Positions 1 to 64,000 of a DNA stretch of 64,000 nt are shown here, piece by piece (positions within the stretch are counted from its first letter, which is position 1; each line of letters opens with the position of its first letter). A program made the translations under genes and the position numbers. The DNA is from Cytobacillus sp. NCCP-133 (GTDB lineage Bacteria; Bacillota; Bacilli; Bacillales; Cytobacillaceae). The notes under the pieces were generated by a model. It saw only the letters and a list, made by a program, of their open reading frames with translations. It did no database searches and was not told the DNA's origin. The stretch covers positions 62,001 through 126,000 of the forward strand of contig NZ_BRVM01000008.1 in assembly GCF_026011715.1 (NCBI RefSeq), given 5' to 3'.

Positions 1-149
1 CTTTAAACGATGTTTGGGGAGTTCGAAAAGTGAAGCTGAATTCCATGAATGGCGAAGCGGTCATTTCATTTGATGAGGATGCAGCTTCCTTCATGGATTT
101 CGAGCAGGCTGTTAAAGATTGCGGATACCATATTCTTTCATCTGATTAA
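1..149 (+). CDS. C-terminal end of a heavy-metal-associated (HMA, CopZ-like) protein, partial
   Basis: The open frame enters from the left edge and stops at TAA 147-149, giving 48 residues. The pattern GVRKVKLNSMNGEAVISFDE followed by a helix (FEQAVKDCGYHI) matches the second half of the ferredoxin-like HMA fold of CopZ and P-type ATPase metal domains. The N-terminal CxxC metal loop would lie upstream and cannot be checked, so this could be a free chaperone or the last domain of a larger protein. The next gene starts 15 bp downstream, which suggests an operon. Family assignment is inference from the half domain only. Confidence 0.6.
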   Translation, partial: LNDVWGVRKVKLNSMNGEAVISFDEDAASFMDFEQAVKDCGYHILSSD

Positions 150-164
150 TAAGGAGGATTTCAT

Positions 165-302
165 TTGCCAAGAGTTTGTGAAATTTGCGGACGAAGAGAT
201 GAGTCGGAAGAAGAAGAATACAGTTTTGACATGCTTAATATTTGCCCAGATTGCACAAATGACCGTGTTCATCCTTCAACGCTGGAAAATTTGGAAGGTT
301 AG
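165..302 (+). CDS. Small CxxC/CxxC zinc-ribbon-like protein (45 aa)
   Basis: A TTG start at 165 follows an AAGGAGG site (151-157) with normal spacing, 15 bp after the HMA protein stop. The 45-residue product carries CEIC near the N-terminus and CPDC 20 residues later, spaced as in a small treble-clef or ribbon zinc finger, with an acidic run (ESEEEEY) between them. A rho-independent terminator follows at once. I do not recognise the family. The neighbour suggests a metal-related role, but that is only context. A longer 88-residue frame over the same stretch has no ribosome binding site and is taken as a shadow. Confidence 0.65.
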   Translation: MPRVCEICGRRDESEEEEYSFDMLNICPDCTNDRVHPSTLENLEG

Positions 303-331
303 CTTGGACAGTTGAATAAAGCATAACACCT

Positions 332-373
332 GCCCCTTTCCCCTGCTTTTCGGGAAAGGGGCTTACCTTTTTT
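332..373 (+). terminator. Rho-independent terminator after the CxxC gene
   Basis: The 11-bp stem GCCCCTTTCCC / GGGAAAGGGGC has a 9-nt loop and is followed by TTACCTTTTTTT. It closes the HMA/CxxC transcription unit. Confidence 0.9.
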
Positions 374-429
374 ACAGAAAGGCTCTATTAACCTTTGGTG
401 CAGATTTCTACTTTAGTTACTCAAGCTGT

Positions 430-535
430 CGGAGGCGGCTGACGCTCTTTCTCCCTTTGCGCCTGTGGAGTCCCCTTTTGGTTCGCACGCCCGCGGGGTT
501 TCGCACCTTGCGCTCCAATCGATAGGTGAAACGAT
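430..535. repeat. Fragment of a GC-rich Bacillaceae intergenic repeat
   Basis: This stretch is much richer in GC than its surroundings. It contains TTTGCGCCTGTGGAGTC, CGCCCGCGGGGTTTCGC and ends GCGCTCCAATCGATAG. The same vocabulary (GCGCCTGCGGGGTCTCC ... CAATCAAC) occurs at 7593-7725. It resembles the degenerate CCGCGGGC.../...CTCCAATCAAC element I know from many Bacillus genomes. No gene is visible. Confidence 0.5.
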
Positions 536-579
536 TATCTTTGGACAGGGCGCCCAGTCATAGGCAAGAGCTGCTCAGG

Positions 580-1845
580 TTATTCTGTGACAAGCTGGCT
601 GCTTGTCCTTCTTTGTTTTTTCGTTTCTCTGATTTTCTTGATATCACGCTTCATGAGCAAGGAAACGATGAAGCCGATTCCGAGCATGACGGCAAATACG
701 TAGAAAGTTACAGTGTAGCTTTGTGTTGCTTCGTATATATTGGATACGAGCATTGGTCCTACAACACCTGCGATTGACCAGGATGTGAGCAGGTATCCAT
801 GGATAGCGCCAAGCTGCTTTGTTCCAAACAGGTCACCGATAAAGGCAGGCAGGGATGCGAATCCCCCTCCGTAGCAAGAAACGATAATATAAAGGAAGAT
901 CGAAAAAATAAATGAGTTGGTAATAAACGGCAAAATTAGGAATGCGGCTACTTGTATAAGGAAGAAGGTCAAATATGTATTGCCTCTTCCCAAATAGTCA
1001 GATGCAGATGCCCATCCAATTCTTCCACCGCCATTAAAAAGGCCCATGATGCCGACAATGCTTGCAGCCATGATCGCACTTGCGCCCGTGATTTCCTGTG
1101 CCATTGGCGCCGCCACAGACAAGATCATAATTCCGGCTGAGATGTTGATGAACATCATGATCCACAAAAGCCAGAATCTTTTCGTTTTAATCGCTTCATT
1201 GGCAGTCAGCTGAGAGAGGTCCGCTTTGACTGGACGTTCTTCATTTTTTTCTGCCATTCCTTCAGGCGCCCATCCTTCAGGCGGCTTTGCGATGTAAAGC
1301 GAACCGGCAATCATAAGAATAAAATAGCTAATTCCCAGAATGTAAAATGTGGTTGGTATGCTTGTAGCAATAATCAGTCTGCTGGCGATCGGGCTTGTAA
1401 TCAGCGCACCGGCTCCAAAGCCCATAACGGCCATCCCTGTCGCAAGTCCCCTTCTATCTGGAAACCACTTTACTAATGTGGAAACAGGTGCAATATAGCC
1501 AAAGCCAAGACCTAATCCTCCAACAATACCGAAAAAGATTAAGAATAGTGCATAGCTTTCCATTTGGATGGCAAACCCTGTCCCAATCGTCCCGATGCCA
1601 AAAAATACAGCGGCAATCATCGCTGATTTCCTTGGCCCATTTTTTTCAACAAACCTGCCAAAGAAGGCAGCGGCAACACCGAGAATAAAGATAGCAATCG
1701 TAAATGCCAGTGATACATCCGTTTTTTCCCAGCCCAATGCTTCTTTTAATGGATTTTGATACACACTGTAGGCATATACAGATCCAATGGATAGATGGAT
1801 GGCAACAGCTGAGAGTGCAATCAGCCACCTGTTCTTGTTAGCCAT
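580..1845 (-). CDS. MFS transporter, oxalate/formate antiporter (OFA) family, copy 1
   Basis: The 421-residue product has 12 predicted membrane segments. The N-terminus (NRWLIALSAVAIHLSIGSVYAYSVYQNP) and the motif APVSTLVKWFPDRRGLATG in the loop after TM4 are typical of OFA/YhjX-like carriers. It is the same length as the second copy at 17597-18859 and clearly paralogous along its whole length. An ATG start follows GGAAAGGAG. Family knowledge suggests uptake or exchange of a small carboxylate such as oxalate, formate or pyruvate; the substrate is not shown by sequence. Unlike copy 2, it lacks the hairpin-rich leader. The gene is monocistronic. Confidence 0.85.
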   Translation of the reverse strand: MANKNRWLIALSAVAIHLSIGSVYAYSVYQNPLKEALGWEKTDVSLAFTIAIFILGVAAAFFGRFVEKNGPRKSAMIAAVFFGIGTIGTGFAIQMESYALFLIFFGIVGGLGLGFGYIAPVSTLVKWFPDRRGLATGMAVMGFGAGALITSPIASRLIIATSIPTTFYILGISYFILMIAGSLYIAKPPEGWAPEGMAEKNEERPVKADLSQLTANEAIKTKRFWLLWIMMFINISAGIMILSVAAPMAQEITGASAIMAASIVGIMGLFNGGGRIGWASASDYLGRGNTYLTFFLIQVAAFLILPFITNSFIFSIFLYIIVSCYGGGFASLPAFIGDLFGTKQLGAIHGYLLTSWSIAGVVGPMLVSNIYEATQSYTVTFYVFAVMLGIGFIVSLLMKRDIKKIRETKKQRRTSSQLVTE

Positions 1846-1930
1846 AAAAAACTCCTTTCCCGCTTTATTATTTTATTTATTCCCCAAATAGGGGATGGCT
1901 TTGATGCTACTTTTTACCTTCCCAAAAAAA

Positions 1931-1965
1931 CCTGCCTCTAATCCTTTTAGAGACAGGCTTTTTGT
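1931..1965. terminator. Bidirectional terminator between TetR remnant and OFA gene
   Basis: CCTGCCTCTA / TAGAGACAGG stem, flanked by a run of seven A on one side and T on the other, so it can work on both strands. On the minus strand it would end read-through from the TetR remnant before the OFA promoter. Confidence 0.75.
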
Positions 1966-1969
1966 AAAA

Positions 1970-2289
1970 TTAATACGCGATAAAACCTTTTTTTAATAAA
2001 TGAATTTGAGTTTGATAATTGTCCATGGCTTCCTCAAAAGATAGTTCACCTGCAAATTTCTTGACGATCTTATGAAAGGTGACAGAAGAAATAATCTGCA
2101 TCACATGAAAAAGATCATGTTCGTCCTTTGCCATGAGCATGTCCTGATTGATAGCTTGCTGATTTGTTTAAAATCACTGTTAAGATCCGTTTCCCCATAG
2201 CTTGTTGCCAGCACATTTTCAATTTGAAGTGTCCGATTGAGAAACAAGTTCCTTATAAACTGAAGATTTTCTTCCTCTTCCGTGATCAT
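1970..2289 (-). pseudogene. TetR/AcrR regulator remnant (C-terminal domain, frameshifted)
   Basis: Two minus-strand frames join near 2150. The first runs from 2289 (MITEEEENLQFIRNLFLNRT...). After a one-base shift the second runs AINQDMLMAKDEHDLFHVM to the stop at 1970-1972 (KKGFIAY). Read together they give about 105 residues of helical sequence like the ligand-binding half of a TetR-type regulator. The N-terminal HTH is absent, so the locus is both truncated and frameshifted. Its position between two MFS genes suggests it once controlled one of them. The TetR assignment rests on helix pattern and context, so it is moderate only. Confidence 0.55.
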
Positions 2290-2362
2290 TCATAATTGTT
2301 TCATTATTTTGTAAATATGTTACAATTAATCTAATTCCATCAATACTTTAAAGGAGAAAAAT

Positions 2363-3634
2363 GTGAATATAAAAACGATACATAGGGGCTGGCAAATCCT
2401 TTTGCTTTCCGTTTTGACAGGGCTGGCATGCCTTGGGCTGGGCCGTTTTTCATATGGTGCCATTCTTCCATTTATGAAAGCGGGGTTAAACCTGAACTAT
2501 ATTGAAACGGGATGGGTAACCTCTTCCATTTTCATGGGGTATGTTTTATGTGCTTTTTTCGCAGGCTATTTTGTGAATAAGTTTTCAGCAAAAAAAGTGA
2601 TCATCGTGTTTTTATGGGTTATTTTCCTAGGGATGATTGCAACGTCTTTAAGTACAGGCTTTATTTCAGCCTATCTATCAAGCTTTTTTATTGGAATTGG
2701 GTCAGGAGGGGCAAATGTGGCCTCGATGGGCATTGTTTCTTCCTGGTTTTCTCCCCGAAAAAGAGGTATGGCATTAGGCATTCTGAATGCCGGCAATGGT
2801 TTGGGAATTGTTTTCTCGGGAGTAGCTGTTCCAATGATCGTCACTTCGAGTATCGGTTCTGGCTGGAGAGTCAGCTGGGTGCTGCTGGCCATTATTGTGC
2901 TGTTCATATCTATATTGAATATTTTCTTTTTAAAAAGCCATCCAGGCGATGCAGGTGTTTTGCCTGTTGGAAGTTTAAATGAAAGCATTAATAAAAGTAC
3001 TTCCCTAAAATCAACTACCGGTCGCTTACTCTCCATTTACAAAAATCCACGGGTGTGGACAATCGGCATTTGTTATTTCCTTTGGGGATTCAGCTATATT
3101 ATGTTCACCACATTTCTGGTTGACTTTCTGATTGATTTCGGCCTTAGCAGCCTCTTTGCAGGCAGGATATTTGCGGTTGCCGGTTTTATCAGTATTATCA
3201 GCGGTTTTCTATGGGGTTCGATATCAGACCGCCTCGGACGGCTGACATCATTATCTCTTGTCTTCTTTATGCAAATGCTTTTCCTGCTCGGTTTTAGTTT
3301 GTCAGCGAACAGCAGCGGTTTAATCGCACTTGCGATTCTTTACAGTATTACATTATGGGGAACACCTGCTATCATTCTGGCAAGTACATCGGAATTTGTT
3401 AGTCAATCACAAGTATCAAGTGCAATCGGGTTTTTAACACTTTTCTTTGGGATCGGACAGTTAGTGGGACCCATCATCATTGGGTATATTTTAAATTTAA
3501 CAAGCTCCTATTCCCATGCCTTTTTCCTTTCAGCTCTCTCCTGCTTCTTGGGTTCCCTGATTAGCTTAACGCTGCATTATTATTTAAAAAAAGCAAAAAC
3601 TCATACCGCACAGCACATTAATAGCGGAGCCTAA
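2363..3634 (+). CDS. MFS transporter, YbfB/YjiJ type
   Basis: The 423-residue product has 12 TM segments. TM1 (LTGLACLGLGRFSYGAILPFM) carries the GLGRFxY signature of YbfB/YjiJ carriers. The conserved loops FSAKKVIIV and SDRLGRLTSL are present. The start is GTG 2363 after AAAGGAG; the ATG two bases upstream is out of frame and stops at once. The substrate is unknown for this family. It is monocistronic and ends in a strong terminator. The TetR remnant is divergent from it, with about 70 bp between them, so it may be an orphaned target of that lost regulator. Confidence 0.8.
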   Translation: MNIKTIHRGWQILLLSVLTGLACLGLGRFSYGAILPFMKAGLNLNYIETGWVTSSIFMGYVLCAFFAGYFVNKFSAKKVIIVFLWVIFLGMIATSLSTGFISAYLSSFFIGIGSGGANVASMGIVSSWFSPRKRGMALGILNAGNGLGIVFSGVAVPMIVTSSIGSGWRVSWVLLAIIVLFISILNIFFLKSHPGDAGVLPVGSLNESINKSTSLKSTTGRLLSIYKNPRVWTIGICYFLWGFSYIMFTTFLVDFLIDFGLSSLFAGRIFAVAGFISIISGFLWGSISDRLGRLTSLSLVFFMQMLFLLGFSLSANSSGLIALAILYSITLWGTPAIILASTSEFVSQSQVSSAIGFLTLFFGIGQLVGPIIIGYILNLTSSYSHAFFLSALSCFLGSLISLTLHYYLKKAKTHTAQHINSGA

Positions 3635-3668
3635 TCACTGGCTGATTGCCGGGATTAGGCTTTTTTTT
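3629..3668 (+). terminator. Terminator of the YbfB/YjiJ-type MFS gene
   Basis: GCCTAATC / GATTAGGC stem followed by eight T; it overlaps the stop codon region of the gene. Confidence 0.9.
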
Positions 3669-3681
3669 GCTTTCCAGCCTA

Positions 3682-3743
3682 TTTACATTTCCCTATCTGC
3701 AACTGTATAATAGGTATAATAACTTTAGTTACCCTAAGTAACT
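3682..3743 (+). promoter_or_regulatory. Promoter and palindromic operator of the marR-type gene
   Basis: TTTACA (3682-3687), an 18-nt spacer and TATAAT (3706-3711) form a sigma-A promoter. Just downstream lies the perfect inverted repeat AGTTAC-N5-GTAACT (3727-3743), with a further GTAACT half site at 3755. The size fits a MarR-dimer site, so autoregulation is likely (inference). Confidence 0.7.
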
Positions 3744-3778
3744 ATTATTCGGAGTAACTGATTCAGGAGGTTTCCAAG

Positions 3779-4207
3779 ATCAAAACTTTTCAAAAATTCT
3801 TCCACCAGCTCGTTTTAATGTACCGACCCTTTGAAAATAGGCTGAATGTGGAGCTAAGCAGACACAATTTATTCCGTGCCCAATGGTCCATTCTGTATTA
3901 CTTATTTAATGAAAATTCATCGACACTTGTTGAGCTTTCAACCTACCTTGGTGTAGAAAAACCCACTGTTACGCGGACCATAGCAAAATTGGAAGAAATG
4001 GGCTATTTGGAAGCTGTACCAACAAAGGACAAACGGGAAAAAAGAATGCAGCTAACCGAGTCCGGACAAAAAGTCTATCTGGATGTCCGTGTAACAATTG
4101 ATGAATTTGAAATGGATATTTTAAAAGGAATTTCGGAGGAGGAACAGCTTGAAGGAATTCGCCTCATGAGTGAAATCCGTAAAAATTTAATGCAGCAGGA
4201 GGAGTAA
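3779..4207 (+). CDS. MarR-family transcriptional regulator
   Basis: Winged-helix regulator with the MarR plan: helical N-terminus (YRPFENRLNVELSRHNLFRAQWSILYYL), recognition region VELSTYLGVEKPTVTRTIAKLEEMGYL and wing KDKREKRMQLTESG. The first canonical ATG is 3818, but it has no ribosome binding site. A strong AGGAGG (3765-3770) sits 8 nt before an in-frame ATC at 3779. Starting there adds 13 residues (IKTFQKFFHQLVL) that belong to the dimerisation helix of the family. I therefore place the start at 3779 as a rare AUC start, or a mutated ATG. It overlooks a decayed MFS pump gene 5 bp downstream, the usual MarR partner. Confidence 0.85.
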   Translation: MKTFQKFFHQLVLMYRPFENRLNVELSRHNLFRAQWSILYYLFNENSSTLVELSTYLGVEKPTVTRTIAKLEEMGYLEAVPTKDKREKRMQLTESGQKVYLDVRVTIDEFEMDILKGISEEEQLEGIRLMSEIRKNLMQQEE

Positions 4208-4212
4208 TACAA

Positions 4213-4657
4213 TTGAATGATCCTAGACCAAAACTGTGGACCAAAGACTTGCAACCGCAGTGGGTCCCTTCAATGGATTGTTTATGATGCAAAAAGTATC
4301 GTTTCAAATCATCTTCCTATTTTGTCTCGCAATAGGCATTCTTGCTTTAATCACTTCCTTCTTTTTATATGTGCCTCCTTTGGAAACTGACAGCAATCCT
4401 GCACACAGGCTGCAGCGGTGAAACTCACGCCAGTTAACAGGATGGGATTGGCTACTTCAACGTTCTTTATTTTTCTTGATACCGGACTTGGTTTTGGGCC
4501 TTATCTGCGTGGATTCATTATTCCAGTTACAGGATACAGCATACTTTATAGTCTGATGGCTTTATTCATTTTGTTAACAGCTGGACTTTATTATATTTTG
4601 CATGGGAAAAAGGAAAGTTCGGAGAAAGCAAGATTTGATGCATCAGCGGCGGGATGA
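4213..4657 (+). pseudogene. Remnant of an MFS drug-efflux-like gene
   Basis: The reading starts well: a TTG start at 4213 behind AGGAGG gives MNDPRPKLWTKDL, the typical N-terminus of Bacillus MFS pumps, then stops after 24 residues. A later stretch (SFQIIFLFCLAIGILALITSF) is a middle TM segment in another frame. The last piece (GPYLRGFIIPVTGYSILYSL...YYILHGKK) is the final TM pair in a third frame. A normal pump has about 400 residues, so most is deleted. The MarR gene upstream has lost its target. Confidence 0.75.
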
Positions 4658-4815
4658 TTGTAAAGAATCGGGTGTGGAGCCCTGTTCTTTTTTTATGAAT
4701 GTGAATAAGGATGTTTCGTTCATTTGTTTGGAGTGGGGACATTTTTACTCGATCTTCGGCATTTAATCTGTCATTTATTCGAAAAAGGGAGCAAAGATGC
4801 TTTTAACTTTTAAGT

Positions 4816-4858
4816 ATTGAAAAACCGCTTAGTGCAGCTGCCTAAGCGGTTTTTCAAT
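4816..4858. terminator. Bidirectional terminator
   Basis: A 17-bp near-perfect stem (ATTGAAAAACCGCTTAG and its complement) with A and T runs inside the arms. It separates the decayed pump (+) from the convergent membrane gene (-). Confidence 0.85.
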
Positions 4859-4884
4859 AGGTTTATTTGCAGCTAGGTCCATTG

Positions 4885-5370
4885 TTAGAAATATTTCCTA
4901 AACACATTCTTCCTTTTACGATAAGCATCCGTGATAACCTGAAAACCATATAATAGGACCGCTCTTACTAAAAGAATGCCAATAAGCTGAACATTATTTA
5001 TCCTTCCTAACCTTCCAATACCTGCCCACTTTAAGAATGCGATTCCAGGGAAGGCGAATAATACGTGTAAGATAGCATTCAAAACCATATACTTTTTTAA
5101 TTTGCCATAAGCAAGTTTCAACACCCAAAAAGAAGCTATAAAATAGGGTCCAATGATAAAAGCGGTCTCCCCTTTTACTTTAGGGTGAATGCTAGTATAA
5201 AAATACCACCAGTTCCGCTTGTAGGCTGCGATGTTCAATAATTTCGTGAAAACACTCATGAAAATCGCGGATGGGAGGAATTTTTTAAACTCTCGCTTTT
5301 TAATAAAGGGTAATGTGAGCCAGGGAAGAATCATCATAAAAATTAATATGGACCTAGAGTATGACTTCAA
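4885..5370 (-). CDS. Hypothetical integral membrane protein (161 aa)
   Basis: The start is TTG at 5370 behind GGAGG. The product is basic and has four to five hydrophobic segments: SILIFMMILPWLTLPF near the N-terminus, FIIGPYFIASFWVLKLAY in the middle, then VLNAILHVLFAFPGIAFL and LIGILLVRAVLLYGF, with a lysine/arginine-rich C-terminus. I see no catalytic motif and do not recognise a named family, though similar small membrane proteins are common in Bacillus. It is monocistronic between a bidirectional terminator and a gene-poor stretch. No function is proposed. Confidence 0.7.
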   Translation of the reverse strand: MKSYSRSILIFMMILPWLTLPFIKKREFKKFLPSAIFMSVFTKLLNIAAYKRNWWYFYTSIHPKVKGETAFIIGPYFIASFWVLKLAYGKLKKYMVLNAILHVLFAFPGIAFLKWAGIGRLGRINNVQLIGILLVRAVLLYGFQVITDAYRKRKNVFRKYF

Positions 5371-5662
5371 AAATAATGCACCTCCAATTGGTAGGATGCA
5401 CCAAGTTTGAAAATTTTATGATTCATTTCATAAAAAATGCAGCTGTTTATGGGATTAGCTGCTGCAGAATGAGAATAATTTAGGTTGATAGTCGATCATG
5501 GCTGCATGATAGGCCGCAGGTAGTCATTATTTGACACATCATTCCCTCCCTTATAGAACTGCCAGTTAAAAGGGATGCGGAAATTAATGTTGTAATCACT
5601 CTATAGAAGCCCGTAGTACGAAAAAAAGATCCCATATAGAACTGGAATCACGTTTATTTTGG

Positions 5663-5782
5663 TTTATTCGTCAATTTCAGGCATTTGTTCGCTAAATTTC
5701 TTCATTTGTTCGCTAAAAATTAAATTTATTCGCCGAAATTTATATTTTATTCGCTACTTTTAACCGTTTATTCGCTAAGTTC
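5663..5782. repeat. Phased ~21-bp repeat array, locus 1
   Basis: Six copies of TTTRTTCGCTAAAATT-like units start at 5663, 5684, 5705, 5725, 5746 and 5767, so the period is 20-21 bp. The array lies just beyond the 3' end of the small gene at 5816. The rest of the 5371-5815 gap holds no gene I can support. Confidence 0.75.
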
Positions 5783-5815
5783 ACATTTGCCCCCAATAAA
5801 TCAGCGGACTGTTCT

Positions 5816-5965
5816 TTAAATGCAGTAAGCTGTGCTTGAAAAATCAATAAATCCAGTTTTTGGCTTAATTTTTAATGTCTGTACATCTGTCATCCCATTG
5901 GCAAGAATATTTTCGATCATAGCCTGCCTGGTTTGTTCGATCATTTCTTTTAAGCTAGCTGCCAT
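5816..5965 (-). CDS. Hypothetical small protein (49 aa)
   Basis: The ATG at 5965 lies 22 bp beyond the SIS gene stop. The SD (TGAGGTT, 8 nt before the start) is weak but usable. The product starts MAASLKEMIEQTRQAMIENI, an amphipathic helix, followed by a short hydrophilic tail ending STAYCI. There is no transmembrane segment or known motif. Close same-strand spacing suggests it is the last gene of the nagB/SIS unit. Family unknown. Confidence 0.5.
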   Translation of the reverse strand: MAASLKEMIEQTRQAMIENILANGMTDVQTLKIKPKTGFIDFSSTAYCI

Positions 5966-5987
5966 CTAAATAACCTCAATTAATTCT

Positions 5988-6725
5988 TCAGCCTTCCAGC
6001 AGCGGAATCCTTTGTTTATAACGTTCTACTAGTGTTCGGTTATGATCTTTAGCTCCATCGACATTTCCGCTTTTAAATATAGGCGGCTGAAATCCACTTT
6101 TAAGCATCAGCTCTACAGCTTCTGCTATTATACTGTTTACAATAGCCATTCCGGCAATCGTGGAGCCTGAGCCAAAGCTGTTTTCCATTAATGGATGATT
6201 CAGCAGCGCATCCCCCGCTTCAATATGATTGTCAATTGAGAGGTCGGCGGTCTGATACAGATATTTACCGTGTTTGTGACGGGATGATTGTGTTTTCGCA
6301 TAACGCGGCGAGGTGACAACAATCACATAAGCTCCCTTTGACCTTGCTATTTCAGCAACATCAATTGGAACTGGATTTCGTCCTGATGTGGATGCCACGA
6401 TCACCACATCTTGTGGCAGGACATCTGCATTATGCATAAATTCAGCGGCAAGGTCATTTTTCTTTTCCAGCGCTGAGGAACGGACTGCCCCTTTATGAAG
6501 CATTAAATCTTCAATTAAAATAGGGTGAATGGGCGCAAGGCCGCCTGCCCGGTAAAAGAGTTCTTCTCCAATCATATGAGAATGCCCGCAGCCAAAAACA
6601 TGGACAATTCCATCGTTTTGGATACAGTCCGCAATTGCTTTTGCTGCTGTTTTCAAACTTTGTCCTTCCTTTTTTTCAATTGTGTCCAACAAATTCTTTA
6701 TTTCGCTCAAATACTGTCCTAACAT
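5988..6725 (-). CDS. SIS-domain phosphosugar-binding protein, UPF0309 type
   Basis: The 245-residue product has a single sugar-isomerase (SIS) fold: phosphate loop GCGHSHMIGEELFYRAGG, a second Ser/Thr-rich loop VIVASTSGRNPVPIDVA, and C-terminal GSGSTIAGM. The size and the conserved NHPLMENSFGSGS stretch match UPF0309 proteins, which are distant relatives of MurNAc-6-P etherase (MurQ) and GlmS isomerase domains. The gene lies 14 bp downstream of nagB and is surely co-transcribed, so a role with an amino-sugar phosphate is likely. Catalytic function is not established from sequence. The usual nagA partner is missing here. Confidence 0.8.
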   Translation of the reverse strand: MLGQYLSEIKNLLDTIEKKEGQSLKTAAKAIADCIQNDGIVHVFGCGHSHMIGEELFYRAGGLAPIHPILIEDLMLHKGAVRSSALEKKNDLAAEFMHNADVLPQDVVIVASTSGRNPVPIDVAEIARSKGAYVIVVTSPRYAKTQSSRHKHGKYLYQTADLSIDNHIEAGDALLNHPLMENSFGSGSTIAGMAIVNSIIAEAVELMLKSGFQPPIFKSGNVDGAKDHNRTLVERYKQRIPLLEG

Positions 6726-6739
6726 GGTAAAAACTCCTT

Positions 6740-7477
6740 TTATGAATGGACTCTTATTTCGGCAAGGGCTGCTTTATCAGCGATGATTTTGACATTTGTA
6801 TGCTTTCTAAGAATCGATGCGGGGAACTGCTCAGCTATATTTCCGGCTAGAAGCTGTTTTGTGGCTTCACTTTTTGCCTCGCCTGAGACCAGGAGCAGGA
6901 TTTCCTTGCTTTTCATGATGGTCGAAATTCCCATCGTAATCGCTTGGTCTGGCACTTCATCCAGATTGGAGAAAAATCTGGCATTTGCTTCTCTTGTTGA
7001 CTGAGCCAAGTCAACAAGATGTGTTTTGGAAGAGAATGAGGTCCCTGGTTCATTAAAGCCAATATGCCCATTGCTTCCTATCCCCAGGATTTGCAGGTCA
7101 ATCCCGGCACGACGATCAAGCAGGCGTTCATAATCAAAGCATTCCTTTTCCATATCATTAGCCACTCCGCTTGGAATGTATGTGTTTTTCTTAGAAATAT
7201 CCAGATGATCAAATAAGATCGAATTCATAAAGTAACGGTAGCTGCTGGGGTGATTGCCACTGAGGCCGATATACTCGTCCAGGTTAAAAGTAGTAACATC
7301 TTTGTATGACGTCCCGTTGCTTTTATGGTCTTCTATAAGATGTTTATAGGTTCCTACCGGGGTGCTTCCTGTGGCCAAACCCAGTTTTATACTGGGGTAT
7401 TGGCGTACCTCTTTGATTATATATTCAGCTGCTGTTTTGCTCATTTCTTCATAGTTTTTCACTTTTAATATATCCAC
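6740..7477 (-). CDS. nagB: Glucosamine-6-phosphate deaminase NagB
   Basis: Converts glucosamine-6-phosphate to fructose-6-phosphate and ammonia in the cytoplasm. The 245-residue length is standard for Gram-positive NagB. Signatures are KLGLATGSTPVGTYKHL (phosphate loop), FNLDEYIGL (catalytic Asp) and GIGSNGHIGFNEPG. The ATG follows AGGAGGAATGC. It heads a minus-strand unit with the SIS protein. Two inverted NagR-type sites lie about 340 bp upstream, shared with the divergent PTS gene. nagA and nagR are not in the window, so GlcNAc-6-P deacetylation must be encoded elsewhere. Confidence 0.96.
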   Translation of the reverse strand: MDILKVKNYEEMSKTAAEYIIKEVRQYPSIKLGLATGSTPVGTYKHLIEDHKSNGTSYKDVTTFNLDEYIGLSGNHPSSYRYFMNSILFDHLDISKKNTYIPSGVANDMEKECFDYERLLDRRAGIDLQILGIGSNGHIGFNEPGTSFSSKTHLVDLAQSTREANARFFSNLDEVPDQAITMGISTIMKSKEILLLVSGEAKSEATKQLLAGNIAEQFPASILRKHTNVKIIADKAALAEIRVHS

Positions 7478-7592
7478 AAAGCATTCCTCCTAGCTAAAAG
7501 CACTTCTCCTCTAACTTGCACTTCCTGTCATTCTTGGATAAAACCAACGTTGTTATTACAACCTAATCATTAGGTTTTCTACTTAAAAATGC

Positions 7593-7725
7593 TGCCCGTT
7601 GATTTTCGCTTCGGTCACTTGTTTTCCGCGGGAAGGAATGCGAGCCTCCTCGGCTGCGCCTGCGGGGTCTCCCACACCCTCACCTCCCGCAAGAGTCAAG
7701 AGCCCTCCCCTACAATCAACTCAGT
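7593..7725. repeat. GC-rich Bacillaceae intergenic element with GTTGAT/ATCAAC ends
   Basis: About 130 bp bounded by GTTGATTTTCGC and CTACAATCAAC (inverted GTTGAT/ATCAAC ends), with CCGCGGGAAGG, GCCTCCTCGGCTGCGCC and TGCGGGGTCTCCCA inside. This is a member of the dispersed GC-rich element family known from Bacillus intergenic regions. It sits between nagB and the shared operators. No ORF is supported. Confidence 0.65.
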
Positions 7726-7817
7726 GGTCAAACTAAGTTACCCTGCACAATAGTAACTACTATATCGCAGCAATAATGAAAGTAAATCTTTTCGATATGT
7801 ATCGTATCACCTTTAAG

Positions 7818-7836
7818 TATAGTTGTCTATACCAAT
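7818..7836 (-). promoter_or_regulatory. NagR (YvoA)-type operator 1
   Basis: The 19-bp TATAGTTGTCTATACCAAT is an exact reverse complement of the site at 7909-7927. It resembles the TGGTATAGACCA dre site of the GntR/HutC repressor NagR. It faces nagB, so it likely controls that side. Confidence 0.75.
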
Positions 7837-7908
7837 TATGGATATGCAAACAAAAAATATAGCGATTGAAATAGATAGTAATTAGACAGATGTAATTTTT
7901 CTTTTATT

Positions 7909-7945
7909 ATTGGTATAGACAACTATATTAATATTTTGGTATGAT
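7909..7945 (+). promoter_or_regulatory. nagP promoter with NagR-type operator 2
   Basis: ATTGGTATAGACAACTATA (7909-7927) overlaps a probable -35 (TAGACA, 7916-7921). An 18-nt spacer leads to TATGAT (7940-7945). Repressor binding would block the promoter. GlcNAc-6-P or GlcN-6-P induction is expected from the NagR family. Confidence 0.75.
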
Positions 7946-8004
7946 AACACAAGCTCGATAAAACGCTTTCTTACTTTTTATTCACTAATAAAGGAGAGAT
8001 CTAC

Positions 8005-9381
8005 ATGTTAGGGTTTTTACAAAGAATTGGTAAAGCTTTAATGCTTCCAATTGCCGTCTTGCCTGCAGCCGGTCTTTTGCTTCGCTTCGGACAAGATGAC
8101 TTATTAGGCATTCCATTTATCGCCAATGCCGGTGATGCAATTTTTGCCAACCTAGCGCTTATTTTTGCCATTGGGGTTGCCATGGGATTTGCGAAGGATA
8201 ATAACGGAGCTGCCGCCCTCTCAGGCGCAATCGGGTTCCTTGTTTTAACCGAAGGGGCAGCTGCGATTGATGAAAATATTAATATGGGTGTTTTAGGCGG
8301 TATTATTGCTGGTATTATTGCTGGACTTTTATACAACCGCTTTCATGATATTAAGCTTCCGGAGTGGCTCGGTTTCTTCAGCGGAAGAAGATTTGTCCCA
8401 ATCATCACTTCCGTTACAATGATTCTTTTGGCAGCCATTGCAGGGTTTGCCTGGCCGCCAATCCAAAGTGCCATTGATGGTTTGGGTAATTGGATTATCG
8501 GACTTGGTGCGGTTGGATCCGGATTATTTGGATTCCTGAACCGTTTGCTGATACCTTTAGGCCTACACCATGTGCTAAACAGTCTGTTTTGGTTCCAATT
8601 TGGTGAATTCGAAGAGGTTAACGGAGATATCGCCCGTTTCTTCGCGGGTGACCCATCAGCCGGTGCCTATATGACTGGATTCTTCCCTGTCATGATGTTC
8701 GGTCTGCCAGCTGCGGCATTTGCGATTATCGCAGCTGCGAAGCCAGAGAAAAGAAAAGCGGTTTCCGGTATGTTTATCGGTTTGGCTTTAACGTCTTTCC
8801 TTACAGGGATTACAGAACCAATTGAATTTTCATTTATGTTTATTGCCCCACTATTATATGGAGTTCACGCCGTTTTAACCGGTGTTTCCATGTGGCTGAC
8901 AACACTGCTCGGAATCCGTGATGGGTTTACCTTCTCGGCCGGAGCCATTGATTATGCCTTAAACTTTAATATTGCCGAAAAGCCGCTATTGCTTTTTGGA
9001 ATTGGCGTAATCTATGCCATTCTTTACTTCATCATTTTCTATGCTTTAATCAGAGCATTCCATCTGAAAACACCTGGACGTGAAGACGAAGAGGAAAATG
9101 AAGTTGTGCCAAAAGCTGCCTATAAAGAAGGCAATAACAAATATGAAACAATGGCAAGCCATTTCATTCAGGATCTTGGCGGCATGGAAAACATCACCTC
9201 CATTGATAACTGTGCAACAAGACTGCGTCTGAGTATTAAAGACATGGATCAAGTTCAGGACAATGCGCTCAAATCACATGGTGCAAAAGGGATCATGAAA
9301 CTGAGCAAAACGAACTTACAAATTATTGTTGGAACAGATGTTGAGTTTGTTGCGGATGAAATGAAGAAAATTACCAGGTAA
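8005..9381 (+). CDS. nagP: N-acetylglucosamine PTS permease, EIICB
   Basis: The 458-residue membrane permease combines a EIIC domain (residues 1-360, about 10 TM segments) and a C-terminal EIIB domain. The substrate loop region ITEPIEFSFMFIAP and the start MLGFLQRIGKALMLPIAVLP are typical of the glucose/GlcNAc EIIC class. The EIIB phosphorylation site is Cys403 in IDNCATRLRL. It imports GlcNAc and phosphorylates it to GlcNAc-6-P. No EIIA domain is present, so a shared EIIA (for example PtsG's) is needed, as in other Bacilli. Transcription is under operator 2, and a strong terminator follows. Confidence 0.95.
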   Translation: MLGFLQRIGKALMLPIAVLPAAGLLLRFGQDDLLGIPFIANAGDAIFANLALIFAIGVAMGFAKDNNGAAALSGAIGFLVLTEGAAAIDENINMGVLGGIIAGIIAGLLYNRFHDIKLPEWLGFFSGRRFVPIITSVTMILLAAIAGFAWPPIQSAIDGLGNWIIGLGAVGSGLFGFLNRLLIPLGLHHVLNSLFWFQFGEFEEVNGDIARFFAGDPSAGAYMTGFFPVMMFGLPAAAFAIIAAAKPEKRKAVSGMFIGLALTSFLTGITEPIEFSFMFIAPLLYGVHAVLTGVSMWLTTLLGIRDGFTFSAGAIDYALNFNIAEKPLLLFGIGVIYAILYFIIFYALIRAFHLKTPGREDEEENEVVPKAAYKEGNNKYETMASHFIQDLGGMENITSIDNCATRLRLSIKDMDQVQDNALKSHGAKGIMKLSKTNLQIIVGTDVEFVADEMKKITR

Positions 9382-9388
9382 TTACCTA

Positions 9389-9425
9389 AAACCAGTGTCC
9401 TCTTTTGGACACTGGTTTTTTATTT
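9389..9425 (+). terminator. nagP terminator
   Basis: AACCAGTGTCC / GGACACTGGTT stem with a TCTTTT loop and a following T run. Confidence 0.92.
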
Positions 9426-9512
9426 TCACGGCTAAAGAAGAAATAGAATACCCGCGCCATGTAAAATCCAGGCTTTCCATATTTTGATTGCTGCCTTCGA
9501 ATGTAAAGTTTC

Positions 9513-9529
9513 GTTCATCCTCTGTTCAT
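9513..9529 (+). promoter_or_regulatory. HssR-type direct repeat upstream of hrtB
   Basis: Two GTTCAT half sites (9513-9518 and 9524-9529) are repeated with an 11-nt period. This is the spacing of the tandem GTTCAT site I recall for staphylococcal HssR. The same arrangement occurs at 13569-13584. Confidence 0.7.
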
Positions 9530-9577
9530 ATAGGAGGTATATTCTAAAAATGCAAAAAAGAGATTGGAGGAATTTTG

Positions 9578-10612
9578 ATGAACCTTGCATGGAAAGAAGT
9601 GAAAAAAAATAAACTTAGATTTTTGATTTTAGGTTCCATTATTTTTCTAATTAGCTTGCTAACATTTATTATTTCCGGGTTAGCGAACGGACTATCGCAG
9701 GATAATGCTGCATTAGTTAAAGATCTGCCAGATGGGCAATTTTATATGAATGCAGATGCAGACGAAACCTATAATCTTTCGAGAATAGATCGTCATATCC
9801 AGGAAAAATTGTTAACCAGCCAGAAAGATGTTGCAGCACTCTCCATTCAAATGGGTTTTTTGAATGATAAGAATGATAAACAACAAAGCGTTGCTTTTGT
9901 CACCTCAACCGAATCTAAGATGTTTGAGAATGTTAAACCCGGGGAGATCATATTGGATCGTTCTATGGAGGATAAAGGGATAAAAGCTGGAGACATTTTA
10001 ACGAACAATCAATTTAGCGGTGAGTTTATGGTAAAAGGTTTTGTTGATCAAAAGAAATTCAGCCATGCACCTGTTGCTTTTATTCATATCGAGAATTACA
10101 AAGAAATGTATAGAGTTGGCGAAATGCAATTAATTTTCGTCCCTGGCCAGGATAAAGCACAAGAAGCAGATGGCTTGCAATCATTTTCAAAGAAAGAATT
10201 TCTCGATACAATTCCAAGCTACAATGCAGAACAAATGTCTCTTAATATGATTGTTTGGTTTTTAGTAGTGATTAGTGGAATGTTGTTCGCAATCTTCTTC
10301 TATATGATGAACGTCCAAAAAATTGCATTGTACGGTATTTTGAAAGCGATTGGATTAAAAACAAGTGCCTTATTCAAAATGATGTGGACACAAATGCTTT
10401 TTATTACCGGAATAGCACTTGGTTTATCAGCTGCACTCATTCAAGGATTTAATATGTTTGCACCTGAAGAAATTCCTTTTAGATTAACCATAGAAACGAT
10501 TTCCTTATTGTCGATGGTCTTTTTCATTATCGGATTTATTGGCGCTACACTTTCAGGGGTTCAAATTAAAAAAATCGAACCTTTACAAGCGATTCAACAA
10601 GGAGAGGTTTAA
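9578..10612 (+). CDS. hrtB: Heme ABC exporter permease HrtB
   Basis: The MacB/FtsX-type permease has 344 residues, close to HrtB. TM1 is at residues 15-40, followed by a roughly 190-residue extracytoplasmic domain, then three TM segments (MIVWFLVVISGMLFAIFFYMM onwards) ending with the cytoplasmic QIKKIEPLQAIQQGEV motif typical of FtsX-like permeases. ATG 9578 is chosen because GGAGG lies 7 nt upstream. HrtBA protects against toxic heme in staphylococci and other Firmicutes. Identity here rests on the hrtB-hrtA-hssR-hssS order and on the HssS/HssR matches. The HssR-type direct repeat lies just upstream. Confidence 0.85.
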   Translation: MNLAWKEVKKNKLRFLILGSIIFLISLLTFIISGLANGLSQDNAALVKDLPDGQFYMNADADETYNLSRIDRHIQEKLLTSQKDVAALSIQMGFLNDKNDKQQSVAFVTSTESKMFENVKPGEIILDRSMEDKGIKAGDILTNNQFSGEFMVKGFVDQKKFSHAPVAFIHIENYKEMYRVGEMQLIFVPGQDKAQEADGLQSFSKKEFLDTIPSYNAEQMSLNMIVWFLVVISGMLFAIFFYMMNVQKIALYGILKAIGLKTSALFKMMWTQMLFITGIALGLSAALIQGFNMFAPEEIPFRLTIETISLLSMVFFIIGFIGATLSGVQIKKIEPLQAIQQGEV

Positions 10613-10613
10613 T

Positions 10614-11315
10614 ATGGAATTTTTTACGGTGAATGAACTAAAAAAAGCATTCACGAATGGTGAAGTGAAGGAAGAAATACTAAAAGGAATCAATCTTTCT
10701 CTAAAAAAAGGCGAAATGACAGCATTAGTAGGTGCTTCAGGATCTGGTAAAAGTACGCTCCTTACAATAGCAGCAGGACTTCAACCTGCTTCAGATGGTC
10801 AAATACTATTTGAAGGAAAAAATATAAATACCATGAACCAAGAGCAAATTCGGAAAATACGGGCAAGTAAATTTGGCTTTGTCTTTCAATTTGCACATCT
10901 TGTTCCTTTTCTTACAGTAGAAGAACAGCTAATGCTGATGCTGGATGTTTCTGAATCAAGATTAAATAAACATGAACAAAAAAGCGAAGTGAATAGAATA
11001 TTAAAATTAGTTGGAATGGACCATCGGAAAACTGCTTATCCCTCTTCCCTATCAGGCGGAGAGAAACAGCGGGTTGCGTTTGCTCGTGCAATCATTCATC
11101 AGCCTATGGTTCTCTTCGCAGATGAACCAACTGCAAGCTTGGATTCCAAAAGGTCTAAAGAGATTATGTCATTAATCCGAGATTTAACAAAAAACCTGAA
11201 CATTACTACCCTAATGGTTACACATGATGAGGAAATGCTTCCATACACCGATCGTATAATCAAAATGAGTGATGGCCTCATTCTGCAAAATTTTGAGCCG
11301 CAGGCAAAGTCTTAA
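10614..11315 (+). CDS. hrtA: Heme ABC exporter ATP-binding protein HrtA
   Basis: The 233-residue ATPase has Walker A GASGSGKST, a Q-loop, signature LSGGEKQRVAFARA, Walker B MVLFADEPTASLDS and a switch His in MVTHDEEML. It belongs to the LolD/MacB class that pairs with FtsX-type permeases. ATG 10614 follows GGAGAGG and is one base after the hrtB stop (TAATATG), so translation is coupled. With HrtB it forms the heme efflux or membrane-heme extraction pump. A weak terminator separates it from the two-component genes. Confidence 0.88.
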   Translation: MEFFTVNELKKAFTNGEVKEEILKGINLSLKKGEMTALVGASGSGKSTLLTIAAGLQPASDGQILFEGKNINTMNQEQIRKIRASKFGFVFQFAHLVPFLTVEEQLMLMLDVSESRLNKHEQKSEVNRILKLVGMDHRKTAYPSSLSGGEKQRVAFARAIIHQPMVLFADEPTASLDSKRSKEIMSLIRDLTKNLNITTLMVTHDEEMLPYTDRIIKMSDGLILQNFEPQAKS

Positions 11316-11340
11316 TAATGTGATTTTTAATATAAACCAA

Positions 11341-11370
11341 AGCCCTTCTATTGTGCTGGGCTATTTTTTT
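11341..11370 (+). terminator. Weak terminator after hrtA
   Basis: AGCCC / GGGCT stem with a 12-nt loop, then ATTTTTTTAT. It probably limits read-through from the induced hrtBA unit into hssRS. Confidence 0.6.
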
Positions 11371-11433
11371 ATATACAGTTTATAAAGTAAAAACACATTA
11401 GTTTAATAATAAATTTTACCTTTAGGAGAAAAC

Positions 11434-12117
11434 ATGATGGCAAATATACTAATTGTTGATGACGATAGCAATATTTTAAAGCTAATCGGGATCTTTTTGT
11501 CTGAACAAGGTTATAAAGTATTAAAAGCAACGAATGGAATCGATGCACTGGAAATTCTAAAAAAGGAACTATGTCATTTAGCTGTTGTTGATGTAATGAT
11601 GCCTTTTATGGATGGCTATTCATTAACAACAGAGATTCGAAATCAGTATAATATTCCTGTTATCCTGTTAACAGCTAAAAACCAAATTGAGGATAAGGAG
11701 CGAGGGTTTCTTGCAGGTACGGATGATTATCTTGTTAAACCTTTCGAACCGAAGGAATTAAGCTTTCGTATAAAAGCTTTGCTGCGGCGATACGATACTC
11801 ATCATGATGAGTACATTGTTCGCATAGGCAGCACTGCGATAAACAAAAAAAGCTATGAAGTTAAGGTGGGAGACCGTACGATCCTTCTACCCTTAAAGGA
11901 GTTTGAACTTTTGTATTTTCTCCTATCGAACCCTATGCAAGTGTTTTCCAGAGACCACCTGATTGAACAGATTTGGGGGCTGGATTATGAAGGAGATGAA
12001 CGAACGGTAGATGTTCATATAAAAAGGCTAAGAGAACGCTTTTCTAAATTGGCGGATACTTTTCATATTAAAACAGTACGCGGGGTTGGATATTCCCTGG
12101 AGGTTAAACGCGAATGA
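11434..12117 (+). CDS. hssR: Heme response regulator HssR (OmpR/PhoB type)
   Basis: The receiver domain carries the acidic pocket DDD at residues 10-12, the phosphoacceptor Asp53 in VVDVMMPF and Lys in LVKPFEPKEL. A C-terminal winged helix follows. Stretches such as DKERGFLAGTDDYLVKPFE and DYEGDERTVDVHIKRLRERF are very close to what I know of staphylococcal HssR. Two adjacent ATG codons are possible (11434 or 11437) behind AGGAG. The gene overlaps hssS by 4 bp. It should activate hrtBA, and probably the gene at 13665, through the GTTCAT direct repeats. Confidence 0.9.
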   Translation: MMANILIVDDDSNILKLIGIFLSEQGYKVLKATNGIDALEILKKELCHLAVVDVMMPFMDGYSLTTEIRNQYNIPVILLTAKNQIEDKERGFLAGTDDYLVKPFEPKELSFRIKALLRRYDTHHDEYIVRIGSTAINKKSYEVKVGDRTILLPLKEFELLYFLLSNPMQVFSRDHLIEQIWGLDYEGDERTVDVHIKRLRERFSKLADTFHIKTVRGVGYSLEVKRE

Positions 12118-13496
12118 AATCTCTTTATATAAAATTCGTTGTCATTACGATTGGAATTATGATTTTTAGCAGCATTTTTGCTTTTTTGATCTCCAATACA
12201 TATTACCATCAAAAATTAAAACCCCATAACGATCAAAAAATCACAGCATTTGCAGAATCAATCGCTGCGTTCACTAATGAGCACCCTGCCATCGACTTGA
12301 TTGAGTACTTAGAAAATATTTCTTCCATTGGCTATCAAATTTATTTAGTTGATTATGCTGGAGATGAATCTTTTTTTGGTGCAGCATTCAGGGATAACAA
12401 TCTTTCTGTTTCAACAAAAGAGCATGTTTTAAACGGCCATGTTTATCATGGTATTCTCCATTTTCCGCAAGAAACGTTTGTAACTGGCTTTTTTGCAAAT
12501 GAATTGAAGAATACCATTGGCGTTCCATTAACACATAACGGCAAGAATTATGCCCTCTTTCTCAGGCCGGATATTAAACTCCTTTTTAATGAAATGCATC
12601 TTTTATTTGCGTGGCTGCTTGCATTTACCATCATTCTAAGCATCATTATGGTAGTTTTCAGTACAAAATATTTAGTAAGACCCATATCAAAACTGACAAA
12701 AGCCACAAAATCACTTTCCAATGGAGATTTCAATGTGGAACTTGATATTAATCGTTATGATGAACTTGGCGAACTTTCCCATAGCTTTCAGCGAATGGCA
12801 AATAAATTAGAACAAATGGATGACATGAGAAAGGAATTCATCTCGAACATTTCTCATGATATTCAGTCTCCTCTATCGAATATTAAGGGATATACAAACC
12901 TATTGGAAAACGCATCCACAAGTTCAAAAGAAAGAGTCCAGTACGTTTCCATCATAAATGGTGAAATTAGAAGGCTATCAACTTTAACCAAGCAATTATT
13001 ACTTCTTGCCTCATTAGACCGTAATGATGATATTTTGAAAAAAAAGACATTCAATGTTGGTCAGCAAATGAAGGACTTAATACGTAATTATCAATGGCTA
13101 GTAAGCGAAAAAGGCATAATGCTCAGCTACTCTTTACCAGATACGGAAATCATCGGTGACCCATCATTACTAAACACAGTTTGGGATAATCTATTAGCTA
13201 ATGCCATTAAATATAATAAACCAGATGGCAGTATTGAAATCTTAATAGAAGAGAGAGAAAAATCGATCGCAGTAACCTTTGAAGATAGCGGAATTGGAAT
13301 GAGTAAGGCAGAAATTGATAGGATATTTGATCGCTTTTATCGGGCAGATACTGCACGAACACGAACAATTGAAGGAACAGGATTAGGATTATCCATTGTT
13401 TGGTCCATCGTTAAATTGCATGATGGCCATGTTTATGTAAAGAGTGAAGAAAAAGAAGGTACTGCTTTTATTGTGGAATTGCCAGTTCATTCATAA
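12114..13496 (+). CDS. hssS: Heme sensor histidine kinase HssS
   Basis: The 460-residue membrane kinase has TM1 at residues 7-28, an extracytoplasmic sensor of about 130 residues and TM2 near 163-186. HAMP (YLVRPISKLTKATKSL), HisKA with His248 in NISHDIQSPL, and HATPase_c (NLLANAIKY, DSGIGM, GTGLGLSI) follow. The sensor contains YHGI, FVTGFF and LFLRPDI blocks matching HssS. It starts at an ATG overlapping the hssR stop (ATGA). It detects heme excess at the membrane and phosphorylates HssR. Confidence 0.9.
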   Translation: MKSLYIKFVVITIGIMIFSSIFAFLISNTYYHQKLKPHNDQKITAFAESIAAFTNEHPAIDLIEYLENISSIGYQIYLVDYAGDESFFGAAFRDNNLSVSTKEHVLNGHVYHGILHFPQETFVTGFFANELKNTIGVPLTHNGKNYALFLRPDIKLLFNEMHLLFAWLLAFTIILSIIMVVFSTKYLVRPISKLTKATKSLSNGDFNVELDINRYDELGELSHSFQRMANKLEQMDDMRKEFISNISHDIQSPLSNIKGYTNLLENASTSSKERVQYVSIINGEIRRLSTLTKQLLLLASLDRNDDILKKKTFNVGQQMKDLIRNYQWLVSEKGIMLSYSLPDTEIIGDPSLLNTVWDNLLANAIKYNKPDGSIEILIEEREKSIAVTFEDSGIGMSKAEIDRIFDRFYRADTARTRTIEGTGLGLSIVWSIVKLHDGHVYVKSEEKEGTAFIVELPVHS

Positions 13497-13522
13497 ACCC
13501 TTTTTTGTCATTCACTACCGGC

Positions 13523-13558
13523 GGAGTTCCCATTTGGTAAAGGATGGCTCTTTTTTTG
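13523..13558 (+). terminator. Probable terminator of hssRS
   Basis: Imperfect stem GAG..CCAT / ATGG..CTC followed by seven T. Confidence 0.55.
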
Positions 13559-13568
13559 TAAACATTTA

Positions 13569-13584
13569 TTCATCTTCTGTTCAT
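13569..13584 (+). promoter_or_regulatory. Second HssR-type direct repeat
   Basis: TTCATCTTCTGTTCAT repeats TTCAT with an 11-nt period. It matches the box in front of hrtB (TTCATCCTCTGTTCAT) in 15 of 16 positions. It lies about 80 bp before the small His-rich membrane gene. Confidence 0.7.
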
Positions 13585-13664
13585 ATTCCTGGAGTAAATT
13601 ATTGAAGAGCAGAGAGCTGCGTGTTTATTATAGTAAATATATTATTTAGGAGGAGATTTTGGTT

Positions 13665-14054
13665 ATGAATAATAATAGTCAAATACTATTGCGTTTTGCT
13701 GGTGTTTTTGGGGTGATTGGAGCGATATTGGGTGCACATATGGCTGGTTCAGGTTCGTATGCGTTCAGGCCCGTTCATGCACATATTCTAGTCGTTGGCT
13801 GGTTAAGTCTTTTTGCATGGGCTGTTTACTACAAAGTTTTCCAAACATCCCAAACCCTATTGACGAAGATTCATGTTTGGACTGCTATTATAGGCTCAGT
13901 AGGTTTAACTGTCGGCATGTGGTTATACATGGTTAAGCCATTTAATCTTCCAGAAGGATTAACCCTAATCTTATACATTGGCGGAGGAGTTGCATTACTT
14001 GTAAGTTTCGCTGTCTTTTTCTTAATTACAATCTTTTACAGAGATGAAAAATAA
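13665..14054 (+). CDS. Small four-TM membrane protein with HAH motif, putative HssR target
   Basis: The 129-residue, very hydrophobic protein has four TM segments. Conserved-looking histidines sit at positions 25 (LGAHMAG), 38 and 40 (RPVHAHILVVGW) and 70 (KIHVW). The PVHAHxxxxGW pattern recalls heme-copper oxidase subunit I-like and NnrS-like small proteins, so heme or copper binding is possible but unproven. The ATG has AGGAGGAG 9 nt upstream; an in-frame TTG at 13659 is the alternative. A near-identical HssR-type box precedes it, which ties it to the heme-stress regulon. Its 3' end overlaps the convergent LysM/SPOR gene by 29 bp. Confidence 0.8.
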   Translation: MNNNSQILLRFAGVFGVIGAILGAHMAGSGSYAFRPVHAHILVVGWLSLFAWAVYYKVFQTSQTLLTKIHVWTAIIGSVGLTVGMWLYMVKPFNLPEGLTLILYIGGGVALLVSFAVFFLITIFYRDEK

Positions 14055-14571
14055 ATTCATAGGTGTCACCGGGTTTTAACCCAAAAATATGAAGCTGCTC
14101 TTTTTCAAAAAAGTACGCGTCCTTAACACCCGCTTTTTTAACAGCTTCCAACTGCTTTTCAGCATTCTTTTTATCTTTAAAAGCGCCAGCCTGAACGCGG
14201 TAATGCGATTTACCATCAATAACAGCAATGCCAATCGCTGCAGGAATATTTTTTTCCTTTAAAAAGGAAACTCGCTTTTCAGCATTTTCTTTATTGCTAA
14301 AAGAGCCAGCCATAATCTTATGAAATGAGTCCTGCTCATCAGATAAAATCAGGCGCTGACCCGTATAGATTGTTGTTCCCTTTAGATGGTTCACCTCCAT
14401 GATCCTGTCTGCACTGGTATGGTTCTTTTTGGCAAGCGAGTAAAGAGTATCCCCTTTCTCAACCACCATCATCTCTTTATCTGGATTGTGGCCTGCCATC
14501 ACTGCTCCCCCTAAGAAAATAACCGCCAAAGAAATAATGCCTGCTGTGAAAATCTGTTTGATTTTCCTCAA
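14026..14571 (-). CDS. LysM and SPOR domain cell-wall-associated protein
   Basis: An N-terminal signal anchor (IFTAGIISLAVIFLGGAVMAG) is followed by a LysM domain (VEKGDTLYSLAKKNHTSADRIMEVN...TTIYTGQRL, about residues 36-78). A SPOR-like region follows (about 85-160) with GSFSNKENAEKRVSFLKEK and VQAGAFKDKKNAEKQLEAV. It likely binds peptidoglycan at the cell surface. The TTG at 14571 is preferred: GAGGTGAT lies at ideal distance, whereas the GTG at 14580 overlaps that site. The last ten codons overlap the convergent membrane gene; no terminator separates the two. Confidence 0.82.
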   Translation of the reverse strand: MRKIKQIFTAGIISLAVIFLGGAVMAGHNPDKEMMVVEKGDTLYSLAKKNHTSADRIMEVNHLKGTTIYTGQRLILSDEQDSFHKIMAGSFSNKENAEKRVSFLKEKNIPAAIGIAVIDGKSHYRVQAGAFKDKKNAEKQLEAVKKAGVKDAYFFEKEQLHIFGLKPGDTYEFIFHLCKRL

Positions 14572-14800
14572 TATAATCACCTCACTATATCTGACGCAGG
14601 AAAATAATGTATATCGCAGGCGGACAAGCCTAAATATGATTTTTAGGGATAATTGGGCGAGTGCTTAAAACATGAATCGCTTCATGCGGAATCTTTATGA
14701 TATGCGCACAGGGATCGGGTGGTACTTATGCTTAAAATTAAATCAATCTCATCCAGGGGAATAGCATCGTTTCAGCGATTAATTACCTTTTCCTTCATGA

Positions 14801-14946
14801 CGACCTTTTTTCTTCCCATGAGTGGTTTTCGGGCTTCCTGAACGCTTCATGGCGACCTTTTTTCTTCCCTTGAGAGGTTTTCCGGCTTCCTGAACGCTTC
14901 TTGGCGACCTTTATCCTAACCATAAGAAGTTTTCCAGCTTTATAAT
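14801..14946. repeat. Tandem 52-bp repeat behind the formate dehydrogenase gene
   Basis: Two full 52-bp units (14801-14852 and 14853-14904) begin CGACCTTTTTTCTTCCC and end CTGAACGCTTC(A/T)TGG, differing at few positions. A third, truncated unit ends near 14946, and a partial unit precedes the first. A single related copy (GGCGACCTTTT...CGGCTTCATGAA) lies at 47495-47540. The rest of the 14581-14983 gap shows no gene. Confidence 0.85.
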
Positions 14947-14983
14947 CATACAAAAAGAGATGGCCCAAAGCCATCTCTCCTCA

Positions 14984-17344
14984 TTAAGCTGGTGCATCAA
15001 TCTCATCTTCAGCAATATGTCTTTCATTATATTCAACATCTTTGCGCGCATTATAGCGGTCTGCTTTTTCCAGTGTAACCGTGATGTTGTAATCGGGGAT
15101 GCCGGCGAATTTTTCGTAACGGCCTCTTGGCAATAGGAAGTTTCCTTCTGGGAAGTGGACTTCTACGTTGCCGCGGGTGATATCGACGAATTTGGCTCTT
15201 CCCTGGAAGACACCGAATCCGTTGTAAAGGACAATGCCTTCGCCTTCTGCGATGCTCAGATCGTGCGCATCTTCAGCATTCATTAAGACATCATAGCGGC
15301 CAGCGCCGTTCAGCGGGTCAATCTCCTTATAGACCATGGAATTGAATTGCTTCCCGCGGCGGGAAGTCACGATAAACTGCCCTTCTTTTTTGCCAAGGGC
15401 CGGAATATCAACAGGAACCAGGCTGCCTTTTCCATCTGGTGTCGGACAGATTCCGCCCTCGCAAAGCCACGCGCCGCCCCACTGGAAGACATCACCAGTT
15501 TTTTTCAGATGCTGGATGCCATCGTAGCTCGGATTCGCCAGGGCAATTTCATCACGGATTTCCTGTGCATTTTTAAAATCAACCAGATGAGCTGTTTCGG
15601 GCTTCACCCGTTTTGCTAAATCAATATAGATTTTCCATTCTGCACGTGCTTCTTCAATCTTGTTCTTATTGCCTTCGATTTCTGGGCTGAAGTACACCAT
15701 CCGCTCAGTGGAAGTGGACGTTCCGCCGCCTTCTTGCTCATAGCGTGTTTTTGCCGGAAGCACGATGACCGCTTCTTTGGCATCAACCAATGTGGATGTA
15801 TTTAGAATAATATCCTGATGGACACGAATATCGAGTTCAGACAATGCTTTTTTATTGAAATCAGGATCTGGCATCGTTTCAAGGAAGTTACCGCCCGATA
15901 GATAATAAAGCTTGATTTTACGCTCATGATCTTCAGGAAGCAGGATATTCTCAAGCGTTACCCCGACAATATCTCCCTGCCATTTTTGCAGTTCAAACCC
16001 CCAAAGGTTTTGAATGCGGTCAAAATTGTCCCCGTAGAAGTCTCCGCCAGGAAGAACGAATGGATCGGCGCCCATTTCTCCGCTTCCCTGTACGGATGAA
16101 TGTCCGCGGAACGGCATTAAGCCATTATGTTTTCTTCCAAGGTGGCCGCGAAGCAATGCAAGATTGGCAACCTGAGAAATATTATCTGTCGCAAATGAAT
16201 GCATCGTTAAGCCAAGCGCCCATGCATAAACAGCATTTTTGCTTTTGGCAAGAAGCTCAGCCAACTCAATAATCCGCCCTTTAGAGACACCGGAAGACTT
16301 TATGATTTCATCCCATGATTGATCTTTCACTTTCTTTTTCAGGTCTTCATAGCCGTTTACATGCTCGTTAACGAAGGAATGGTTAATCGCAGAACCGCGT
16401 TCCGCCTTCTCCATATCGAACCAATGCTTCATGATTCCGTGCATGAATGCGATATCCCCGCCGATGTTCACCTGGTAAAAATCATCCGCAATTTTTGTGC
16501 CAAAAAGAGCAGACTCAGGGTTTGATGGAATCCAGTATTTATCCATTGCAGGCTCTTTGTATGGATTAACAACAATAATTTTTGTTCCGTTTTTCTTCGC
16601 TTCCAGCATATATTTCGATGAAACCGGTGAACTATTCGATGCAACGCTTCCCCAGAATAAAAGAACGTCCGTACCAATCCAGTCAAGATAGTTTGCCGTC
16701 GAAGCTCCGACTCCAATTGACCGCTTCAAAGCTGTTTTGGAAGGGGAATGACAGATACGGCTTGCGTTATCAATATGGTTGGTGCCAAGGAAACGGGCTA
16801 CCTTCCCTGCTGCATAATATGATTCATTTGTAATTCCGCGGCTAGTCAGGTAGAACGCATACTGCTTGGGATCAAGTGCCATCAGCTTCTCCGCGATCAT
16901 GTCCATCGCATCATCCCAAGTGATTCGGGAGAATTTCCGCTCTCCTTTTCGGCGGATCATTGGGTATGGAATACGGCCAAGCTTGCGAAGTTCCGTACTG
17001 TCATATTTGCGAAGCTCATCAATATCAGCATGCAGCATTTCAGGTTTGATCGCACCGGCTGTGTTCAAACGAAGAACATTCAATCGGGTTGTACAGACGT
17101 GAGGTCCCTTCAGCGTCTGGTCATAAAGTCCGGATACACCTAGTGCGCAGCCGTCGCAAACCCCTTTAGTTAAAATATTTGTCGCGTAGCCAAGATTATC
17201 TTTGTTTTCCCATAGAATCTTCGCAGTATCCCTCATATGCTTTGGCTTAATTTTTCCCAGTCCAAATGGAATAGGGCTGACCCAATGTTTCGGATCCGGC
17301 ATGGCTTTTTTCTTCTGCGGTCCTGGATGTTTTGTTTTACCCAC
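14984..17344 (-). CDS. FdhF/YdeP-family molybdopterin oxidoreductase (formate dehydrogenase-like)
   Basis: The 786-residue cytoplasmic enzyme belongs to the bis-MGD family, close to YdeP and formate dehydrogenase alpha subunits. The putative metal ligand is Cys198 in ASRICHSPSKTALK, the position of Sec in E. coli FdhF (U-H-x-P). N-terminal cysteines are GVCDGC (63, 66) and HVC (84), fewer than the classic four-Cys [4Fe-4S] motif. The molybdopterin_binding domain spans the C-terminal 150 residues. Formate oxidation is likely given the OFA-type carrier upstream on the same strand and the shared leader hairpin, but reductase substrates are possible. ATG follows AGGGAG. Confidence 0.88.
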   Translation of the reverse strand: MGKTKHPGPQKKKAMPDPKHWVSPIPFGLGKIKPKHMRDTAKILWENKDNLGYATNILTKGVCDGCALGVSGLYDQTLKGPHVCTTRLNVLRLNTAGAIKPEMLHADIDELRKYDSTELRKLGRIPYPMIRRKGERKFSRITWDDAMDMIAEKLMALDPKQYAFYLTSRGITNESYYAAGKVARFLGTNHIDNASRICHSPSKTALKRSIGVGASTANYLDWIGTDVLLFWGSVASNSSPVSSKYMLEAKKNGTKIIVVNPYKEPAMDKYWIPSNPESALFGTKIADDFYQVNIGGDIAFMHGIMKHWFDMEKAERGSAINHSFVNEHVNGYEDLKKKVKDQSWDEIIKSSGVSKGRIIELAELLAKSKNAVYAWALGLTMHSFATDNISQVANLALLRGHLGRKHNGLMPFRGHSSVQGSGEMGADPFVLPGGDFYGDNFDRIQNLWGFELQKWQGDIVGVTLENILLPEDHERKIKLYYLSGGNFLETMPDPDFNKKALSELDIRVHQDIILNTSTLVDAKEAVIVLPAKTRYEQEGGGTSTSTERMVYFSPEIEGNKNKIEEARAEWKIYIDLAKRVKPETAHLVDFKNAQEIRDEIALANPSYDGIQHLKKTGDVFQWGGAWLCEGGICPTPDGKGSLVPVDIPALGKKEGQFIVTSRRGKQFNSMVYKEIDPLNGAGRYDVLMNAEDAHDLSIAEGEGIVLYNGFGVFQGRAKFVDITRGNVEVHFPEGNFLLPRGRYEKFAGIPDYNITVTLEKADRYNARKDVEYNERHIAEDEIDAPA

Positions 17345-17479
17345 TTAAACCACTCCCTTAAATTTATTGCAAGTATTTAATAGAGATTATTTCTCTGAAT
17401 TCTCAAGGGTTACATTAACTATTTACTATTTTATATGGGCTAAAAGTGCAAGCATGACGCTATTGCCCTTTTTAAATTG

Positions 17480-17577
17480 AAAACCACCGCAAAAAGCAAC
17501 TATTAAATAGCAGCGTGTTTCTGTGGTGGTTAGTCTTTAGCAAGTTCGCTGCCAAGTGCCATACCAATCGAAAGCTA
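17480..17577 (-). ncRNA. Candidate leader RNA of the formate dehydrogenase gene
   Basis: On the minus strand it reads GGCAGCGAACTTGCT (small hairpin, loop CGAAC), then ACTAACCACC, then a hairpin whose arms are AACCACC (17524-17530) and GGTGGTT (17481-17487), followed by TTCAATTT. The same GGCAGCGAACYTGC element followed by TAACC and a terminator stem occurs in front of the carrier gene (18942-19118). The T run here is weak, so this could be an attenuator or only a processing stem. No known riboswitch class was recognised. Confidence 0.45.
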
Positions 17578-17596
17578 TAAAAATTTCTATCTAAAA

Positions 17597-18859
17597 TTAG
17601 CTAACTAAACGTTCATTCGCTTCGTTTTGCTTGCGCAATTTTCTAATATCAAATCGTATGAGGATTGAAACGATGAATGCCACAACGAAAAACCCGGCAA
17701 AGCTTGTTAAGCTTGAAGCATAGCTTCCAGTGGAATCCTTCATCCAAGCTGCGAACATGGGGCCGGCAAGTCCGGCAGCTGCCCATGCCGTAAGGATGTA
17801 TCCGTGAATGGCGCCAAGCTGCTTTGTGCCAAAAACATCACCGATAAAGGCTGGGATGGATGAGAACCCTCCGCCGTACATGGTGTAAACAATCGCAAGC
17901 ATAATTTGAAAAAGTACTGCTTCTTTTGTATGAGGCAATAACAAGAACAAAGCAATTTGCGACACGAAGAAAATCGTGTACGTATTCGGGCGGCCAATGT
18001 AATCAGAAACGGAAGCCCATACGAGACGGCCAAGACCGTTGAAAATACCAAGCACCCCTACAAGCGTTGCAGCTTCTGCCGTTGTTAAGCCGATGCTTTC
18101 CTGTGCCAATGGCTTTGCAGCTGATAGAATTGCGATCCCGCATGTAACATTGATGAATAACATAAACCATAAATAGTAAAACCGGGATGTCTTCACTGCT
18201 TCATTCGCTGTTAACTGGGACAAATCCTGTTTGAATTTAATTTTTCCAGTCTTGGCTTTTTCCTTCATGCCTCTTGGTGCCCAATCAGCAGGCGGTTTTT
18301 CCAAATATAAAGAAGATAATGTCATAATGATCAGGTAAGCCGCACCTAGAATAAAGAATGTGCTGGCTGTGCCTACAGATTTAATCAAAGTGTCCATGAT
18401 TGGGCTGGCTACCGCTGCAGCGAAACCAAATCCCATGATGGCAAGTCCAGTCGCAAAACCTCTGCGGTCAGGAAACCATTTTACCAGTGTGGAAACAGGA
18501 GCAATATATCCTACTCCTAAACCGATACCGCCGAGCACCCCATATGTTATGTATAAAAATGGCAAAGAACCAAGGTTTACGGCAAGTCCTGCTCCAAGCA
18601 TTCCAGCGCCAAAAAATCCTGCAGCCAGAAGGCCGGCCTTTCTCGGACCATGTTTTTCAACGAAATGTCCAAGGAATGCTGCAGACAATCCCAAAAATAG
18701 TATGGCCAAACTGAATGTTAATTGCACCTGCTTAGACGTCCAGCCGAACTCTTCGATCAAAGGATTGGTGAAGTTGCTCCAGGCGTATACGGATCCAATC
18801 GAAATGTGAATCCCTACTGCCGAAGCGGCGATCAGCCACCGATTTTTCGTTTTATTCAC
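17597..18859 (-). CDS. MFS transporter, oxalate/formate antiporter (OFA) family, copy 2
   Basis: The 421-residue, 12-TM carrier is highly similar to copy 1 at 580-1845. Shared blocks include NRWLIAASAVGIHISIGSVYAW, PVSTLVKWFPDRRGFATG and FSSIPAFIGDVFGTKQLGAIHGY. A GTG start (18859) with GGGGG 7 nt upstream is chosen over the longer frame to 18895. Being 250 bp upstream of the formate dehydrogenase gene on the same strand, it probably supplies formate (inference). A leader with a strong intrinsic terminator stands between its promoter and the start codon, implying attenuation. Confidence 0.88.
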   Translation of the reverse strand: MNKTKNRWLIAASAVGIHISIGSVYAWSNFTNPLIEEFGWTSKQVQLTFSLAILFLGLSAAFLGHFVEKHGPRKAGLLAAGFFGAGMLGAGLAVNLGSLPFLYITYGVLGGIGLGVGYIAPVSTLVKWFPDRRGFATGLAIMGFGFAAAVASPIMDTLIKSVGTASTFFILGAAYLIIMTLSSLYLEKPPADWAPRGMKEKAKTGKIKFKQDLSQLTANEAVKTSRFYYLWFMLFINVTCGIAILSAAKPLAQESIGLTTAEAATLVGVLGIFNGLGRLVWASVSDYIGRPNTYTIFFVSQIALFLLLPHTKEAVLFQIMLAIVYTMYGGGFSSIPAFIGDVFGTKQLGAIHGYILTAWAAAGLAGPMFAAWMKDSTGSYASSLTSFAGFFVVAFIVSILIRFDIRKLRKQNEANERLVS

Positions 18860-18941
18860 TTCTCTTCCCCCTTTTAAAAAAATTTTGACAGTCAATGCAT
18901 GCTGTGGCCCTTATCAATAAAATCCCGCTGAAATAAAAAAA

Positions 18942-19118
18942 CCGCCAATCCCTTCTTCATGCACCATTTTGGATGCATAGAAGAAAGATTGACGGTTAAT
19001 ATCAAGCAGGTTCGCTGCCTAAGGACCAACTGTTAATCGTTGTCAAATCTTACATTTTAACCGACGACAGGTTCGCTATCTCAAATCAAAATGTGACAGA
19101 TTTATGAACTTAACTTCA
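18942..19118 (-). ncRNA. Candidate terminator-controlled leader (riboswitch-like) of the OFA gene
   Basis: In transcription order (high to low coordinates) the leader has hairpin GATAG-CGAAC-CTGTC (19066-19080), then CGGTTAA (19057-19063), a linker with CAAC..GTTG, then hairpin GCAG-CGAAC-CTGC (19006-19018). TTAACCG (18993-18999) follows, and finally an intrinsic terminator whose 5' arm starts AACCGTCAATC and whose 3' arm GATTGGCGGTT runs into seven T. CGGTTAA can pair with TTAACCG and so compete with the terminator, a classic antiterminator layout. The loops are identical, and a third copy precedes the formate dehydrogenase gene. Confidence 0.6.
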
Positions 19119-19124
19119 AAAAAA

Positions 19125-19153
19125 ATCATATCACTTTGATAAAGCTTGTTCAA
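19125..19153 (-). promoter_or_regulatory. Promoter of the OFA leader
   Basis: On the minus strand: TTGAAC (19148-19153), 17-nt spacer, TATGAT (19125-19130). Initiation near 19118 would produce a leader of about 260 nt before the GTG start. Confidence 0.65.
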
Positions 19154-19488
19154 GACTTTTTAAAATATTGTTTTATCAATTTTTCACTAAAGAGATATGA
19201 AAAAGGGTAAGGCTGTTTTTTTCATCGGCAGGATGTTTATTTGCAAATTCACTATAAGAATAGAGAGGAAATGTAACCCCATTGATAATTCAGTGTAAAG
19301 CCCGTGAGAATAATAGATGACAAGAATATGAATTGGAGCAGTTGGTCTTAGTGCATGAACACTATTCATTCGATAATGTTGAATCTTGTAATGTTTTAAT
19401 AAGTTTTGTCGAATCCGTTTATTTACGGTTGTTTTTGTCGATAATAGAAAATAGTATTTCACCAATCCCCAGATTAGGAGCCGAACAT

Positions 19489-19668
19489 ATGACCACGACT
19501 TTGACTTCGACTGCTATTGAAAAACTTCATAACGAAATTGATGATCTACGCAGAAAGATGATTTCTGTTGGAAGAAGAAAGGGATTGTCACATCCAGAAA
19601 CGCTCATGTACAGCGAGAAGCTCGACCAGCTCATCTATAAAGTACAGCACAGCAAATTCATCCTTTAG
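19489..19668 (+). CDS. Spo0E-like aspartyl-phosphate phosphatase
   Basis: The 59-residue two-helix protein of the Spo0E family has IEKLHNEIDDLRRKMISVGR as helix 1 and HPETLMYSEKLDQLIYKV as helix 2. The family motif SQELD is represented by YSEKLD. Such proteins dephosphorylate Spo0A~P and delay sporulation. ATG 19489 has AGGAG 8 nt upstream; the longer open frame from 19333 lacks a ribosome binding site and family similarity. It is alone on its strand, facing away from the OFA operon. This supports an endospore-forming host. Confidence 0.88.
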   Translation: MTTTLTSTAIEKLHNEIDDLRRKMISVGRRKGLSHPETLMYSEKLDQLIYKVQHSKFIL

Positions 19669-19857
19669 AACATCCTCTCTCCTTTTTTTTACTGTCCACT
19701 CCCCTAATTATTAGTCAATAGAACGCACACTTTTTTGGGAAGAAGTGTGTTTGTTTTACGATAGAACGCCGGCGTGCATCTTTGTTGTAAAATGACACAA
19801 AACTTGCCATAATGGTAGAGGCTCTTACATTAAATTTTTGAAAGAAATGGAGATAGT

Positions 19858-20370
19858 ATGCGCAGAAAACTTGTTGTTTTAATGGCAATGGTTTTGCTAA
19901 TCTTGTCAGCCTGCGGCCAGGATTCAGCCCAGAAACCAATTACGTTGAAAGACCAGAATAGTCATGAAGTGACATTTCCGCAGGACAAGCCAAGTCTTTT
20001 CTTCTTTATCACCACCTACACCTGAGGACTCTGTCAGCAGCAACTGGTCGAGTTGCATCAGAACTTGGATAAACTAGAAGGCATGAACGTAAATATGTAT
20101 ATTGTCAGCAATGACCAGCCTGAGCAGCAGCTTGAACTGTATACGGCACTTGAAGAAAAAATGGGTCAAAGCCTCCCTTTTTTATCAGATCCTGAAATGG
20201 AATTGATTGAACAGGCTGACATGAAAAATGGCGACACTGCCTACAGAGGCTATGCCCTAATGGATACAAAAGGAAATATCACATACAATACGATCAATGA
20301 CCATTGGGGCGAAGAAATCGATAAAACAGTTAAAGAAATCAAAGTTGAGTATAAGGAACTCTCCAACTAA
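19858..20370 (+). CDS. Thioredoxin-fold lipoprotein with in-frame TGA; candidate selenoprotein (U56)
   Basis: The frame opens at ATG 19858 (ATGGAGAT upstream). It encodes a lipoprotein signal with lipobox LSAC (Cys19), then a redoxin/AhpC-TSA-like domain, and reads to TAA 20368-20370, 170 codons, broken only by TGA at 20023-20025. The TGA is codon 56 in FITTYT-X-GLCQQQL, exactly the first position of the CxxC redox motif (UxxC). A stem GCAACT/AGTTGC with loop GGTCG starts 14 nt after the TGA, like a bacterial SECIS. Coding quality is good on both sides. Alternative: a pseudogene by a single TGC/TGT-to-TGA change. SelA, SelB and SelC are not in the window. Confidence 0.7.
20040..20057 (+). promoter_or_regulatory. 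SECIS-like hairpin
   Basis: Stem GCAACT (20040-20045) / AGTTGC (20051-20056) with the 5-nt loop GGTCG. The GGT begins 20 nt after the TGA, compared with 18 nt and loop GGUCU in E. coli fdhF. Confidence 0.55.
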
Positions 20371-20383
20371 CCAAAACAGAAAA

Positions 20384-20404
20384 AACACGCTAAGGCAGCG
20401 TGTT
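20384..20404 (-). terminator. Terminator of the toxin transcript
   Basis: AACACGCT / AGCGTGTT stem with T6 on the minus strand (plus-strand A run 20380-20385). It overlaps the stop codon of the 30-aa toxin and lies just past the redox lipoprotein gene. Confidence 0.85.
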
Positions 20405-20496
20405 CAAGAATCCCTGTCTCTATCTGAAAATTGGAGCATGGCGATAACAAACATACCGAAACTGATCATCAAAGACAACACTTCAAAGGTACCCAT
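20404..20496 (-). CDS. Holin-like type I toxin (TxpA/BsrG-like), 30 aa
   Basis: The 30-residue peptide MGTFEVLSLMISFGMFVIAM followed by a charged tail (LQFSDRDRDS) has one TM segment and the FE-LSLMI-FGMF pattern of the putative holin-like toxin family of Bacilli. An unusually strong AAGGAGG lies 12 nt before the ATG, as in other members. A perfect terminator follows directly. Such toxins are held down by an antisense RNA from the opposite strand overlapping the 3' end; that RNA's promoter is not identified here. The location next to the redox lipoprotein is probably incidental. Confidence 0.75.
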   Translation of the reverse strand: MGTFEVLSLMISFGMFVIAMLQFSDRDRDS

Positions 20497-20598
20497 AATC
20501 AACCATCGCCTCCTTATCCTCAGCCTTCCCGGAACCAAACTTGTCCTATACTCAGGAAAAGTGCCTAATTGGAATTTCGTACAAAAGGACTAAAGAAG

Positions 20599-20645
20599 GA
20601 AAGAGCCTGCCACATGCAAATTTTGCGTGTGACAGGCTCTTTTTG
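20599..20645. terminator. Bidirectional terminator
   Basis: AAAGAGCCTG / CAGGCTCTTT outer stem with inner GCAAA/TTTGC pairing and A/T flanks. It separates the toxin region from the repeat array and membrane gene to the right. Confidence 0.85.
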
Positions 20646-20698
20646 GATCTGTTTCTAGGTTTTTATTCAGAATTCATCTCTAATTTAGCTTAAAAATC

Positions 20699-20795
20699 AT
20701 TTATGTACGGATAGCATTCTTTTATTTTGTATAAAAATTTTTATGTGCGAATAGCATGATTAATTTGCATATAAAAATATTGGTGTGCGTCCATT
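20699..20795. repeat. Phased ~21-bp repeat array, locus 2
   Basis: Units at about 20699, 20720, 20741, 20761 and 20781 alternate between TTTATGTRCGNATAGCAT and TTTNGNATAAAAATTT forms. The array lies immediately 3' of the membrane gene at 20814 (minus strand). Confidence 0.7.
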
Positions 20796-20813
20796 GTTTA
20801 TCTCAAGCTAGAA

Positions 20814-21899
20814 CTATAAACTTTTTCCAGCACGCTCTCCTTCCAAAACCGGCAACCGCACATGGTCCTTCTGCAAAACTTGAATGCTTAAAACAAGTTC
20901 AATGATCAGGAGAACCAGTATAATCCAAATGCCTATATGAATGATCGTTTGCTGTATTGAGAATAAAGCTGGAACCTTTAAAAAAGCCGTAAAAGTAAAG
21001 AACATGGCAAATGTAAAAATCCGGCTCCACTGGGTTACGTTATAAGTGAAAACTCCGGACCTGACACCATACATTCGAATCCGTTTGGCAAGCCTATATC
21101 CCTCAATAATTTCTACAATGAGAAATAGGAGAAAAGTTCCCAGCCAGATTACAGCGACAAACTGATCACTGACTATTGCAGATTTCATCATGGCAAGCCC
21201 GCTGATTGACAGGGCCCCGTGGAGAATGCAGTTGGTGTTATTCCAGTCGTCAGCTATGTCCCAATGGGCCGCTGTGTAGCGCTTAAGAATAAACCAGCTG
21301 CTGACCAAGTAAAAGCTCAAGCCGATTATCATCATGCCAGCATTAAAATAAACCGGAACATGTTCAAACACTGTATTAAAAAGCAGAATGAGGGATTGGG
21401 TACTAACCGTGGTAAGCAGCAAAATCCCATGCACACGCTGCAGCATTCCAGAACGATGGATTTCTATGAAACTTCTTAAACTGATTGCCATGTAGCACAG
21501 CCACAATCCAGCATTTAAAACAGCAACTGCCGAGGCTGCCACTCCTCCTCCAAATTGCTTATAAATTAAAATTCCGCAAATCGAAGAGCCCGCAACCCAC
21601 GTGCCAATCCCAAAGCGATTGATTGGATTCGCATAATGAATCTTTCTGAATTCCCCTTTTAAAATGGAGGCAGCAATCGATAATAAAAATGCGAGCCACA
21701 GCCCAATATCTACGATACTTAATAATCTGCCAAAGCCGCTCACAGCTAAAACATTCAGCAAAACACCATGTGTCACAATCCCGAGCGCCATCACAGCAGC
21801 CATCGCTGCCGTACTAATATGAATTTTTTTAAATTTGATCACCAAAAAAGCCGCAGAACTAATAAAGATCAACAACACTAATGAAAACAATATAATCAC
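20814..21899 (-). CDS. Polytopic membrane protein (361 aa), function unknown
   Basis: The protein has about ten hydrophobic segments from residue 3 to 345, with short loops and a basic C-terminal tail (VLEGERAGKSL). The phrase ANPINRFGIGTWVAGSSICG is reminiscent of TDT/TehA-type anion channels, where a conserved FGIGTW follows a proline. The similarity is short and I do not assign the family. HGALSISGLAMM and WNNTNCILHG are other distinctive blocks. It is monocistronic, with repeat arrays on both sides. The frame start overlaps few alternatives; the ATG at 21899 is accepted without a strong SD. Confidence 0.65.
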   Translation of the reverse strand: MIILFSLVLLIFISSAAFLVIKFKKIHISTAAMAAVMALGIVTHGVLLNVLAVSGFGRLLSIVDIGLWLAFLLSIAASILKGEFRKIHYANPINRFGIGTWVAGSSICGILIYKQFGGGVAASAVAVLNAGLWLCYMAISLRSFIEIHRSGMLQRVHGILLLTTVSTQSLILLFNTVFEHVPVYFNAGMMIIGLSFYLVSSWFILKRYTAAHWDIADDWNNTNCILHGALSISGLAMMKSAIVSDQFVAVIWLGTFLLFLIVEIIEGYRLAKRIRMYGVRSGVFTYNVTQWSRIFTFAMFFTFTAFLKVPALFSIQQTIIHIGIWIILVLLIIELVLSIQVLQKDHVRLPVLEGERAGKSL

Positions 21900-22054
21900 C
21901 GTGGTAAAGTTTTATTTTTATTATATCAAACTATCTGATAGTCCGCTTAAATCATTGTATGGTGATTAAAACATTTATAGGTCCTCTGAGAAAAAAATGA
22001 CTTGTGTAAAATTTTTCACCCTGCATATTCAGAGTTTGTCTTTAAAAACTTTCA

Positions 22055-22185
22055 AGCGTATAGACGAGTTTAATAGCGTAAGAAAAATTTTCTTTGCATA
22101 AAAAGGAGTTTATTTCTAATATTTTTTCTCCATATAGACGGTTTACTCTGCATATAAAATAAGTTCATCCGCTTTTCAACGATGC
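22055..22185. repeat. Phased ~21-bp repeat array, locus 3
   Basis: Repeating GCGTATAGACGAG, TAGCGTAAGAAAAATTT, TTTGCATAAAAAGGAG, CATATAGACGG and CTGCATATAAAAT units spaced 20-22 bp. It is located downstream of proA. Confidence 0.65.
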
Positions 22186-22266
22186 TGCCTGCATATTCTC
22201 TTCTAATGGATGGATCCCCAAAAATAAGACAGTGCACAAAATTGTCACTGTCCCTCAAGAAAAAAT

Positions 22267-23496
22267 TCACTTAACCTGCCCATTCCCCTTAATAATGTAT
22301 TTGGTCGAAGTCAGCGCAGGCAGTCCCATCGGTCCGCGTGCATGGAGCTTTTGTGTACTAATGCCGATTTCCGCCCCGAAACCGAATTCGAAACCATCTG
22401 TGAATCGGGTTGAGGCATTATGGTAAACAGCCGCTGCATCCACTTCGTTTAGAAACTTTTCTGCACTTTTCAAATCAGTTGAAACGATTGCTTCAGAATG
22501 CTTCGTACCATACCGATTGATATGCGCGATGGCTTCTATAACAGAATCCACCAGCTTTATTGCGACTTCCAGTCCAAGGTATTCAGTGCCCCAGTCTTCA
22601 TCAGCTGCCGGGATAATGCCTTTTCCAGGTACACCCTTATCCCCATGGATTATGACCCCTTTTGCTTGTAACGCTTCTACCAGCTCTGATAAGCCCGCCC
22701 ATTCTCTATGGACAATAATCGTTTCACAAGCATTGCATACAGAGGGACGCTGGGTTTTGGCATTAATCGCTATGTTAATCGCCATTTTTTGATCAGCACT
22801 TTTATCGATAAAAACATGGCAATTGCCGGCACCTGTTTCTAAAACAGGCACGGTGGAATTTTCCACCACGGTTTTAATCAGCTTCGCACCCCCGCGCGGA
22901 ATCAATACATCTAGGTAATCATTCAGCTTGAACATTTGTGATGCAGTTTCTCGGCTCTTGTCTTCAATGAGCTGAATAGCATCAACTGGCAACTCACTTT
23001 TTTCGAGAGCGTTATGGATGACCTTAACAATTGCTATATTGGAATGGATAGCAGTCGAACTGCCACGCAGCAGTACAGCATTTCCTGTTTTCAAACACAG
23101 ACTCGATGCATCCACCGTCACATTTGGCCTCGCTTCATAAATCATGCCGACGACGCCAAGCGGTACGCGAACTTGCGAGATGGAAAGTCCATTTGGGCGC
23201 TCCCATTCTGCCAATCTTTCCCCAACTGGATCATCCAGCTCCTTCAGTTGAAGTAATGCATCCGCCATATCCTGTAGCCGAACCTCATTCAGACGAAGCC
23301 GATCCAGCAGTGACTCATTCATGCCGCTTTCCCTGCCTGCAGCAAGGTCTTTTTCATTTTCCTCTAGGATATACTCCTTTTCCTCCATGAGCTGGCTAGA
23401 GATTAATTCGAGTGCATGATTCTTCTGCAGTGTCGGCATCGCAGCCAGCAATTCTGTCGCTTTCTTTGCCTTCTCCCCTTTTTGAACCAATTCCAT
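22267..23496 (-). CDS. proA: Gamma-glutamyl phosphate reductase ProA
   Basis: The 409-residue aldehyde dehydrogenase-like enzyme carries out step 2 of proline synthesis, reducing glutamyl-5-phosphate with NADPH to glutamate semialdehyde. The catalytic Cys lies in [15 protein letters not shown]. Other family blocks are [25 protein letters not shown] and the C-terminal [14 protein letters not shown]. The ATG overlaps the proB stop (TAATG), so translation is coupled. It is regulated together with proB by the upstream proline T-box. Confidence 0.97.
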
Positions 23497-24617
23497 TATC
23501 TTGTCTCCCTTCCTTTTTGGCTTACCCAGTGATCACGGTGAATGACTTCACTGCGATCACTGTTTACAATCTGCATCGCTTCTGAACTAGGCAGTCCTTT
23601 TATGTGGCTCAATTCATCCGAAGAAAAATTAACCTGTCCCTTTCCAAGGATATCTCCTTTTGGGCCAACAACTTCTACGACATCATGAACAAGGAAGTGA
23701 CCGATAATGTTCGTGACACCAGCTGGCAGGAGGCTTTTTCCCTGATTTAAAATCGCGCGGGCAGCTCCTTTGTCCACTTCAATTTTTCCGTTAGGCACGG
23801 AATGCAGCGCAAGCCATTGCTTGGATTGTTTAACGATTGCCTGCGAATTGCTGCCAATATAAGTCCCGTCCCCTTTGCCATTCAAGATCTCTGCTAGTTT
23901 TTCAGGACCGCTGCCAACACCAATAAAGACTCCAACACCCAATGCCAATGCCGTCCGTGCTGCCTCAAGCTTTGTCGTCATCCCGCCGGTACCAACCTTC
24001 GACCCTGAACCGGAAGCGGCCTTTAACAGGTCCTTTGAGATTTCAGCGATGAAATTATATTTTTTTGCTTGCGGGTTTGTTCGCGGATTTGAATCATAAA
24101 TGCCGTTGATGTCTGTCAGGATGATCAGATGCTGTGCCTGGACAAGACCGCTGACAAGAGCTGACAGCATATCATTATCGCCAAACGTCAGCTCCTCAAT
24201 GGATACTGAATCATTTTCATTAATGATGGGAAGAACATTCCGTTTCAACAGCTCAGCCAATGTTGCGTTGGCATTTTGATACTGTTCCTTGTGCAGGAAG
24301 TTTTGCCTTGTTAACAATAATTGGGCTGCCACTATCCCATGCTTTTTAAATTCCTCCGTATATCCTTGCAGCAGCTGCCCCTGCCCGACAGCAGCAGCAG
24401 CCTGTTTCCCGGCAATCGTAACAGGGCGGGCAGGGTAACCAAGATCAGTAAACCCTGCAGCCACTGCTCCGGATGAAATCAAAATAACGTCATGTCCAAG
24501 CTGCTTTAATCGGGCAAGTGCCGCCACATGTTCCTGTAGCTTTTCTATGCAGAGGCCTCCAATTGTATTGGTCAGCGAACTGCTCCCAATTTTGACCACA
24601 ATTCTCTTCTTTTTCAC
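23496..24617 (-). CDS. proB: Glutamate 5-kinase ProB
   Basis: Phosphorylates glutamate with ATP, the first and feedback-inhibited step of proline synthesis. The amino acid kinase domain ([60 protein letters not shown]) spans residues 1-260, followed by a PUA domain to the end. The GTG at 24617 (GTGAAAAAGAAG, preceded by GGTGGAAA) gives 373 residues, the normal length. The open frame continues upstream to 24695 without family similarity. It is the first gene of proBA behind the T-box. Confidence 0.95.
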
Positions 24618-24769
24618 ACTTTCCACCAGCCAATCCATTAGAAATTTCAAAGTGCCTAGTTTAGCCCATCCACCCCTCTCAAAGAGAACAGACACACAAA
24701 TATCTCTTTAAGAACGCGAGAAGCGCTTGCGGGTTTATAAGTTCAAAAAATAATTCCAACTATAAAATA

Positions 24770-25012
24770 TAAAAAAGCCCCTCCATCCCTCTAAAAAGGA
24801 CGGAAGAGCTTACTCTTTCGCGGTACCACCTTCATTGGCACTTAACTACAAATGCCCGCTTTGAACTTCCTTTAACGCAGGAATAACGGCCCGGTTTGCC
24901 TGGCAGCTCTAGGGATAGGTTCAATAGCTTTGCAGGCTGCAGGATCTTTCAGCCGGTGAATCCCGCTCTCTTCTTGCCTGAGTTCTATTTACTGGTTCCC
25001 TGTCATGACTTT
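24770..25012 (-). ncRNA. T-box leader (probably proline-specific) of proBA
   Basis: Read on the minus strand it contains the T-box sequence GGTGGTACCGCG (about 24818-24831) preceded by TGCCAATGAA, then a terminator AGCTCTTCCGTCC / GGGATGGAGGGGCT with T6 at 24770-24776. The upstream Stem I region has GAACCTATCCCT, offering CCT as a proline specifier codon. Uncharged tRNA-Pro would stabilise the antiterminator and switch on proBA. Confidence 0.92.
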
Positions 25013-25041
25013 TTTATATAAACGTTTTTATAATTAGAAAT

Positions 25042-25070
25042 ATTATGCATGCTTTTGCATTTTATGTCAA
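25042..25070 (-). promoter_or_regulatory. proBA promoter
   Basis: TTGACA (25065-25070), a 17-nt spacer and CATAAT (25042-25047) on the minus strand, about 30 bp ahead of T-box Stem I. Confidence 0.8.
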
Positions 25071-25283
25071 TAAAAACTTTACAACATTAACGCAAATCAA
25101 CGTTTTACCTATAACATTCCTGCGGATGCAAGAACTGTTTTTACAAATCTCCGCAATGCATCGATGAAGTACCTGGCCGCTTTTGAGAGAGGATTAACAC
25201 GGGAAGCATTTTCATAAGGGAAAATAATAAACCTCCCCTAATAGGGAATGCTAAAAAAATCATTTTAGCGGGAGGAATTGCAT

Positions 25284-26957
25284 ATGGAGTCTAACGGAAA
25301 GAAATTATCCATTTTTTCTCTGGGCGGCATCAATGAGATTGGGAAAAATATGTATGTCATTCAATATGGAGATGATATTTTCGTGATAGATGCCGGCGGA
25401 AAATTCCCGGATGAAAGCTTGCTTGGAATTGATTTGATCATTCCTGATATCACTTACCTTGAGGAAAACAGGGAAAAGATCCGCGGATTAATTATCACCC
25501 ATGGACATGAGGATCATATTGGCGGAGTCCCTTATTTGCTGAAAAAAATCAATATCCCCATTTATGCGACCCGCTTTACGCTTGGGCTCATTGAATTGAA
25601 GCTGTCGGAGCATCGGCTGCTAGCTGATTCAGAGCTTGTCAGCATTGATTCGGAATCCAGTCTTACATTTGGCGAAATAGGCGTGAGCTTTTTCAAAGTA
25701 AATCACAGCATTCCTGATTGCCTGGGGATTGTTTTTCACACGCCAGAGGGCAATATCGTGCATACCGGGGACTTTAAATTTGATTTAACTCCGGTACACC
25801 AGGAGCATTCAGACATTCATAAAATGGCCGAAATCGGGCGATATGGCGTATTGGCGCTTTTATCAGAAAGTACAAATGCCGAACGCAAAGGCTCTACACC
25901 AACCGAGCAGATTGTCGGGGAAAATATGGAGGAAGCGTTTATAAAAGCGCCGCGAAAAATCATTATATCCACTTTTGCTTCCAATGTGAGCCGCGTCCAG
26001 CAGGTGATAGCTGCTGCGAATAAAACCAGCCGAAGACTTGTACTGCTGGGCCGGAGTATGGTAAATGTGGTGAATGTGGCAATCGAGCGCGGCTATCTCA
26101 CTGTACCGGAAGGAATGATTGCCGATCCAAAAGAAGCGATGCATCTGGCACCTGAAAAAGTCTGTATTCTCTGTACTGGTAGCCAAGGTGAACCAATGGC
26201 AGCTCTTTCACGATTATCAACGGGGAATTTTCGCGATGCAGAGATTCATCCGGATGATACGGTCATATTGGCAGCTTCACCCATACCCGGCAATGAGCGC
26301 GATGTTTCAAAAATCATCGATAACCTGTTCCAGCTAGGTGCCCGCGTGATTTATGGTTCCGGCAGTTCAAACGGCATGCACGTATCCGGACACGGCTATC
26401 AGGAAGAATTAAAACTCATGCTTACCTTAATGAGGCCAAAGTATTTTATTCCGATACATGGTGAATACAGAATGCTGCATCACCACCGTTTGCTCGCCGA
26501 GTCTGTAGGTGTGGAAAAAGGAAATACATTCATCGTCAAAAATGGCGATGTGGTGGATATCGAACATGGCGAAGCACGGCAAACAAGGAGAGTTCCGTCA
26601 GGTGATACCTATGTTGATGGAGTTGGCGTTGGCGATATTGGCAGCATTGTCTTGCGTGACCGCAAACAGCTTTCAGAGGATGGCATGATTGTAATTGTCC
26701 TAACGATGAGTAAATCAGAACGCAAAATGATTTCGCGTCCTGACACGATTTCAAGGGGATTTATTTATGCAAGAGAATCAGAGGATTTGCTGAGGGAAAT
26801 TAACCGACGGGTTGAAAAGGCAGTCAATGACCTGCCTGAACAGGACAGAAGCCAGTGGAATGTGATTAAGCAAAGCATTAAAAAATCACTAGGCCAGTTC
26901 TTGTTCGAAAAAACAAAGCGCAAACCGATGATCCTGCCGATTGTAATTGAAATTTAG
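25284..26957 (+). CDS. RNase J family ribonuclease (J1-like paralogue)
   Basis: The 557-residue metallo-beta-lactamase/beta-CASP RNase keeps the zinc motif HGHEDHIGG (His73, His75, Asp77, His78) that RNase J2 has lost. It also has HTGDFKFD, the beta-CASP region with STFASNVSRVQQV, SGHGYQEELK, PIHGEYRML and the C-terminal KTKRKPMILPIVIEI. The sequence is closer to J1 than J2, yet its context (proBA on one side, a YabR-like gene on the other) is not the usual rnjA locus. It may be an additional paralogue. ATG 25284 has GGAGG 8 nt upstream. Confidence 0.9.
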   Translation: MESNGKKLSIFSLGGINEIGKNMYVIQYGDDIFVIDAGGKFPDESLLGIDLIIPDITYLEENREKIRGLIITHGHEDHIGGVPYLLKKINIPIYATRFTLGLIELKLSEHRLLADSELVSIDSESSLTFGEIGVSFFKVNHSIPDCLGIVFHTPEGNIVHTGDFKFDLTPVHQEHSDIHKMAEIGRYGVLALLSESTNAERKGSTPTEQIVGENMEEAFIKAPRKIIISTFASNVSRVQQVIAAANKTSRRLVLLGRSMVNVVNVAIERGYLTVPEGMIADPKEAMHLAPEKVCILCTGSQGEPMAALSRLSTGNFRDAEIHPDDTVILAASPIPGNERDVSKIIDNLFQLGARVIYGSGSSNGMHVSGHGYQEELKLMLTLMRPKYFIPIHGEYRMLHHHRLLAESVGVEKGNTFIVKNGDVVDIEHGEARQTRRVPSGDTYVDGVGVGDIGSIVLRDRKQLSEDGMIVIVLTMSKSERKMISRPDTISRGFIYARESEDLLREINRRVEKAVNDLPEQDRSQWNVIKQSIKKSLGQFLFEKTKRKPMILPIVIEI

Positions 26958-26966
26958 ACGATAAAG

Positions 26967-27000
26967 AAGGCAAGCCCGAATGTGGACTTGCCTTTATTTT
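26967..27000. terminator. Bidirectional terminator between RNase J and the S1-domain gene
   Basis: AAGGCAAG / CTTGCCTT stem, T-rich on the plus side and A-rich on the other; it serves two convergent genes. Confidence 0.85.
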
Positions 27001-27009
27001 TAGGGTTGC

Positions 27010-27462
27010 TTATCCGCGTCGTCCGCCTCGGCCGCCCCTTTTGCCTTCAGTATTGCGCTTCAATGAAGAGATATTTTCTTCGCTCGATTTTAAGAACTTT
27101 GCCACCTTGTCTTCAAAGCTTTCTTTTGGTTTGAAATTTCCTCTTGGACGGAAATCTCTGTTGCCGCCGCCGCGGCGATCATCTCTTCCCTGGCGCGGAG
27201 GGCGCGGAGAATAAGATTGTCCTTCAGGTCTGTCTACAGCTTTTTTGATGGACAGAGCAATTTTGCCGTCCTTCTCGCTAAGCACCTTCACAGTAACCTC
27301 GTCGCCTACTGTTAAATGGTCATTCACATCTTTCACATAGCTGTCCGCTACTTCACTAATATGAACAAGACCAGTTGTTCCTCCAGGCAATTCAACGAAG
27401 GCTCCAAAATTTGTAATGCCTGTTACTTTTCCTTGTACCTTACTGCCTATTTCGATTGACAA
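27010..27462 (-). CDS. S1-domain RNA-binding protein, YabR-like
   Basis: The 150-residue protein has one S1 domain (residues 4-72: GSKVQGKVTGITNFGAFVEL, TGLVHISEVADSYVKDV, DGKIALSIKKA). A basic low-complexity linker follows (RPPRQGRDDRRGGGNRDFRPRG), then a short helix and the RGG tail GKRGGRGGRRG. It is the same type as B. subtilis YabR, which normally sits beside divIC and spoIIE. Here it lies tail-to-tail with an RNase J gene, so it is probably a relocated or extra paralogue. A role in RNA binding is likely. Confidence 0.85.
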   Translation of the reverse strand: MSIEIGSKVQGKVTGITNFGAFVELPGGTTGLVHISEVADSYVKDVNDHLTVGDEVTVKVLSEKDGKIALSIKKAVDRPEGQSYSPRPPRQGRDDRRGGGNRDFRPRGNFKPKESFEDKVAKFLKSSEENISSLKRNTEGKRGGRGGRRG

Positions 27463-27584
27463 AAAAACTTCCCCCTCAGTAGTGTTAACAACGATTAATT
27501 ATACCTTCTTTTTGAGATAATTTCAAACTCGGAAAAACGGAGAATGTGCTTGTTCTATGATTTTCCTCGATATTCTACCCGATT

Positions 27585-27770
27585 TTTTGGCGGATAATCA
27601 TGTTTTTTTATTTTTTTGAAGGAAAATGCACTTTTTATTCCTGAAAATGTGCTTCAGTTCTCAGTTCTAATTCGCAAACCCTTTTTTAATGTACGCTTTT
27701 TTATGTGCAGATAAAATTTTTTTGCGGATAGAACTGATTCATGTGAGGATAAAAAGATATATGTACTCAA
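27585..27770. repeat. Phased ~21-bp repeat array, locus 4
   Basis: Units such as TTTTTTGGCGGATAATCA, TTTTTTATGTGCAGATAAAA, TTTTTTGCGGATAGAACTGA and TTCATGTGAGGATAAAAAGA recur every 20-21 bp. The array lies 3' of the BASS transporter gene. The 27463-27584 part shows no gene. Confidence 0.68.
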
Positions 27771-27795
27771 TAAAAAACATGAAAAAGTTAGCAAC

Positions 27796-28761
27796 TTAAG
27801 CAGCATGCCCCTCCTCAACGGCTCCATTGCTAAAGTACCGCTTAATAAATACGCCAAAAAGCGAAGCCAGCACCTGCTGAAACAGCATCGAAATCACTAC
27901 GGGTACCGCAACAGCCGGCGGAAAATACGTTATTGCCAGGACGGCACCTATACTGATGTTCCTCATCCCGCCATTAAAGGTTACCGCCACGGTGGTATCA
28001 CGGTCATATTTCATCATATTTGCGAGGATGAAGGAAAACAGATAGCCCATAAAGGCGACACAAAAAACGGTGATGCCAATCAGAATTAACTTCAGATTCA
28101 CCTCTCTCAAATATGGGGCAACTACTGCCCCATTCAGCATGACGACAACCGCCATCCCGAGTTTTGAAAAAGGAGCGAGCCGGCTGCTCATAATAGCAGT
28201 CACCTTCCCTTTAGAAACCTGATTTAAGATCATCCCGGCTAATGAAGGAAGCAGAACCATCCAGAATAGACCAGCCATCATCGGCCATATCTCCATTTTT
28301 ACAGTCGTATGAAAAAAGACAGACAATGTCAATGGCACAATAAACGGAGAAAGAAAGGTATCCAAAAGGATAATGGACAATGTCAGCGGTATGTTTCCTT
28401 TATAAATCGATACCCATATAAAACTCGAGATGCCTGTAGGAATGGCCATTGCCAGCACGAGTCCCCTAATGGTGTAGGAATCATTTCCAAATACCAAGTG
28501 GCCGGTACTCCACGCGAAAAGCGGCATTAAAATATGCAGCATAAATACAATGAGAAAGAGCGGTTTAGGATGATGAAGGATTTCTTTTAATAAACGTAAA
28601 TTCGAATTAAGGCTTCCGGAGAACGTCATAAAAGCGAAAACCCAAGGGATAATGTATGAATATTCCTTCAGATGCCCGGCCAGCAAAACTCCGAGCACCA
28701 CACTTGCTGGAGTGATCAAAGGCATGATTTTTTCCAGTTGTTTGTTTAACTTATAGAGCAC
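27796..28761 (-). CDS. Bile acid:sodium symporter (BASS/SBF) family transporter
   Basis: The 321-residue protein has nine to ten TM segments. The signatures FMTFSGSLNSNLRLLKEIL (TM2-3), VLAMAIPTGISSFIW and TFNGGMRNISIGAVLA (the sodium-site crossover region) place it in the SBF/BASS family together with YocS-like proteins. Bacterial members import organic acids or precursors such as pantoate with sodium; the substrate here is open. ATG 28761 lacks a strong SD, but GAAGGGAG is near. It is monocistronic. Confidence 0.85.
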   Translation of the reverse strand: MLYKLNKQLEKIMPLITPASVVLGVLLAGHLKEYSYIIPWVFAFMTFSGSLNSNLRLLKEILHHPKPLFLIVFMLHILMPLFAWSTGHLVFGNDSYTIRGLVLAMAIPTGISSFIWVSIYKGNIPLTLSIILLDTFLSPFIVPLTLSVFFHTTVKMEIWPMMAGLFWMVLLPSLAGMILNQVSKGKVTAIMSSRLAPFSKLGMAVVVMLNGAVVAPYLREVNLKLILIGITVFCVAFMGYLFSFILANMMKYDRDTTVAVTFNGGMRNISIGAVLAITYFPPAVAVPVVISMLFQQVLASLFGVFIKRYFSNGAVEEGHAA

Positions 28762-28862
28762 AATGATGACTCCCTTCTCATTTGCCGTCAGCCAAAAAAA
28801 TAGTTGTCTAACTAATTATATTCCCATGCTGTCACTAGTAAAAAAACAAAAAATAGCCAGGA

Positions 28863-29117
28863 TCACTGGCGTAATCGGCGCTTCTCAGGCATATTTTTCA
28901 GCCATTTCCCAAGCTTATAACTGGTGATTCCATAGCCTGCAGCTGCAAGAATGCCCATGCCCAGCGTAAGCTTCCAAATAAGTTCTTCACCCAAATAATA
29001 GCCTGCCCCTGTCCCGATTATGCCTAACAATAAAAGCTGAAAAAGCTGCTTCTTGTTATTTTCATAGATCGCAAATTGAAATTCCCTTCTCTGCTCGATT
29101 TCTGTTAGCTGCTCCAT
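28863..29117 (-). CDS. Small hypothetical membrane protein (84 aa)
   Basis: The N-terminal amphipathic helix (MEQLTEIEQRREFQFAIYEN) is followed by two TM segments (LFQLLLLGIIGTGAGYYLGE and LGMGILAAAGYGITSY) and a basic tail. There is no known motif. It starts at ATG 29117. Function unknown. Confidence 0.55.
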   Translation of the reverse strand: MEQLTEIEQRREFQFAIYENNKKQLFQLLLLGIIGTGAGYYLGEELIWKLTLGMGILAAAGYGITSYKLGKWLKNMPEKRRLRQ

Positions 29118-29706
29118 TTTTCTCGGTGCTTCTAAAAATTCTGCCGCAGAATGGAAGAGTTTAAACAGAGGCTGTGACTGAATGACTCTCCAAATGAAAG
29201 CCCAATTATTTCCCTGCGAACCAATCTATTCCGTAAAAACGGGCCTTGCTAACTCAGCCAGCTCTTCTACCGGTGAGAGATTCCGTATAATTCCTTCTAT
29301 TGTCATTAAGGATCAGCTTTCTGGTTTTCGGAAGAAGAACTAGAACAAATAAGGCCAGAGTAAGAACAAGGAAACTATAAAAAACGGGCCTTATTAAAGT
29401 AAAAGTACAGTTCCTTCTGTTGCCAAAGATGCGTACGTATACATACATCCCCCTAAACGCCCCTAGATTAGTATTATTTTACAATTAATTGGTGAATCAT
29501 TCCACCCGCCATAACGGCTGCACAGTTCAAATGCATCCCACAATTTACGATTCTTCCACTATCAAACATCATTTTACGTGTTTATGTGATCACTTTTCCA
29601 TTGACATGCACCTCTGAATAGCCAATTCACAATCAATTTTACATCTGCTTTGTTTAATTGATATAGGAAAGAAGGTTATTTGTCAGCGTCTTTCTTGATT
29701 AGAGGC
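29118..29706. other. Gene-poor stretch
   Basis: No ORF here has a ribosome binding site together with family similarity. Two short copies of ACGGGCCTT (near 29242 and 29384) and AT-rich sequence are all I see. An open frame on the minus strand at 29254-29448 is judged spurious. Confidence 0.5.
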
Positions 29707-29811
29707 TTTATCGTTCATATAAAATCATTTATTTGCGTTATCATGATATTTATCTATGTAATAAAGGTCTATTTCTGCGTTATAAATCATTTTATCCCGC
29801 TTATAAAAAAT
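29707..29811. repeat. Phased ~21-bp repeat array, locus 5
   Basis: Units start at 29707, 29728, 29749, 29770 and 29791, exactly 21 bp apart, with consensus TTTATYTGCGTTATAAAATCA. It lies 3' of the esterase gene and its terminator. Confidence 0.8.
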
Positions 29812-29836
29812 AATTCTTGATTTTGCCCCCCAAATA

Positions 29837-29858
29837 AAGCCTGTCCAAAAGGACAAGC
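29837..29858 (-). terminator. Esterase gene terminator
   Basis: GGCTTGTCC / GGACAGGC stem with TTTT loop, followed by TTTATTTG on the minus strand. Confidence 0.8.
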
Positions 29859-29865
29859 CACTTAT

Positions 29866-30624
29866 CTATGCATAAACCTCTATTCTCATGTTCTGTACAA
29901 ACTTATGCGTCTTTTCAATAATCTTATCCTGATCGAAATCCATAGAGGCAACATGATAAGAGTTATATAGCGGAAGAATTTCTTTTTGTTCCGAACCAAT
30001 TTGGTCTGCGATATAATCCGTACATTCAGCAGGAACTACATGGTCCTCAATGGATTTAAAGCACAGAACAGGATTTTTAATAGCTGGCAAGATGGCAGAA
30101 GTTTTCGCCATCGCCTCCTGCAGCTCATGAATCGAGCGAATGGATACTTTCCCATACGTTATTTCCTCAACCCCTGAACGTTTTATGTCAGGTTCCCCCT
30201 CAGGAATATACTGCGGACTTAATTTCCCAATTAAGTAGTCATATGCAGGCACCTTCAATGCAGCATTTATTAAAACCAGCCCATTAATGTCAGGATATTT
30301 TTTTCCCAGCCACAAAGCCAGGGCACCGCCCATCGATTGCCCAACCACATACACAGTGGAACACCTTTCACGCAGGAATAGATAACCCTTTTCCATTTCA
30401 GCATACCAATCCATATGCGTTGTCTTTTCCATATCCTTATAATGCGTACCATGCCCTTTAAGCCTTGGCGCAAAAACAGAATAGCCCAGTTTTCCAAAAG
30501 CTTCTCCTAAATACCGTACACTTTGGGGAGTTCCAAGAAACCCATGTGTGATTAAAAGACCGACTTCATTGCCTTCCAAATAAAATGATTCTGCACCTTC
30601 CAAAACAGGGTAAATTTCCCTCAT
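29866..30624 (-). CDS. Alpha/beta hydrolase, carboxylesterase (Est30-like)
   Basis: The 252-residue hydrolase has an oxyanion region LLITHGFLGTPQSVRYL and nucleophile elbow GQSMGGALAL (Ser). The acid is in SIEDHVVPAE and the His in NSYHVASMD near the C-terminus. This matches thermophilic Bacillus Est30-type carboxylesterases acting on short acyl esters. ATG 30624 is favoured by GGGAGG 7 nt upstream; the frame is open further to 30660 without support. It is monocistronic. Confidence 0.88.
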   Translation of the reverse strand: MREIYPVLEGAESFYLEGNEVGLLITHGFLGTPQSVRYLGEAFGKLGYSVFAPRLKGHGTHYKDMEKTTHMDWYAEMEKGYLFLRERCSTVYVVGQSMGGALALWLGKKYPDINGLVLINAALKVPAYDYLIGKLSPQYIPEGEPDIKRSGVEEITYGKVSIRSIHELQEAMAKTSAILPAIKNPVLCFKSIEDHVVPAECTDYIADQIGSEQKEILPLYNSYHVASMDFDQDKIIEKTHKFVQNMRIEVYA

Positions 30625-30815
30625 CACACTATTCCTCCCTCGAAAAATGAATAAACTCATTATATTGCCTAGTATTCCGATCTGTCAACTTGTATTTAAA
30701 TAGATCAGTTGTACTTCCAGCAGTAGGTTTGCGGCACAACAGGTTCATATACGATTTTCATACCCTAAATCGGTTAAAGCATCCTATTCACTTTGTAAAC
30801 TATTCAAATATAAAG

Positions 30816-30859
30816 TTGACATTCTATAATGTAAACCATAAAATATAAACAGTTAACCT
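30816..30859 (+). promoter_or_regulatory. bioY promoter with BirA-box-like repeat
   Basis: TTGACA (30816-30821), 17-nt spacer and TAAAAT (30839-30844). An inverted pair ATGTAAACC (30829-30837) ... GTTAACC (30852-30858) overlaps the -10 and resembles the TGTTAAC/GTTAACA BirA operator of Bacilli, though imperfect. Repression by biotinylated BirA is likely. Confidence 0.6.
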
Positions 30860-30883
30860 AATAATCAGAATTGGAGAGGTATT

Positions 30884-31447
30884 ATGAAAGTTAAAGAGAT
30901 TACATACGTAGCTTTATTTGCAGCAGTGATGGGCGCACTGGGGCTTGTCCCTCCTATTATGCTATCCTTCACACCCGTTCCGATTACTTTGCAAACTTTA
31001 GGCGTACTCTTAGCCGGTGGAATTCTCGGCGCAAGACTCGGCGGGATCAGCATGGCTGTGTTCCTTCTGCTCGTGGCTGTCGGGGCTCCATTATTATCCG
31101 GCGGACGCGGAGGCATTGGTGTTTTTTTCGGTCCGAGTGCCGGCTATTTAATTGCTTATCCGCTGACAGCATTCTGTGTGGGGTATTTGCTGTCACGCTT
31201 CCGTACGGTAAAATTAATGAATGTATTGTTTGTTAACTTGACTGTCGGAATCTTTCTCATTTACGTTTTTGGCATTCCGGTCCAGGCATTTATGATGAAT
31301 ATTCCATTGCTTGATGCAATTAAATTAAGCCTTGTCTACATTCCTGGCGATATCTTAAAAGCTTTGCTCGCATCCCTGTTAGTGTATAGGCTTTTAAAGC
31401 ATCCAGTCATCAGGAAGCAATTCTCAAAATCTCTGGAGACACTTTGA
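30884..31447 (+). CDS. bioY: Biotin transporter BioY (YhfU-like)
   Basis: The 187-residue ECF S-component has six TM segments. BioY signatures are FTPVPITLQTLGVLLAGGIL and the GPSAGYLIAYPLTAF block. It binds biotin in the membrane and works alone or with the shared EcfAT module. It heads the bioY-yhfT-yhfS cluster, the same order as B. subtilis yhfU-yhfT-yhfS, linking biotin uptake to fatty-acid metabolism genes. Confidence 0.95.
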   Translation: MKVKEITYVALFAAVMGALGLVPPIMLSFTPVPITLQTLGVLLAGGILGARLGGISMAVFLLLVAVGAPLLSGGRGGIGVFFGPSAGYLIAYPLTAFCVGYLLSRFRTVKLMNVLFVNLTVGIFLIYVFGIPVQAFMMNIPLLDAIKLSLVYIPGDILKALLASLLVYRLLKHPVIRKQFSKSLETL

Positions 31448-31480
31448 TGTGTCTCTTTTTCATAAGGAGAGGACATAACA

Positions 31481-32938
31481 TTGGCCAATATAACATCTTC
31501 TATCCAGGAATTTTCCATGCGCTTTCCGGACAAAGCGGCGATTGTAACGAATAGCCAGACACTCTGCTATCAAGATTGGTACTCCTTAATTGCCAAAACA
31601 GCAAGCTGGCTTCATACCCTCCCTTTTTCAGCTAAAAGGATCGGGTTCATCCTGCCAAATGGAATCCCTTTTCTTCAGCTCTTTGCTGGCGCTTCCATGG
31701 CTGGATGGACGGCAGTCCCCTTCGATCTCAAATGGAAGGATGATGAATGGAAAAAGCGATTGAGGCTTTCTGATCCTTCTATCATGATCACAACGAAAGA
31801 GTATTACCATCAAATGACACCTTATCATCCTTTTGTGCTGATATGGGAGGATTGTCTGGAGGAAATTCTGAAAAAAGAACAAACCATACATATTGAAACC
31901 AATTGCAGCCCGCCTTTTTATATGGGTTTCACTTCTGGCACTACAGGCGATCCGAAGGCGTTTGTCCGCTCCCATCAATCATGGGCTGCCAGCTTTCTTG
32001 TCAATAAGCATGACTTCTGTATGGATGAAGAGGAGCATGTGCTCATTCCCGGATCACTGATTCATTCCCACTTCTTATATGGTGCGGTAAGCACCCTCTG
32101 TACTGGAGGAACAGTACACCTTCTGAATAAATTCAGTGCAGCGAAGAGCCTTTCCCTGTTAGAGGCAAGAGCTATTACAACTCTGTATGTTGTTCCGACC
32201 ATGATTTCAGCCATTTTAAAAGAAGATAGAATCATAGACAAAGCGATCAAAATTATTTCCTCTGGTGCAAAATGGGATGAACAATCAAAAGCTGAATTTT
32301 ATAAATCATTCCCTCAAGCGTCCATGATTGAATTTTATGGTGCTAGTGAATTAAGTTATGTAACCTGCCTGGGTGACGGCAAAAAAGCAGATTCGGTCGG
32401 AAAGCCATGCTATGGGGTAGAAATCGAGATTAGAGGAACCAATAATGAAAAGCTTGAACCATATGAAATTGGAAAAGTCCATGTCAGAAGCGATATGATT
32501 TTTGATGGATACCTTTATCCAGAGGCAAAACAGCCGGGAAGCATACAGGATGAAGAAGGATGGGCAACGGTAGACGATATGGGCTATGTGGATGATGAGG
32601 GCTATCTGTATATAAGCGGCCGGGAAAAAAATATGATTTTATATGGAGCCATTAATATTTTTCCCGAAGAGATTGAAAAAGTGATATCTCAGCACCCGGA
32701 AGTTGAAGAAGTCGCCGTGATTGGTTTGTCCGACCCTTACTGGGGACAAATTACAGCCGCTGTCATAAAAGGGTATGCTTCGACTCTTGAGCTGAAACGG
32801 CTATGCAAACATCATTTGGCAGCCTATAAAGTTCCCCGCAAATGGTTTTACCTGGATGAAATGCCCTACACCACAAGCGGAAAAATTGCCCGAGCTAAAC
32901 TAAGAGATTCTATTGAAAGCAAGGTGATCAGCTATTAA
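31481..32938 (+). CDS. yhfT: Acyl-CoA synthetase (AMP-forming), YhfT-like
   Basis: The 485-residue ANL enzyme has the AMP-binding loop YMGFTSGTTGDPKAF, the adenine motif EFYGASELSY, the hinge region WATVDDMGYVDDEGYLYISG and the C-terminal Lys loop YTTSGKIARAK. It should activate a carboxylic acid, possibly a medium or long fatty acid, to its CoA ester. A TTG start follows AAGGAGAGG. It is 33 bp downstream of bioY, and its stop overlaps the proposed start of the thiolase gene. Confidence 0.9.
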   Translation: MANITSSIQEFSMRFPDKAAIVTNSQTLCYQDWYSLIAKTASWLHTLPFSAKRIGFILPNGIPFLQLFAGASMAGWTAVPFDLKWKDDEWKKRLRLSDPSIMITTKEYYHQMTPYHPFVLIWEDCLEEILKKEQTIHIETNCSPPFYMGFTSGTTGDPKAFVRSHQSWAASFLVNKHDFCMDEEEHVLIPGSLIHSHFLYGAVSTLCTGGTVHLLNKFSAAKSLSLLEARAITTLYVVPTMISAILKEDRIIDKAIKIISSGAKWDEQSKAEFYKSFPQASMIEFYGASELSYVTCLGDGKKADSVGKPCYGVEIEIRGTNNEKLEPYEIGKVHVRSDMIFDGYLYPEAKQPGSIQDEEGWATVDDMGYVDDEGYLYISGREKNMILYGAINIFPEEIEKVISQHPEVEEVAVIGLSDPYWGQITAAVIKGYASTLELKRLCKHHLAAYKVPRKWFYLDEMPYTTSGKIARAKLRDSIESKVISY

Positions 32939-34034
32939 CAGAGCCGTTATTGTGAAAGCAAAGAGAACACCGATTGGAAAAGTGAACGGAATGCTAAAAA
33001 ACTATGGGCCACACGAGCTGGCTGCTCCTCTTATAAAAGATCTTGCTGAAGGTCAAGAAGAGAAAATCAATGATGTGATACTCGGAAATGCAGTCGGACC
33101 TGGAGGCAATATCGCAAGGCTTTCTGCACTGGAAGCCGGCCTGCCGCTTTCCGTGCCAGGTTTGACATTGGACCGGCAATGCAGCGCTGGACTGGAAGCC
33201 ATTAGAATGGCCAGCTATTTCATCCAGGGAGGCGCCGGGACATGCTACATCGCCGGTGGAACTGAGAGCGTAAGCACCTCCCCGTATCCATCAAGGGCTA
33301 GATTTTCTCCTGATAAAGTCGGTGACCCAGACATGGGGCTTGCTGCAGAATATGTAGCGGAAAAATATGCGATCTCCAAAGAATCGCAGGATGAATATGC
33401 CCGTTTGAGCTATGAGCGAAGCTGGACAGCACATCGGCAAGGGCTGCTTACGGATGAGATCATTCCCATGGGGGAATACCAAACAGATGAGGAGCTCTTT
33501 AAACAAAGAAAAATAGAAGCCTTGCTAAAACGGGCAAAGCCCATTTTTAAAAAAAGCGGTACTGTCACGGCTGCCAACAGCTGTGGAATTCATGATGGTG
33601 CATCGGCTGTCCTCATCATGGAGGAAGAAGCAGCCCGACGGCAAGGATTAACACCCGTCCTCCGATTTTTAGATAGCGAGGTTGCCGGCGTGCATCCATT
33701 CTATCCTGGATTTGCGCCAGTCCCGGCAATACAGACTATATTAGAAAGAAATTACTTGACTATTGAAGATATTGATTTGGCCGAAATCAACGAAGCATTT
33801 TCGTCCAAAATCGCGGCCTGTGCGAATGAGCTATCCATTCCATATGAAAAATTAAATGTAAATGGAGGGGCGCTAACAATCGGGCATCCCTACGGTGCAT
33901 CCGGAGCCATTATGGTCACAAAATTGTTTCACGAGGTCCAAAGAAGAAAGTCAGCTAAATATGCTCTTGCTGCAATCGGCAGCGGAGGCGGGATTGGGGT
34001 TGCCGTTCTGTTTGAGGTGGTTAGCCAGAAATGA
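32934..34034 (+). CDS. yhfS: Thiolase family acyltransferase, YhfS-like
   Basis: Thiolase fold enzyme with nucleophile Cys in LTLDRQCSAGLEAIRM, the NEAF motif (LAEINEAFSSK) and GGALTIGHPYGASGA. The usual second catalytic Cys (C-x-G-G-G) is missing: the C-terminal loop reads AIGSGGGIG, so activity may be altered. Starting at GTG 32952 would remove the conserved first strand (RAVIVKAKRTPIG). An in-frame ATT at 32934 overlaps the yhfT stop (ATTAA) and has AAGGTGAT 5-6 nt upstream. I place the start there, as a rare ATT start coupled to yhfT. Confidence 0.85.
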   Translation: MNRAVIVKAKRTPIGKVNGMLKNYGPHELAAPLIKDLAEGQEEKINDVILGNAVGPGGNIARLSALEAGLPLSVPGLTLDRQCSAGLEAIRMASYFIQGGAGTCYIAGGTESVSTSPYPSRARFSPDKVGDPDMGLAAEYVAEKYAISKESQDEYARLSYERSWTAHRQGLLTDEIIPMGEYQTDEELFKQRKIEALLKRAKPIFKKSGTVTAANSCGIHDGASAVLIMEEEAARRQGLTPVLRFLDSEVAGVHPFYPGFAPVPAIQTILERNYLTIEDIDLAEINEAFSSKIAACANELSIPYEKLNVNGGALTIGHPYGASGAIMVTKLFHEVQRRKSAKYALAAIGSGGGIGVAVLFEVVSQK

Positions 34035-34068
34035 GCGCCAGTTTTTTGGTTCTCACTTCTGGCTCTTT
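34033..34068 (+). terminator. Terminator of the bioY-yhfT-yhfS unit
   Basis: GAGCGCCAG / CTGGCTC stem around a T-rich loop, followed by TTTAA; it overlaps the yhfS stop codon. Confidence 0.65.
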
Positions 34069-34214
34069 AATGGCAAAAGCCGTGAATTATGACAAAATCA
34101 ACTTATATAGCACATGCTAGCACTTTGATATTCGACAGATATCTTTTACTATCAACAAGATATCAGAATATTATTTGTGATTCTCAAGCAGGAATCGCCT
34201 TAATATATCAGAAT

Positions 34215-34325
34215 TTATTTTTCAAATGATTTTTTCATCATATGCGGCAATATTCCGCTTAATTTTTCTACTAAAACCCCCTTTTGTTTAAAAGCCATCA
34301 TGGTGCCATCATCTCCCAGCTTCAT
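34215..34325 (-). CDS. Tiny coupled ORF (36 aa)
   Basis: MKLGDDGTMMAFKQKGVLVE and a basic helix ending KKSFEK. AAAGAGGTG lies at good distance before the ATG, which overlaps the stop of the preceding 51-aa ORF (TAATG). No family is recognised. It is the last of three overlapping genes. Confidence 0.45.
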   Translation of the reverse strand: MKLGDDGTMMAFKQKGVLVEKLSGILPHMMKKSFEK

Positions 34326-34480
34326 TAAATACACCTCTTTAGGCTTATATACTTGTAAGGGCTTCCGATTGATTCGATTACGATTATTGCGGATATAAAC
34401 GTGCCAATAACCAATAAATTGGCGCCAATCGATAGATAATCTTCTCCGCTGTAATGGATGTGGCTCTCCACTTTAACCAT
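34325..34480 (-). CDS. Small membrane protein ORF (51 aa) coupled to the DUF6944 gene
   Basis: The ATG overlaps the stop of the DUF6944-like gene (ATGGTTAA). The product has one hydrophobic segment (YLSIGANLLVIGTFISAIIV) between polar ends. The phrase SIGANLLVIG echoes the GNxLQxIG repeats of the preceding protein, so it may be an offshoot of it. No named family. Overlaps at both ends argue for translation. Confidence 0.45.
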   Translation of the reverse strand: MVKVESHIHYSGEDYLSIGANLLVIGTFISAIIVIESIGSPYKYISLKRCI

Positions 34481-35084
34481 TCTCATTATTTAGATCATTA
34501 GCAGCTGATGCTCTAACTTCCTGACCTTCCTCCTGAATTTGGCCAATAACAGATAAAACCGATCCCACTGCCTGAATCCAGCTTCCAATAAAGATCACTT
34601 GATCACCGCTTCCGTCTGAACCGGAAATTTTTTTCTCCCTCAGATTCTGCGTCCCTCCGATTGCTTGGAGTGAATTTCCGATTGCTTGAAGCAGATTTCC
34701 AGTTATATTAAAATTTTGCCCAGCTGCCGTTGGATCTTCAAACTCATCTCCAAGAGCAGTGGCACCGCCCAGTGCTTGAATCCAATTCCCTGTAATAACT
34801 AACTTTTCTTCGGTCACTTCTTTAACATCCAAAACTAATCCAGCAAGCACTGTACTATTCCCTGCAGCCTGGATTTCATTTCCTAGCCTTTCAAGAGACG
34901 GCCCGCTTTGACCGTTTGCCTCAAGTGCGTTACCTACACCTTGCAAGGTATTGCCGACGATATCAAGCCCCTTAAACAGGTCCACAATCCTTCCTGACTG
35001 TGCTGGAATGCTCGAGACAGCTGAAAGAATGGTGCCAATTGCAGCCAGGATGGATCCAAAGATCTCTTGCGCTTGATTATCCAT
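34473..35084 (-). CDS. DUF6944-type repetitive protein
   Basis: The 203-residue protein is built of about eleven degenerate repeats of the form (I/L)GN-x-LQAxGN: for example ILAAIGTILSAVSSIP, IVGNTLQGVGNALEANG, ITGNWIQALGGATALG, ITGNLLQAIGNSLQAIGG and FIGSWIQAVGSVLSVIG. There is no signal peptide. The pattern suggests a stacked helical-hairpin or amphipathic repeat structure. The family is common in Bacilli with unknown function. It starts at ATG 35084 behind AAGGAG and leads the three-gene unit. Confidence 0.8.
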   Translation of the reverse strand: MDNQAQEIFGSILAAIGTILSAVSSIPAQSGRIVDLFKGLDIVGNTLQGVGNALEANGQSGPSLERLGNEIQAAGNSTVLAGLVLDVKEVTEEKLVITGNWIQALGGATALGDEFEDPTAAGQNFNITGNLLQAIGNSLQAIGGTQNLREKKISGSDGSGDQVIFIGSWIQAVGSVLSVIGQIQEEGQEVRASAANDLNNENG

Positions 35085-35179
35085 AGCAATACTCCTTCGT
35101 TGATGTATGTTAAAGTATATTCAAAAACCCCCCTAGCCGATACGAAGCGAATTCGCAATGCCATCTAAAAAAACTTCAT

Positions 35180-35204
35180 AAAAAAAAGGCTGCCTATAGC
35201 AGCC
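35180..35204 (-). terminator. Terminator overlapping the GNAT remnant stop
   Basis: GGCTGC / GCAGCC stem with a CTATA loop that contains the stop codon, followed by T7-T8 on the minus strand. Confidence 0.85.
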
Positions 35205-35720
35205 CGCTCAATCTTCCCATAACAAGGGTATTATAATCATTGCCATCCGAAAGCTTCTTGTCGCTTTTTAAAATCCCTTCTATTTTAAAACCGTACTTTT
35301 GATAGAGCTGTATTGCCTTTTCATTTGTTTCCAGAACATGCAAAGTCATTTTATGAATTGCATGAGAATCCGCCCATTCAATCGACTCTTTTAAAAGATG
35401 CTTGCCGATCCCATATCCCCAGAACTCTTTTAGAACACAAACGCCAAAATCTATTTTGTGGCACTTCTTTTGAGAGTGCTTCCTTCGGACCTTGAAAACC
35501 CGGCAATTCTTCCATTTGCGACTGCAGCAAAAAAAAGATTGCGGCCACTCTCTGTATCTTCATCGATAATACGGTTGAACCCCGCTTCATCTATATACCC
35601 CTCGCCTGCTTCGCGGTCCTTATTTTCCGTTTCCCCATCGAATTCCCTTTCATGAAAATAAACAGGTCTATTTTTCAGCTCAACTCTATATTTTATAGGA
35701 AAGGCAGTTTTACCTGTAAC
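35194..35720 (-). pseudogene. GNAT acetyltransferase with a frameshift
   Basis: The C-terminal half reads HKIDFGVCVLKEFWGYGIG (acetyl-CoA loop), then ADSHAIHKMTLHVLETNEKA and IQLYQKYGFKIEG to the stop at 35194. The N-terminal half (FNRIIDEDTESGRNLFFAAV, ANGRIAGF) is in another frame and stops at TAG inside AAATAGATTTT near 35450. Together they form an otherwise normal GNAT protein, so a single-base indel near 35455-35475 has broken it. The 5' limit is unclear. A sequencing error cannot be excluded. Confidence 0.75.
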
Positions 35721-35749
35721 ACATTCTTTAAGAAATAGGAGAGAAGCGT

Positions 35750-35968
35750 ATGTATACTGTGTATTATCTTGAAGGCAGGAATATTTTATTAAATCAGCTT
35801 CGCAAAAATTTACCAAGCGAAGGCGATGATGTGAGAATTAAAGGCCGTAAAGGCAAAGTGACAAGCGTACAATCGCTCGAAAATAATAGAGTCCATGTGC
35901 AGGTCACTATAGAAGTGGTTAATAAAAATAAAGCAGTACTGGATATTTCAAAAAAGAAAAAGAGATAA
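35750..35968 (+). CDS. Small basic KOW/SH3-like protein (72 aa)
   Basis: The 72-residue protein has an N-terminal MYTVYYLEGRNILLNQLRK, then a strand-rich part EGDDVRIKGRKGKVTSVQSL resembling a KOW/SH3 beta-barrel turn, and ends in the basic KKKKR. AGGAGAG precedes the ATG. Similar uncharacterised proteins exist in Bacillus; nucleic-acid binding is possible but not shown. It overlaps the 5' side of the divergent GNAT remnant and ends in its own terminator. Confidence 0.7.
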   Translation: MYTVYYLEGRNILLNQLRKNLPSEGDDVRIKGRKGKVTSVQSLENNRVHVQVTIEVVNKNKAVLDISKKKKR

Positions 35969-35988
35969 CATTAAAAAGAAAGATTACT

Positions 35989-36014
35989 AAACCCGCTTAT
36001 ATGCGGGTTTTCTT
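35989..36014 (+). terminator. Terminator of the small basic protein gene
   Basis: AAACCCGC / GCGGGTTT stem with TTATAT loop, then TTCTTG. Confidence 0.75.
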
Positions 36015-36141
36015 GATTCTGCGAATCCCTATGAATCAAAACAAGGATTAGCCTCCTTTCTGAACGGGTATAGATGTATGTTTCGTTATAAAAAAGATAG
36101 GATATCCTATTAAAAGATCCGTAAAAGGTGTGGACTTAAAA

Positions 36142-36867
36142 ATGGAAAATACATATTACTCAGAATTGGCGGTGCCAATTGAACCTCCATATGGGTTTCA
36201 GCCAAAAGAAAATAAGGCAACCGACTTTACGTTCGACCGTGAAAACCGGTTTACAGATTATAAAATTGAATATAAGGATAAATTCTATGAAGTCAGTCTC
36301 GATGATCAGGGACATTGGTATTTTTTCACATCTATTGTTTGCGATTCGTTAGATGAGCTGAAGCTTTCAAGACAAATCTTCAGGCCTCCTTATTTAAAAG
36401 GCGAGAAGCTACAGCTTGTGGGTGTAATGGAAGAATTGAGAATTATTCCGCTATTTGAAGGCCATGACAAAGCATATGGTCATGTTCTGTCCCTTGTCAA
36501 AGACCTGGATTCCATTCCTGTATACCGGCAGGCCAGGCTTGCTAATTATGATGGAACGGACGATCCGACGATAATAAAAAAGATTCATTATATTCAAAAC
36601 GAGTTCAAGGGAGAAAGCACCCGGTTTATTTCCGGCTTTGAAACACGGTCATTCGCAACCATAACTGAAAATAAATTATACGCAAAAGAAATCCATCTTC
36701 CAGCAAATGCACGGAATTATCTTAAGCTATTTGTCTATTTTTCACGGTACAGCACCCTTCCTTCCCAGCAGATGATGCCGAGATTTCTGGCCAACCTTTG
36801 GGCTTCAACGCAGAGTTTGAACACCAGTGCGAACCCTTCCCTATACCATGAAGAGCTGATTGAATAA
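36142..36867 (+). CDS. Hypothetical protein (241 aa)
   Basis: No family recognised. The protein is hydrophilic, rich in aromatic and charged residues, and has no signal peptide or TM segment. Blocks include EYKDKFYEVSLDDQGHWYFF, DELKLSRQIFRPPYLKGEKL and a C-terminal helical part with LKLFVYFSRYST. ATG 36142 is chosen: AAAGGTG lies 11 nt upstream, whereas the GTG at 36130 overlaps that site. It is monocistronic with a terminator behind it. Confidence 0.65.
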   Translation: MENTYYSELAVPIEPPYGFQPKENKATDFTFDRENRFTDYKIEYKDKFYEVSLDDQGHWYFFTSIVCDSLDELKLSRQIFRPPYLKGEKLQLVGVMEELRIIPLFEGHDKAYGHVLSLVKDLDSIPVYRQARLANYDGTDDPTIIKKIHYIQNEFKGESTRFISGFETRSFATITENKLYAKEIHLPANARNYLKLFVYFSRYSTLPSQQMMPRFLANLWASTQSLNTSANPSLYHEELIE

Positions 36868-36901
36868 ATAGTCATTTGCAAAAGGGATATACGAGCACAA
36901 C

Positions 36902-36931
36902 AAAAGGCATGGATGGTTTCTAAGCCTTTTT
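36902..36931 (+). terminator. Terminator of the 241-aa hypothetical gene
   Basis: AAAAGGC / GCCTTTTT stem with a 15-nt loop. Confidence 0.65.
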
Positions 36932-36984
36932 GAGTGCGTTCGCCAAAAAAAGCCAACATCCGACCTGCAGATGCAATAAAAGTC

Positions 36985-37256
36985 TAATCCTGCGCTTTCC
37001 CAAGAAATAAGAAATGCGTAAGCGCCTTGCCCATGAAGGAACGCAGACTAAAAGCGCCACGCTCTGTGGCAGCGTCTGCATGACCCGCATCCTCCCAAAA
37101 GATGCCGCTTTCGGTCGTGCGATGTTTATCCTCAAAAAAAGCTACTGCTTTTTTCTTCGTGCCAAAAGATTTGCTGACGAAGCCTTCCTTATCCTGTGGA
37201 CATCAGGCATAAGACAAGCCCTGTAAGAAGGTGTTCTTTCCTACTGTAAGGGCTTG
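36985..37256. repeat. Palindrome-rich intergenic element
   Basis: GC-rich stretch containing CTGCGCTTTCCCAAGAAATA, AAATGCGTAAGCGCCTTGCCC, AGCGCCACGCTCTGTGGCAGCG, and a closing stem CAAGCCCT / AGGGCTTG (37214-37256) around GAAGGTGTTCTTTCC. The GCGTAAGCGCCTTGCCC phrase is one I know from other Bacillus intergenic regions. I see no coding sequence with a start signal, so this is probably a dispersed non-coding element. Confidence 0.5.
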
Positions 37257-37368
37257 GCATATGACCTCGAGGGGGTAGGCTGCTTGCGCTAGACAGTTAT
37301 CGACATTTAAAATGTATACTTCCTTATTTCATGAAAGAAGAGTAGCGATATTTCCCCACTCTCGGTCA

Positions 37369-38370
37369 TCATTTTCCATCAACGATCTCTTTAAAGATTT
37401 CATATGAGCGTTTTTGCTTTTCTTCATCATAAATATATGATACTGCCATGATTTCATCTACCTGATACATGTCCTGGAACTGAGTCAATTGCCCTTTGAC
37501 AGTTTCCTTGCTGCCCAATAAGGTTACGCTTGACATCCCTTCTGCCGCTTCCTTTTCCATCGGATTCCAAATGGAATCAAGGTCTTCGATTGGAGGGCTA
37601 AGCTTCATGGATGTTCCTCTGACCACGTTCAAGAAGAATTGCTTCATGGTAGTTGATAAAAACTCTGCTTCCTCGTCTGTTTCTGCTGCAATTACATTCA
37701 AGCATACCATCATATAGGGCTTATCCAAATACTTGGACGGCTTGAAGCGTGCCCGGTAAATGCGGATGGCATCCTCCATCCATCTTGGTGCAAAATGCGA
37801 GGCAAAAACATATGGAAGTCCCAGTTCTGCAGCCAGGTAAGCTGAATCTGTCGAAGAACCGAGAATATAAATCGGTATATTTGTTTCCACTCCTGGATGT
37901 GCTTTTACATAACTTTGCTCCTCTAATGGACCAAAGTATGCAAGCAATTGCTGAACATCCTCCGGAAATGTGTAAACTGAATCATTTTTCGAGCGGCGAA
38001 GCGCATTAGCCGTCATCATATCAGTTCCTGGTGCCCTTCCAAGGCCAAGGTCTACCCGATCCGGATAAATGGTCGCCATGGTGCCGAATTGCTCAGCCAC
38101 AACAAGCGGCGCATGGTTCGGCAGCATAATCCCGCCAGACCCGACTTTGATTGTATTGGTATGTTCCAAAGTATGTTTAATTAGAATCGCTGTGGCAGAA
38201 CTGACAAGTGTCGGTGTATTATGATGCTCCGCAATCCAATAGCGCTTATAGCCCATTTCCTCCGTTGCCTGTGCAAGATCCACAAGATCTTCGATTGCCT
38301 GCTTGCTATCTTTCCCCTCTCGAATCGGGGCAAGGTTTAAAACCGAAACAGGAATTTGTATAGTAGTCAT
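37369..38370 (-). CDS. LLM-class flavin-dependent oxidoreductase (luciferase-like)
   Basis: The 333-residue TIM-barrel protein of the bacterial luciferase superfamily carries [54 protein letters not shown] and [27 protein letters not shown]. These are hallmarks of the MsnO8/YceB-YtmO-type subgroup that uses FMN or F420-like cofactor loops. The substrate is unknown. ATG 38370 is preceded by AAGGGGA. It is transcribed alone; the next upstream gene on the strand has its own terminator. Confidence 0.9.
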
Positions 38371-38480
38371 TTCATTATCCCCTTCGTAAAGAATTGCTTT
38401 TATTTTAACAACCGGAATAAATAAAACAAAATATAATGCTTAGTATGCACGAACATCGTGAATGGATTTCCCAGAGAGTG

Positions 38481-38517
38481 AAAAAGAAAAACCAGCCCCC
38501 ATCAGATGGAGGCCGGC
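38481..38517 (-). terminator. EamA gene terminator
   Basis: GCCGGCCTCCATC / GATGGGGGCTGG stem, then TTTTTCTTTTTC on the minus strand. Confidence 0.85.
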
Positions 38518-38520
38518 TCT

Positions 38521-39471
38521 CTAACTAACCCGCAAAGGTTCTTCCTTTTTAATCAATTCTGCGGTCTTTGCAGGCTTCTTCTTATTCAATGCCAATAATA
38601 AAATCATACCAAAAATACAGGCTGTCCCCATCCATTGGAAACTGCCAAACGGTTCTTTAAGCCAGATGACCGTAGTAAACACAGCTGCCAGTGGCTCAAG
38701 ACTGCTTAATAGACTGGTTTCAGTTGGTGATAGGCTTTGCAAGCTTTCGATGTAGAACCAGAAAGCCAGCATCGTCCCAAACACGATCACAAACACTAAA
38801 TAAAGGTAAGCTTCGAACGTTAAACTGCTGAACGCGATCTTCCATGGCGGATGGATCAAGCTTAAGAAAAATCCGCCAATCACCATTGCCCAGCCGACAA
38901 CCACCAGCGAATCGTATTGTTTTAAAAGCGGTACAGCATATAGCGTATAGAAGGCTAACGCTGCCCCTGATAAAATCCCCCACATAATGGCCGGAAACGG
39001 TACCGAAAGCTGTGAGACCGAACCATTTGTAAGCAGAAAAAAGGAACCCGCAAGCGCAAGTACAACGATCACAAAGTCGTGCCGTGTGAATACCGATTCC
39101 TTTCGCAAAACCAGGTAAATGATAATCATCGCAGGCGCCAAATATTGCAGCAAAGTAGCTACGGCCGCATTTCCATGGTGAATGGATGCCATATATGTGT
39201 ATTGAACGGCCAGCATGCCAAGGAGACCAAAGATTACAAGGCGCACTGCCGTTTTCTTATTTTTCCAAACTCCAAATACTTGCTTTCGTTCCTTAAGTAA
39301 AAATTGCAGAGCTAAAAGCAGAACACCTGCAAGAAGAAGGCGTATTGTTACAAGCCAATCAACATCGATTCCAAATTGCTGAAAAAGCTTTTGGGCCACA
39401 GTCCCGCCAACACCCCAAAAAGCAGCCCCCGCAATGACCAGCAATAACCCTGTTTTTCGAGAAGGTCCCAT
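38521..39471 (-). CDS. DMT-superfamily (EamA) transporter
   Basis: Ten TM segments are arranged as two EamA repeats. The first repeat starts [19 protein letters not shown]; in the second, [32 protein letters not shown] is the diagnostic glutamate-proline block. It exports or imports an unknown small metabolite. Of three in-frame ATGs, 39471 has GGAGG at 10 nt; 39477 is only 4 nt away and 39498 has none. The protein is then 316 residues. It is monocistronic. Confidence 0.85.
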
Positions 39472-39498
39472 ACCCATCGATCCTCCGTAAATGTTCAT

Positions 39499-39767
39499 AA
39501 TATGGTTATCATAAAGGAAAATTCAGTAAAATCATAGTCTGAATTTCTAGGGAGGATCTTGAAATGGATGCGTTACTAGATCTAATGCCTAATTTAGACC
39601 TATTCTACTTTTGAGGTTTTTTGGATTGGATATTTTGGGCACTTTGTTCCTCGGCCAACTTACTTCTCCAGCTTCATAAACAACCGTTCATGATAACTTT
39701 TCATCCTTTAACCCAGCAATTACGGCTTCATGAACCTTCCAAGAATAGCGACCTTTTTCAGTTTTAT
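39499..39767. other. Intergenic stretch between divergent-looking EamA gene and ltaS-like 3' end
   Basis: A plus-strand mini-ORF at 39564-39614 behind GGGAGG would give MDALLDLMPNLDLFYF. Nothing follows it and its reality is doubtful. No terminator for the ltaS-like operon is obvious. Confidence 0.3.
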
Positions 39768-41603
39768 TCACTCCAAAAACCGCAGCAAATCCCCATTCAC
39801 AATATCATCAGACAACCCCAGCTCTTTCCTGGCAATTTTTATGGAAGGTTCGCACTTACTTATGTCTACTTCTTCTTCAGTATCATTTCTAAAACATCTT
39901 CCTGCACTATAAAGATAGTCGTTCGCAATAAAGCTTCCATCCCTGAATACTACTGGATGATGAGGGTCGCGTGTGAACAGGTTTTGGGCAAAGCTGAAGT
40001 TTTCCTCTGGGTCAATTCCAAGCAGATGGAGAACTGTTGCTCTTATATCCACTTCTCCTCCAATATTGGAAAAAGTTTTGCCTTCCACACCTGGCACATG
40101 GATGATGACTGGCACACTTTGAAGCTTCATCCGATTAACCAGCTTATCTTCCTGATTCAGGAGTTCCAGCACGCCATGTTCATATTTATCTGAAATCCCG
40201 TAATGGTCTCCGTATAAAACAAACATTGTATTTTCATAGAGGCCTTTTTCTTTTAATTCCTGAAAAAATTTCTTAATGGCTTCATCCTGATATCTTACGG
40301 TTGTCACATAGCGATTGACCACCATTTCACTTGTGTCCGCTTCTGAGATGAATTGATCTTTTTCCTCCAGCAAAAATGGGAAGTGGTTGGTCAATGTGAT
40401 AAATCTTGCATAAAAAGGCTGCTGTATTTTCTCCAAAAACGGAATGGACTGCTGGAAAAATGGGATATCCTTGATTCCATAGTTCACAGAGTTGTCATCG
40501 GTGACCGAATAATCAGCTTTTGAAAAATAACGATCATAGCCAAAAGATTTGTACATTGCATCCCGATTCCAGAAAGATGCGTCATTGCCATGGAAAACGG
40601 CTGCGTAATAATGACCCTTCGCCGACAAAATGTCCGGCAAACTTTTATAGGTATTATCTGTTTTCCTGACAAACGCTGATCCGCTCGATAATGGATAAAG
40701 TCCTGTATCCACCATGAATTCCGAATCGGAAGTTTTGCCCTGGGCAGTCTGGTCATATACATGGCTGAAATAGAAGCTGTCTTTAATCAGCGAATTTAGG
40801 AATGGGGTAATCTCATTCCCATTTACTTTCTGGTTAATAACAAAGTTCTGCGTTGATTCCATACTTATAAGGACGACATTCATACCATTCGCGGCGCCAA
40901 AGTAGTCAGAGGGCTTTTTCTCTATAGCCCCAACGTATTCTGCAGAAGCTTCAGCATCCGAAGCAGTTGCAAAAGCACGATTTAATGGCTGGAAAGCGGC
41001 AACCCCTATATCGAAGAGATGGTATTGATATAATCCGATATTTTTAACCAGCTGCAAGCGGTTATAAGACTCGGCAAAAAGATGAGGAACCTTCATCATT
41101 CCTAATCCAATTGTTCCAGCGACTAGAATAGCAGCGACCCCTCCATACACCTTTTTCACTCTGCTTGTAACAGCAAAAGCCGTTTTTACATTCTTCTTCA
41201 TATAAATCAGCAAGAATAAAATAAGGTCGGCAAATAGCAGAAGATCCCACGGGCTAATGAGCTCAATTGTACTTGGCCCGATCCCGCCCACATTTTTAAA
41301 TTGAAATAGGATTGGAACCGTTACAAAATCAGTATAAAACCGGTAGTAAAGCAAGTCTGCATATAGAACGCTGGTCAGAATCACCATCGTAAAAAAAATT
41401 GCACCAGGCTTCACCTTTTTCTTGAAATAGAAACTAATGCCAAGAATAATCATGATGGTACCGACGGGACTAAAAATCATAAATAAAACATCAAGCCAAT
41501 TTTCAGCTGGTAAATTAAAGCCGATAAAAGACACGAGTACTGTTTTGGCCCAAATGAAAACGACTGCAAACCAGATTGGTGAAAACTTTTTAAACATATT
41601 CAT
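39768..41603 (-). CDS. LTA synthase family protein (LtaS paralogue)
   Basis: The 611-residue membrane enzyme has five TM segments in residues 8-165, then an extracellular sulfatase-type domain. Metal and catalytic residues are visible: Glu249 in ISMESTQNFV, nucleophile Thr291 in QGKTSDSEF, and FHGNDASFWNRD, YGDHYGISDKY. It should transfer sn-glycerol-1-phosphate from phosphatidylglycerol to a lipid or glycan acceptor. Its ATG overlaps the preceding gene by 14 bp, so it is translationally coupled to the GNAT/aminotransferase fusion. This coupling points to a specialised lipid or LTA variant rather than the housekeeping LtaS. Confidence 0.92.
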   Translation of the reverse strand: MNMFKKFSPIWFAVVFIWAKTVLVSFIGFNLPAENWLDVLFMIFSPVGTIMIILGISFYFKKKVKPGAIFFTMVILTSVLYADLLYYRFYTDFVTVPILFQFKNVGGIGPSTIELISPWDLLLFADLILFLLIYMKKNVKTAFAVTSRVKKVYGGVAAILVAGTIGLGMMKVPHLFAESYNRLQLVKNIGLYQYHLFDIGVAAFQPLNRAFATASDAEASAEYVGAIEKKPSDYFGAANGMNVVLISMESTQNFVINQKVNGNEITPFLNSLIKDSFYFSHVYDQTAQGKTSDSEFMVDTGLYPLSSGSAFVRKTDNTYKSLPDILSAKGHYYAAVFHGNDASFWNRDAMYKSFGYDRYFSKADYSVTDDNSVNYGIKDIPFFQQSIPFLEKIQQPFYARFITLTNHFPFLLEEKDQFISEADTSEMVVNRYVTTVRYQDEAIKKFFQELKEKGLYENTMFVLYGDHYGISDKYEHGVLELLNQEDKLVNRMKLQSVPVIIHVPGVEGKTFSNIGGEVDIRATVLHLLGIDPEENFSFAQNLFTRDPHHPVVFRDGSFIANDYLYSAGRCFRNDTEEEVDISKCEPSIKIARKELGLSDDIVNGDLLRFLE

Positions 41604-43188
41604 ACCGCTTTTCCTTTTTTTTTGCTAAAATTTCGCCCATCATATCGAGCCCTCTCATAACCTCTTCTTCTCCCTGCTCCCCCATAAGCGCAGCCTGGAT
41701 CCAATTTCGTTCAAGAAGGTACCCGCTTTCATAGCTTAGTAGGATTCCCTTCTGTTTGCATTGATCGCCGAACTCCCTGCTTGATAAATTCATGGGCAAT
41801 TGAATAGTAAGTATGCCAGGTGAATAAGAGGATTCACCAAGCAGATCGAAGCCGAACTCATTTAGCTTTCTTCTGGACTTTTCAGCCAGCATCTTTGTCT
41901 TTTCAAAGTCAACTAGATTTATGCTCTCATCTAGTGCGGAAATCAGATTGGATGAATGAGTATATGGGATGCTTTCGCAGTTTTCATACATTTTTAAATC
42001 CAAGTACCTTGGAACAGCATCGTTTTGCTTAATTTTTTCCCGGTGGAACACTATAGCAAGCCCCGGATAGGATCCAAGCCCTTTCCCGCTTACCGTCGAT
42101 GCAAAATAGATGTTTTTAAGATTCAATGGAACGATGCCTGCTGTGCTGCACGCATCCACACATAGCTCGATCCCGTTTTGTTCACACAAATCCTGAATGG
42201 CATTGATGTCATACAGATAGCCTGTGGAGGTTTCACAGTGGACAGTCCAGATCCATTTTATAAGAGGATTTTTCCTGATTTCATGTTGGACTTCATACAA
42301 ATCAATCGGTTCATTCCACTCTTTTTCAATCGTTTGAAAAGGCAGCTGAAACCTTTTTGCATGATCAATCAGACGGTAGCCAAATTCCCCATTTGCCAGG
42401 ATCAGACCATCCCCTTTTAGTTGTGCAGCTACAAGGTCATTGGCAAGGGTTCCAGTACCAACCACTACTTCAGCAAAGGCAGCCCCAGTCATCTCACATA
42501 ATCGGGAGCGCAAATTTTTCAAGCCGTTAATACATTCATCGCTTCGATGTGAAATGGCGTCCTTTGAAAAAGCTGCTTTCACCTTAGGATGAATGGGGAC
42601 AGGTCCCGGCAGAAAAGAGTGGCTTTTGACCGGCTCTGAATTTTTGGCCATTAATCGTTCAAATGCCTTTGTGGAACGTTCAAAATTCTCTTTTGTCAAA
42701 TACATGGGCTGAAACTGGGCATCTTCTGCTCCAGTTAAAGGCCCAAAAGGCAAAAAGCCCATCCGTTTATACAGTTTCAGCTGCCTGACAGTGCCCGAAA
42801 TAAGGGCCATGGTATAATTTTTTTCCAGGCAATACGCTACAAGCTTTTCACAAAGCTGATAAAAAACACGCGTGCTTCGGTATTCCTTTTTAACAGACAG
42901 CAATCGCACTTCGCATGCTGCACCCTTAATAGGGAGATAGTCTTCCAGATTTTCAAGTTTATAGTCGAGCGAAAAAGGCCGTTTGGCACGAATGGCGATC
43001 ATTCCGATAACCTTCTCGCCAGCCTTGGCAATAACATATGTATTTTCATCATGGAATTTATCAATTAATTGCTGTTCTGGATTTCCCTTATGCTGAGGAA
43101 TCTCTTCAACAAACGTTTGATAGTTTAACTCATGGATTTGTCTAAGTTCATCCGGTTCGCATGCAATTTTATAGATGATGCTTTTCAC
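41590..43188 (-). CDS. Fusion protein: N-terminal GNAT acyltransferase + class-V PLP aminotransferase
   Basis: Residues 1-165 form a GNAT domain (EVRLLSVKKEYRSTRVFYQL, TVRQLKLYKRMGFLPFGP) resembling N-acyl-amino-acid or autoinducer-type acyltransferases. Residues 190-530 are a fold-type I class-V aminotransferase close to the alanine-glyoxylate / 2-aminoethylphosphonate type (LPGPVPIHPKV, VGTGTLANDLVAAQL, CVDACSTAG) with PLP Lys369 in STVSGKGLGSYPG. The GTG start follows AGGAGGT, 17 bp after plsY. Being between plsY and an ltaS paralogue, the enzyme may make or acylate an amine headgroup for a lipid (inference). Confidence 0.85.
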   Translation of the reverse strand: MKSIIYKIACEPDELRQIHELNYQTFVEEIPQHKGNPEQQLIDKFHDENTYVIAKAGEKVIGMIAIRAKRPFSLDYKLENLEDYLPIKGAACEVRLLSVKKEYRSTRVFYQLCEKLVAYCLEKNYTMALISGTVRQLKLYKRMGFLPFGPLTGAEDAQFQPMYLTKENFERSTKAFERLMAKNSEPVKSHSFLPGPVPIHPKVKAAFSKDAISHRSDECINGLKNLRSRLCEMTGAAFAEVVVGTGTLANDLVAAQLKGDGLILANGEFGYRLIDHAKRFQLPFQTIEKEWNEPIDLYEVQHEIRKNPLIKWIWTVHCETSTGYLYDINAIQDLCEQNGIELCVDACSTAGIVPLNLKNIYFASTVSGKGLGSYPGLAIVFHREKIKQNDAVPRYLDLKMYENCESIPYTHSSNLISALDESINLVDFEKTKMLAEKSRRKLNEFGFDLLGESSYSPGILTIQLPMNLSSREFGDQCKQKGILLSYESGYLLERNWIQAALMGEQGEEEVMRGLDMMGEILAKKKEKRYEYV

Positions 43189-43205
43189 GGTTTACCTCCT
43201 ATGTC

Positions 43206-43784
43206 CTATGATTGAGCATGATGAAAGAAAAGTTGAGTATGTGAAATAATAACAATTAAAAGCAGCAGTAAAAGCCCTGCTGAGACAATGAATGAATCTC
43301 CAGTCATCCAGGCTGTAAAAGGAATTGTTGCCATAGAGAGAAAGCCTGCCGGCGTATATTTTCGAGTTAACAGATATATAACTCCCATTGTGAACCCCAT
43401 TACGAGAATGGTTACCGGCTCAAGAAATAACGCAGCAGCCAAATAAACGACAACTCCTTTACCTCCATGAAAGCGAAGCTGGATCGGAAAAAGATGGCCT
43501 AATAGCAAGAACAGCGAACTGAGAATTAAAAAGATTTCTCTGCCATCACCCAATAGATTAGTAACGAATAAAGCGAGCCAGACTTTACACGCATCAACAG
43601 CCAAAGTCAGCAAAAAACCCTTCTTCCCCAAAGCTCTTCCGGCATTGGTCGCACCGGCATTCCCGCTCCCCATATCCCGAATATCCTTTTTTAAAAAGGA
43701 TTTCACCACATAATAAGCCCCTGCTATGCTGCCCAATGCGTAAGAAACAATTACAACCAACAGGGCGGTCCAAACGTCGTTCAT
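43206..43784 (-). CDS. plsY: Glycerol-3-phosphate acyltransferase PlsY paralogue
   Basis: The 192-residue membrane protein has five or six TM segments and the PlsY motifs SYALGSIAGAYYV, DMGSGNAGATNAGRALGKKG and LFPIQLRFHGGKGVVVYLA, which bind glycerol-3-phosphate and acyl-phosphate. PlsY makes lysophosphatidic acid. The C-terminal third is less typical (an extra hydrophobic tail), and linkage to the fusion and LtaS paralogue suggests it is a second, specialised copy. It is the first gene of the operon; ATG 43784 follows AGGTGGG. Confidence 0.88.
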   Translation of the reverse strand: MNDVWTALLVVIVSYALGSIAGAYYVVKSFLKKDIRDMGSGNAGATNAGRALGKKGFLLTLAVDACKVWLALFVTNLLGDGREIFLILSSLFLLLGHLFPIQLRFHGGKGVVVYLAAALFLEPVTILVMGFTMGVIYLLTRKYTPAGFLSMATIPFTAWMTGDSFIVSAGLLLLLLIVIISHTQLFFHHAQS

Positions 43785-44132
43785 CCCACCTGCCCCCTCT
43801 TTTATTAAATAAAACGAACAAAAAGGGTAAAAAGTTTCATATTTTTACAAATTTACATTAAGTTTGAAGACGGCCAGCCATTTTTAAGGTGCTGTCAATG
43901 TTATTTGTGCTTGATGAACAAAGCGGGATAGCGATGGGTTCAGCTTTTAACCGAAAAATCAGCCAGTCTCCCCCTAATTTTACCATTAAACACATCATAA
44001 TAAAGAAAATGACGCTTCAAAATTTTCTTTCTTATCTTCAAGCTCCCCTAAAATGTATGTCCAGCCCTTCTCCTGCCTCAAAAATAAGCCCATTAAAGAT
44101 TTCAGTCAATTTAAAAAAATAATATTTTAGTG

Positions 44133-44175
44133 TTGACATTGTTTATCTATTGCATATAATTTGCATTAAGGCAAA
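44133..44175 (+). promoter_or_regulatory. mnt promoter with MntR box
   Basis: TTGACA (44133-44138), 16-nt spacer, TATAAT (44155-44160), directly followed by the palindrome TTTGCATTAAGGCAAA (44160-44175). It matches the MntR site TTTGCMTTAAGGNAAA of Bacillus. Mn(II)-MntR would repress the operon. The rest of the 43785-44132 gap shows no gene. Confidence 0.85.
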
Positions 44176-44255
44176 ACTTTTTTATTAATCTATAAATCTT
44201 GTCCAAAAGACGATAACTTGAATAAATTCAACTTATGAAAAAGGAGAGTATCACA

Positions 44256-45002
44256 ATGAAGGAACCAGCTATCTCCATTAACGATTTACACGTTTCCTAC
44301 TATGGAAATGAAGCTGTAAAAGGTGTGAGCTTAACCGTAAACAGAGGCTGCCTGGTGGGAATTATCGGCCCAAACGGCGCAGGGAAATCAACATTTTTAA
44401 AAGCTATGCTGAATCTTATCCCAAGGGATAAAGGCGAGGTAAAGGTGTTCGGGAAAACTTTAAAAGAAGTCCGCAAAAAGATTGCCTATGTACCCCAGCG
44501 CAATAACATTGATTGGGATTTTCCCATCACCGTTCTTGATGCTGTCTTAATTGGCACATATCCTCATTTAAAGCTGTTTCGCCGTCCAAAGAAAAAAGAG
44601 AAAGAATGGGCAATGGAATGCCTGCAGCGTGTTGGGATGCAGGATTTCAGCAAAAGACAAATTGGTGAACTATCCGGCGGACAGCAGCAGCGGGTCTTTC
44701 TGGCAAGAGCCCTCGCCCAGCAAGCAGATCTATTTTTTCTTGATGAACCGTTTGTTGGTGTGGATATATCCAGTGAGGAAACGATCATTAATATTCTAAA
44801 AGAGCTTTGCCTTCAAGGAAAAACAGTGATTGTCGTCCATCATGACCTTAGTAAAGCGAGTGATTATTTCCATCAGCTGATCCTGCTGAATAAAGAATTA
44901 ATCAGCTTTGGAACGGTTGATGAGGTCTTCAAACAGGATGTAATCGAAAAAGCTTATAAAGGACAATTTGCTTTTATTAATGAAATGGGGGTGTCGGTGT
45001 AA
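44256..45002 (+). CDS. mntB: Manganese ABC transporter ATP-binding protein
   Basis: The 248-residue ATPase has Walker A GPNGAGKST, signature LSGGQQQRVFLARALAQQ, Walker B LFFLDEPFVGVD and the H-loop VVHHDLS. It belongs to the Mn/Zn ABC class (MntB/ZnuC). An ATG at 44256 with AAAGGAGAG at good distance is chosen over the open frame from 44235. The stop overlaps the permease start by one base (TAATG). The MntR box upstream makes Mn(II) the likely substrate. Confidence 0.92.
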   Translation: MKEPAISINDLHVSYYGNEAVKGVSLTVNRGCLVGIIGPNGAGKSTFLKAMLNLIPRDKGEVKVFGKTLKEVRKKIAYVPQRNNIDWDFPITVLDAVLIGTYPHLKLFRRPKKKEKEWAMECLQRVGMQDFSKRQIGELSGGQQQRVFLARALAQQADLFFLDEPFVGVDISSEETIINILKELCLQGKTVIVVHHDLSKASDYFHQLILLNKELISFGTVDEVFKQDVIEKAYKGQFAFINEMGVSV

Positions 45003-45859
45003 TGGCCTTTATTGATGCTGTCATGCAGTATAGTTTTTTGCAAAAAGCATTGCTGACTTCAATGATGGTAGGAATTATTTGTGGAGTCATCGGCTGCTTC
45101 ATCATTCTCAGAGGAATGGCGCTGATGGGCGATGCAATCTCACATGCCGTGCTTCCGGGTGTCGCCATTTCCTATATGCTGGGAATCAATTTCTTCTTTG
45201 GGGCCGTTTTCAGCGGTGTGATAACCGCTGTGGCAATTGGTTTTGTCAGCCAAAATAGCCGGATTAAACATGATACCTCAATTGGCATCATGTTCACAGC
45301 AGCTTTCGCTTCCGGAATCATCATCATTACGATGCTAAAAAGCAGTACGGACTTGTACCATATTTTATTCGGAAATGTGCTGGCGGTAAGATCATCCGAT
45401 ATGTGGATCACCCTTGCGATTGGCTTAATTGTGTTAGCAGCAGTCTATCTTTTTTACAAGGAATTGCTTGTGACATCCTTTGACGAAACAATGGGAGCTG
45501 CCTATGGGCTGCCGGTGCGCATCATTCATTACTTCTTGATGACACTATTGACGATGGTAACCGTCGCTTCCCTGCAGACCGTAGGCATCATCCTGGTGGT
45601 CGCCATGTTAATCACCCCTGCTGCGTCTGCTTATCTGCTGACTGATCGGCTCTGGTTGATGATCTTCCTTGCAGCAGGCATTGGTGTTATTTCGTCCGTC
45701 GTTGGCCTCTACTTCAGCTTTACTTACAACTTAGCTTCAGGAGCAACGATTGTCATGGCAGCGACCGCGATCTTCGCACTTGTTTTCTTACTTTCTCCGA
45801 AGCATGGATTGATTTTGAAGGCTTTAAAAGTGAAAAAGAGAAGAGCATCTTTAGTTTAA
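45002..45859 (+). CDS. mntC: Manganese ABC transporter permease
   Basis: The 285-residue ABC-3 family permease has eight or nine TM segments. It starts MAFIDAVMQYSFLQKALL and has the family block RGMALMGDAISHAVLPGVAISYMLG, the cytoplasmic coupling region facing the ATPase. It forms the channel for Mn(II) import with the ATPase and lipoprotein. Coupled to mntB by overlap. A small hairpin (GGGCT/AGCCC, 45894-45910) separates it from the lipoprotein gene and may tune expression. Confidence 0.92.
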   Translation: MAFIDAVMQYSFLQKALLTSMMVGIICGVIGCFIILRGMALMGDAISHAVLPGVAISYMLGINFFFGAVFSGVITAVAIGFVSQNSRIKHDTSIGIMFTAAFASGIIIITMLKSSTDLYHILFGNVLAVRSSDMWITLAIGLIVLAAVYLFYKELLVTSFDETMGAAYGLPVRIIHYFLMTLLTMVTVASLQTVGIILVVAMLITPAASAYLLTDRLWLMIFLAAGIGVISSVVGLYFSFTYNLASGATIVMAATAIFALVFLLSPKHGLILKALKVKKRRASLV

Positions 45860-45943
45860 AGCTCTGTAAAACTTGGGTGCTGCGATTTGCAATGGGCTTT
45901 AAAATAGCCCAGTCTAATAAAAGTGAATGGAAGTGAAAATTCA

Positions 45944-46888
45944 ATGTTCAAAAAATGTATTCTTTTTTTAGCAGTTTCTGTTCTGGGCGTTTTGGTTCTG
46001 GCAGCATGCAGCAGTGATAAAGGCAATGGCAGTTCTTCAGCAGGAAATGAAAAAGTTCAAGTGGTGGCCACCTATTCCATTGTCTATGACATTGTTAAAA
46101 ATGTAGGCGGCGATTTAGTGGAGATTCATAGCCTGGCTCCAATCGGCTCAAATCCGCACGAATATGACCCGCTTCCTGTGGATGTCCAGAAAACGACAGA
46201 TGCAGACGCTGTCTTTTATAACGGCTTAAACTTGGAGGCCGGCAATTCGTGGTTTAATAAATTAATGGAAACAGCCGGAAAGGATGGAGAAGATGCTCCT
46301 GTCTTCCTTATGAGCAGAGGGGTTGAGGCGAAGCACTTAACAACTGAAGGCAATAAGGGCGAAGAAGATCCACATGCCTGGCTGGATATCCGGAATGGCA
46401 TTAAATACGCTGAAAATGCAAGAGATGGTTTAATAAAAGCGGACCCGGAAAATAAAGAAATTTATGAGAAAAATGCAGAGGAATATATCGGGAAGCTGCA
46501 GGAACTGCATGAAGAAGCAGTGGCGCAGTTTAATGAAATTCCGGAAGAAAAACGTGTGCTGGTCACAAGCGAAGGTGCATTTAAATATTTCAGTGAAGCT
46601 TATGGTTTCCAGGCGGAATACATCTGGGAGATTAACCAGGAAAATCAGGGAACACCAGATCAAATAACAAGAATCGTAGATATTATTAAAGAAAAAGGTA
46701 TTACAGGCTTATTCCTGGAAACGAGCATCGACCCGCGCAGCATGGAAGCCGTCTCCACTGAAACCAAGGTACCAATCATGGGAAAAGTCTTTACCGACTC
46801 TCTTGCAAAACCTGGCGAAGATGGCGATACGTACATCTCGATGATGGAATGGAATATGAAAACGATAAAAGAAGGTTTGTCTAAGTAG
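45944..46888 (+). CDS. mntA: Manganese-binding lipoprotein of the ABC transporter
   Basis: The cluster A-I (ZnuA/MntA-like) solute-binding lipoprotein has 314 residues with lipobox LVLAAC. Likely metal ligands: His in PIGSNPHEYDP, His in EEDPHAWLD, Glu in VTSEGAFKYF and Asp in LETSIDPRS, the His2-Glu-Asp set typical for Mn(II) binders. There is no His-rich loop, which argues against zinc-specific ZnuA. ATG 45944 follows GGAAGTGA. It closes the mnt operon. Confidence 0.93.
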   Translation: MFKKCILFLAVSVLGVLVLAACSSDKGNGSSSAGNEKVQVVATYSIVYDIVKNVGGDLVEIHSLAPIGSNPHEYDPLPVDVQKTTDADAVFYNGLNLEAGNSWFNKLMETAGKDGEDAPVFLMSRGVEAKHLTTEGNKGEEDPHAWLDIRNGIKYAENARDGLIKADPENKEIYEKNAEEYIGKLQELHEEAVAQFNEIPEEKRVLVTSEGAFKYFSEAYGFQAEYIWEINQENQGTPDQITRIVDIIKEKGITGLFLETSIDPRSMEAVSTETKVPIMGKVFTDSLAKPGEDGDTYISMMEWNMKTIKEGLSK

Positions 46889-47247
46889 CTTATTTTTGCA
46901 GGCTGTAAAGGGTTTTATTCGGATTGACTAGACATCTTCTGATTTGTTTTTTAGTTGGATGAGGAACTATTCTTTTTGAGCTGTTCCCTTCCACTTAGCA
47001 TTTTGACTATTAAAGGCATGTTTCATTCCGATTTGTGCCCTCCTCTCAGCCTTTTGCCTGTGAGGGGCACGATCTGGGATGATGACCGCTTTCGGTCTAA
47101 ATCTGTCAATTAAACGGCCGATTGTTCTAAAAGACAGTTAAGCAAACTCCCAGGCAAGAGAACCAGCCCGGTTGTAAAGGCTGCGATGACCAAAGTCCAC
47201 TCCAATCCTCATCTTCGCCCCTACTATAAAAAAACAGGTTTTTGATG
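46889..47247. other. Gene-free stretch with decayed coding traces
   Basis: On the minus strand short open pieces (MRIGVDFGHRSLYNRAGSLA; RLIDRFRPKAVIIPDRAPH) are broken by stops. They may be the remains of one gene but I cannot name it. No start signal supports a functional ORF. Confidence 0.3.
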
Positions 47248-47386
47248 TCAATCTGGTTGACTTTTTAAATGCCAAAGAAGGTTACAAAATGTATGGCAGG
47301 AGTAACTTTCATCCTCAACCTTTGCTGCAAATCCGCACCATTCACAAACATAGAAATCAGCCGTCTTATCCCCCTCCCTCTCTCAT
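47248..47386 (-). pseudogene. Small Cys-rich (CxxC/CxxxxC) ORF with a +1 shift in a G5 run, under Fur boxes
   Basis: From ATG 47386 the frame reads MREGGG and stops. Removing one G of the GGGGG run yields MREGGDKTADFYVCEWCGF..., with Cys pairs C-E-W-C and C-H-T-F-C, ending at TGA 47248-47250 (45 residues). The Cys spacing suggests a small zinc or iron-sulfur ribbon. Tandem Fur-type boxes lie 17-67 bp upstream on the same strand. The frameshift may be real decay, slippage, or a sequencing error. Family unknown. Confidence 0.45.
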
Positions 47387-47402
47387 GCGGTTCCTTATAA
47401 AG

Positions 47403-47453
47403 GATAATCATTATCAATAATTAAAAATAGTATAGGTGAAAATGATTATCATT
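47403..47453 (-). promoter_or_regulatory. Tandem Fur-type boxes
   Basis: Two perfect 6-1-6 palindromes: GATAATCATTATC (47403-47415) and AATGATTATCATT (47441-47453), both Fur-core sequences. A possible minus-strand -10 (TATACT, 47429-47434) lies between them. The only candidate target is the small Cys-rich ORF to the left, or an sRNA. Confidence 0.75.
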
Positions 47454-47494
47454 GTTATGAATGTTCAATGCTATCTTAATTCCTTTAATGCATT

Positions 47495-47540
47495 GGCGAC
47501 CTTTTCCCCAGCCGCCATACTTTTTGCGGCTTCATGAATT
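47495..47540. repeat. Single diverged copy of the 52-bp repeat
   Basis: GGCGACCTTTTCC, then TTTTTGCGGCTTCATGAA, parallels the unit tandemly repeated at 14801-14946. Confidence 0.45.
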
Positions 47541-47663
47541 AAAAGGGACATCTTTTACAAATCTACTTTAATACTTCACCATTTCGACACAATTCCCTAA
47601 AAGTCACCCTGACCTTTCCTTCCGCTCAACTGTATATAGAAAGTGAAAGGGTGGTGCATTTAG

Positions 47664-48476
47664 ATGAATTTAAAATCAGGCAGTGTTAATCAATTTGAAC
47701 AGTTTTCCCAGTTTGAGAGTCTTAGGGAGTTTAATACCCATATGGAGATGTGGCTTGCGGTTAAAAAAGATCAGTTTTCGAAGGGGGAGCTTGTGGGATT
47801 AAAGAGGCTGGCCCGTTTTGCAGCTAAGGTTCCGGGAGTGTCCAATGCGAAGATTGGCATGATATTAAAAGCGATTCACGAAGAATTTAACAGAAACGGA
47901 ATTTCCCGCTCCACGTTTAAAAGAATGATTGTAAAAGCGGCAGAGTTAGGCATCTTTACTGTACATGAAACAGAAAGAAAAAACGGATCACAGTCCAGCA
48001 ACTTATACGTGTTCAATCCTTTTCCCAAGTGTGAACCACCAAAGGAGAAAAAATTGGACCGCCCTAATAAAACAATCAATCTTTCTAAAACTACTAAAAA
48101 TCAAAAAAATAATAAACGTAACGAAACCGAACTCGACCACACATTTACAAGTGATCGTGTTCCAAAATCATTTACGGATGTGGTTAAATACTTTTTTCCT
48201 GATGCAAAGCAAATTGAAGAGTTTTGGAGAATGACTGCTTTGGCAGCCTATAAAAATAACCGGGATCAAGACCAAATAGCATTACTTGACACAGCCATTC
48301 ACTCCTTTAAACAGCTGATCCGCAAAATGAAAACCAGCAAAGTTACAAAACCAATCGCCTACTTCTACGGCATATTGAACAAAAAACTGGAGGAGCTTTA
48401 CTATGAAGACTTGTTTGAATTGGGCTTCTCAGGAAAGCAAGACGACTTGTCTCTAAACTTTTTTTACAAAAAATAA
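47664..48476 (+). CDS. Helix-turn-helix, replication-initiator-like protein
   Basis: The 270-residue protein has an N-terminal winged-helix part (residues 35-105: KGELVGLKRLARFAAKVPG, NGISRSTFKRMIVKAAELGI, ETERKNGSQSSNLYVFNPF) as found in plasmid/phage replication-type HTH proteins of Bacilli. A basic Asn/Lys-rich linker follows, then a helical C-terminal domain ending LSLNFFYKK. AAGGGTGG precedes the ATG. It stands before a cruciform-like palindrome and a sigma-factor gene. Role inferred only: DNA binding, possibly a relic of a mobile replicon. Confidence 0.7.
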   Translation: MNLKSGSVNQFEQFSQFESLREFNTHMEMWLAVKKDQFSKGELVGLKRLARFAAKVPGVSNAKIGMILKAIHEEFNRNGISRSTFKRMIVKAAELGIFTVHETERKNGSQSSNLYVFNPFPKCEPPKEKKLDRPNKTINLSKTTKNQKNNKRNETELDHTFTSDRVPKSFTDVVKYFFPDAKQIEEFWRMTALAAYKNNRDQDQIALLDTAIHSFKQLIRKMKTSKVTKPIAYFYGILNKKLEELYYEDLFELGFSGKQDDLSLNFFYKK

Positions 48477-48506
48477 AAAAAGTGGATTTTTCCCGAAAAT
48501 TTCCGA

Positions 48507-48562
48507 TTTTACCCCAAAAATTCGAAAGTTTGGTATCCAAACTGGGTAGTTTTGGGGGTAAA
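48507..48562. repeat. Nested inverted repeat between HTH and sigma genes
   Basis: Outer arms TTTTACCCCAAAA (48507-48519) and TTTTGGGGGTAAA (48550-48562) enclose the perfect palindrome GTTTGG-TAT-CCAAAC (48528-48542). It could form a cruciform or serve as a binding site. No T run follows, so it is unlikely to be a terminator. Confidence 0.7.
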
Positions 48563-48672
48563 TTACCCGAAACTCGACTTTTTTTCAATTCGCAAAAAAT
48601 TTCAATTCCCGCTATTTTAAAGCTACCCGGGAATACTTAAAGAGAGCGCGCTGTCCAGAAGGAATTTTAAAT

Positions 48673-49188
48673 ATGGAGAGCTTTGAGCAAATTGCAGTCC
48701 AATTTGAACCAATGATTCATAAAGTCATGAACAGTTTGAGCATTTATAAAAACAGGGATGAATTCTATCAGCTTGGTCTGATCACACTATGGAAGGCTAT
48801 AAAAATGCATGAGCAGGAGAAAGGTCATCTCCTGCCCTATGCCTATAGTTTTGTGAAAGGGAAAATGATGTACGAGCTGACAAAACAAGCAAACCAAAAC
48901 GCCAGACACATCTATCCTGCAGATGAATTCTGGGAAGTGATCGAGGAGCCTGCTGAACCCAGCCGTGCCGACCTAATCCTCCAAGAACTGCTGTCAAACT
49001 GCCGGACTTTAACAGCCAACCAAAGAAAATGGCTGGAGTATACCCTATGTGATCAACTAACAGTAAGGGAAATTGCGGATAAAGAACAAGTCTCCCAGTC
49101 AGCAGTCAAAAACTGGCGCCAGGGAGCCAGGGTGAAATTGAAAGCGTTTTATGAGAATAGCGGCAAACTGAAAACTCTTATTTCATAA
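48673..49188 (+). CDS. Sigma-70-like RNA polymerase sigma factor
   Basis: The 171-residue protein has a region-2-like part (FEPMIHKVMNSLSIYKNRDEFYQLGLITLWKAI, YSFVKGKMMYELTKQ) and a C-terminal region-4 HTH (LTVREIADKEQVSQSAVKNWRQGARVKL). It is shorter than ECF sigma factors with known anti-sigma partners; no anti-sigma gene is adjacent. Similar competence/plasmid-associated sigma-like proteins occur beside HTH genes in Bacillus. AAGGAATTTTAAAT precedes the ATG. Whether it directs a regulon or belongs to a former replicon is open. Confidence 0.78.
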   Translation: MESFEQIAVQFEPMIHKVMNSLSIYKNRDEFYQLGLITLWKAIKMHEQEKGHLLPYAYSFVKGKMMYELTKQANQNARHIYPADEFWEVIEEPAEPSRADLILQELLSNCRTLTANQRKWLEYTLCDQLTVREIADKEQVSQSAVKNWRQGARVKLKAFYENSGKLKTLIS

Positions 49189-49690
49189 AACCATGATCAA
49201 ATACCAGTATCCATGTAAAATTTTCCTTTTACAATACCAGGCATTTTGGCTGCTTCAATCCTTCTTTCCTTCATGACATGCATTTCATGCAATATTCCTG
49301 ATTACTTTTCATTTGTTTTAATAGATTTCTCATAAGAGCATTTTATAACAATAAAGTCATTGTAAATTGAAATTTTTCAATTTCTTCAGATCCTAAATTC
49401 AAGACGAAATAATAACATTTACCGGCCAAACTAGGCCAATTACTGAAAGATTAATTAAAAAAATACAGCAAAACGATGATTTCCACCTGACAAACGTTAG
49501 TTTTTTCAGCTTTGAGAATTAAACCTACTCATTTAATAGCCAACTTACTAAATTAATAAGCTGGAATCAGTTAAACTTTCATCTCTCTTAACTGTAATTC
49601 CTCTTATGAATAAATGCGCATATTATTTCGTCCATGTTCTTTACAAGTCTGTGCTGCAGTACAACTCACTTTAAAAATTACAGATAATTA
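49189..49690. other. AT-rich intergenic stretch
   Basis: I see no ORF, clear terminator or repeat. It separates the sigma gene from the 3' end of the amine-oxidation operon. Confidence 0.4.
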
Positions 49691-49709
49691 AAAGTTATAA
49701 TACTATAAC
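49691..49709. promoter_or_regulatory. GntR-type operator copy 3
   Basis: AAAGTTATAATACTATAAC. Its AAAGTTATAATAYTATA core also occurs (reverse complement) at 56619-56635 and, with one change, at 57414-57430. It lies just beyond the end of the operon. Confidence 0.5.
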
Positions 49710-49727
49710 TAAATTTTATCTTTCGGT

Positions 49728-50801
49728 TTATCCAAACCTGCTTAATGAATATCGGTCAATCGGAATAGAGGTTTCCCCATCCATTATTAGCTCTGTTAAT
49801 AGGGTTCCGATTAAAGGAGATAGTGTCACACCACTATGAGTGGCTGCAACATAAAGATTTTCAACGTCAGGCACTTTTCCTAAAATCGGAAATCCATCCT
49901 CAGGCATTGCGCGTATTCCCGAAAAAGCGCGGACGATTTTCGATTTTCTTAATGCCGGAACATACCGTACTGCCATATTCGCTGTTTCCTGTATAACATC
50001 TAATGTGGTTGCACGGTTAAATCCAGCTTGTTCCATAGAGTATCCCATTAACACTTCACCATTGTTTGCCTGCCTTAGTCCGCTGATTGTAAAGTTAAGA
50101 AACGGTTTTAATGGTTCCGATACGAGTATCTGCCCTCTTAACTGATTAACCGGAATCTTTATCCCAAGCATCTCCCCTAATTCCCGTGACCAAGTACCAC
50201 CAGCAAGAACGAGATTTTTACATACATACGTTGCCTGATCAGAAATTACTAAAAATTTCCCATACTGCTGCTTAAGCTCAGTAACTTTATTGTAAGTAGA
50301 ATAATGAACTCCATTTCTTTTCGATGCCCTCATATACATGTCAATCAGCCGAAATGGATTTACGTTTCCGTCGATGGAACTATAGGTAGCCCCAGCAACT
50401 TCCGGGTTCATAAAAGGTTCTTTTTCGAGTACTTCTTCTCTTGATAACACTTTAATTTTAATGCCTATTTTTCTGTAAGATTCCGCAAGCTGCTTTGCTT
50501 TTTCCCGGTCACTTTCATTGAAAAAAGGTGAGAGTCCGCCTGTGCGCTTGTATTCAATATCACCAATTTTTTTTGATAAATATGGATAAAGTTCAGCACT
50601 GTACATATTAAATTCTGCATACCAGGAAGGAGTTTTATTATGTACCCATACCCAGGCCTGAGTAGAACCGGAAGTGCCTGACATTGGGAATTTTTTATCG
50701 AGGACAAGTACACCTTCTTTATATCGCTCAGAAAGATGATAGGCAATTCCATTACCAACTACGCCTCCTCCAACTACAATTGTTTCATAGTTTGTTTCCA
50801 C
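49728..50801 (-). CDS. FAD-dependent oxidoreductase (DAO family), beta subunit of an amine/opine dehydrogenase
   Basis: The 357-residue D-amino-acid-oxidase-type flavoprotein has the N-terminal FAD motif VVGGGVVGNGIAYHLSERY and the C-terminal RAFSGIRAMPEDGFPILG / VAATHSGVTLSPLIG. It corresponds to the HcnC/OoxB/LhpB-type beta subunit that oxidises glycine, opines or D-hydroxyproline. It starts directly at the stop of the BFD-like gene. The operon's transporter suggests the substrate is an imported amine- or opine-like compound, not identified by sequence. Confidence 0.88.
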   Translation of the reverse strand: METNYETIVVGGGVVGNGIAYHLSERYKEGVLVLDKKFPMSGTSGSTQAWVWVHNKTPSWYAEFNMYSAELYPYLSKKIGDIEYKRTGGLSPFFNESDREKAKQLAESYRKIGIKIKVLSREEVLEKEPFMNPEVAGATYSSIDGNVNPFRLIDMYMRASKRNGVHYSTYNKVTELKQQYGKFLVISDQATYVCKNLVLAGGTWSRELGEMLGIKIPVNQLRGQILVSEPLKPFLNFTISGLRQANNGEVLMGYSMEQAGFNRATTLDVIQETANMAVRYVPALRKSKIVRAFSGIRAMPEDGFPILGKVPDVENLYVAATHSGVTLSPLIGTLLTELIMDGETSIPIDRYSLSRFG

Positions 50802-51140
50802 TCATCTCACCTCCCCATCCTCTATTTCGACTTCATCCAAAACTGATTTGACAGCGGAAAAGGCCGTGCTATTTGTTGCTAATGTTTCAAGCTTAATTGG
50901 GGAAAGCGGCATTCTCATCCTGGGCAAAGGAATCTCAGAAAAAGGAATACCTGTATTTTTATGGATAATCCCTGCCACTAAACCTGTGCAAATTTTTGCC
51001 TGGCATGGACCCATCCCACAGCGGGTGAGCCTTTTGACATCATCAAAAGTCCTGCCTCCATGGCCAATGACTTCTTCAACTTCTTCCAAACTGATTTCTT
51101 CACATCTGCAAATGATCGTTGTTTTATCCAATTTCATCAC
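50802..51140 (-). CDS. BFD-like [2Fe-2S]-binding subunit
   Basis: The 112-residue protein has the bacterioferritin-associated-ferredoxin pattern IICRCEEISLEEVE and GMGPCQAKIC, that is C-x-C and C-x4-C ligands for a [2Fe-2S] cluster. In related dehydrogenases this domain is a small gamma subunit or fused to the alpha subunit; here it is free. The start MMKLDK has two possible ATGs. It is followed without gap by the DAO subunit and lies 24 bp after the alpha subunit. Confidence 0.85.
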   Translation of the reverse strand: MMKLDKTTIICRCEEISLEEVEEVIGHGGRTFDDVKRLTRCGMGPCQAKICTGLVAGIIHKNTGIPFSEIPLPRMRMPLSPIKLETLATNSTAFSAVKSVLDEVEIEDGEVR

Positions 51141-51164
51141 CTTCTAATCTCTTTTTCTATCAGC

Positions 51165-52244
51165 CTAAGAGATAAATTGATCCTTCAGTACTGGGGTATC
51201 AAAGTCTTGAATATGCCTTGTTCTTCCTTCCCATACATCTTTTTTCTCCAATAGCTCAAGCTCTTTCCATAAGTCTTTCTTTATGTCCTCTGCTTCATTC
51301 CTCTTGATTGCCTCCAGTTCTGTACATACACTGATTCCGGCAATCATACCAGTCAAGATTAAAGCCCCTTGATCACTGATGCCAGCAGCATTTCCTGCTA
51401 GAAATATATTTTCCCTGTCTGTCTTAAAATCCTTATTATATTGCGGGACCCATCCTCCAAGCGTCTCCTGGTATCCAAAAGCACATCCAAGCTGGTAAAA
51501 CGAATCAAGAATCGGCGCTCGGCCCCCATCAAGACATACAACATCAGTCTTTACAGTTAAGACCTCTCCGGTAAACTCAATATCAATTTCTTCCACCTGT
51601 CCATTTCCTCTTGCTTCTTTTACATCACTATTAAAATAAAAAGGAATTCCCCTGGTTCTCAACTCATTCAATTTATCCTGGTCACTTGAGGAAGCATGAG
51701 GTTTTTTCTCAATAATGCCTTTTACTTCCACACCGACCTCTAATAACTGCAAAGCTACGTCCAAAGCAAAATCACTTGATCCAATAACCACTGCACACTT
51801 GCCAGGCTTCACAAAATCACGGTTAACCAGTGTCTGCGCAGCACCAATCGTCATGATTCCCGGAAGAGTCCATTTTGGGAAAGCTACTGCCTTTTCAGCT
51901 GCACCGGTTGCCACTACAAGCTTTTTTGCTTTTATCGGAAAAACATTTTCTTCATCGGTAATTCCGACACTTCCATCTGCATATAGCCCGATAACACGGT
52001 GATTCAAAAGGGGTCTCACTGTAAAATCATTTACCTGCTTTGTTAATTCACCTGCCAGTTCAAATCCGCGTATAGGCTGAAAAATAGACGGCAGAGGCCG
52101 GATCAGCTGCGTTTGCTGGCATAACTGACCGCCAAGTGTAGAGGATTCATCAACAATTGTGACATCCAATCCCCTTGATGCTGTTTCAATTGCTGCCGCA
52201 AGACCTGCCGGGCCGCCGCCGATGATTAGAACTTCAGTCTCCAT
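51165..52244 (-). CDS. NAD(P)/FAD-dependent oxidoreductase, alpha subunit (HcnB/OoxA-like)
   Basis: The 359-residue pyridine nucleotide-disulfide-type flavoprotein has the FAD motif [20 protein letters not shown], the second dinucleotide fold around [19 protein letters not shown] and [15 protein letters not shown] typical of HcnB-like subunits. [20 protein letters not shown] closes the FAD site. It passes electrons from the DAO subunit together with the two iron-sulfur proteins. It overlaps the upstream [2Fe-2S] gene by 11 bp. Confidence 0.88.
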
Positions 52245-52566
52245 CCTGTCTCCTCCTTACCTCGGGGTCTTCTAGATTCGGAAATACATTCATTCCTTCT
52301 TCAATCTTAGTCATACAGGTACGTACATGATCTTCACCGTTAACCGTCATATAGCAGCTGTAGCATCGCCCGCGAGAGCAAAAAAGGCCTCTGGATTGGA
52401 CCAGCTTTCTGCTTAATCCAAATTTTTTTACACCATTAGCCATTAATGCAGCCGCAACCGTCTGCTGTTTATAAGCCTTATACGGCTGATTGTTAAAGTA
52501 AAAAGTTACAGACTCCTGGAGCTGGTTACCAAGGACGGGATGTTTCTCAATATGCATAAAAGCCAC
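52234..52566 (-). CDS. [2Fe-2S] ferredoxin-like subunit (HcnA-like)
   Basis: The 110-residue protein has a plant-type ferredoxin fold: [25 protein letters not shown], then [19 protein letters not shown] and VRTC, giving four Cys ligands. It matches the HcnA/OoxX-type small subunit. It is 7 bp downstream of the permease gene and overlaps the alpha-subunit gene, placing transporter and enzyme in one transcript. Confidence 0.88.
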
Positions 52567-52573
52567 CTCTTAG

Positions 52574-53374
52574 TTAATTTTTCGAGGAAAACACTTTTCC
52601 CACGCCTAGTACTCTTTCAATCACTACCATTAACACGACAGTAAATAGAATCATAATGCTCGATACGGATGTAATAATCGGATCATACTGATATTGCATG
52701 TAAGTATAGATGCGCACCGGCAGTGTGACAACGTCTGTACTGACAATAAATAGCGCAACAGTTAAATCATCAAAGGATGTAATGAAGGCAAAAATTGTCC
52801 CTGCAATAACGCCTGATTTAATAATCGGGAGAGTGATTTGAAAGAATACCTTAAATGGCCCTGCTCCCAGGTTCATAGCTGCCTGTTCGATTGAGCGGTC
52901 AAACCCGACTAGACTTGCAACCACAAGACGCATCACGAAAGGCACAGTTAATATAATATGCCCCAGTATTAACGCAATTGGACTGGCAGCTAACCCAATC
53001 CACGAATAAAACTGCAAAAGTGCTACCCCAAACACGACTGAAGGGATTAAAAGAGGCGATCCCACTAATTGAACAATTGCTGTTTTCCCTCTAAACTGGT
53101 GACGGACAACTGCAAGAGAAGCCAGGGTTCCGATGGCTGTTGCAATGATAGCAGTTCCAAAAGCAACGATAATACTTAACGTAAAAGACTGCATAAATTC
53201 CGGGTGTTCTACCAGTTCTGTATACCACCTGAGTGTCAGCCCTTTTGGCGGGAACACAATGTATTCAGTTGTCGTTAAGGAGGATAGCAATACAACAACA
53301 ATGGGTGCCAGCAAAAAGACATAGACTAATACACAAACAAAGTTAAAGATATATTTCGGCAGCCTCTTACTCAT
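52574..53374 (-). CDS. ABC transporter permease, PotC-like
   Basis: The 266-residue inner permease has six TM segments; the EAA-type loop is IEQAAMNLGAGPFKVFFQITLP. It belongs to the polyamine/opine/thiamine ABC class (PotC). ATG overlaps the stop of the preceding permease (ATGA). Confidence 0.9.
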   Translation of the reverse strand: MSKRLPKYIFNFVCVLVYVFLLAPIVVVLLSSLTTTEYIVFPPKGLTLRWYTELVEHPEFMQSFTLSIIVAFGTAIIATAIGTLASLAVVRHQFRGKTAIVQLVGSPLLIPSVVFGVALLQFYSWIGLAASPIALILGHIILTVPFVMRLVVASLVGFDRSIEQAAMNLGAGPFKVFFQITLPIIKSGVIAGTIFAFITSFDDLTVALFIVSTDVVTLPVRIYTYMQYQYDPIITSVSSIMILFTVVLMVVIERVLGVGKVFSSKN

Positions 53375-54288
53375 TGTATTGCCACTCCTTTCTCTGATTT
53401 GGCAAGTATTTTACTGTAAGCGATAATGGTAATCGTAGCAATTAGAATCAATAGGAAACCAATGGCGCCTCCATAAGGCCAGTTAAGCATAACGGCTACT
53501 TGTTCATATGTTAAGTAGGACATGAGTTTCACCTGTGGGCCACCCAAAATGGCAGGTGTGACAAAGGAGCTGACGCTTAAGCTGAACACCATAACAGATC
53601 CGGCAAAAACGCCTGGCAAAGTCAGTGGAAGCAAAATGGAAAAGAAAGTTCTGAAGGAGCTGGCCCCGAGATTTTGAGAGGCTCTGATGACAGAAGGGTC
53701 AATTTTCTCAAGGGAACCTATGATGCTTAACACCATGTATGGAAAGAGAACATGCACCATACCAATAACAACACTTAGTTCGGTATATAAGAGAGTTAAC
53801 GGTTGATCAATCCAGCCTAGCTTTAAAAGTGTATTATTGACGACACCATTATTGTTAAGCAGAATTACCCATCCATAGCAGCGGATAACCATGCTGATCA
53901 ATAAAGGCGACAACACGAGCAGAGTGAAGTAATTTCTAGCCCTCCCCTTTGATTTGGAAATCTGAAAAGCTACCGGATATGAAATAATAATCGTTATCAA
54001 GGTAGTTAATAGAGCAATTTTCACAGTCCGCCAGACAACTCCCAGATAAAAGGGATCCGACATGAATTTGATGTAATTTTGAAGTGTCCATTCATTTCCT
54101 ATCCCTGTGCTGGCATCAAATGTTTTAAAGCTAGTAATAAATAGGAAAAACAAAGGAAGCAGAAAGAAAAAGATGAAGATTCCAAGTGTAGGCAGCAATA
54201 ACAGCCACGCATCAATCCGTTTCTTAATAAGATTTTTTTTCTTCTGCTGAAGCAATAAGTCATGTTCTGTTCCGATTCCTGCTTGCAT
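53371..54288 (-). CDS. ABC transporter permease, PotB-like
   Basis: The 305-residue permease has six TM segments and EAA loop VIRASQNLGASSFRTFFSILLPL. A long hydrophilic N-terminus (about 30 residues, rich in K) precedes TM1. It pairs with the PotC-like protein as heterodimer. It is 6 bp downstream of the ATPase gene. Confidence 0.9.
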   Translation of the reverse strand: MQAGIGTEHDLLLQQKKKNLIKKRIDAWLLLLPTLGIFIFFFLLPLFFLFITSFKTFDASTGIGNEWTLQNYIKFMSDPFYLGVVWRTVKIALLTTLITIIISYPVAFQISKSKGRARNYFTLLVLSPLLISMVIRCYGWVILLNNNGVVNNTLLKLGWIDQPLTLLYTELSVVIGMVHVLFPYMVLSIIGSLEKIDPSVIRASQNLGASSFRTFFSILLPLTLPGVFAGSVMVFSLSVSSFVTPAILGGPQVKLMSYLTYEQVAVMLNWPYGGAIGFLLILIATITIIAYSKILAKSEKGVAIQ

Positions 54289-54294
54289 TCATTT

Positions 54295-55365
54295 TCACCT
54301 CACTATTCTAGAAGGCAGCAGATCTTCAGGATTCCAATAAGTATAGACGCTGTTTCCTTCTTTTATTTGGGTCGGATTCAAGACTGTATTTGATATATCC
54401 GCAACAAGATGCTTGTCCTTCACTTTTAAAATATATCTTGTCTTTGCACCCAGGAACATTTTTCTCTCCACTGTTGTTTGAAAGGTTTCAGGATTGGACT
54501 CAGTTAGCGAGATTTGTATTTTCTCAGGCCTAATAAAAAAGTGAACCACCGAATTCTTCTCAGATGGCACTGAAACAATTTGTTCATTGCCAAAAAAGTG
54601 CATTTTGCTTTTCTTGTTATCATATGTTTCCAGTACTTTTCCCTGAATGTGGTTTACTTCGCCAATAAACTGAGAAACAAAGTCTGTCTTTGGATGATTA
54701 TAAATGCTGGCAGGGTCATCAACCTGTTCAATTCTTCCCTCATACATAACGGCGATCCGGTCTGATATCGCGAGTGCCTCTTCCTGGTCATGAGTGACAA
54801 AGATCGTAGTAATGCCGACTTGTTTTTGGATTTCTACAATTTCTTCACGCATTTCCTGGCGCAGCTTTGCATCAAGATTGCTTAAAGGCTCATCCAGGAG
54901 CAGCACTTTTGGCTTAATAACCAGGGCTCTCGCAAGTGATACCCTCTGCTGCTGTCCGCCAGAAAGTTCTTTTGGATAACGCTTTTCATAGCCTGATAAC
55001 CGAACCATCTCCAACGCTTCGAGTACTCGCTTGTTTATTTCATTTTTCTGTACCTTGCGAAGCTTAAGCCCATAAGCCACATTGTCAAAAACCGTCATGT
55101 GCGGAAACAATGCATAATTTTGAAAAACCATTCCCATCTCTCTTTTATTTGGGGGAAGCAGGTGAACGGGCTTGCCGTCCACCTCAATCTTACCGCTGTC
55201 CACTTCCAGAAAACCGGCGATCATGTTTAAAGTAGTGGTCTTCCCACACCCTGAAGGTCCCAAAAAGGAGACTAGTTCCCCTTTTTGGATATCAAGACTA
55301 AGTTTTTTAACTACTTCTGTTTTGTTAAAAGTTTTCACTACATTTTCAAGGCTTAAGTAACTCAT
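54295..55365 (-). CDS. ABC transporter ATP-binding protein, PotA-like
   Basis: The 356-residue ATPase has Walker A GPSGCGKTT, signature LSGGQQQRVSLARALVIKP, Walker B VLLLDEPLSNLDAKLR and a C-terminal TOBE/OB domain (residues 250-356). It energises uptake of the operon's amine- or opine-like substrate. AGGGG lies upstream of the ATG, 15 bp after the binding-protein gene. Confidence 0.92.
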   Translation of the reverse strand: MSYLSLENVVKTFNKTEVVKKLSLDIQKGELVSFLGPSGCGKTTTLNMIAGFLEVDSGKIEVDGKPVHLLPPNKREMGMVFQNYALFPHMTVFDNVAYGLKLRKVQKNEINKRVLEALEMVRLSGYEKRYPKELSGGQQQRVSLARALVIKPKVLLLDEPLSNLDAKLRQEMREEIVEIQKQVGITTIFVTHDQEEALAISDRIAVMYEGRIEQVDDPASIYNHPKTDFVSQFIGEVNHIQGKVLETYDNKKSKMHFFGNEQIVSVPSEKNSVVHFFIRPEKIQISLTESNPETFQTTVERKMFLGAKTRYILKVKDKHLVADISNTVLNPTQIKEGNSVYTYWNPEDLLPSRIVR

Positions 55366-55380
55366 CTTTTCCCCTCTTTC

Positions 55381-56466
55381 TTAATGGGCTACTTCGATTT
55401 CTTTATTGGCCCGTTCTGTCCACTCTGCTCGTTTTGCATTTACAACTTCCCAATTTACTTTGATCAATTTTGCAATCTCGTCTTCTCCATAAACGACCTT
55501 ATCTACGATATCTCCTTCAAGCTTTACGTTTTTATTTACTGGACCATCGAAAAGAGAATTAGCGAAAAGAAGCTGTGCCTCTTCATCGAGTACAAAATTA
55601 ACAAATTCCTGTGCAAGATCGGCATTAGGGGCATCTTTTACAACACTGACCGTTGGCATTAATGCAGGGACACCTTCATCTGGAATAACATATTCAATCG
55701 GGAATCCAGTATCTTGCAGCGTGAACACACGACTGCTTCCCCAAGCACTTGCGACTGTCTGCCCCTGCATAAAGTAGTTGGATACATCTGCTGTTTTATC
55801 AAAAGTCACTGCGTTTTTTGCAATTTCTTTTAATTTTTCAAAGCCTGGTTCAATATTTTCTTCACTTCCTCCATTCGCTATTGCAGTCATCAAAAGGAAA
55901 TGAACACCGTACGTATTCGCTATAGATGGCAATACAAGTTTTCCTTTGAACTTAGGGTCAGCCAAATCATTCCAAGATGTCGGCGGCTCCCAGCCATTCT
56001 GTTCAAAAGTCTCTTTGTTATAGGCCAACCCTGTTGAAATGATCCCAAATCCTACGCCGACATTGTCTTTGTCCTTCGCAATATCATAGACATCTGCCAG
56101 ATTCGTAACAACATTTTCATCTAATGTCGCCAGCAATCCAAACGCCTTCGCCTGTGCTTGCGGACCATCATCCAGGAAAGCTACATCAATTTGAGGATTA
56201 TCTTTTTGGGCTTGCAATTTCGATAAAGTATCAACAGAACTTCCAGTAATGTATTTCACCTTTACGCCATGCTCTTTTTCAAATTTTGGTATCAGTACTT
56301 CCTTCATTTTTTGTTCATAGCTGCCTCCATATGCCGCTAAAACTAGTGTCTTCCCATCGTTTTTTCCTGATCCTTCATCTTTAGAACTTCCAGTTTGGCT
56401 GCTGCACCCTGCTGCAATGACAAGTAACAAACAAAGCAATACAAATAGATAAGCTTTCTTTTTCAT
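55381..56466 (-). CDS. ABC transporter substrate-binding lipoprotein, PotD-like
   Basis: The 361-residue lipoprotein has lipobox LLLVIAAGC, then a spacer rich in Ser/Gly/Lys, then a periplasmic-binding-protein type II fold: LAAYGGSYEQKMKEVLIPKF, VDVAFLDDGPQAQAKAFG, PTSWNDLADPKFKGKLVLPS. It belongs to the PotD/OccT-neighbour class binding polyamines, opines or similar. It is the first gene of the eight-gene operon, with operator copy 1 about 150 bp upstream. Confidence 0.9.
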   Translation of the reverse strand: MKKKAYLFVLLCLLLVIAAGCSSQTGSSKDEGSGKNDGKTLVLAAYGGSYEQKMKEVLIPKFEKEHGVKVKYITGSSVDTLSKLQAQKDNPQIDVAFLDDGPQAQAKAFGLLATLDENVVTNLADVYDIAKDKDNVGVGFGIISTGLAYNKETFEQNGWEPPTSWNDLADPKFKGKLVLPSIANTYGVHFLLMTAIANGGSEENIEPGFEKLKEIAKNAVTFDKTADVSNYFMQGQTVASAWGSSRVFTLQDTGFPIEYVIPDEGVPALMPTVSVVKDAPNADLAQEFVNFVLDEEAQLLFANSLFDGPVNKNVKLEGDIVDKVVYGEDEIAKLIKVNWEVVNAKRAEWTERANKEIEVAH

Positions 56467-56618
56467 TCTTCATTTCCCCCTCGCTAATTTTTGTATACCT
56501 GCACAAAAGGAGCAGTTCTCTGATGAAGATTCAATTTTAACTCAATCCCCCCTTTTTGATGGAATCAATCTATATAAATGATTGACTATTTACAATATTC
56601 AGTTATTAGTTTTTAAAA

Positions 56619-56635
56619 TATAATATTATAACTTT
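56619..56635 (-). promoter_or_regulatory. GntR-type operator copy 1, upstream of the operon
   Basis: TATAATATTATAACTTT. An almost identical sequence, with surrounding AAATATAAT...TTATAT, is present upstream of the regulator gene. Confidence 0.6.
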
Positions 56636-56673
56636 ATATCTTTTATGTTTATAAAAGGTCCTCTCAAAAAAGA

Positions 56674-57393
56674 TTATAATTGGACCTCAGTATAATAAAC
56701 CTCTTTATCGTCGCGAATGTAAAACTTTGAGTATTCAATAATGTCTTCTTGCTTCGTATAAGTAATCCGTTCCCATTCAAAAACTGCAGTGCCCTGTTCA
56801 ATTTGAAGGAGTCTAGATTGGTGGATAGGAAGAATATATGGTCTAATAAAAACTTTGGCTCTTCCAAGTGAAATATGGTATTTGTTTTTTAATAGGTTGA
56901 AGATGAGGTCATTATTAATATCAGCTGGTGTAAGACTAGGGCATCGATCAGCAGGCAGGTAGGTATACTCTAGTGCGACTGGATCATTGTTTTCTATTTT
57001 TAATCTTTCAATTTTTATTACTTCATCATCAGGATCAATTCTAAGTTTCTGGGCAATTTCAGAGCCTGCTGTTTCATATTTAAAACTAAGTATTTCATGG
57101 GGATGCTCGTGATCAGAATTGGTGGAAAGAGATATAATCGAGTTAAGGTCCTGTTCCTTTGCAGCTCCTGAAACAAAAGTACCCTTCCCTCTTTGCCTGA
57201 AAAGATAACCCTTATTCACAAGCTCAATTACTGCTCTTTTTACAGTGATAGTACTGACATCGAAAAGATCTGATAGTTCCTGTTCAGTCGGAAGCTGGCT
57301 TCCAACTTCCCACTGTCCTGAAATGATTTTTTCTTCTAAAATCTTCTCAACTTGTCTATAGAAAGGTATATGTAATCTTTTATCTATCTGCAT
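56674..57393 (-). CDS. GntR/HutC-family transcriptional regulator
   Basis: The 239-residue protein has an N-terminal winged helix (YRQVEKILEEKIISGQWEVG, LPTEQELSDLFDVSTITVKR, GKGTFVSG; residues 10-75) and a C-terminal UTRA/HutC effector domain (residues 95-235: KIERLKIENNDPVALEYTYLP). It is upstream of and on the same strand as the transporter-oxidase operon. The two flanking operator copies indicate it represses both itself and the operon until the substrate binds. Confidence 0.9.
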   Translation of the reverse strand: MQIDKRLHIPFYRQVEKILEEKIISGQWEVGSQLPTEQELSDLFDVSTITVKRAVIELVNKGYLFRQRGKGTFVSGAAKEQDLNSIISLSTNSDHEHPHEILSFKYETAGSEIAQKLRIDPDDEVIKIERLKIENNDPVALEYTYLPADRCPSLTPADINNDLIFNLLKNKYHISLGRAKVFIRPYILPIHQSRLLQIEQGTAVFEWERITYTKQEDIIEYSKFYIRDDKEVYYTEVQL

Positions 57394-57413
57394 TTTGTTC
57401 TCCCTTTATTAAA

Positions 57414-57430
57414 TATAATGTTATAACTTT
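57414..57430 (-). promoter_or_regulatory. GntR-type operator copy 2, upstream of the regulator
   Basis: TATAATGTTATAACTTT, differing from copy 1 at one position and followed by TATATTATTTAATAA. It is 21 bp upstream of the regulator start. Confidence 0.6.
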
Positions 57431-57514
57431 ATATTATTTAATAATTTAACCGTTTTAAATTTAATTGTCAATATTTTTTGAAAATTAAATTAAAAAAAGA
57501 ACAAGAACTAAGGT

Positions 57515-57658
57515 TTGCATAATCTAAGTTGGTTCACAAAAATCACATGTGAACTTTTCCCGATTGTCGTCACGTTTTTTCTGCTAAACCGAATCGAAGC
57601 CAAACTCGATGTAGTGGTGTCGTCAATCCAGGGATTGCCGGATCGGTTGAAGAAATAA
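57515..57658 (+). CDS. YvrJ-family small protein (47 aa)
   Basis: FPIVVTFFLLNRIEAKLDVV followed by VSSIQGLPDRLKK matches YvrJ-like small membrane peptides: FPI-V-F-LL-R-E-KLD, one TM segment and an amphipathic tail. The TTG at 57515 sits too close to AAGG for a normal ribosome binding site, so the start is uncertain. It was hidden from simple start-codon searches because the first ATG is missing. Function of YvrJ is unknown. Confidence 0.6.
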   Translation: MHNLSWFTKITCELFPIVVTFFLLNRIEAKLDVVVSSIQGLPDRLKK

Positions 57659-57820
57659 GAGCAATGTACCTTCCCTTGTTTATAGGAAGGTATGAAGATC
57701 GAATAAGTTTCTTATTAGGTTAATAGGCGACCATATCATTAACTATCTTTTTGACTGATAATGCTACATTTTCGTCGGTAATCTCCTTGATTAAAACTGC
57801 ATACCAAGCATTTTTCTGCG

Positions 57821-58729
57821 TTAATCCCTTTGACCTTCTGCTTTCCTCATTGCTGCATCCATTTCGCCAGCATTCGGCATTCCCGTTTGCGCTCCCATCT
57901 TGGTGACTGAAAGCCCTGCGGCCAGGTTTGCATATGTTAAAGATTCTTTTACATGTTTGGTTTTTGCATATGACACAGCAAAGGCACCATTGAAGGTATC
58001 TCCCGCTCCAGTTGTATCCACTGCCTGCACAGGAAAAGCTGGAATCGTTATCTTTTGGCGATCTTCCAGATATTCAACTCCCTCTTCCCCTTTTGTTATG
58101 ATACTTTTTGCAGCAAGCAGCTCCTGTTCCTCTTCAGTGCCTGATTCGGATAAAAGCTGCTTAAATTCGCCCTCATTGGGAGTTAAAAATGAAACCATTT
58201 CAATTAATCTCAATGACAGCTTTTGATAGGGAGCTGGGTTCAGTACAATCGGTATTTTGTGCTGGTGCGCAATTTCTGCTGCTTTCATAACGGACTCGAT
58301 GGGGATTTCCAGCTGCAGCAGAAGAAGATCACTTTCTTTGATTTGAGCTTCGTGCCTCATCACCCACTCGGGAGTTACTTCATGATTTGCTCCCGGTACG
58401 ACAATAATGCGATTGTCATTTCCGGAAATCGTTATCGAGGCAATTCCCGTTTCTTTCCCCTCTGTAATCTCCACTTTTCCCTCTTGAATTCCTTCTTTCC
58501 TCAACAATTCCTTTAGCTGTTTTCCAAAAGTATCATTCCCTACCTTCCCAACCATAAAAACATCAGCACCCAACCTTGCTGCAGCTACTGCCTGATTAGC
58601 CCCTTTGCCTCCTGGAAAAGTAGAAAAAGATTGGCCTGTGAGCGTTTCACCTTGAGTGGGTACCCTCTCTGTCACGGTAACTAAATCCATATTTAAACTT
58701 CCCAGAACGGTTATAATCGGTTTTCTCAT
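57821..58729 (-). CDS. rbsK: Ribokinase RbsK-like PfkB kinase
   Basis: The 302-residue PfkB-family sugar kinase has N-terminal GSLNMDLVTVTERVPTQGET, PGGKGANQAVAAARLG (first signature), LNPAPYQKLS and AVDTTGAGDTFNGAFAV (second signature with catalytic Asp). It phosphorylates ribose at O5 using ATP. It stands alone without rbsD or a ribose transporter, so a nucleoside-salvage role is also possible. ATG 58729 has no strong SD but the family start (IITVLGSLNMD) fits. Confidence 0.92.
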   Translation of the reverse strand: MRKPIITVLGSLNMDLVTVTERVPTQGETLTGQSFSTFPGGKGANQAVAAARLGADVFMVGKVGNDTFGKQLKELLRKEGIQEGKVEITEGKETGIASITISGNDNRIIVVPGANHEVTPEWVMRHEAQIKESDLLLLQLEIPIESVMKAAEIAHQHKIPIVLNPAPYQKLSLRLIEMVSFLTPNEGEFKQLLSESGTEEEQELLAAKSIITKGEEGVEYLEDRQKITIPAFPVQAVDTTGAGDTFNGAFAVSYAKTKHVKESLTYANLAAGLSVTKMGAQTGMPNAGEMDAAMRKAEGQRD

Positions 58730-58758
58730 TTCATGGCCACCTTAATTCTATAAAAATA

Positions 58759-58775
58759 GGGCCTTATTTGGGCCC
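58759..58775 (-). terminator. Terminator of the rhodanese gene
   Basis: GGGCCC / GGCCC stem with AAATAA loop followed by TATTTTTAT on the minus strand. Confidence 0.75.
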
Positions 58776-58799
58776 CTTCTGTTATGTATAAAAATATGG

Positions 58800-59135
58800 T
58801 TACTTAGTTAATGTATTTTCCTTCCATGCAGTCAAACCTCCTTCAAGCAAGGTAACATGATAGTCTTTTTCAGCGAGGATAGACGCACATTTTCTTGCTG
58901 AGTTTCCGGTTGTACAGGTAATAATGATCTCTTTGTCAGCAGGCAAAGCGGAAAGAAGTTCATCCGCATTCTGTTCTTCCAGGCTAAAAATATCGGTTTT
59001 TGGTATGTTCACGCTTTGAATATTGGCGTCTTGAATATGTTCGTTGAGATACTTTTCCTCAGCCCTGACATCAAGGACAAAGACCTTTTCATTTTTAATT
59101 TTTTCCTTTAATTCATGTGGGGTGATGGTATTCAT
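58800..59135 (-). CDS. Rhodanese-like domain protein
   Basis: The single-domain rhodanese has 111 residues: VFVLDVRAEEKYLNEHIQDA (CH2A-like), active loop IITCTTGNSARKCASILAE with the catalytic Cys, and LLEGGLTAWKEN. It transfers persulfide sulfur or acts as sulfide carrier. ATG 59135 follows AAGAGGTGAC. It is monocistronic. Confidence 0.92.
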   Translation of the reverse strand: MNTITPHELKEKIKNEKVFVLDVRAEEKYLNEHIQDANIQSVNIPKTDIFSLEEQNADELLSALPADKEIIITCTTGNSARKCASILAEKDYHVTLLEGGLTAWKENTLTK

Positions 59136-59165
59136 TAATAGTCACCTCTTTTTCTTTTCATTTTA

Positions 59166-59366
59166 TCACATTCTTAATATGGATGTATGCATTCCCAGGG
59201 ATTCCCCGCCAACCGCCTCTTCAAGGCCGAAAACATTTTGGCCGTCATGCATATATAAGACCGGGTATCTCTTAGTGCTTCCTTCGTAACATCCTGGCAA
59301 GTAAACTCGTATTATTCTTTCCTTATTAAACAATTGAATAGTAAGGCTTTTTAGCATTTTGTTCAC
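59166..59366 (-). pseudogene. N-terminal fragment of a putative esterase (YbbA/esterase D-like)
   Basis: The 66 residues contain RIIRVYLPGCYEGSTKRYPVLYMHDGQNVFG, the N-terminal beta strands of the alpha/beta hydrolase Esterase D/IroE-like family. The reading ends after SLGMHTSILRM, without nucleophile elbow or His. A complete protein would have about 240-270 residues, so this is a truncated remnant next to the rhodanese gene. Confidence 0.75.
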
Positions 59367-59505
59367 CCGTACCTTTTATAAAAATAGTACAATATATCTT
59401 TTCCATAAAAAAACACAATCCCTTTTTTAATGGACTGCGTTATCTCATAATTGAATAATAGCAATTACAGCGATTTCACCGCCATCATGACAGAGATTTG
59501 ACCAC

Positions 59506-59530
59506 GAAAAAAAAGGCCCTATTAAAGGCC
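59506..59530 (-). terminator. Terminator of the coat-protein gene
   Basis: GGCC / GGCC short stem with TTTAATA loop and T8 on the minus strand. Confidence 0.6.
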
Positions 59531-59539
59531 TAAAATGGA

Positions 59540-59878
59540 TTAGCGAGGCACATCGATTGGTGAAAGTGCACAAATACAGCGGCAATCTACTATAAAATCC
59601 TGTGCTGCTGGCTGTGGAACTTGAACACCTATTGGCACTTGCATATCAAAAGTAAAGTGTGCACAGCAAGTTTCACGATTAAAATATTTAAAGGTAAATA
59701 CAGTACCAAGACTCAGATTAGCTGAATCTAAATGCAAGAATTCTTTAGTTCCAGCAAGCAATAGGTAAAACTGATCGCCTCTATCAGCACGATTTAAGAT
59801 GCTGCATGCACAACCATCACAGCCAGTTTTTTTAGATTCCATCGGACTCGTGCATCCGCCTTTCTTGGAGCCCATCAT
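59540..59878 (-). CDS. CotY/CotZ-like spore coat protein
   Basis: The 112-residue Cys-rich protein has an N-terminal cluster (KKTGCDGCACSIL), a central block LSLGTVFTFKY.. ETCCAHFTF, and C-terminal FIVDCRCICALSPIDV. The pattern of TVF(F)...C...C and IxVDxxCxCA resembles the C-terminal half of CotZ, CotY and ExsY, Cys-rich proteins of the coat crust or exosporium. It is shorter than CotZ (about 150 residues), so the N-terminal third may be missing or different. The ATGATG start follows GGGGGTGAC. Confidence 0.65.
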   Translation of the reverse strand: MMGSKKGGCTSPMESKKTGCDGCACSILNRADRGDQFYLLLAGTKEFLHLDSANLSLGTVFTFKYFNRETCCAHFTFDMQVPIGVQVPQPAAQDFIVDCRCICALSPIDVPR

Positions 59879-60023
59879 AATGTCACCCCCTTACTACTAT
59901 CATATTTCTGAAATTCCAATCGGACAGAGTTTTAATCAAAAACTTTGTAAAATAAGGAATTTACCTATTGCTTGTTGATCTTTTTTTATAATCCTTCCAT
60001 TTATTTAAATATCAACAAAATAA

Positions 60024-60055
60024 AAGTTCAGAGAAGGGTTTCTCTGAACTTTTGT
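60024..60055. terminator. Isolated bidirectional stem in a gene-poor gap
   Basis: AAAAGTTCAGAGA / TCTCTGAACTTTT perfect stem. It lies in the 59879-60272 gap, where only a decayed minus-strand trace (NGELFKTSKESGAMKVF) is visible and no gene. Confidence 0.7.
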
Positions 60056-60272
60056 ATAAAGGCATTTTTAATGTAAAAAGCAGTTCTCCCTAAAGACCTT
60101 CATGGCCCCGCTTTCTTTAGAGGTTTTAAACAGTTCACCATTGGGTATCCATTCCTATCCTTATGCCCATTTACAATAAAGGTAAAGTCGGTTTTTTCTA
60201 TCCTAGAAGTTAATGAATTAGAAAATTCGATAGATTTTAATGAAAAAAAGAAACGCTGCTGCAAGCACCTAT

Positions 60273-60734
60273 TCAGTCTACTTTCACAATCATCCCAGAT
60301 TGAATCGGTTTCCCTTTGTACGTTAATACTCCGTGATTGTTCGAATTGAGTGTTACTTTTATTTCATTCTTTCCTTTTTTTAAGGAGTCCAAATGATAAT
60401 ACTCTCCGTATAAACGAGTGACCTTTTCCCCATTTATGTATAAATGGGCATGGCCTTCGTTAAAGCTGGGTTCCATCTCACCCGCTTTTTCCGGCGCAAA
60501 AGAAAATTGTTGCGTCTCCACTTTCAAAAGCCATGTGCCGGAGGGGTCTAGAGTCACACGAATGTTCACACTCGGCACTTCATATCCTTCTGCCATTTCA
60601 ACTATCCCATGTCCGCTGTGCATATTGGACGCACCAGCAGGTAAATGGTCCTTATGCGGATTTTGACTTGTATAATAAAAGAAGAACCCTAAAAAGAGGA
60701 CAAGGAAACTTAAAAAACTCTTGAATTTTTCCAC
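60273..60734 (-). CDS. Membrane-anchored His-rich protein (153 aa), possible metal binding
   Basis: An N-terminal TM anchor (FLSFLVLFLGFFFYYTS) is followed by a His/Met-rich linker (HKDHLPAGASNMHSGHGIVEM). An immunoglobulin- or cupredoxin-like beta domain comes next, with FNEGHAHLYINGEKVTRLYG, YYHLDSLKKGKNEIKVTLNS and NNHGVLTYKGKPI. The His/Met cluster suggests copper binding but no set of ligands is proven. It follows the DUF2243 gene by 12 bp and so forms an operon with it. Confidence 0.65.
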   Translation of the reverse strand: MEKFKSFLSFLVLFLGFFFYYTSQNPHKDHLPAGASNMHSGHGIVEMAEGYEVPSVNIRVTLDPSGTWLLKVETQQFSFAPEKAGEMEPSFNEGHAHLYINGEKVTRLYGEYYHLDSLKKGKNEIKVTLNSNNHGVLTYKGKPIQSGMIVKVD

Positions 60735-60746
60735 TTAAAAGCCTCC

Positions 60747-61190
60747 TTATGCCGCTTTTTCCATCCGCTTGATCATCAAACCAATGATCACAAGCGCCAG
60801 GCCAATTGCTAAAAATGCCAAATCGTACGCCAAAGGATTCTCAGCCATCGCTCTCACGCGATGGACTTGCAGGATATGATGGTCAACAATCCCCTCAACG
60901 AGATTGAAAGTGCCGCCGCCTATGAAAATACCGCCAATAAAGATTTTCCAGCTGTCTCCAAGTTCATTTTGCCGGGCATCTGTAAAAATTTTCATCGCGC
61001 CCCAAATCAGCTTTGCTGAAAATAAAGCCGTAAATAAGCCATCCGTAAAAATCTCAAGCTTTAGATTCGGGCTAAGTATCATATGGTGCCATTGCAGCAG
61101 CTGATGAAATAAGATCCCATCAATTGCCCCGACTAGCCCCAAGCCAAGAATAAAACCCGCTACAAATAAATTTTTGTTTTCCTTTTTCAA
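60747..61190 (-). CDS. DUF2243 membrane protein
   Basis: The 147-residue protein has four TM segments and the family's conserved histidines: GAIDGILFHQLLQWHHMI and FNLVEGIVDHHILQVHRVR. The function of DUF2243 is unknown. The paired DG-H-x3-QWHH / EG-x2-DHHILQ-H motifs look like metal or heme ligands. TTG 61190 behind AAGAGGTG is the start; the longer frame to 61328 has no signals. It is co-transcribed with the His-rich protein downstream. Confidence 0.8.
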   Translation of the reverse strand: MKKENKNLFVAGFILGLGLVGAIDGILFHQLLQWHHMILSPNLKLEIFTDGLFTALFSAKLIWGAMKIFTDARQNELGDSWKIFIGGIFIGGGTFNLVEGIVDHHILQVHRVRAMAENPLAYDLAFLAIGLALVIIGLMIKRMEKAA

Positions 61191-61308
61191 CGAAGCACCT
61201 CTTAAAAATTCGTGGTACTTCGAGTAGTGCCCAATTAAAGAAGAATTTATACGTTTCTCTGTAAAATTTCTAAAAGGAAGAGTTCCTAAACTAAACCTAG
61301 AAAACAGC

Positions 61309-61334
61309 AAAAAACTCAGAGGTTTCACTCTGAG
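61309..61334 (-). terminator. Terminator of the 66-aa membrane gene
   Basis: CTCAGAG / CTCTGAG stem with TGAAAC loop and T6 on the minus strand. Confidence 0.85.
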
Positions 61335-61354
61335 CGTCTTTCTGGCACATTTAT

Positions 61355-61555
61355 TTAGGTTTTATTAACATTTGCCTTTTTCTGTGCCTGCCAGGTGTTG
61401 ATCATACTTGGAACTCCTGCTAGCAGACTGACCATAAAACTCCACATCGCATATCGCCAATCTCCGGTATAGAGGGATACACCAATAAAGAATAGCAGCT
61501 GCCCCACAAGTGCAAACCAGGAAACGATCCAAGCAAACTTTAAGTTTGCTTTCAT
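61355..61555 (-). CDS. Small membrane protein (66 aa)
   Basis: Two TM segments (FAWIVSWFALVGQLLFFIGV and YAMWSFMVSLLAGVPSMI) joined by a short loop, with a basic C-terminus. The ATG at 61555 has AAAGGGG at about 7-9 nt; the frame is open three codons further. There is no known motif. It is between a small lipoprotein gene and its own terminator, so the two are likely co-transcribed. Confidence 0.65.
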   Translation of the reverse strand: MKANLKFAWIVSWFALVGQLLFFIGVSLYTGDWRYAMWSFMVSLLAGVPSMINTWQAQKKANVNKT

Positions 61556-61578
61556 TTGCCCCACCCCTTTTTCAATGA

Positions 61579-61659
61579 TTATAAATTCGATTTTGTACAG
61601 CCGGTAATGGAAAGAATAAGCAAAGAAGAAGCAATTAGAAGGGTAAATAATTTCTTCAC
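61579..61659 (-). CDS. Tiny lipoprotein (26 aa)
   Basis: MKKLFTLLIASSLLILSITG then Cys-T-K-S-N-L: a complete lipoprotein signal with lipobox LSITGC and a mature part of only six residues. The GTG start has AAAGGAGTG at ideal distance. Such very short lipoproteins (entericidin-like) occur in Bacilli with unknown roles. It is probably co-transcribed with the 66-aa membrane gene 24 bp further. Confidence 0.65.
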   Translation of the reverse strand: MKKLFTLLIASSLLILSITGCTKSNL

Positions 61660-61727
61660 ACCTACACTCCTTTCTATTTAAACCTACGAATCACCTCCAT
61701 AATAGTTTCAAAATTATGTAAATAAAA

Positions 61728-61991
61728 TCAAAAAGGCAGATCATCCTTGATCACCGGCTGAATTTTCTTGACCAGATCCGTAATATTGTTTTGTTCATTC
61801 CAGGTCACCTTTTCAATAACGGTTTCCCTGTGGCCAGTCTCGTTCAGCTGCTGCTGAATCCATTCATATGCAACGATGCTGACGGCAAAATCAGCATCAG
61901 CCCTAAAATCTTGATCCCGAACGTAAAACTCGCCTCGTCTCATGCCCCTGCACCCCTCAATATTAAGAACTGTCTCGATAATTACCTTCAT
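61728..61991 (-). CDS. Hypothetical protein (87 aa)
   Basis: The soluble small protein starts MKVIIETVLNIEGCRGMRRG and ends KKIQPVIKDDLPF. ATG 61991 has GAGGTG at 5 nt and starts in the middle of a longer open frame. An alpha/beta pattern is seen (EFYVRDQDFRADADFAVSIV, then AYEWIQQQLNE). No family is recognised. Confidence 0.6.
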   Translation of the reverse strand: MKVIIETVLNIEGCRGMRRGEFYVRDQDFRADADFAVSIVAYEWIQQQLNETGHRETVIEKVTWNEQNNITDLVKKIQPVIKDDLPF

Positions 61992-62143
61992 GTCACACCT
62001 CAAAAATTGTTTTTTCTTCATTATAGAACATATATTCGCTTTTATCAAAGCTAATACGATCCAAAATAAAATAACTAAGCAAAAAACGAAAAAAGATGAG
62101 GAAAAGTGACAGATCCGTGCCCATCATTGCCTCATCCAATTGG

Positions 62144-63043
62144 TTAATGGTGCTCTTCTTCAGCAGCCAGTGCATCTGCTTTTGTTTGATGAACGGTACC
62201 GAACGGATGCTGCGGGGGTGCATAGATCGAGTAGAGTTTTAGCGGTTCATTGCCAGTATTAATGAGATTATGCCATTTGCCGGCAGGGATGATAATCGCA
62301 AAATCATCAGAAACTTTTCTTTCAAAATCTAAACGGGCTTTGCTGTCGCCCATCCGAACAATGCCTTCCCCTTGTTCCAAACGCAGGAACTGATCCAAAT
62401 CAGGGTGAATTTCCAAGCCGATATCCTCTCCCACCCCGATGCTCATTAACGTGAGCTGCAAATGCTGCCCAGTCCATAAGGCTGTCCGGAACGTGCTGTT
62501 TTTCGTCGTAGCTTCCTCAATGTCGATGACAAACGGCTGCGGGCCAAAATCCGTAATCCTGTTATTTAAGGAAACTAATCGATGGGCATTTTGCTGTTCG
62601 CTTGATTGAGCCCAGCGGAAAACATTTCGAATTTCAGGCATTTGTGTAAGCATGGCGCTTTGCTGATACTCCTGGTACCCTTCCAGTTCCGTTTTGTAAG
62701 CCTTCTGCAGCCCTTCCCGGTAATTCAGAATGGATACGTGGTCAATTTGATACTCTGGCTGCGTGCCTGTCAGACTGTAATAAAGATTGCTTAATTGTGT
62801 TAAATGGGCTTTCTTTCCGTCCATGGCATAATGAATATAGCTTTTATGCTCCAGATTTGGCGCAAGATCTGCTAACTGCCTATACAGCTCCTGTGCAGTG
62901 GCTTCTCTATTTATACCACGAAGAATGGCATCACATACCTGCTGGAACTGATCCTGATTGCTTCTTAACATATTTGAGTAATACACCTGTGAATTCCCGT
63001 GCGGGTAAAAAGGATAGGAATACGCATATGGATTATAAGACAA
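62144..63043 (-). CDS. Ferritin-like + cupin fusion protein
   Basis: About 300 residues in two parts. Residues 25-150 are helical and resemble a rubrerythrin/ferritin-like domain (ATAQELYRQLADLAPNLEHKSYIHYAMDGKK, ELEGYQEYQQSAMLTQMPEI). Residues 175-270 form a cupin (LGLEIHPDLDQFLRLEQGEGIV, IIIPAGKWHNLINTG) with His/Glu metal ligands, followed by an acidic His tail. A TTG at 63043 gives correct spacing to AAAGGA; the ATG at 63052 abuts that site. It probably handles metal or oxidative stress, in analogy to cupins of spore formers; function unproven. Confidence 0.82.
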   Translation of the reverse strand: MSYNPYAYSYPFYPHGNSQVYYSNMLRSNQDQFQQVCDAILRGINREATAQELYRQLADLAPNLEHKSYIHYAMDGKKAHLTQLSNLYYSLTGTQPEYQIDHVSILNYREGLQKAYKTELEGYQEYQQSAMLTQMPEIRNVFRWAQSSEQQNAHRLVSLNNRITDFGPQPFVIDIEEATTKNSTFRTALWTGQHLQLTLMSIGVGEDIGLEIHPDLDQFLRLEQGEGIVRMGDSKARLDFERKVSDDFAIIIPAGKWHNLINTGNEPLKLYSIYAPPQHPFGTVHQTKADALAAEEEHH

Positions 63044-63313
63044 ACTGGTCATTCCTTTCGCTGTTTTCTATAGACATCATATGCCTATGCGCAAGGAATG
63101 TACTTTGTTTACCGATCTATTTGTTGAGTCCCTTACCGATAAAAAATGAAACAGCAAGGGGCACTCTTAATGTTATTAAAATGCTCTCACATTCATCTCT
63201 CCGCAAGCTTTGCCAATCTTGTAAAAACCGGAATTTATCCACAAAGTGAGGAACATTGAATTTTTTATGCAAATATGCTCTAATATAAGTGAGTTCTTAT
63301 GTTTTTAAATACC

Positions 63314-63335
63314 GATAGTTGTCATATCAACTATC
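63314..63335. promoter_or_regulatory. Palindrome, possible operator
   Basis: GATAGTTG-N6-CAACTATC, perfect 8-bp arms, upstream of the pirin remnant. It is typical in size for a MarR/HxlR-type site, but no regulator gene is near. Confidence 0.45.
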
Positions 63336-63360
63336 TAATTATATAAATGATATTTATGCT

Positions 63361-63695
63361 GAAATATATTATTCTAAGGCCCATTTGCATGGAAAAGAGG
63401 AAACGCACAACGCCTTTCTATATGTCCTCTCCGGCAATATGGATTTTGCGCCAATGGGGTGAATTTAAAGAAACATGGTGTTGCCACATTAACCTATAAG
63501 GATGATGGCGAGAGTCATACCAGTGAATTCATGATAAAGGCAAACAGCAGACGTTCAAAAGTGCTGGTCTATTCTGGCACAACATTTAAAGAAGAAATTA
63601 TGCCATACGGACCGTTTGTCATGAATACAATGGAAGAAATCAAACAGGCCTACCGTGACTTTCATTCAGGAAGATTTAGACCGTCTGCTGTTTGA
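63361..63695 (+). pseudogene. Pirin-family C-terminal remnant, frameshifted
   Basis: The first frame reads YYSKAHLHGKEETHNAFLYVLSGNMDFAPMG and stops at TGA 63460-63462; the frame one base before continues NLKKHGVATLTYKDDGESHT...EEIMPYGPFVMNTMEEIKQAYRDFHSG to TGA. FLYVLSGN and PYGPFVMNTMEEI are pirin C-terminal cupin signatures. The N-terminal cupin is missing altogether. Truncated and frameshifted, so non-functional. Confidence 0.8.
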
Positions 63696-63755
63696 TCGAA
63701 AGAACGAAGTAAAAGTCTCCCGTGAATACGAACGATCTAAAAAGGAGGAAATTGT

Positions 63756-64000
63756 ATGGATGTACTAGAAGCCATTAAATCAAGGCGCAGCTTTGGGCTT
63801 GTAAAAGATGAATCCGTACCCAATTCCGTTATTGAGCAAATTTTAGAAGCGGGATCATGGGCGCCAAGCCATTATCGTACAGAACCATGGCGATTTTTTG
63901 TCCTCATGGGGGATGGCAGGAAAAAGCTTGGAGAAGTCCTTTGTAAAATTGCGAAAAAGAATGGGGAAACCGATCCGCAAAAATTGCAGAAGGTCATGGA
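63756..64000 (+). CDS. Nitroreductase family protein, partial
   Basis: ATG 63756 follows AAAGGAGG. The frame runs off the right edge after 81 codons. MDVLEAIKSRRSFGLVKDES and EQILEAGSWAPSHYRTEPWRFFVL are FMN-binding N-terminal features of the nitroreductase/YdjA-like subgroup (R-R-S and WAPSH-x3-PWRF). It reduces nitro or quinone substrates with NAD(P)H. The C-terminal half is outside. Confidence 0.9.
   Translation, partial: MDVLEAIKSRRSFGLVKDESVPNSVIEQILEAGSWAPSHYRTEPWRFFVLMGDGRKKLGEVLCKIAKKNGETDPQKLQKVM

Follow-up and report, generated by a model that had tools for sequence, protein, structure and literature searches.

The gene at 19858-20370 of the window, by which we mean the whole stretch of 64,000 nucleotides analyzed here from Cytobacillus sp. 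NCCP-133, almost certainly encodes a selenoprotein, with an in-frame TGA read as selenocysteine (Sec). Judging by its sequence, we call the product a putative membrane-anchored extracytoplasmic thiol oxidoreductase or peroxidase. An earlier reading of this DNA had proposed a Sec-containing extracytoplasmic thiol-redox protein, and the proposal is supported by conservation of the TGA among relatives, by the Sec machinery, and by a hairpin behind the TGA.

The frame runs from the ATG at 19858 to 20370, and the TGA at 20023-20025 (residue 56) is its only internal stop. The read-through product, MRRKLVVLMAMVLLILSACGQ...FFFITTYTUGLCQQQLVELHQ..., is 170 aa long. The original prediction had described this lone TGA in an otherwise open 170-codon frame, placed it at the first position of a CxxC motif, and pointed to a lipobox, redoxin features, and a hairpin GCAACT-GGTCG-AGTTGC 14 nt past the TGA. 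All of this held when the frame was read again: no further internal stop turned up, read-through gives T-U-G-L-C, LSAC is present, PF00578 and PF08534 both exceed their gathering scores, and the hairpin was found exactly so at 20040-20056. The list of open reading frames under translation table 11 contains the second half of the gene only (20053-20370, with a TTG start), so annotation is likely to overlook the gene. Terminator-like and promoter-like sites found upstream by consensus scan suggest that it stands alone in the window.

Features of the putative selenolipoprotein locus (positions in the window)
Feature	Coordinates	Strand	Basis or remark
Terminator-like hairpin, between preceding ORF and gene	19725..19750	+	Consensus scan only (2 found vs 0.6 by chance)
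Promoter-like site TTGTAA-17-CATAAT	19785..19813	+	Consensus scan only (4 sites found vs 2.0 chance expectation)
Likely ribosome-binding site GGAG	19849..19852	+	Sequence; 5 nt 5' of ATG
Putative selenolipoprotein gene	19858..20370	+	170 codons, TGA read as Sec; PF00578 match
Lipobox LSAC, residues 16-19, predicted lipidated Cys19	19903..19914	+	Sequence, by eye
TGA, putative Sec56, position 1 of U-x-x-C	20023..20025	+	TGA in 53/53 named relatives
Cys59, position 2 of U-x-x-C	20032..20034	+	Invariant in A1 and A2; aligns with AhpC peroxidatic Cys
Putative SECIS hairpin, stem GCAACT/AGTTGC, loop GGTCG at 20046-20050	20040..20056	+	Conservation, covariation
Arg130	20245..20247	+	Invariant in A1 and A2; aligns with conserved peroxiredoxin Arg

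Is the TGA a conserved codon or an accident of this genome? In one scan of a genome collection, covering close relatives, TGA occupies the site in all 53 named relatives and a Cys codon in none. The scan was run from alignment A1 with two conserved peptide patterns, neither covering the TGA codon, and was thus without bias toward TGA; its limitation to close relatives means that distant Cys forms could not show up. The 53 loci come from Cytobacillus (C. firmus and C. oceanisediminis records among them), Neobacillus, Mesobacillus, Litchfieldia, Aquibacillus, Salinibacillus, Sediminibacillus, Robertmurraya, Niallia, Planococcus, and others. The nearest kin of the window's own copy are in Cytobacillus, in keeping with its genus. 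The original prediction had left to be settled whether homologues carry Cys or TGA; sister strains and other genera alike have TGA, with no TGC or TGT among the 53. One Cytobacillus-like copy (L051), with 83% identity, comes from a record under the name Pseudomonas sp. ISL-84, which is probably mislabelled or contaminated.

The read-through protein was also used as the query against 61 genomes, comprising the source genome and 60 relatives. An intact, near-full-length homologue is present in 31 of them (the source genome included), each with exactly one internal TGA at the same place. Matches at E 1e-3 extend to 37 genomes, six of which were set aside as not being intact homologues: a relic in G011, a fragment in G034, and weak matches to other redoxins in G059, G037, and G056 (no stop) and in G051 (TGA). 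What matched in G059, a genome that has no selA, selB, or selC, is an AhpC-type protein; the matches in G037 and G056 were excluded on score and identity only. L045 of G051 is a separate Prx-like gene whose TGA lies within GTW-U-PNC, and on its sequence it seems to encode a further UxxC selenoprotein.

A single TGA breaking the frame could mean a sequencing error or a pseudogene, with a Cys codon turned into a stop as the gene decays, and true relics of the gene do exist in G011 and G034. Such decay is extremely improbable for the copy in the window, given the TGA in 53 of 53 named relatives, the lack of any other internal stop, and the constraint on synonymous sites of the hairpin. In addition, dN/dS 3' of the TGA is 0.08 to 0.12 when the window copy is compared with those of 8 close relatives, and such purifying selection would not be expected of a pseudogene. 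Conservation of the TGA across genera refutes the pseudogene reading. The two degraded copies, frameshifted with the TGA kept in L036 (G011) and reduced to a fragment in L047 (G034), are recent losses; both genomes retain selA, selB, and selC.

In a class-level profile search, 21 of 398 genomes gave a match at E 1e-6 or better. All 9 matches better than E 1e-20, from 8 genomes including the source genome, have TGA. Six of the 14 weaker matches were read (L108, L109, L110, L116, L117, and L118). L110 has TGA in a genome with selB. L108 (CSAC) and L109 (CPSC), both at E ~6e-12, have Cys and no stop, lie in genomes without selB, and include in L108 the closest Cys form seen. L116, L117, and L118, likewise with Cys, are redoxins of more remote kinship, and the genome of L118 (G442) has selB and a TGA copy. 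TGA forms in more distant Bacilli (L110 to L115) occur in genomes G072, G156, G207, G227, G312, and G442, all with selB. A phylum-level search gave matches at E 1e-9 or better in 2 of 398 genomes, both TGA and one of them the source genome. Going by these sequences, Cys forms exist but were rarely seen. Against 72,556 plasmid records, tblastn returned no match to the gene.

A group of paralogues with the motif TYKUTLC was found at L038, L041, L042, and L102, and the motif is shared by L093, L094, and L099. The N terminus as read in L038, L041, and L042 has Phe in place of the lipobox Cys (SAFG), and to judge from this sequence the membrane anchoring of these paralogues may differ. Genomes G019 and G022 carry both the TYKUTLC group and the window type.

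Whether a TGA can be read as Sec hinges on the decoding machinery, and the original prediction stood or fell with its presence in the genome; selA, selB, selC, and selD are all there. selA and selB lie on one contig (C13), tRNA-Sec (selC) with anticodon TCA on another (C4), and selD on a third (C18), with a TGA of its own. Across the 61 genomes, selA, selB, and selC exceed the cut-off in 47, the identical 47 for all three. An intact TGA gene is found in 31 of these 47 genomes compared to 0 of the 14 without the three genes (Fisher p 6.5e-6 over the 61 genomes, kinship ignored); among the other machinery genomes, 14 lack the gene and 2 have relics only. selD is present in 50 of the 61 genomes, and the TGA is absent from selD in the three without selA, one of which is a partial match. 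The original prediction had also called selenoproteins rare in Bacillaceae, which is not so for this genus, where 33 of 36 sampled genomes have Sec machinery.

The matches listed for Sec formate dehydrogenase, recognized as a TIGR01591 match with one TGA, put it in at least 16 of the 61 genomes. In the source genome, none was seen among the 5 listed of 7 TIGR01591 matches. The gene at 14984-17344 of the window, earlier taken for a formate dehydrogenase, instead encodes an FdhF/YdeP-family oxidoreductase (TIGR01701, 798.7 bits against 582.15), and it adjoins an L-lactate-type MFS transporter gene (17597-18895).

Constrained synonymous sites and a covarying pair in the aligned sequences indicate that the hairpin downstream of the TGA is under selection. 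The hairpin starts 14 nt 3' of the TGA, with 20 nt from TGA to loop. Rules for bacterial SECIS elements in PMC13188914 include a loop of 3 to 9 nt, an upper stem of 4 to 16 bp, a G in the first two loop positions, a spacing of 16 to 37 nt, and an MFE of at most -7.5. The hairpin is of this kind, with its 6-bp stem, 5-nt loop with G, 20-nt spacing, and MFE of -10.3 kcal/mol for the stretch (-8 for the hairpin alone). Folded once, the stretch is no stabler at -10.3 kcal/mol than shuffled sequences (z 0.15), and a slightly different cut of it folds otherwise. As its folding energy is unremarkable, the case for the hairpin is made by conservation and covariation, not by energy. Rfam gave only chance matches on the locus and no SECIS match.

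Of the six stem pairs, four are the same at all 54 loci and one is broken at 2 of them; G stands second in the loop at every locus (54 of 54). The covariation is limited to one of the six pairs, the four invariant pairs being uninformative. This pair, 20043:20053, is A-U in 36 loci, G-C in 14, G-U in 4, and A-C in 0; its bases sit in the codons of Gln62 and Leu66, and the changes are synonymous in both. Changes into or out of G-C number 10 over the protein tree, at least 8 of them forced by supported branches. For supported branches, 9 independent pairs gave joint changes of the two sides 7.1 times on average and never opposite ones (median p 0.016); a control site with 8 pairs gave 1.7 together and 0.2 apart, too few differing pairs for significance either way. 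Codon choice is restricted as well: Leu66 is TTG or CTG in 54 of 54 loci (background 23% in the same genes) and Leu63 is CTG or CTA in 54 of 54 (background 19%). In alignment A3, which holds 48 of the 54 loci as 47 distinct rows, 99.3% of cells pair compared to 17 to 38% in slid controls. Three of five covariation measures exceed every shuffle on A3, and the other two do not, because only one pair varies on both sides. A GGTC also stands in hairpin loops of the PrxU-like gene of the source genome and of a relative's fdhA; in the fold run, selD of the source genome had no GGTC hairpin loop.

The protein is predicted to have a peroxiredoxin-like thioredoxin fold. PF00578 matches with E 2.1e-14 and 54 bits, compared to a gathering score of 26, and scores better than PF08534 (E 1.4e-10, also over its gathering score). 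Cys19 of the lipobox is present in at least 90% of alignments A1 and A2. The AlphaFold2 model, built from A2 (the window protein and 37 relatives), has a pLDDT of 90 and a pTM of 0.81 and forms one fold spanning both sides of the TGA. Its best Foldseek matches are AhpE, Bcp, and AhpC at a TM-score of about 0.6. The top rows from VIA-align are thiol peroxidase, PrxQ, AhpE, and Bcp, with Z about 17 and rmsd 2.4 to 2.8 over 135 to 143 residues, and Z is 15.6 to 17.4 across the best 50 matches listed.

A single predicted fold bears on a different reading of the TGA, in which it is decoded as a different residue, Trp or Cys, with no part played by SelB, or in which the gene stops there and translation begins anew at TTG 20053 in a second ORF. 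The ORF at 20053-20370 does have a TTG start, as a restart would need. Recoding or restart is nonetheless very improbable, since U-x-x-C forms the active site of one predicted fold covering both halves, none of the 14 sampled genomes that lack selA, selB, and selC has an intact homologue, and the hairpin appears to be under selection.

How, then, might a Sec-containing protein of this fold work? The classical peroxiredoxin motif is PxxxTxxC (PMC13188914). This motif is not kept here: the protein has T52-x-x-x-U56-x-x-C59, with Cys59 on the peroxidatic Cys in AhpC and peroxiredoxin alignments. In profile alignments, one of three of which is ungapped there, Sec56 aligns with or adjoins the Ser/Thr that precedes that Cys by three residues, and Thr52 falls at the position of the motif Pro. 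With Cys59 on the peroxidatic Cys and Sec56 three residues earlier, Sec stands at the thioredoxin-type nucleophile position, and from this arrangement we infer a dithiol-type redox cycle between Sec56 and Cys59. Could the selenoprotein instead act as a peroxiredoxin-like peroxidase at the cell surface rather than as a disulfide reductase? The predicted peroxiredoxin fold and the invariant Arg130 speak for it, Arg130 being aligned with the conserved active-site Arg of peroxiredoxins; the absence of PxxxTxxC, with its positions occupied as described, and UxxC as the usual dithiol-type motif speak against it. Peroxidase action is thus quite conceivable, if somewhat improbable.

Known biology would have the dithiol-type mechanism proceed as follows. 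SelB with Sec-tRNA-Sec would bind the hairpin, and Sec would be inserted at residue 56. After export and lipidation at Cys19, the protein would be held at the cytoplasmic membrane by its lipid anchor, facing outward, which would put a selenoenzyme on the outer face of this membrane in Gram-positive soil bacteria. There, the Sec56 selenolate would attack an oxidized substrate (a disulfide, a peroxide, or a similar oxidant), Cys59 would resolve Sec56 as a selenenylsulfide, and an extracytoplasmic thiol donor would reduce the selenenylsulfide. Arg130 may be retained from a peroxiredoxin active site.

Gene neighborhoods offer a possible, if unlikely, physiological setting. Within 6 kb at the 54 loci, no conserved operon was found, only lineage-specific neighbors. 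On the same strand and at most 350 nt upstream, there is a DoxX gene in 4 of the 54 loci (L078, L089, L095, and L098), an MhqO-like dioxygenase gene in 3 (L090, L092, and L097), an azoreductase gene in 1 (L079), an HxlR regulator gene in 1 (L066), and a c551-type cytochrome gene in 6 Neobacillus-type loci. These kinds were identified with Pfam on one to three examples each; one of the three MhqO-like genes was checked and matches 3oaj MhqO (E 3.9e-55). The Mhq, Cat, and YodB regulons of Bacillus subtilis include MhqO, DoxX, and azoreductase. From such neighbors, the selenolipoprotein might serve in quinone/electrophile stress beside the DoxX, MhqO, and azoreductase proteins, and DoxX genes are so few (49 in 31 genomes) that chance adjacency is unlikely. 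However, of the 54 loci only 9 have a DoxX, MhqO-like, azoreductase, or HxlR neighbor. Few independent events lie behind them, since the loci with MhqO make up a single clade and those with DoxX also fall inside one, and the window locus has no such neighbor; we therefore regard a role in this stress as unlikely. More doubtful still is the wider proposal that almost Sec-obligate surface selenolipoproteins of Bacillaceae and relatives, acting in quinone/electrophile stress, are in many of these genomes, together with PrxU and SelD, a main reason for keeping the Sec code. It is raised because the matches listed include no Sec formate dehydrogenase for 21 of the 31 genomes with an intact gene, and the lipoprotein may help to explain why Sec machinery is retained where no such enzyme is seen.

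Another candidate selenoprotein gene lies in the source genome. A PF00578 search there gave 11 matches, two of them with TGA: the gene of the window and an AhpC-type gene on contig C7 (L124, C7:117230-117616). L124 belongs to AhpC/TSA, has its TGA at the peroxidatic position in TFV-U-PTEL and a hairpin loop with GGTC, and is presumably PrxU-like, a name we assign to it here.

Compared with known families, the protein looks like a member of a new, so far uncatalogued selenoprotein family, its neighbors in the catalogue having been compared by description. Table 1 of a 2026 catalogue (PMC13188914) has 119 selenoprotein families, among them a Prx-like thiol:disulfide oxidoreductase (PF00578, UxxC/UxxU) and Redoxin (PF08534, UxxC), and of its rows only these broad PF00578/PF08534 UxxC entries fit. 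The terms lipoprotein, Bacilli, Bacillota, and Firmicutes gave no hit in the main text of PMC13188914. On the protein, every NCBIfam model stays below its cut-off, and search listings from the open-access (PMC) literature showed no selenolipoprotein of Bacillaceae or redoxin family of the window type. A family present in dozens of species thus seems to have no entry in the 2026 catalogue, as far as its Table 1 and main text go, and to be without an NCBIfam model over cut-off.

The closest relations in that table are the Prx-like PF00578 selenoproteins, which are alike in PF00578, UxxC, and a peroxiredoxin-like thioredoxin fold; the protein of the window differs as a predicted lipoprotein, a distinction drawn from the family description and not from a representative's sequence. 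The Redoxin selenoprotein shares PF08534 and UxxC, PF00578 being the better match here, and is likewise set apart by description. Among the nearest NCBIfam models are the SelL-related redox protein NF040769 (29.9 bits compared to a cut-off of 120) and the TUGYCR redoxin NF053656, which by its name shares T-U-G-x-C (20.5 compared to 100). Selenoperoxiredoxin PrxU (TxxU) has the AhpC/TSA superfamily and Sec in common with the protein, whereas the PrxU-like L124 differs from it in having Sec at the peroxidatic position and no lipobox in the frame read. ResA/StoA and Etrx-type proteins are membrane-anchored, extracytoplasmic thioredoxin-fold proteins with a CxxC-type site, and the ResA model gives a weak profile match (9 of 38 members at E 1e-3); they have Cys where the window protein has a predicted Sec. 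We file the system as canonical Sec insertion in a known fold, in which the lineage, the location, and the near-obligate use of Sec are new.
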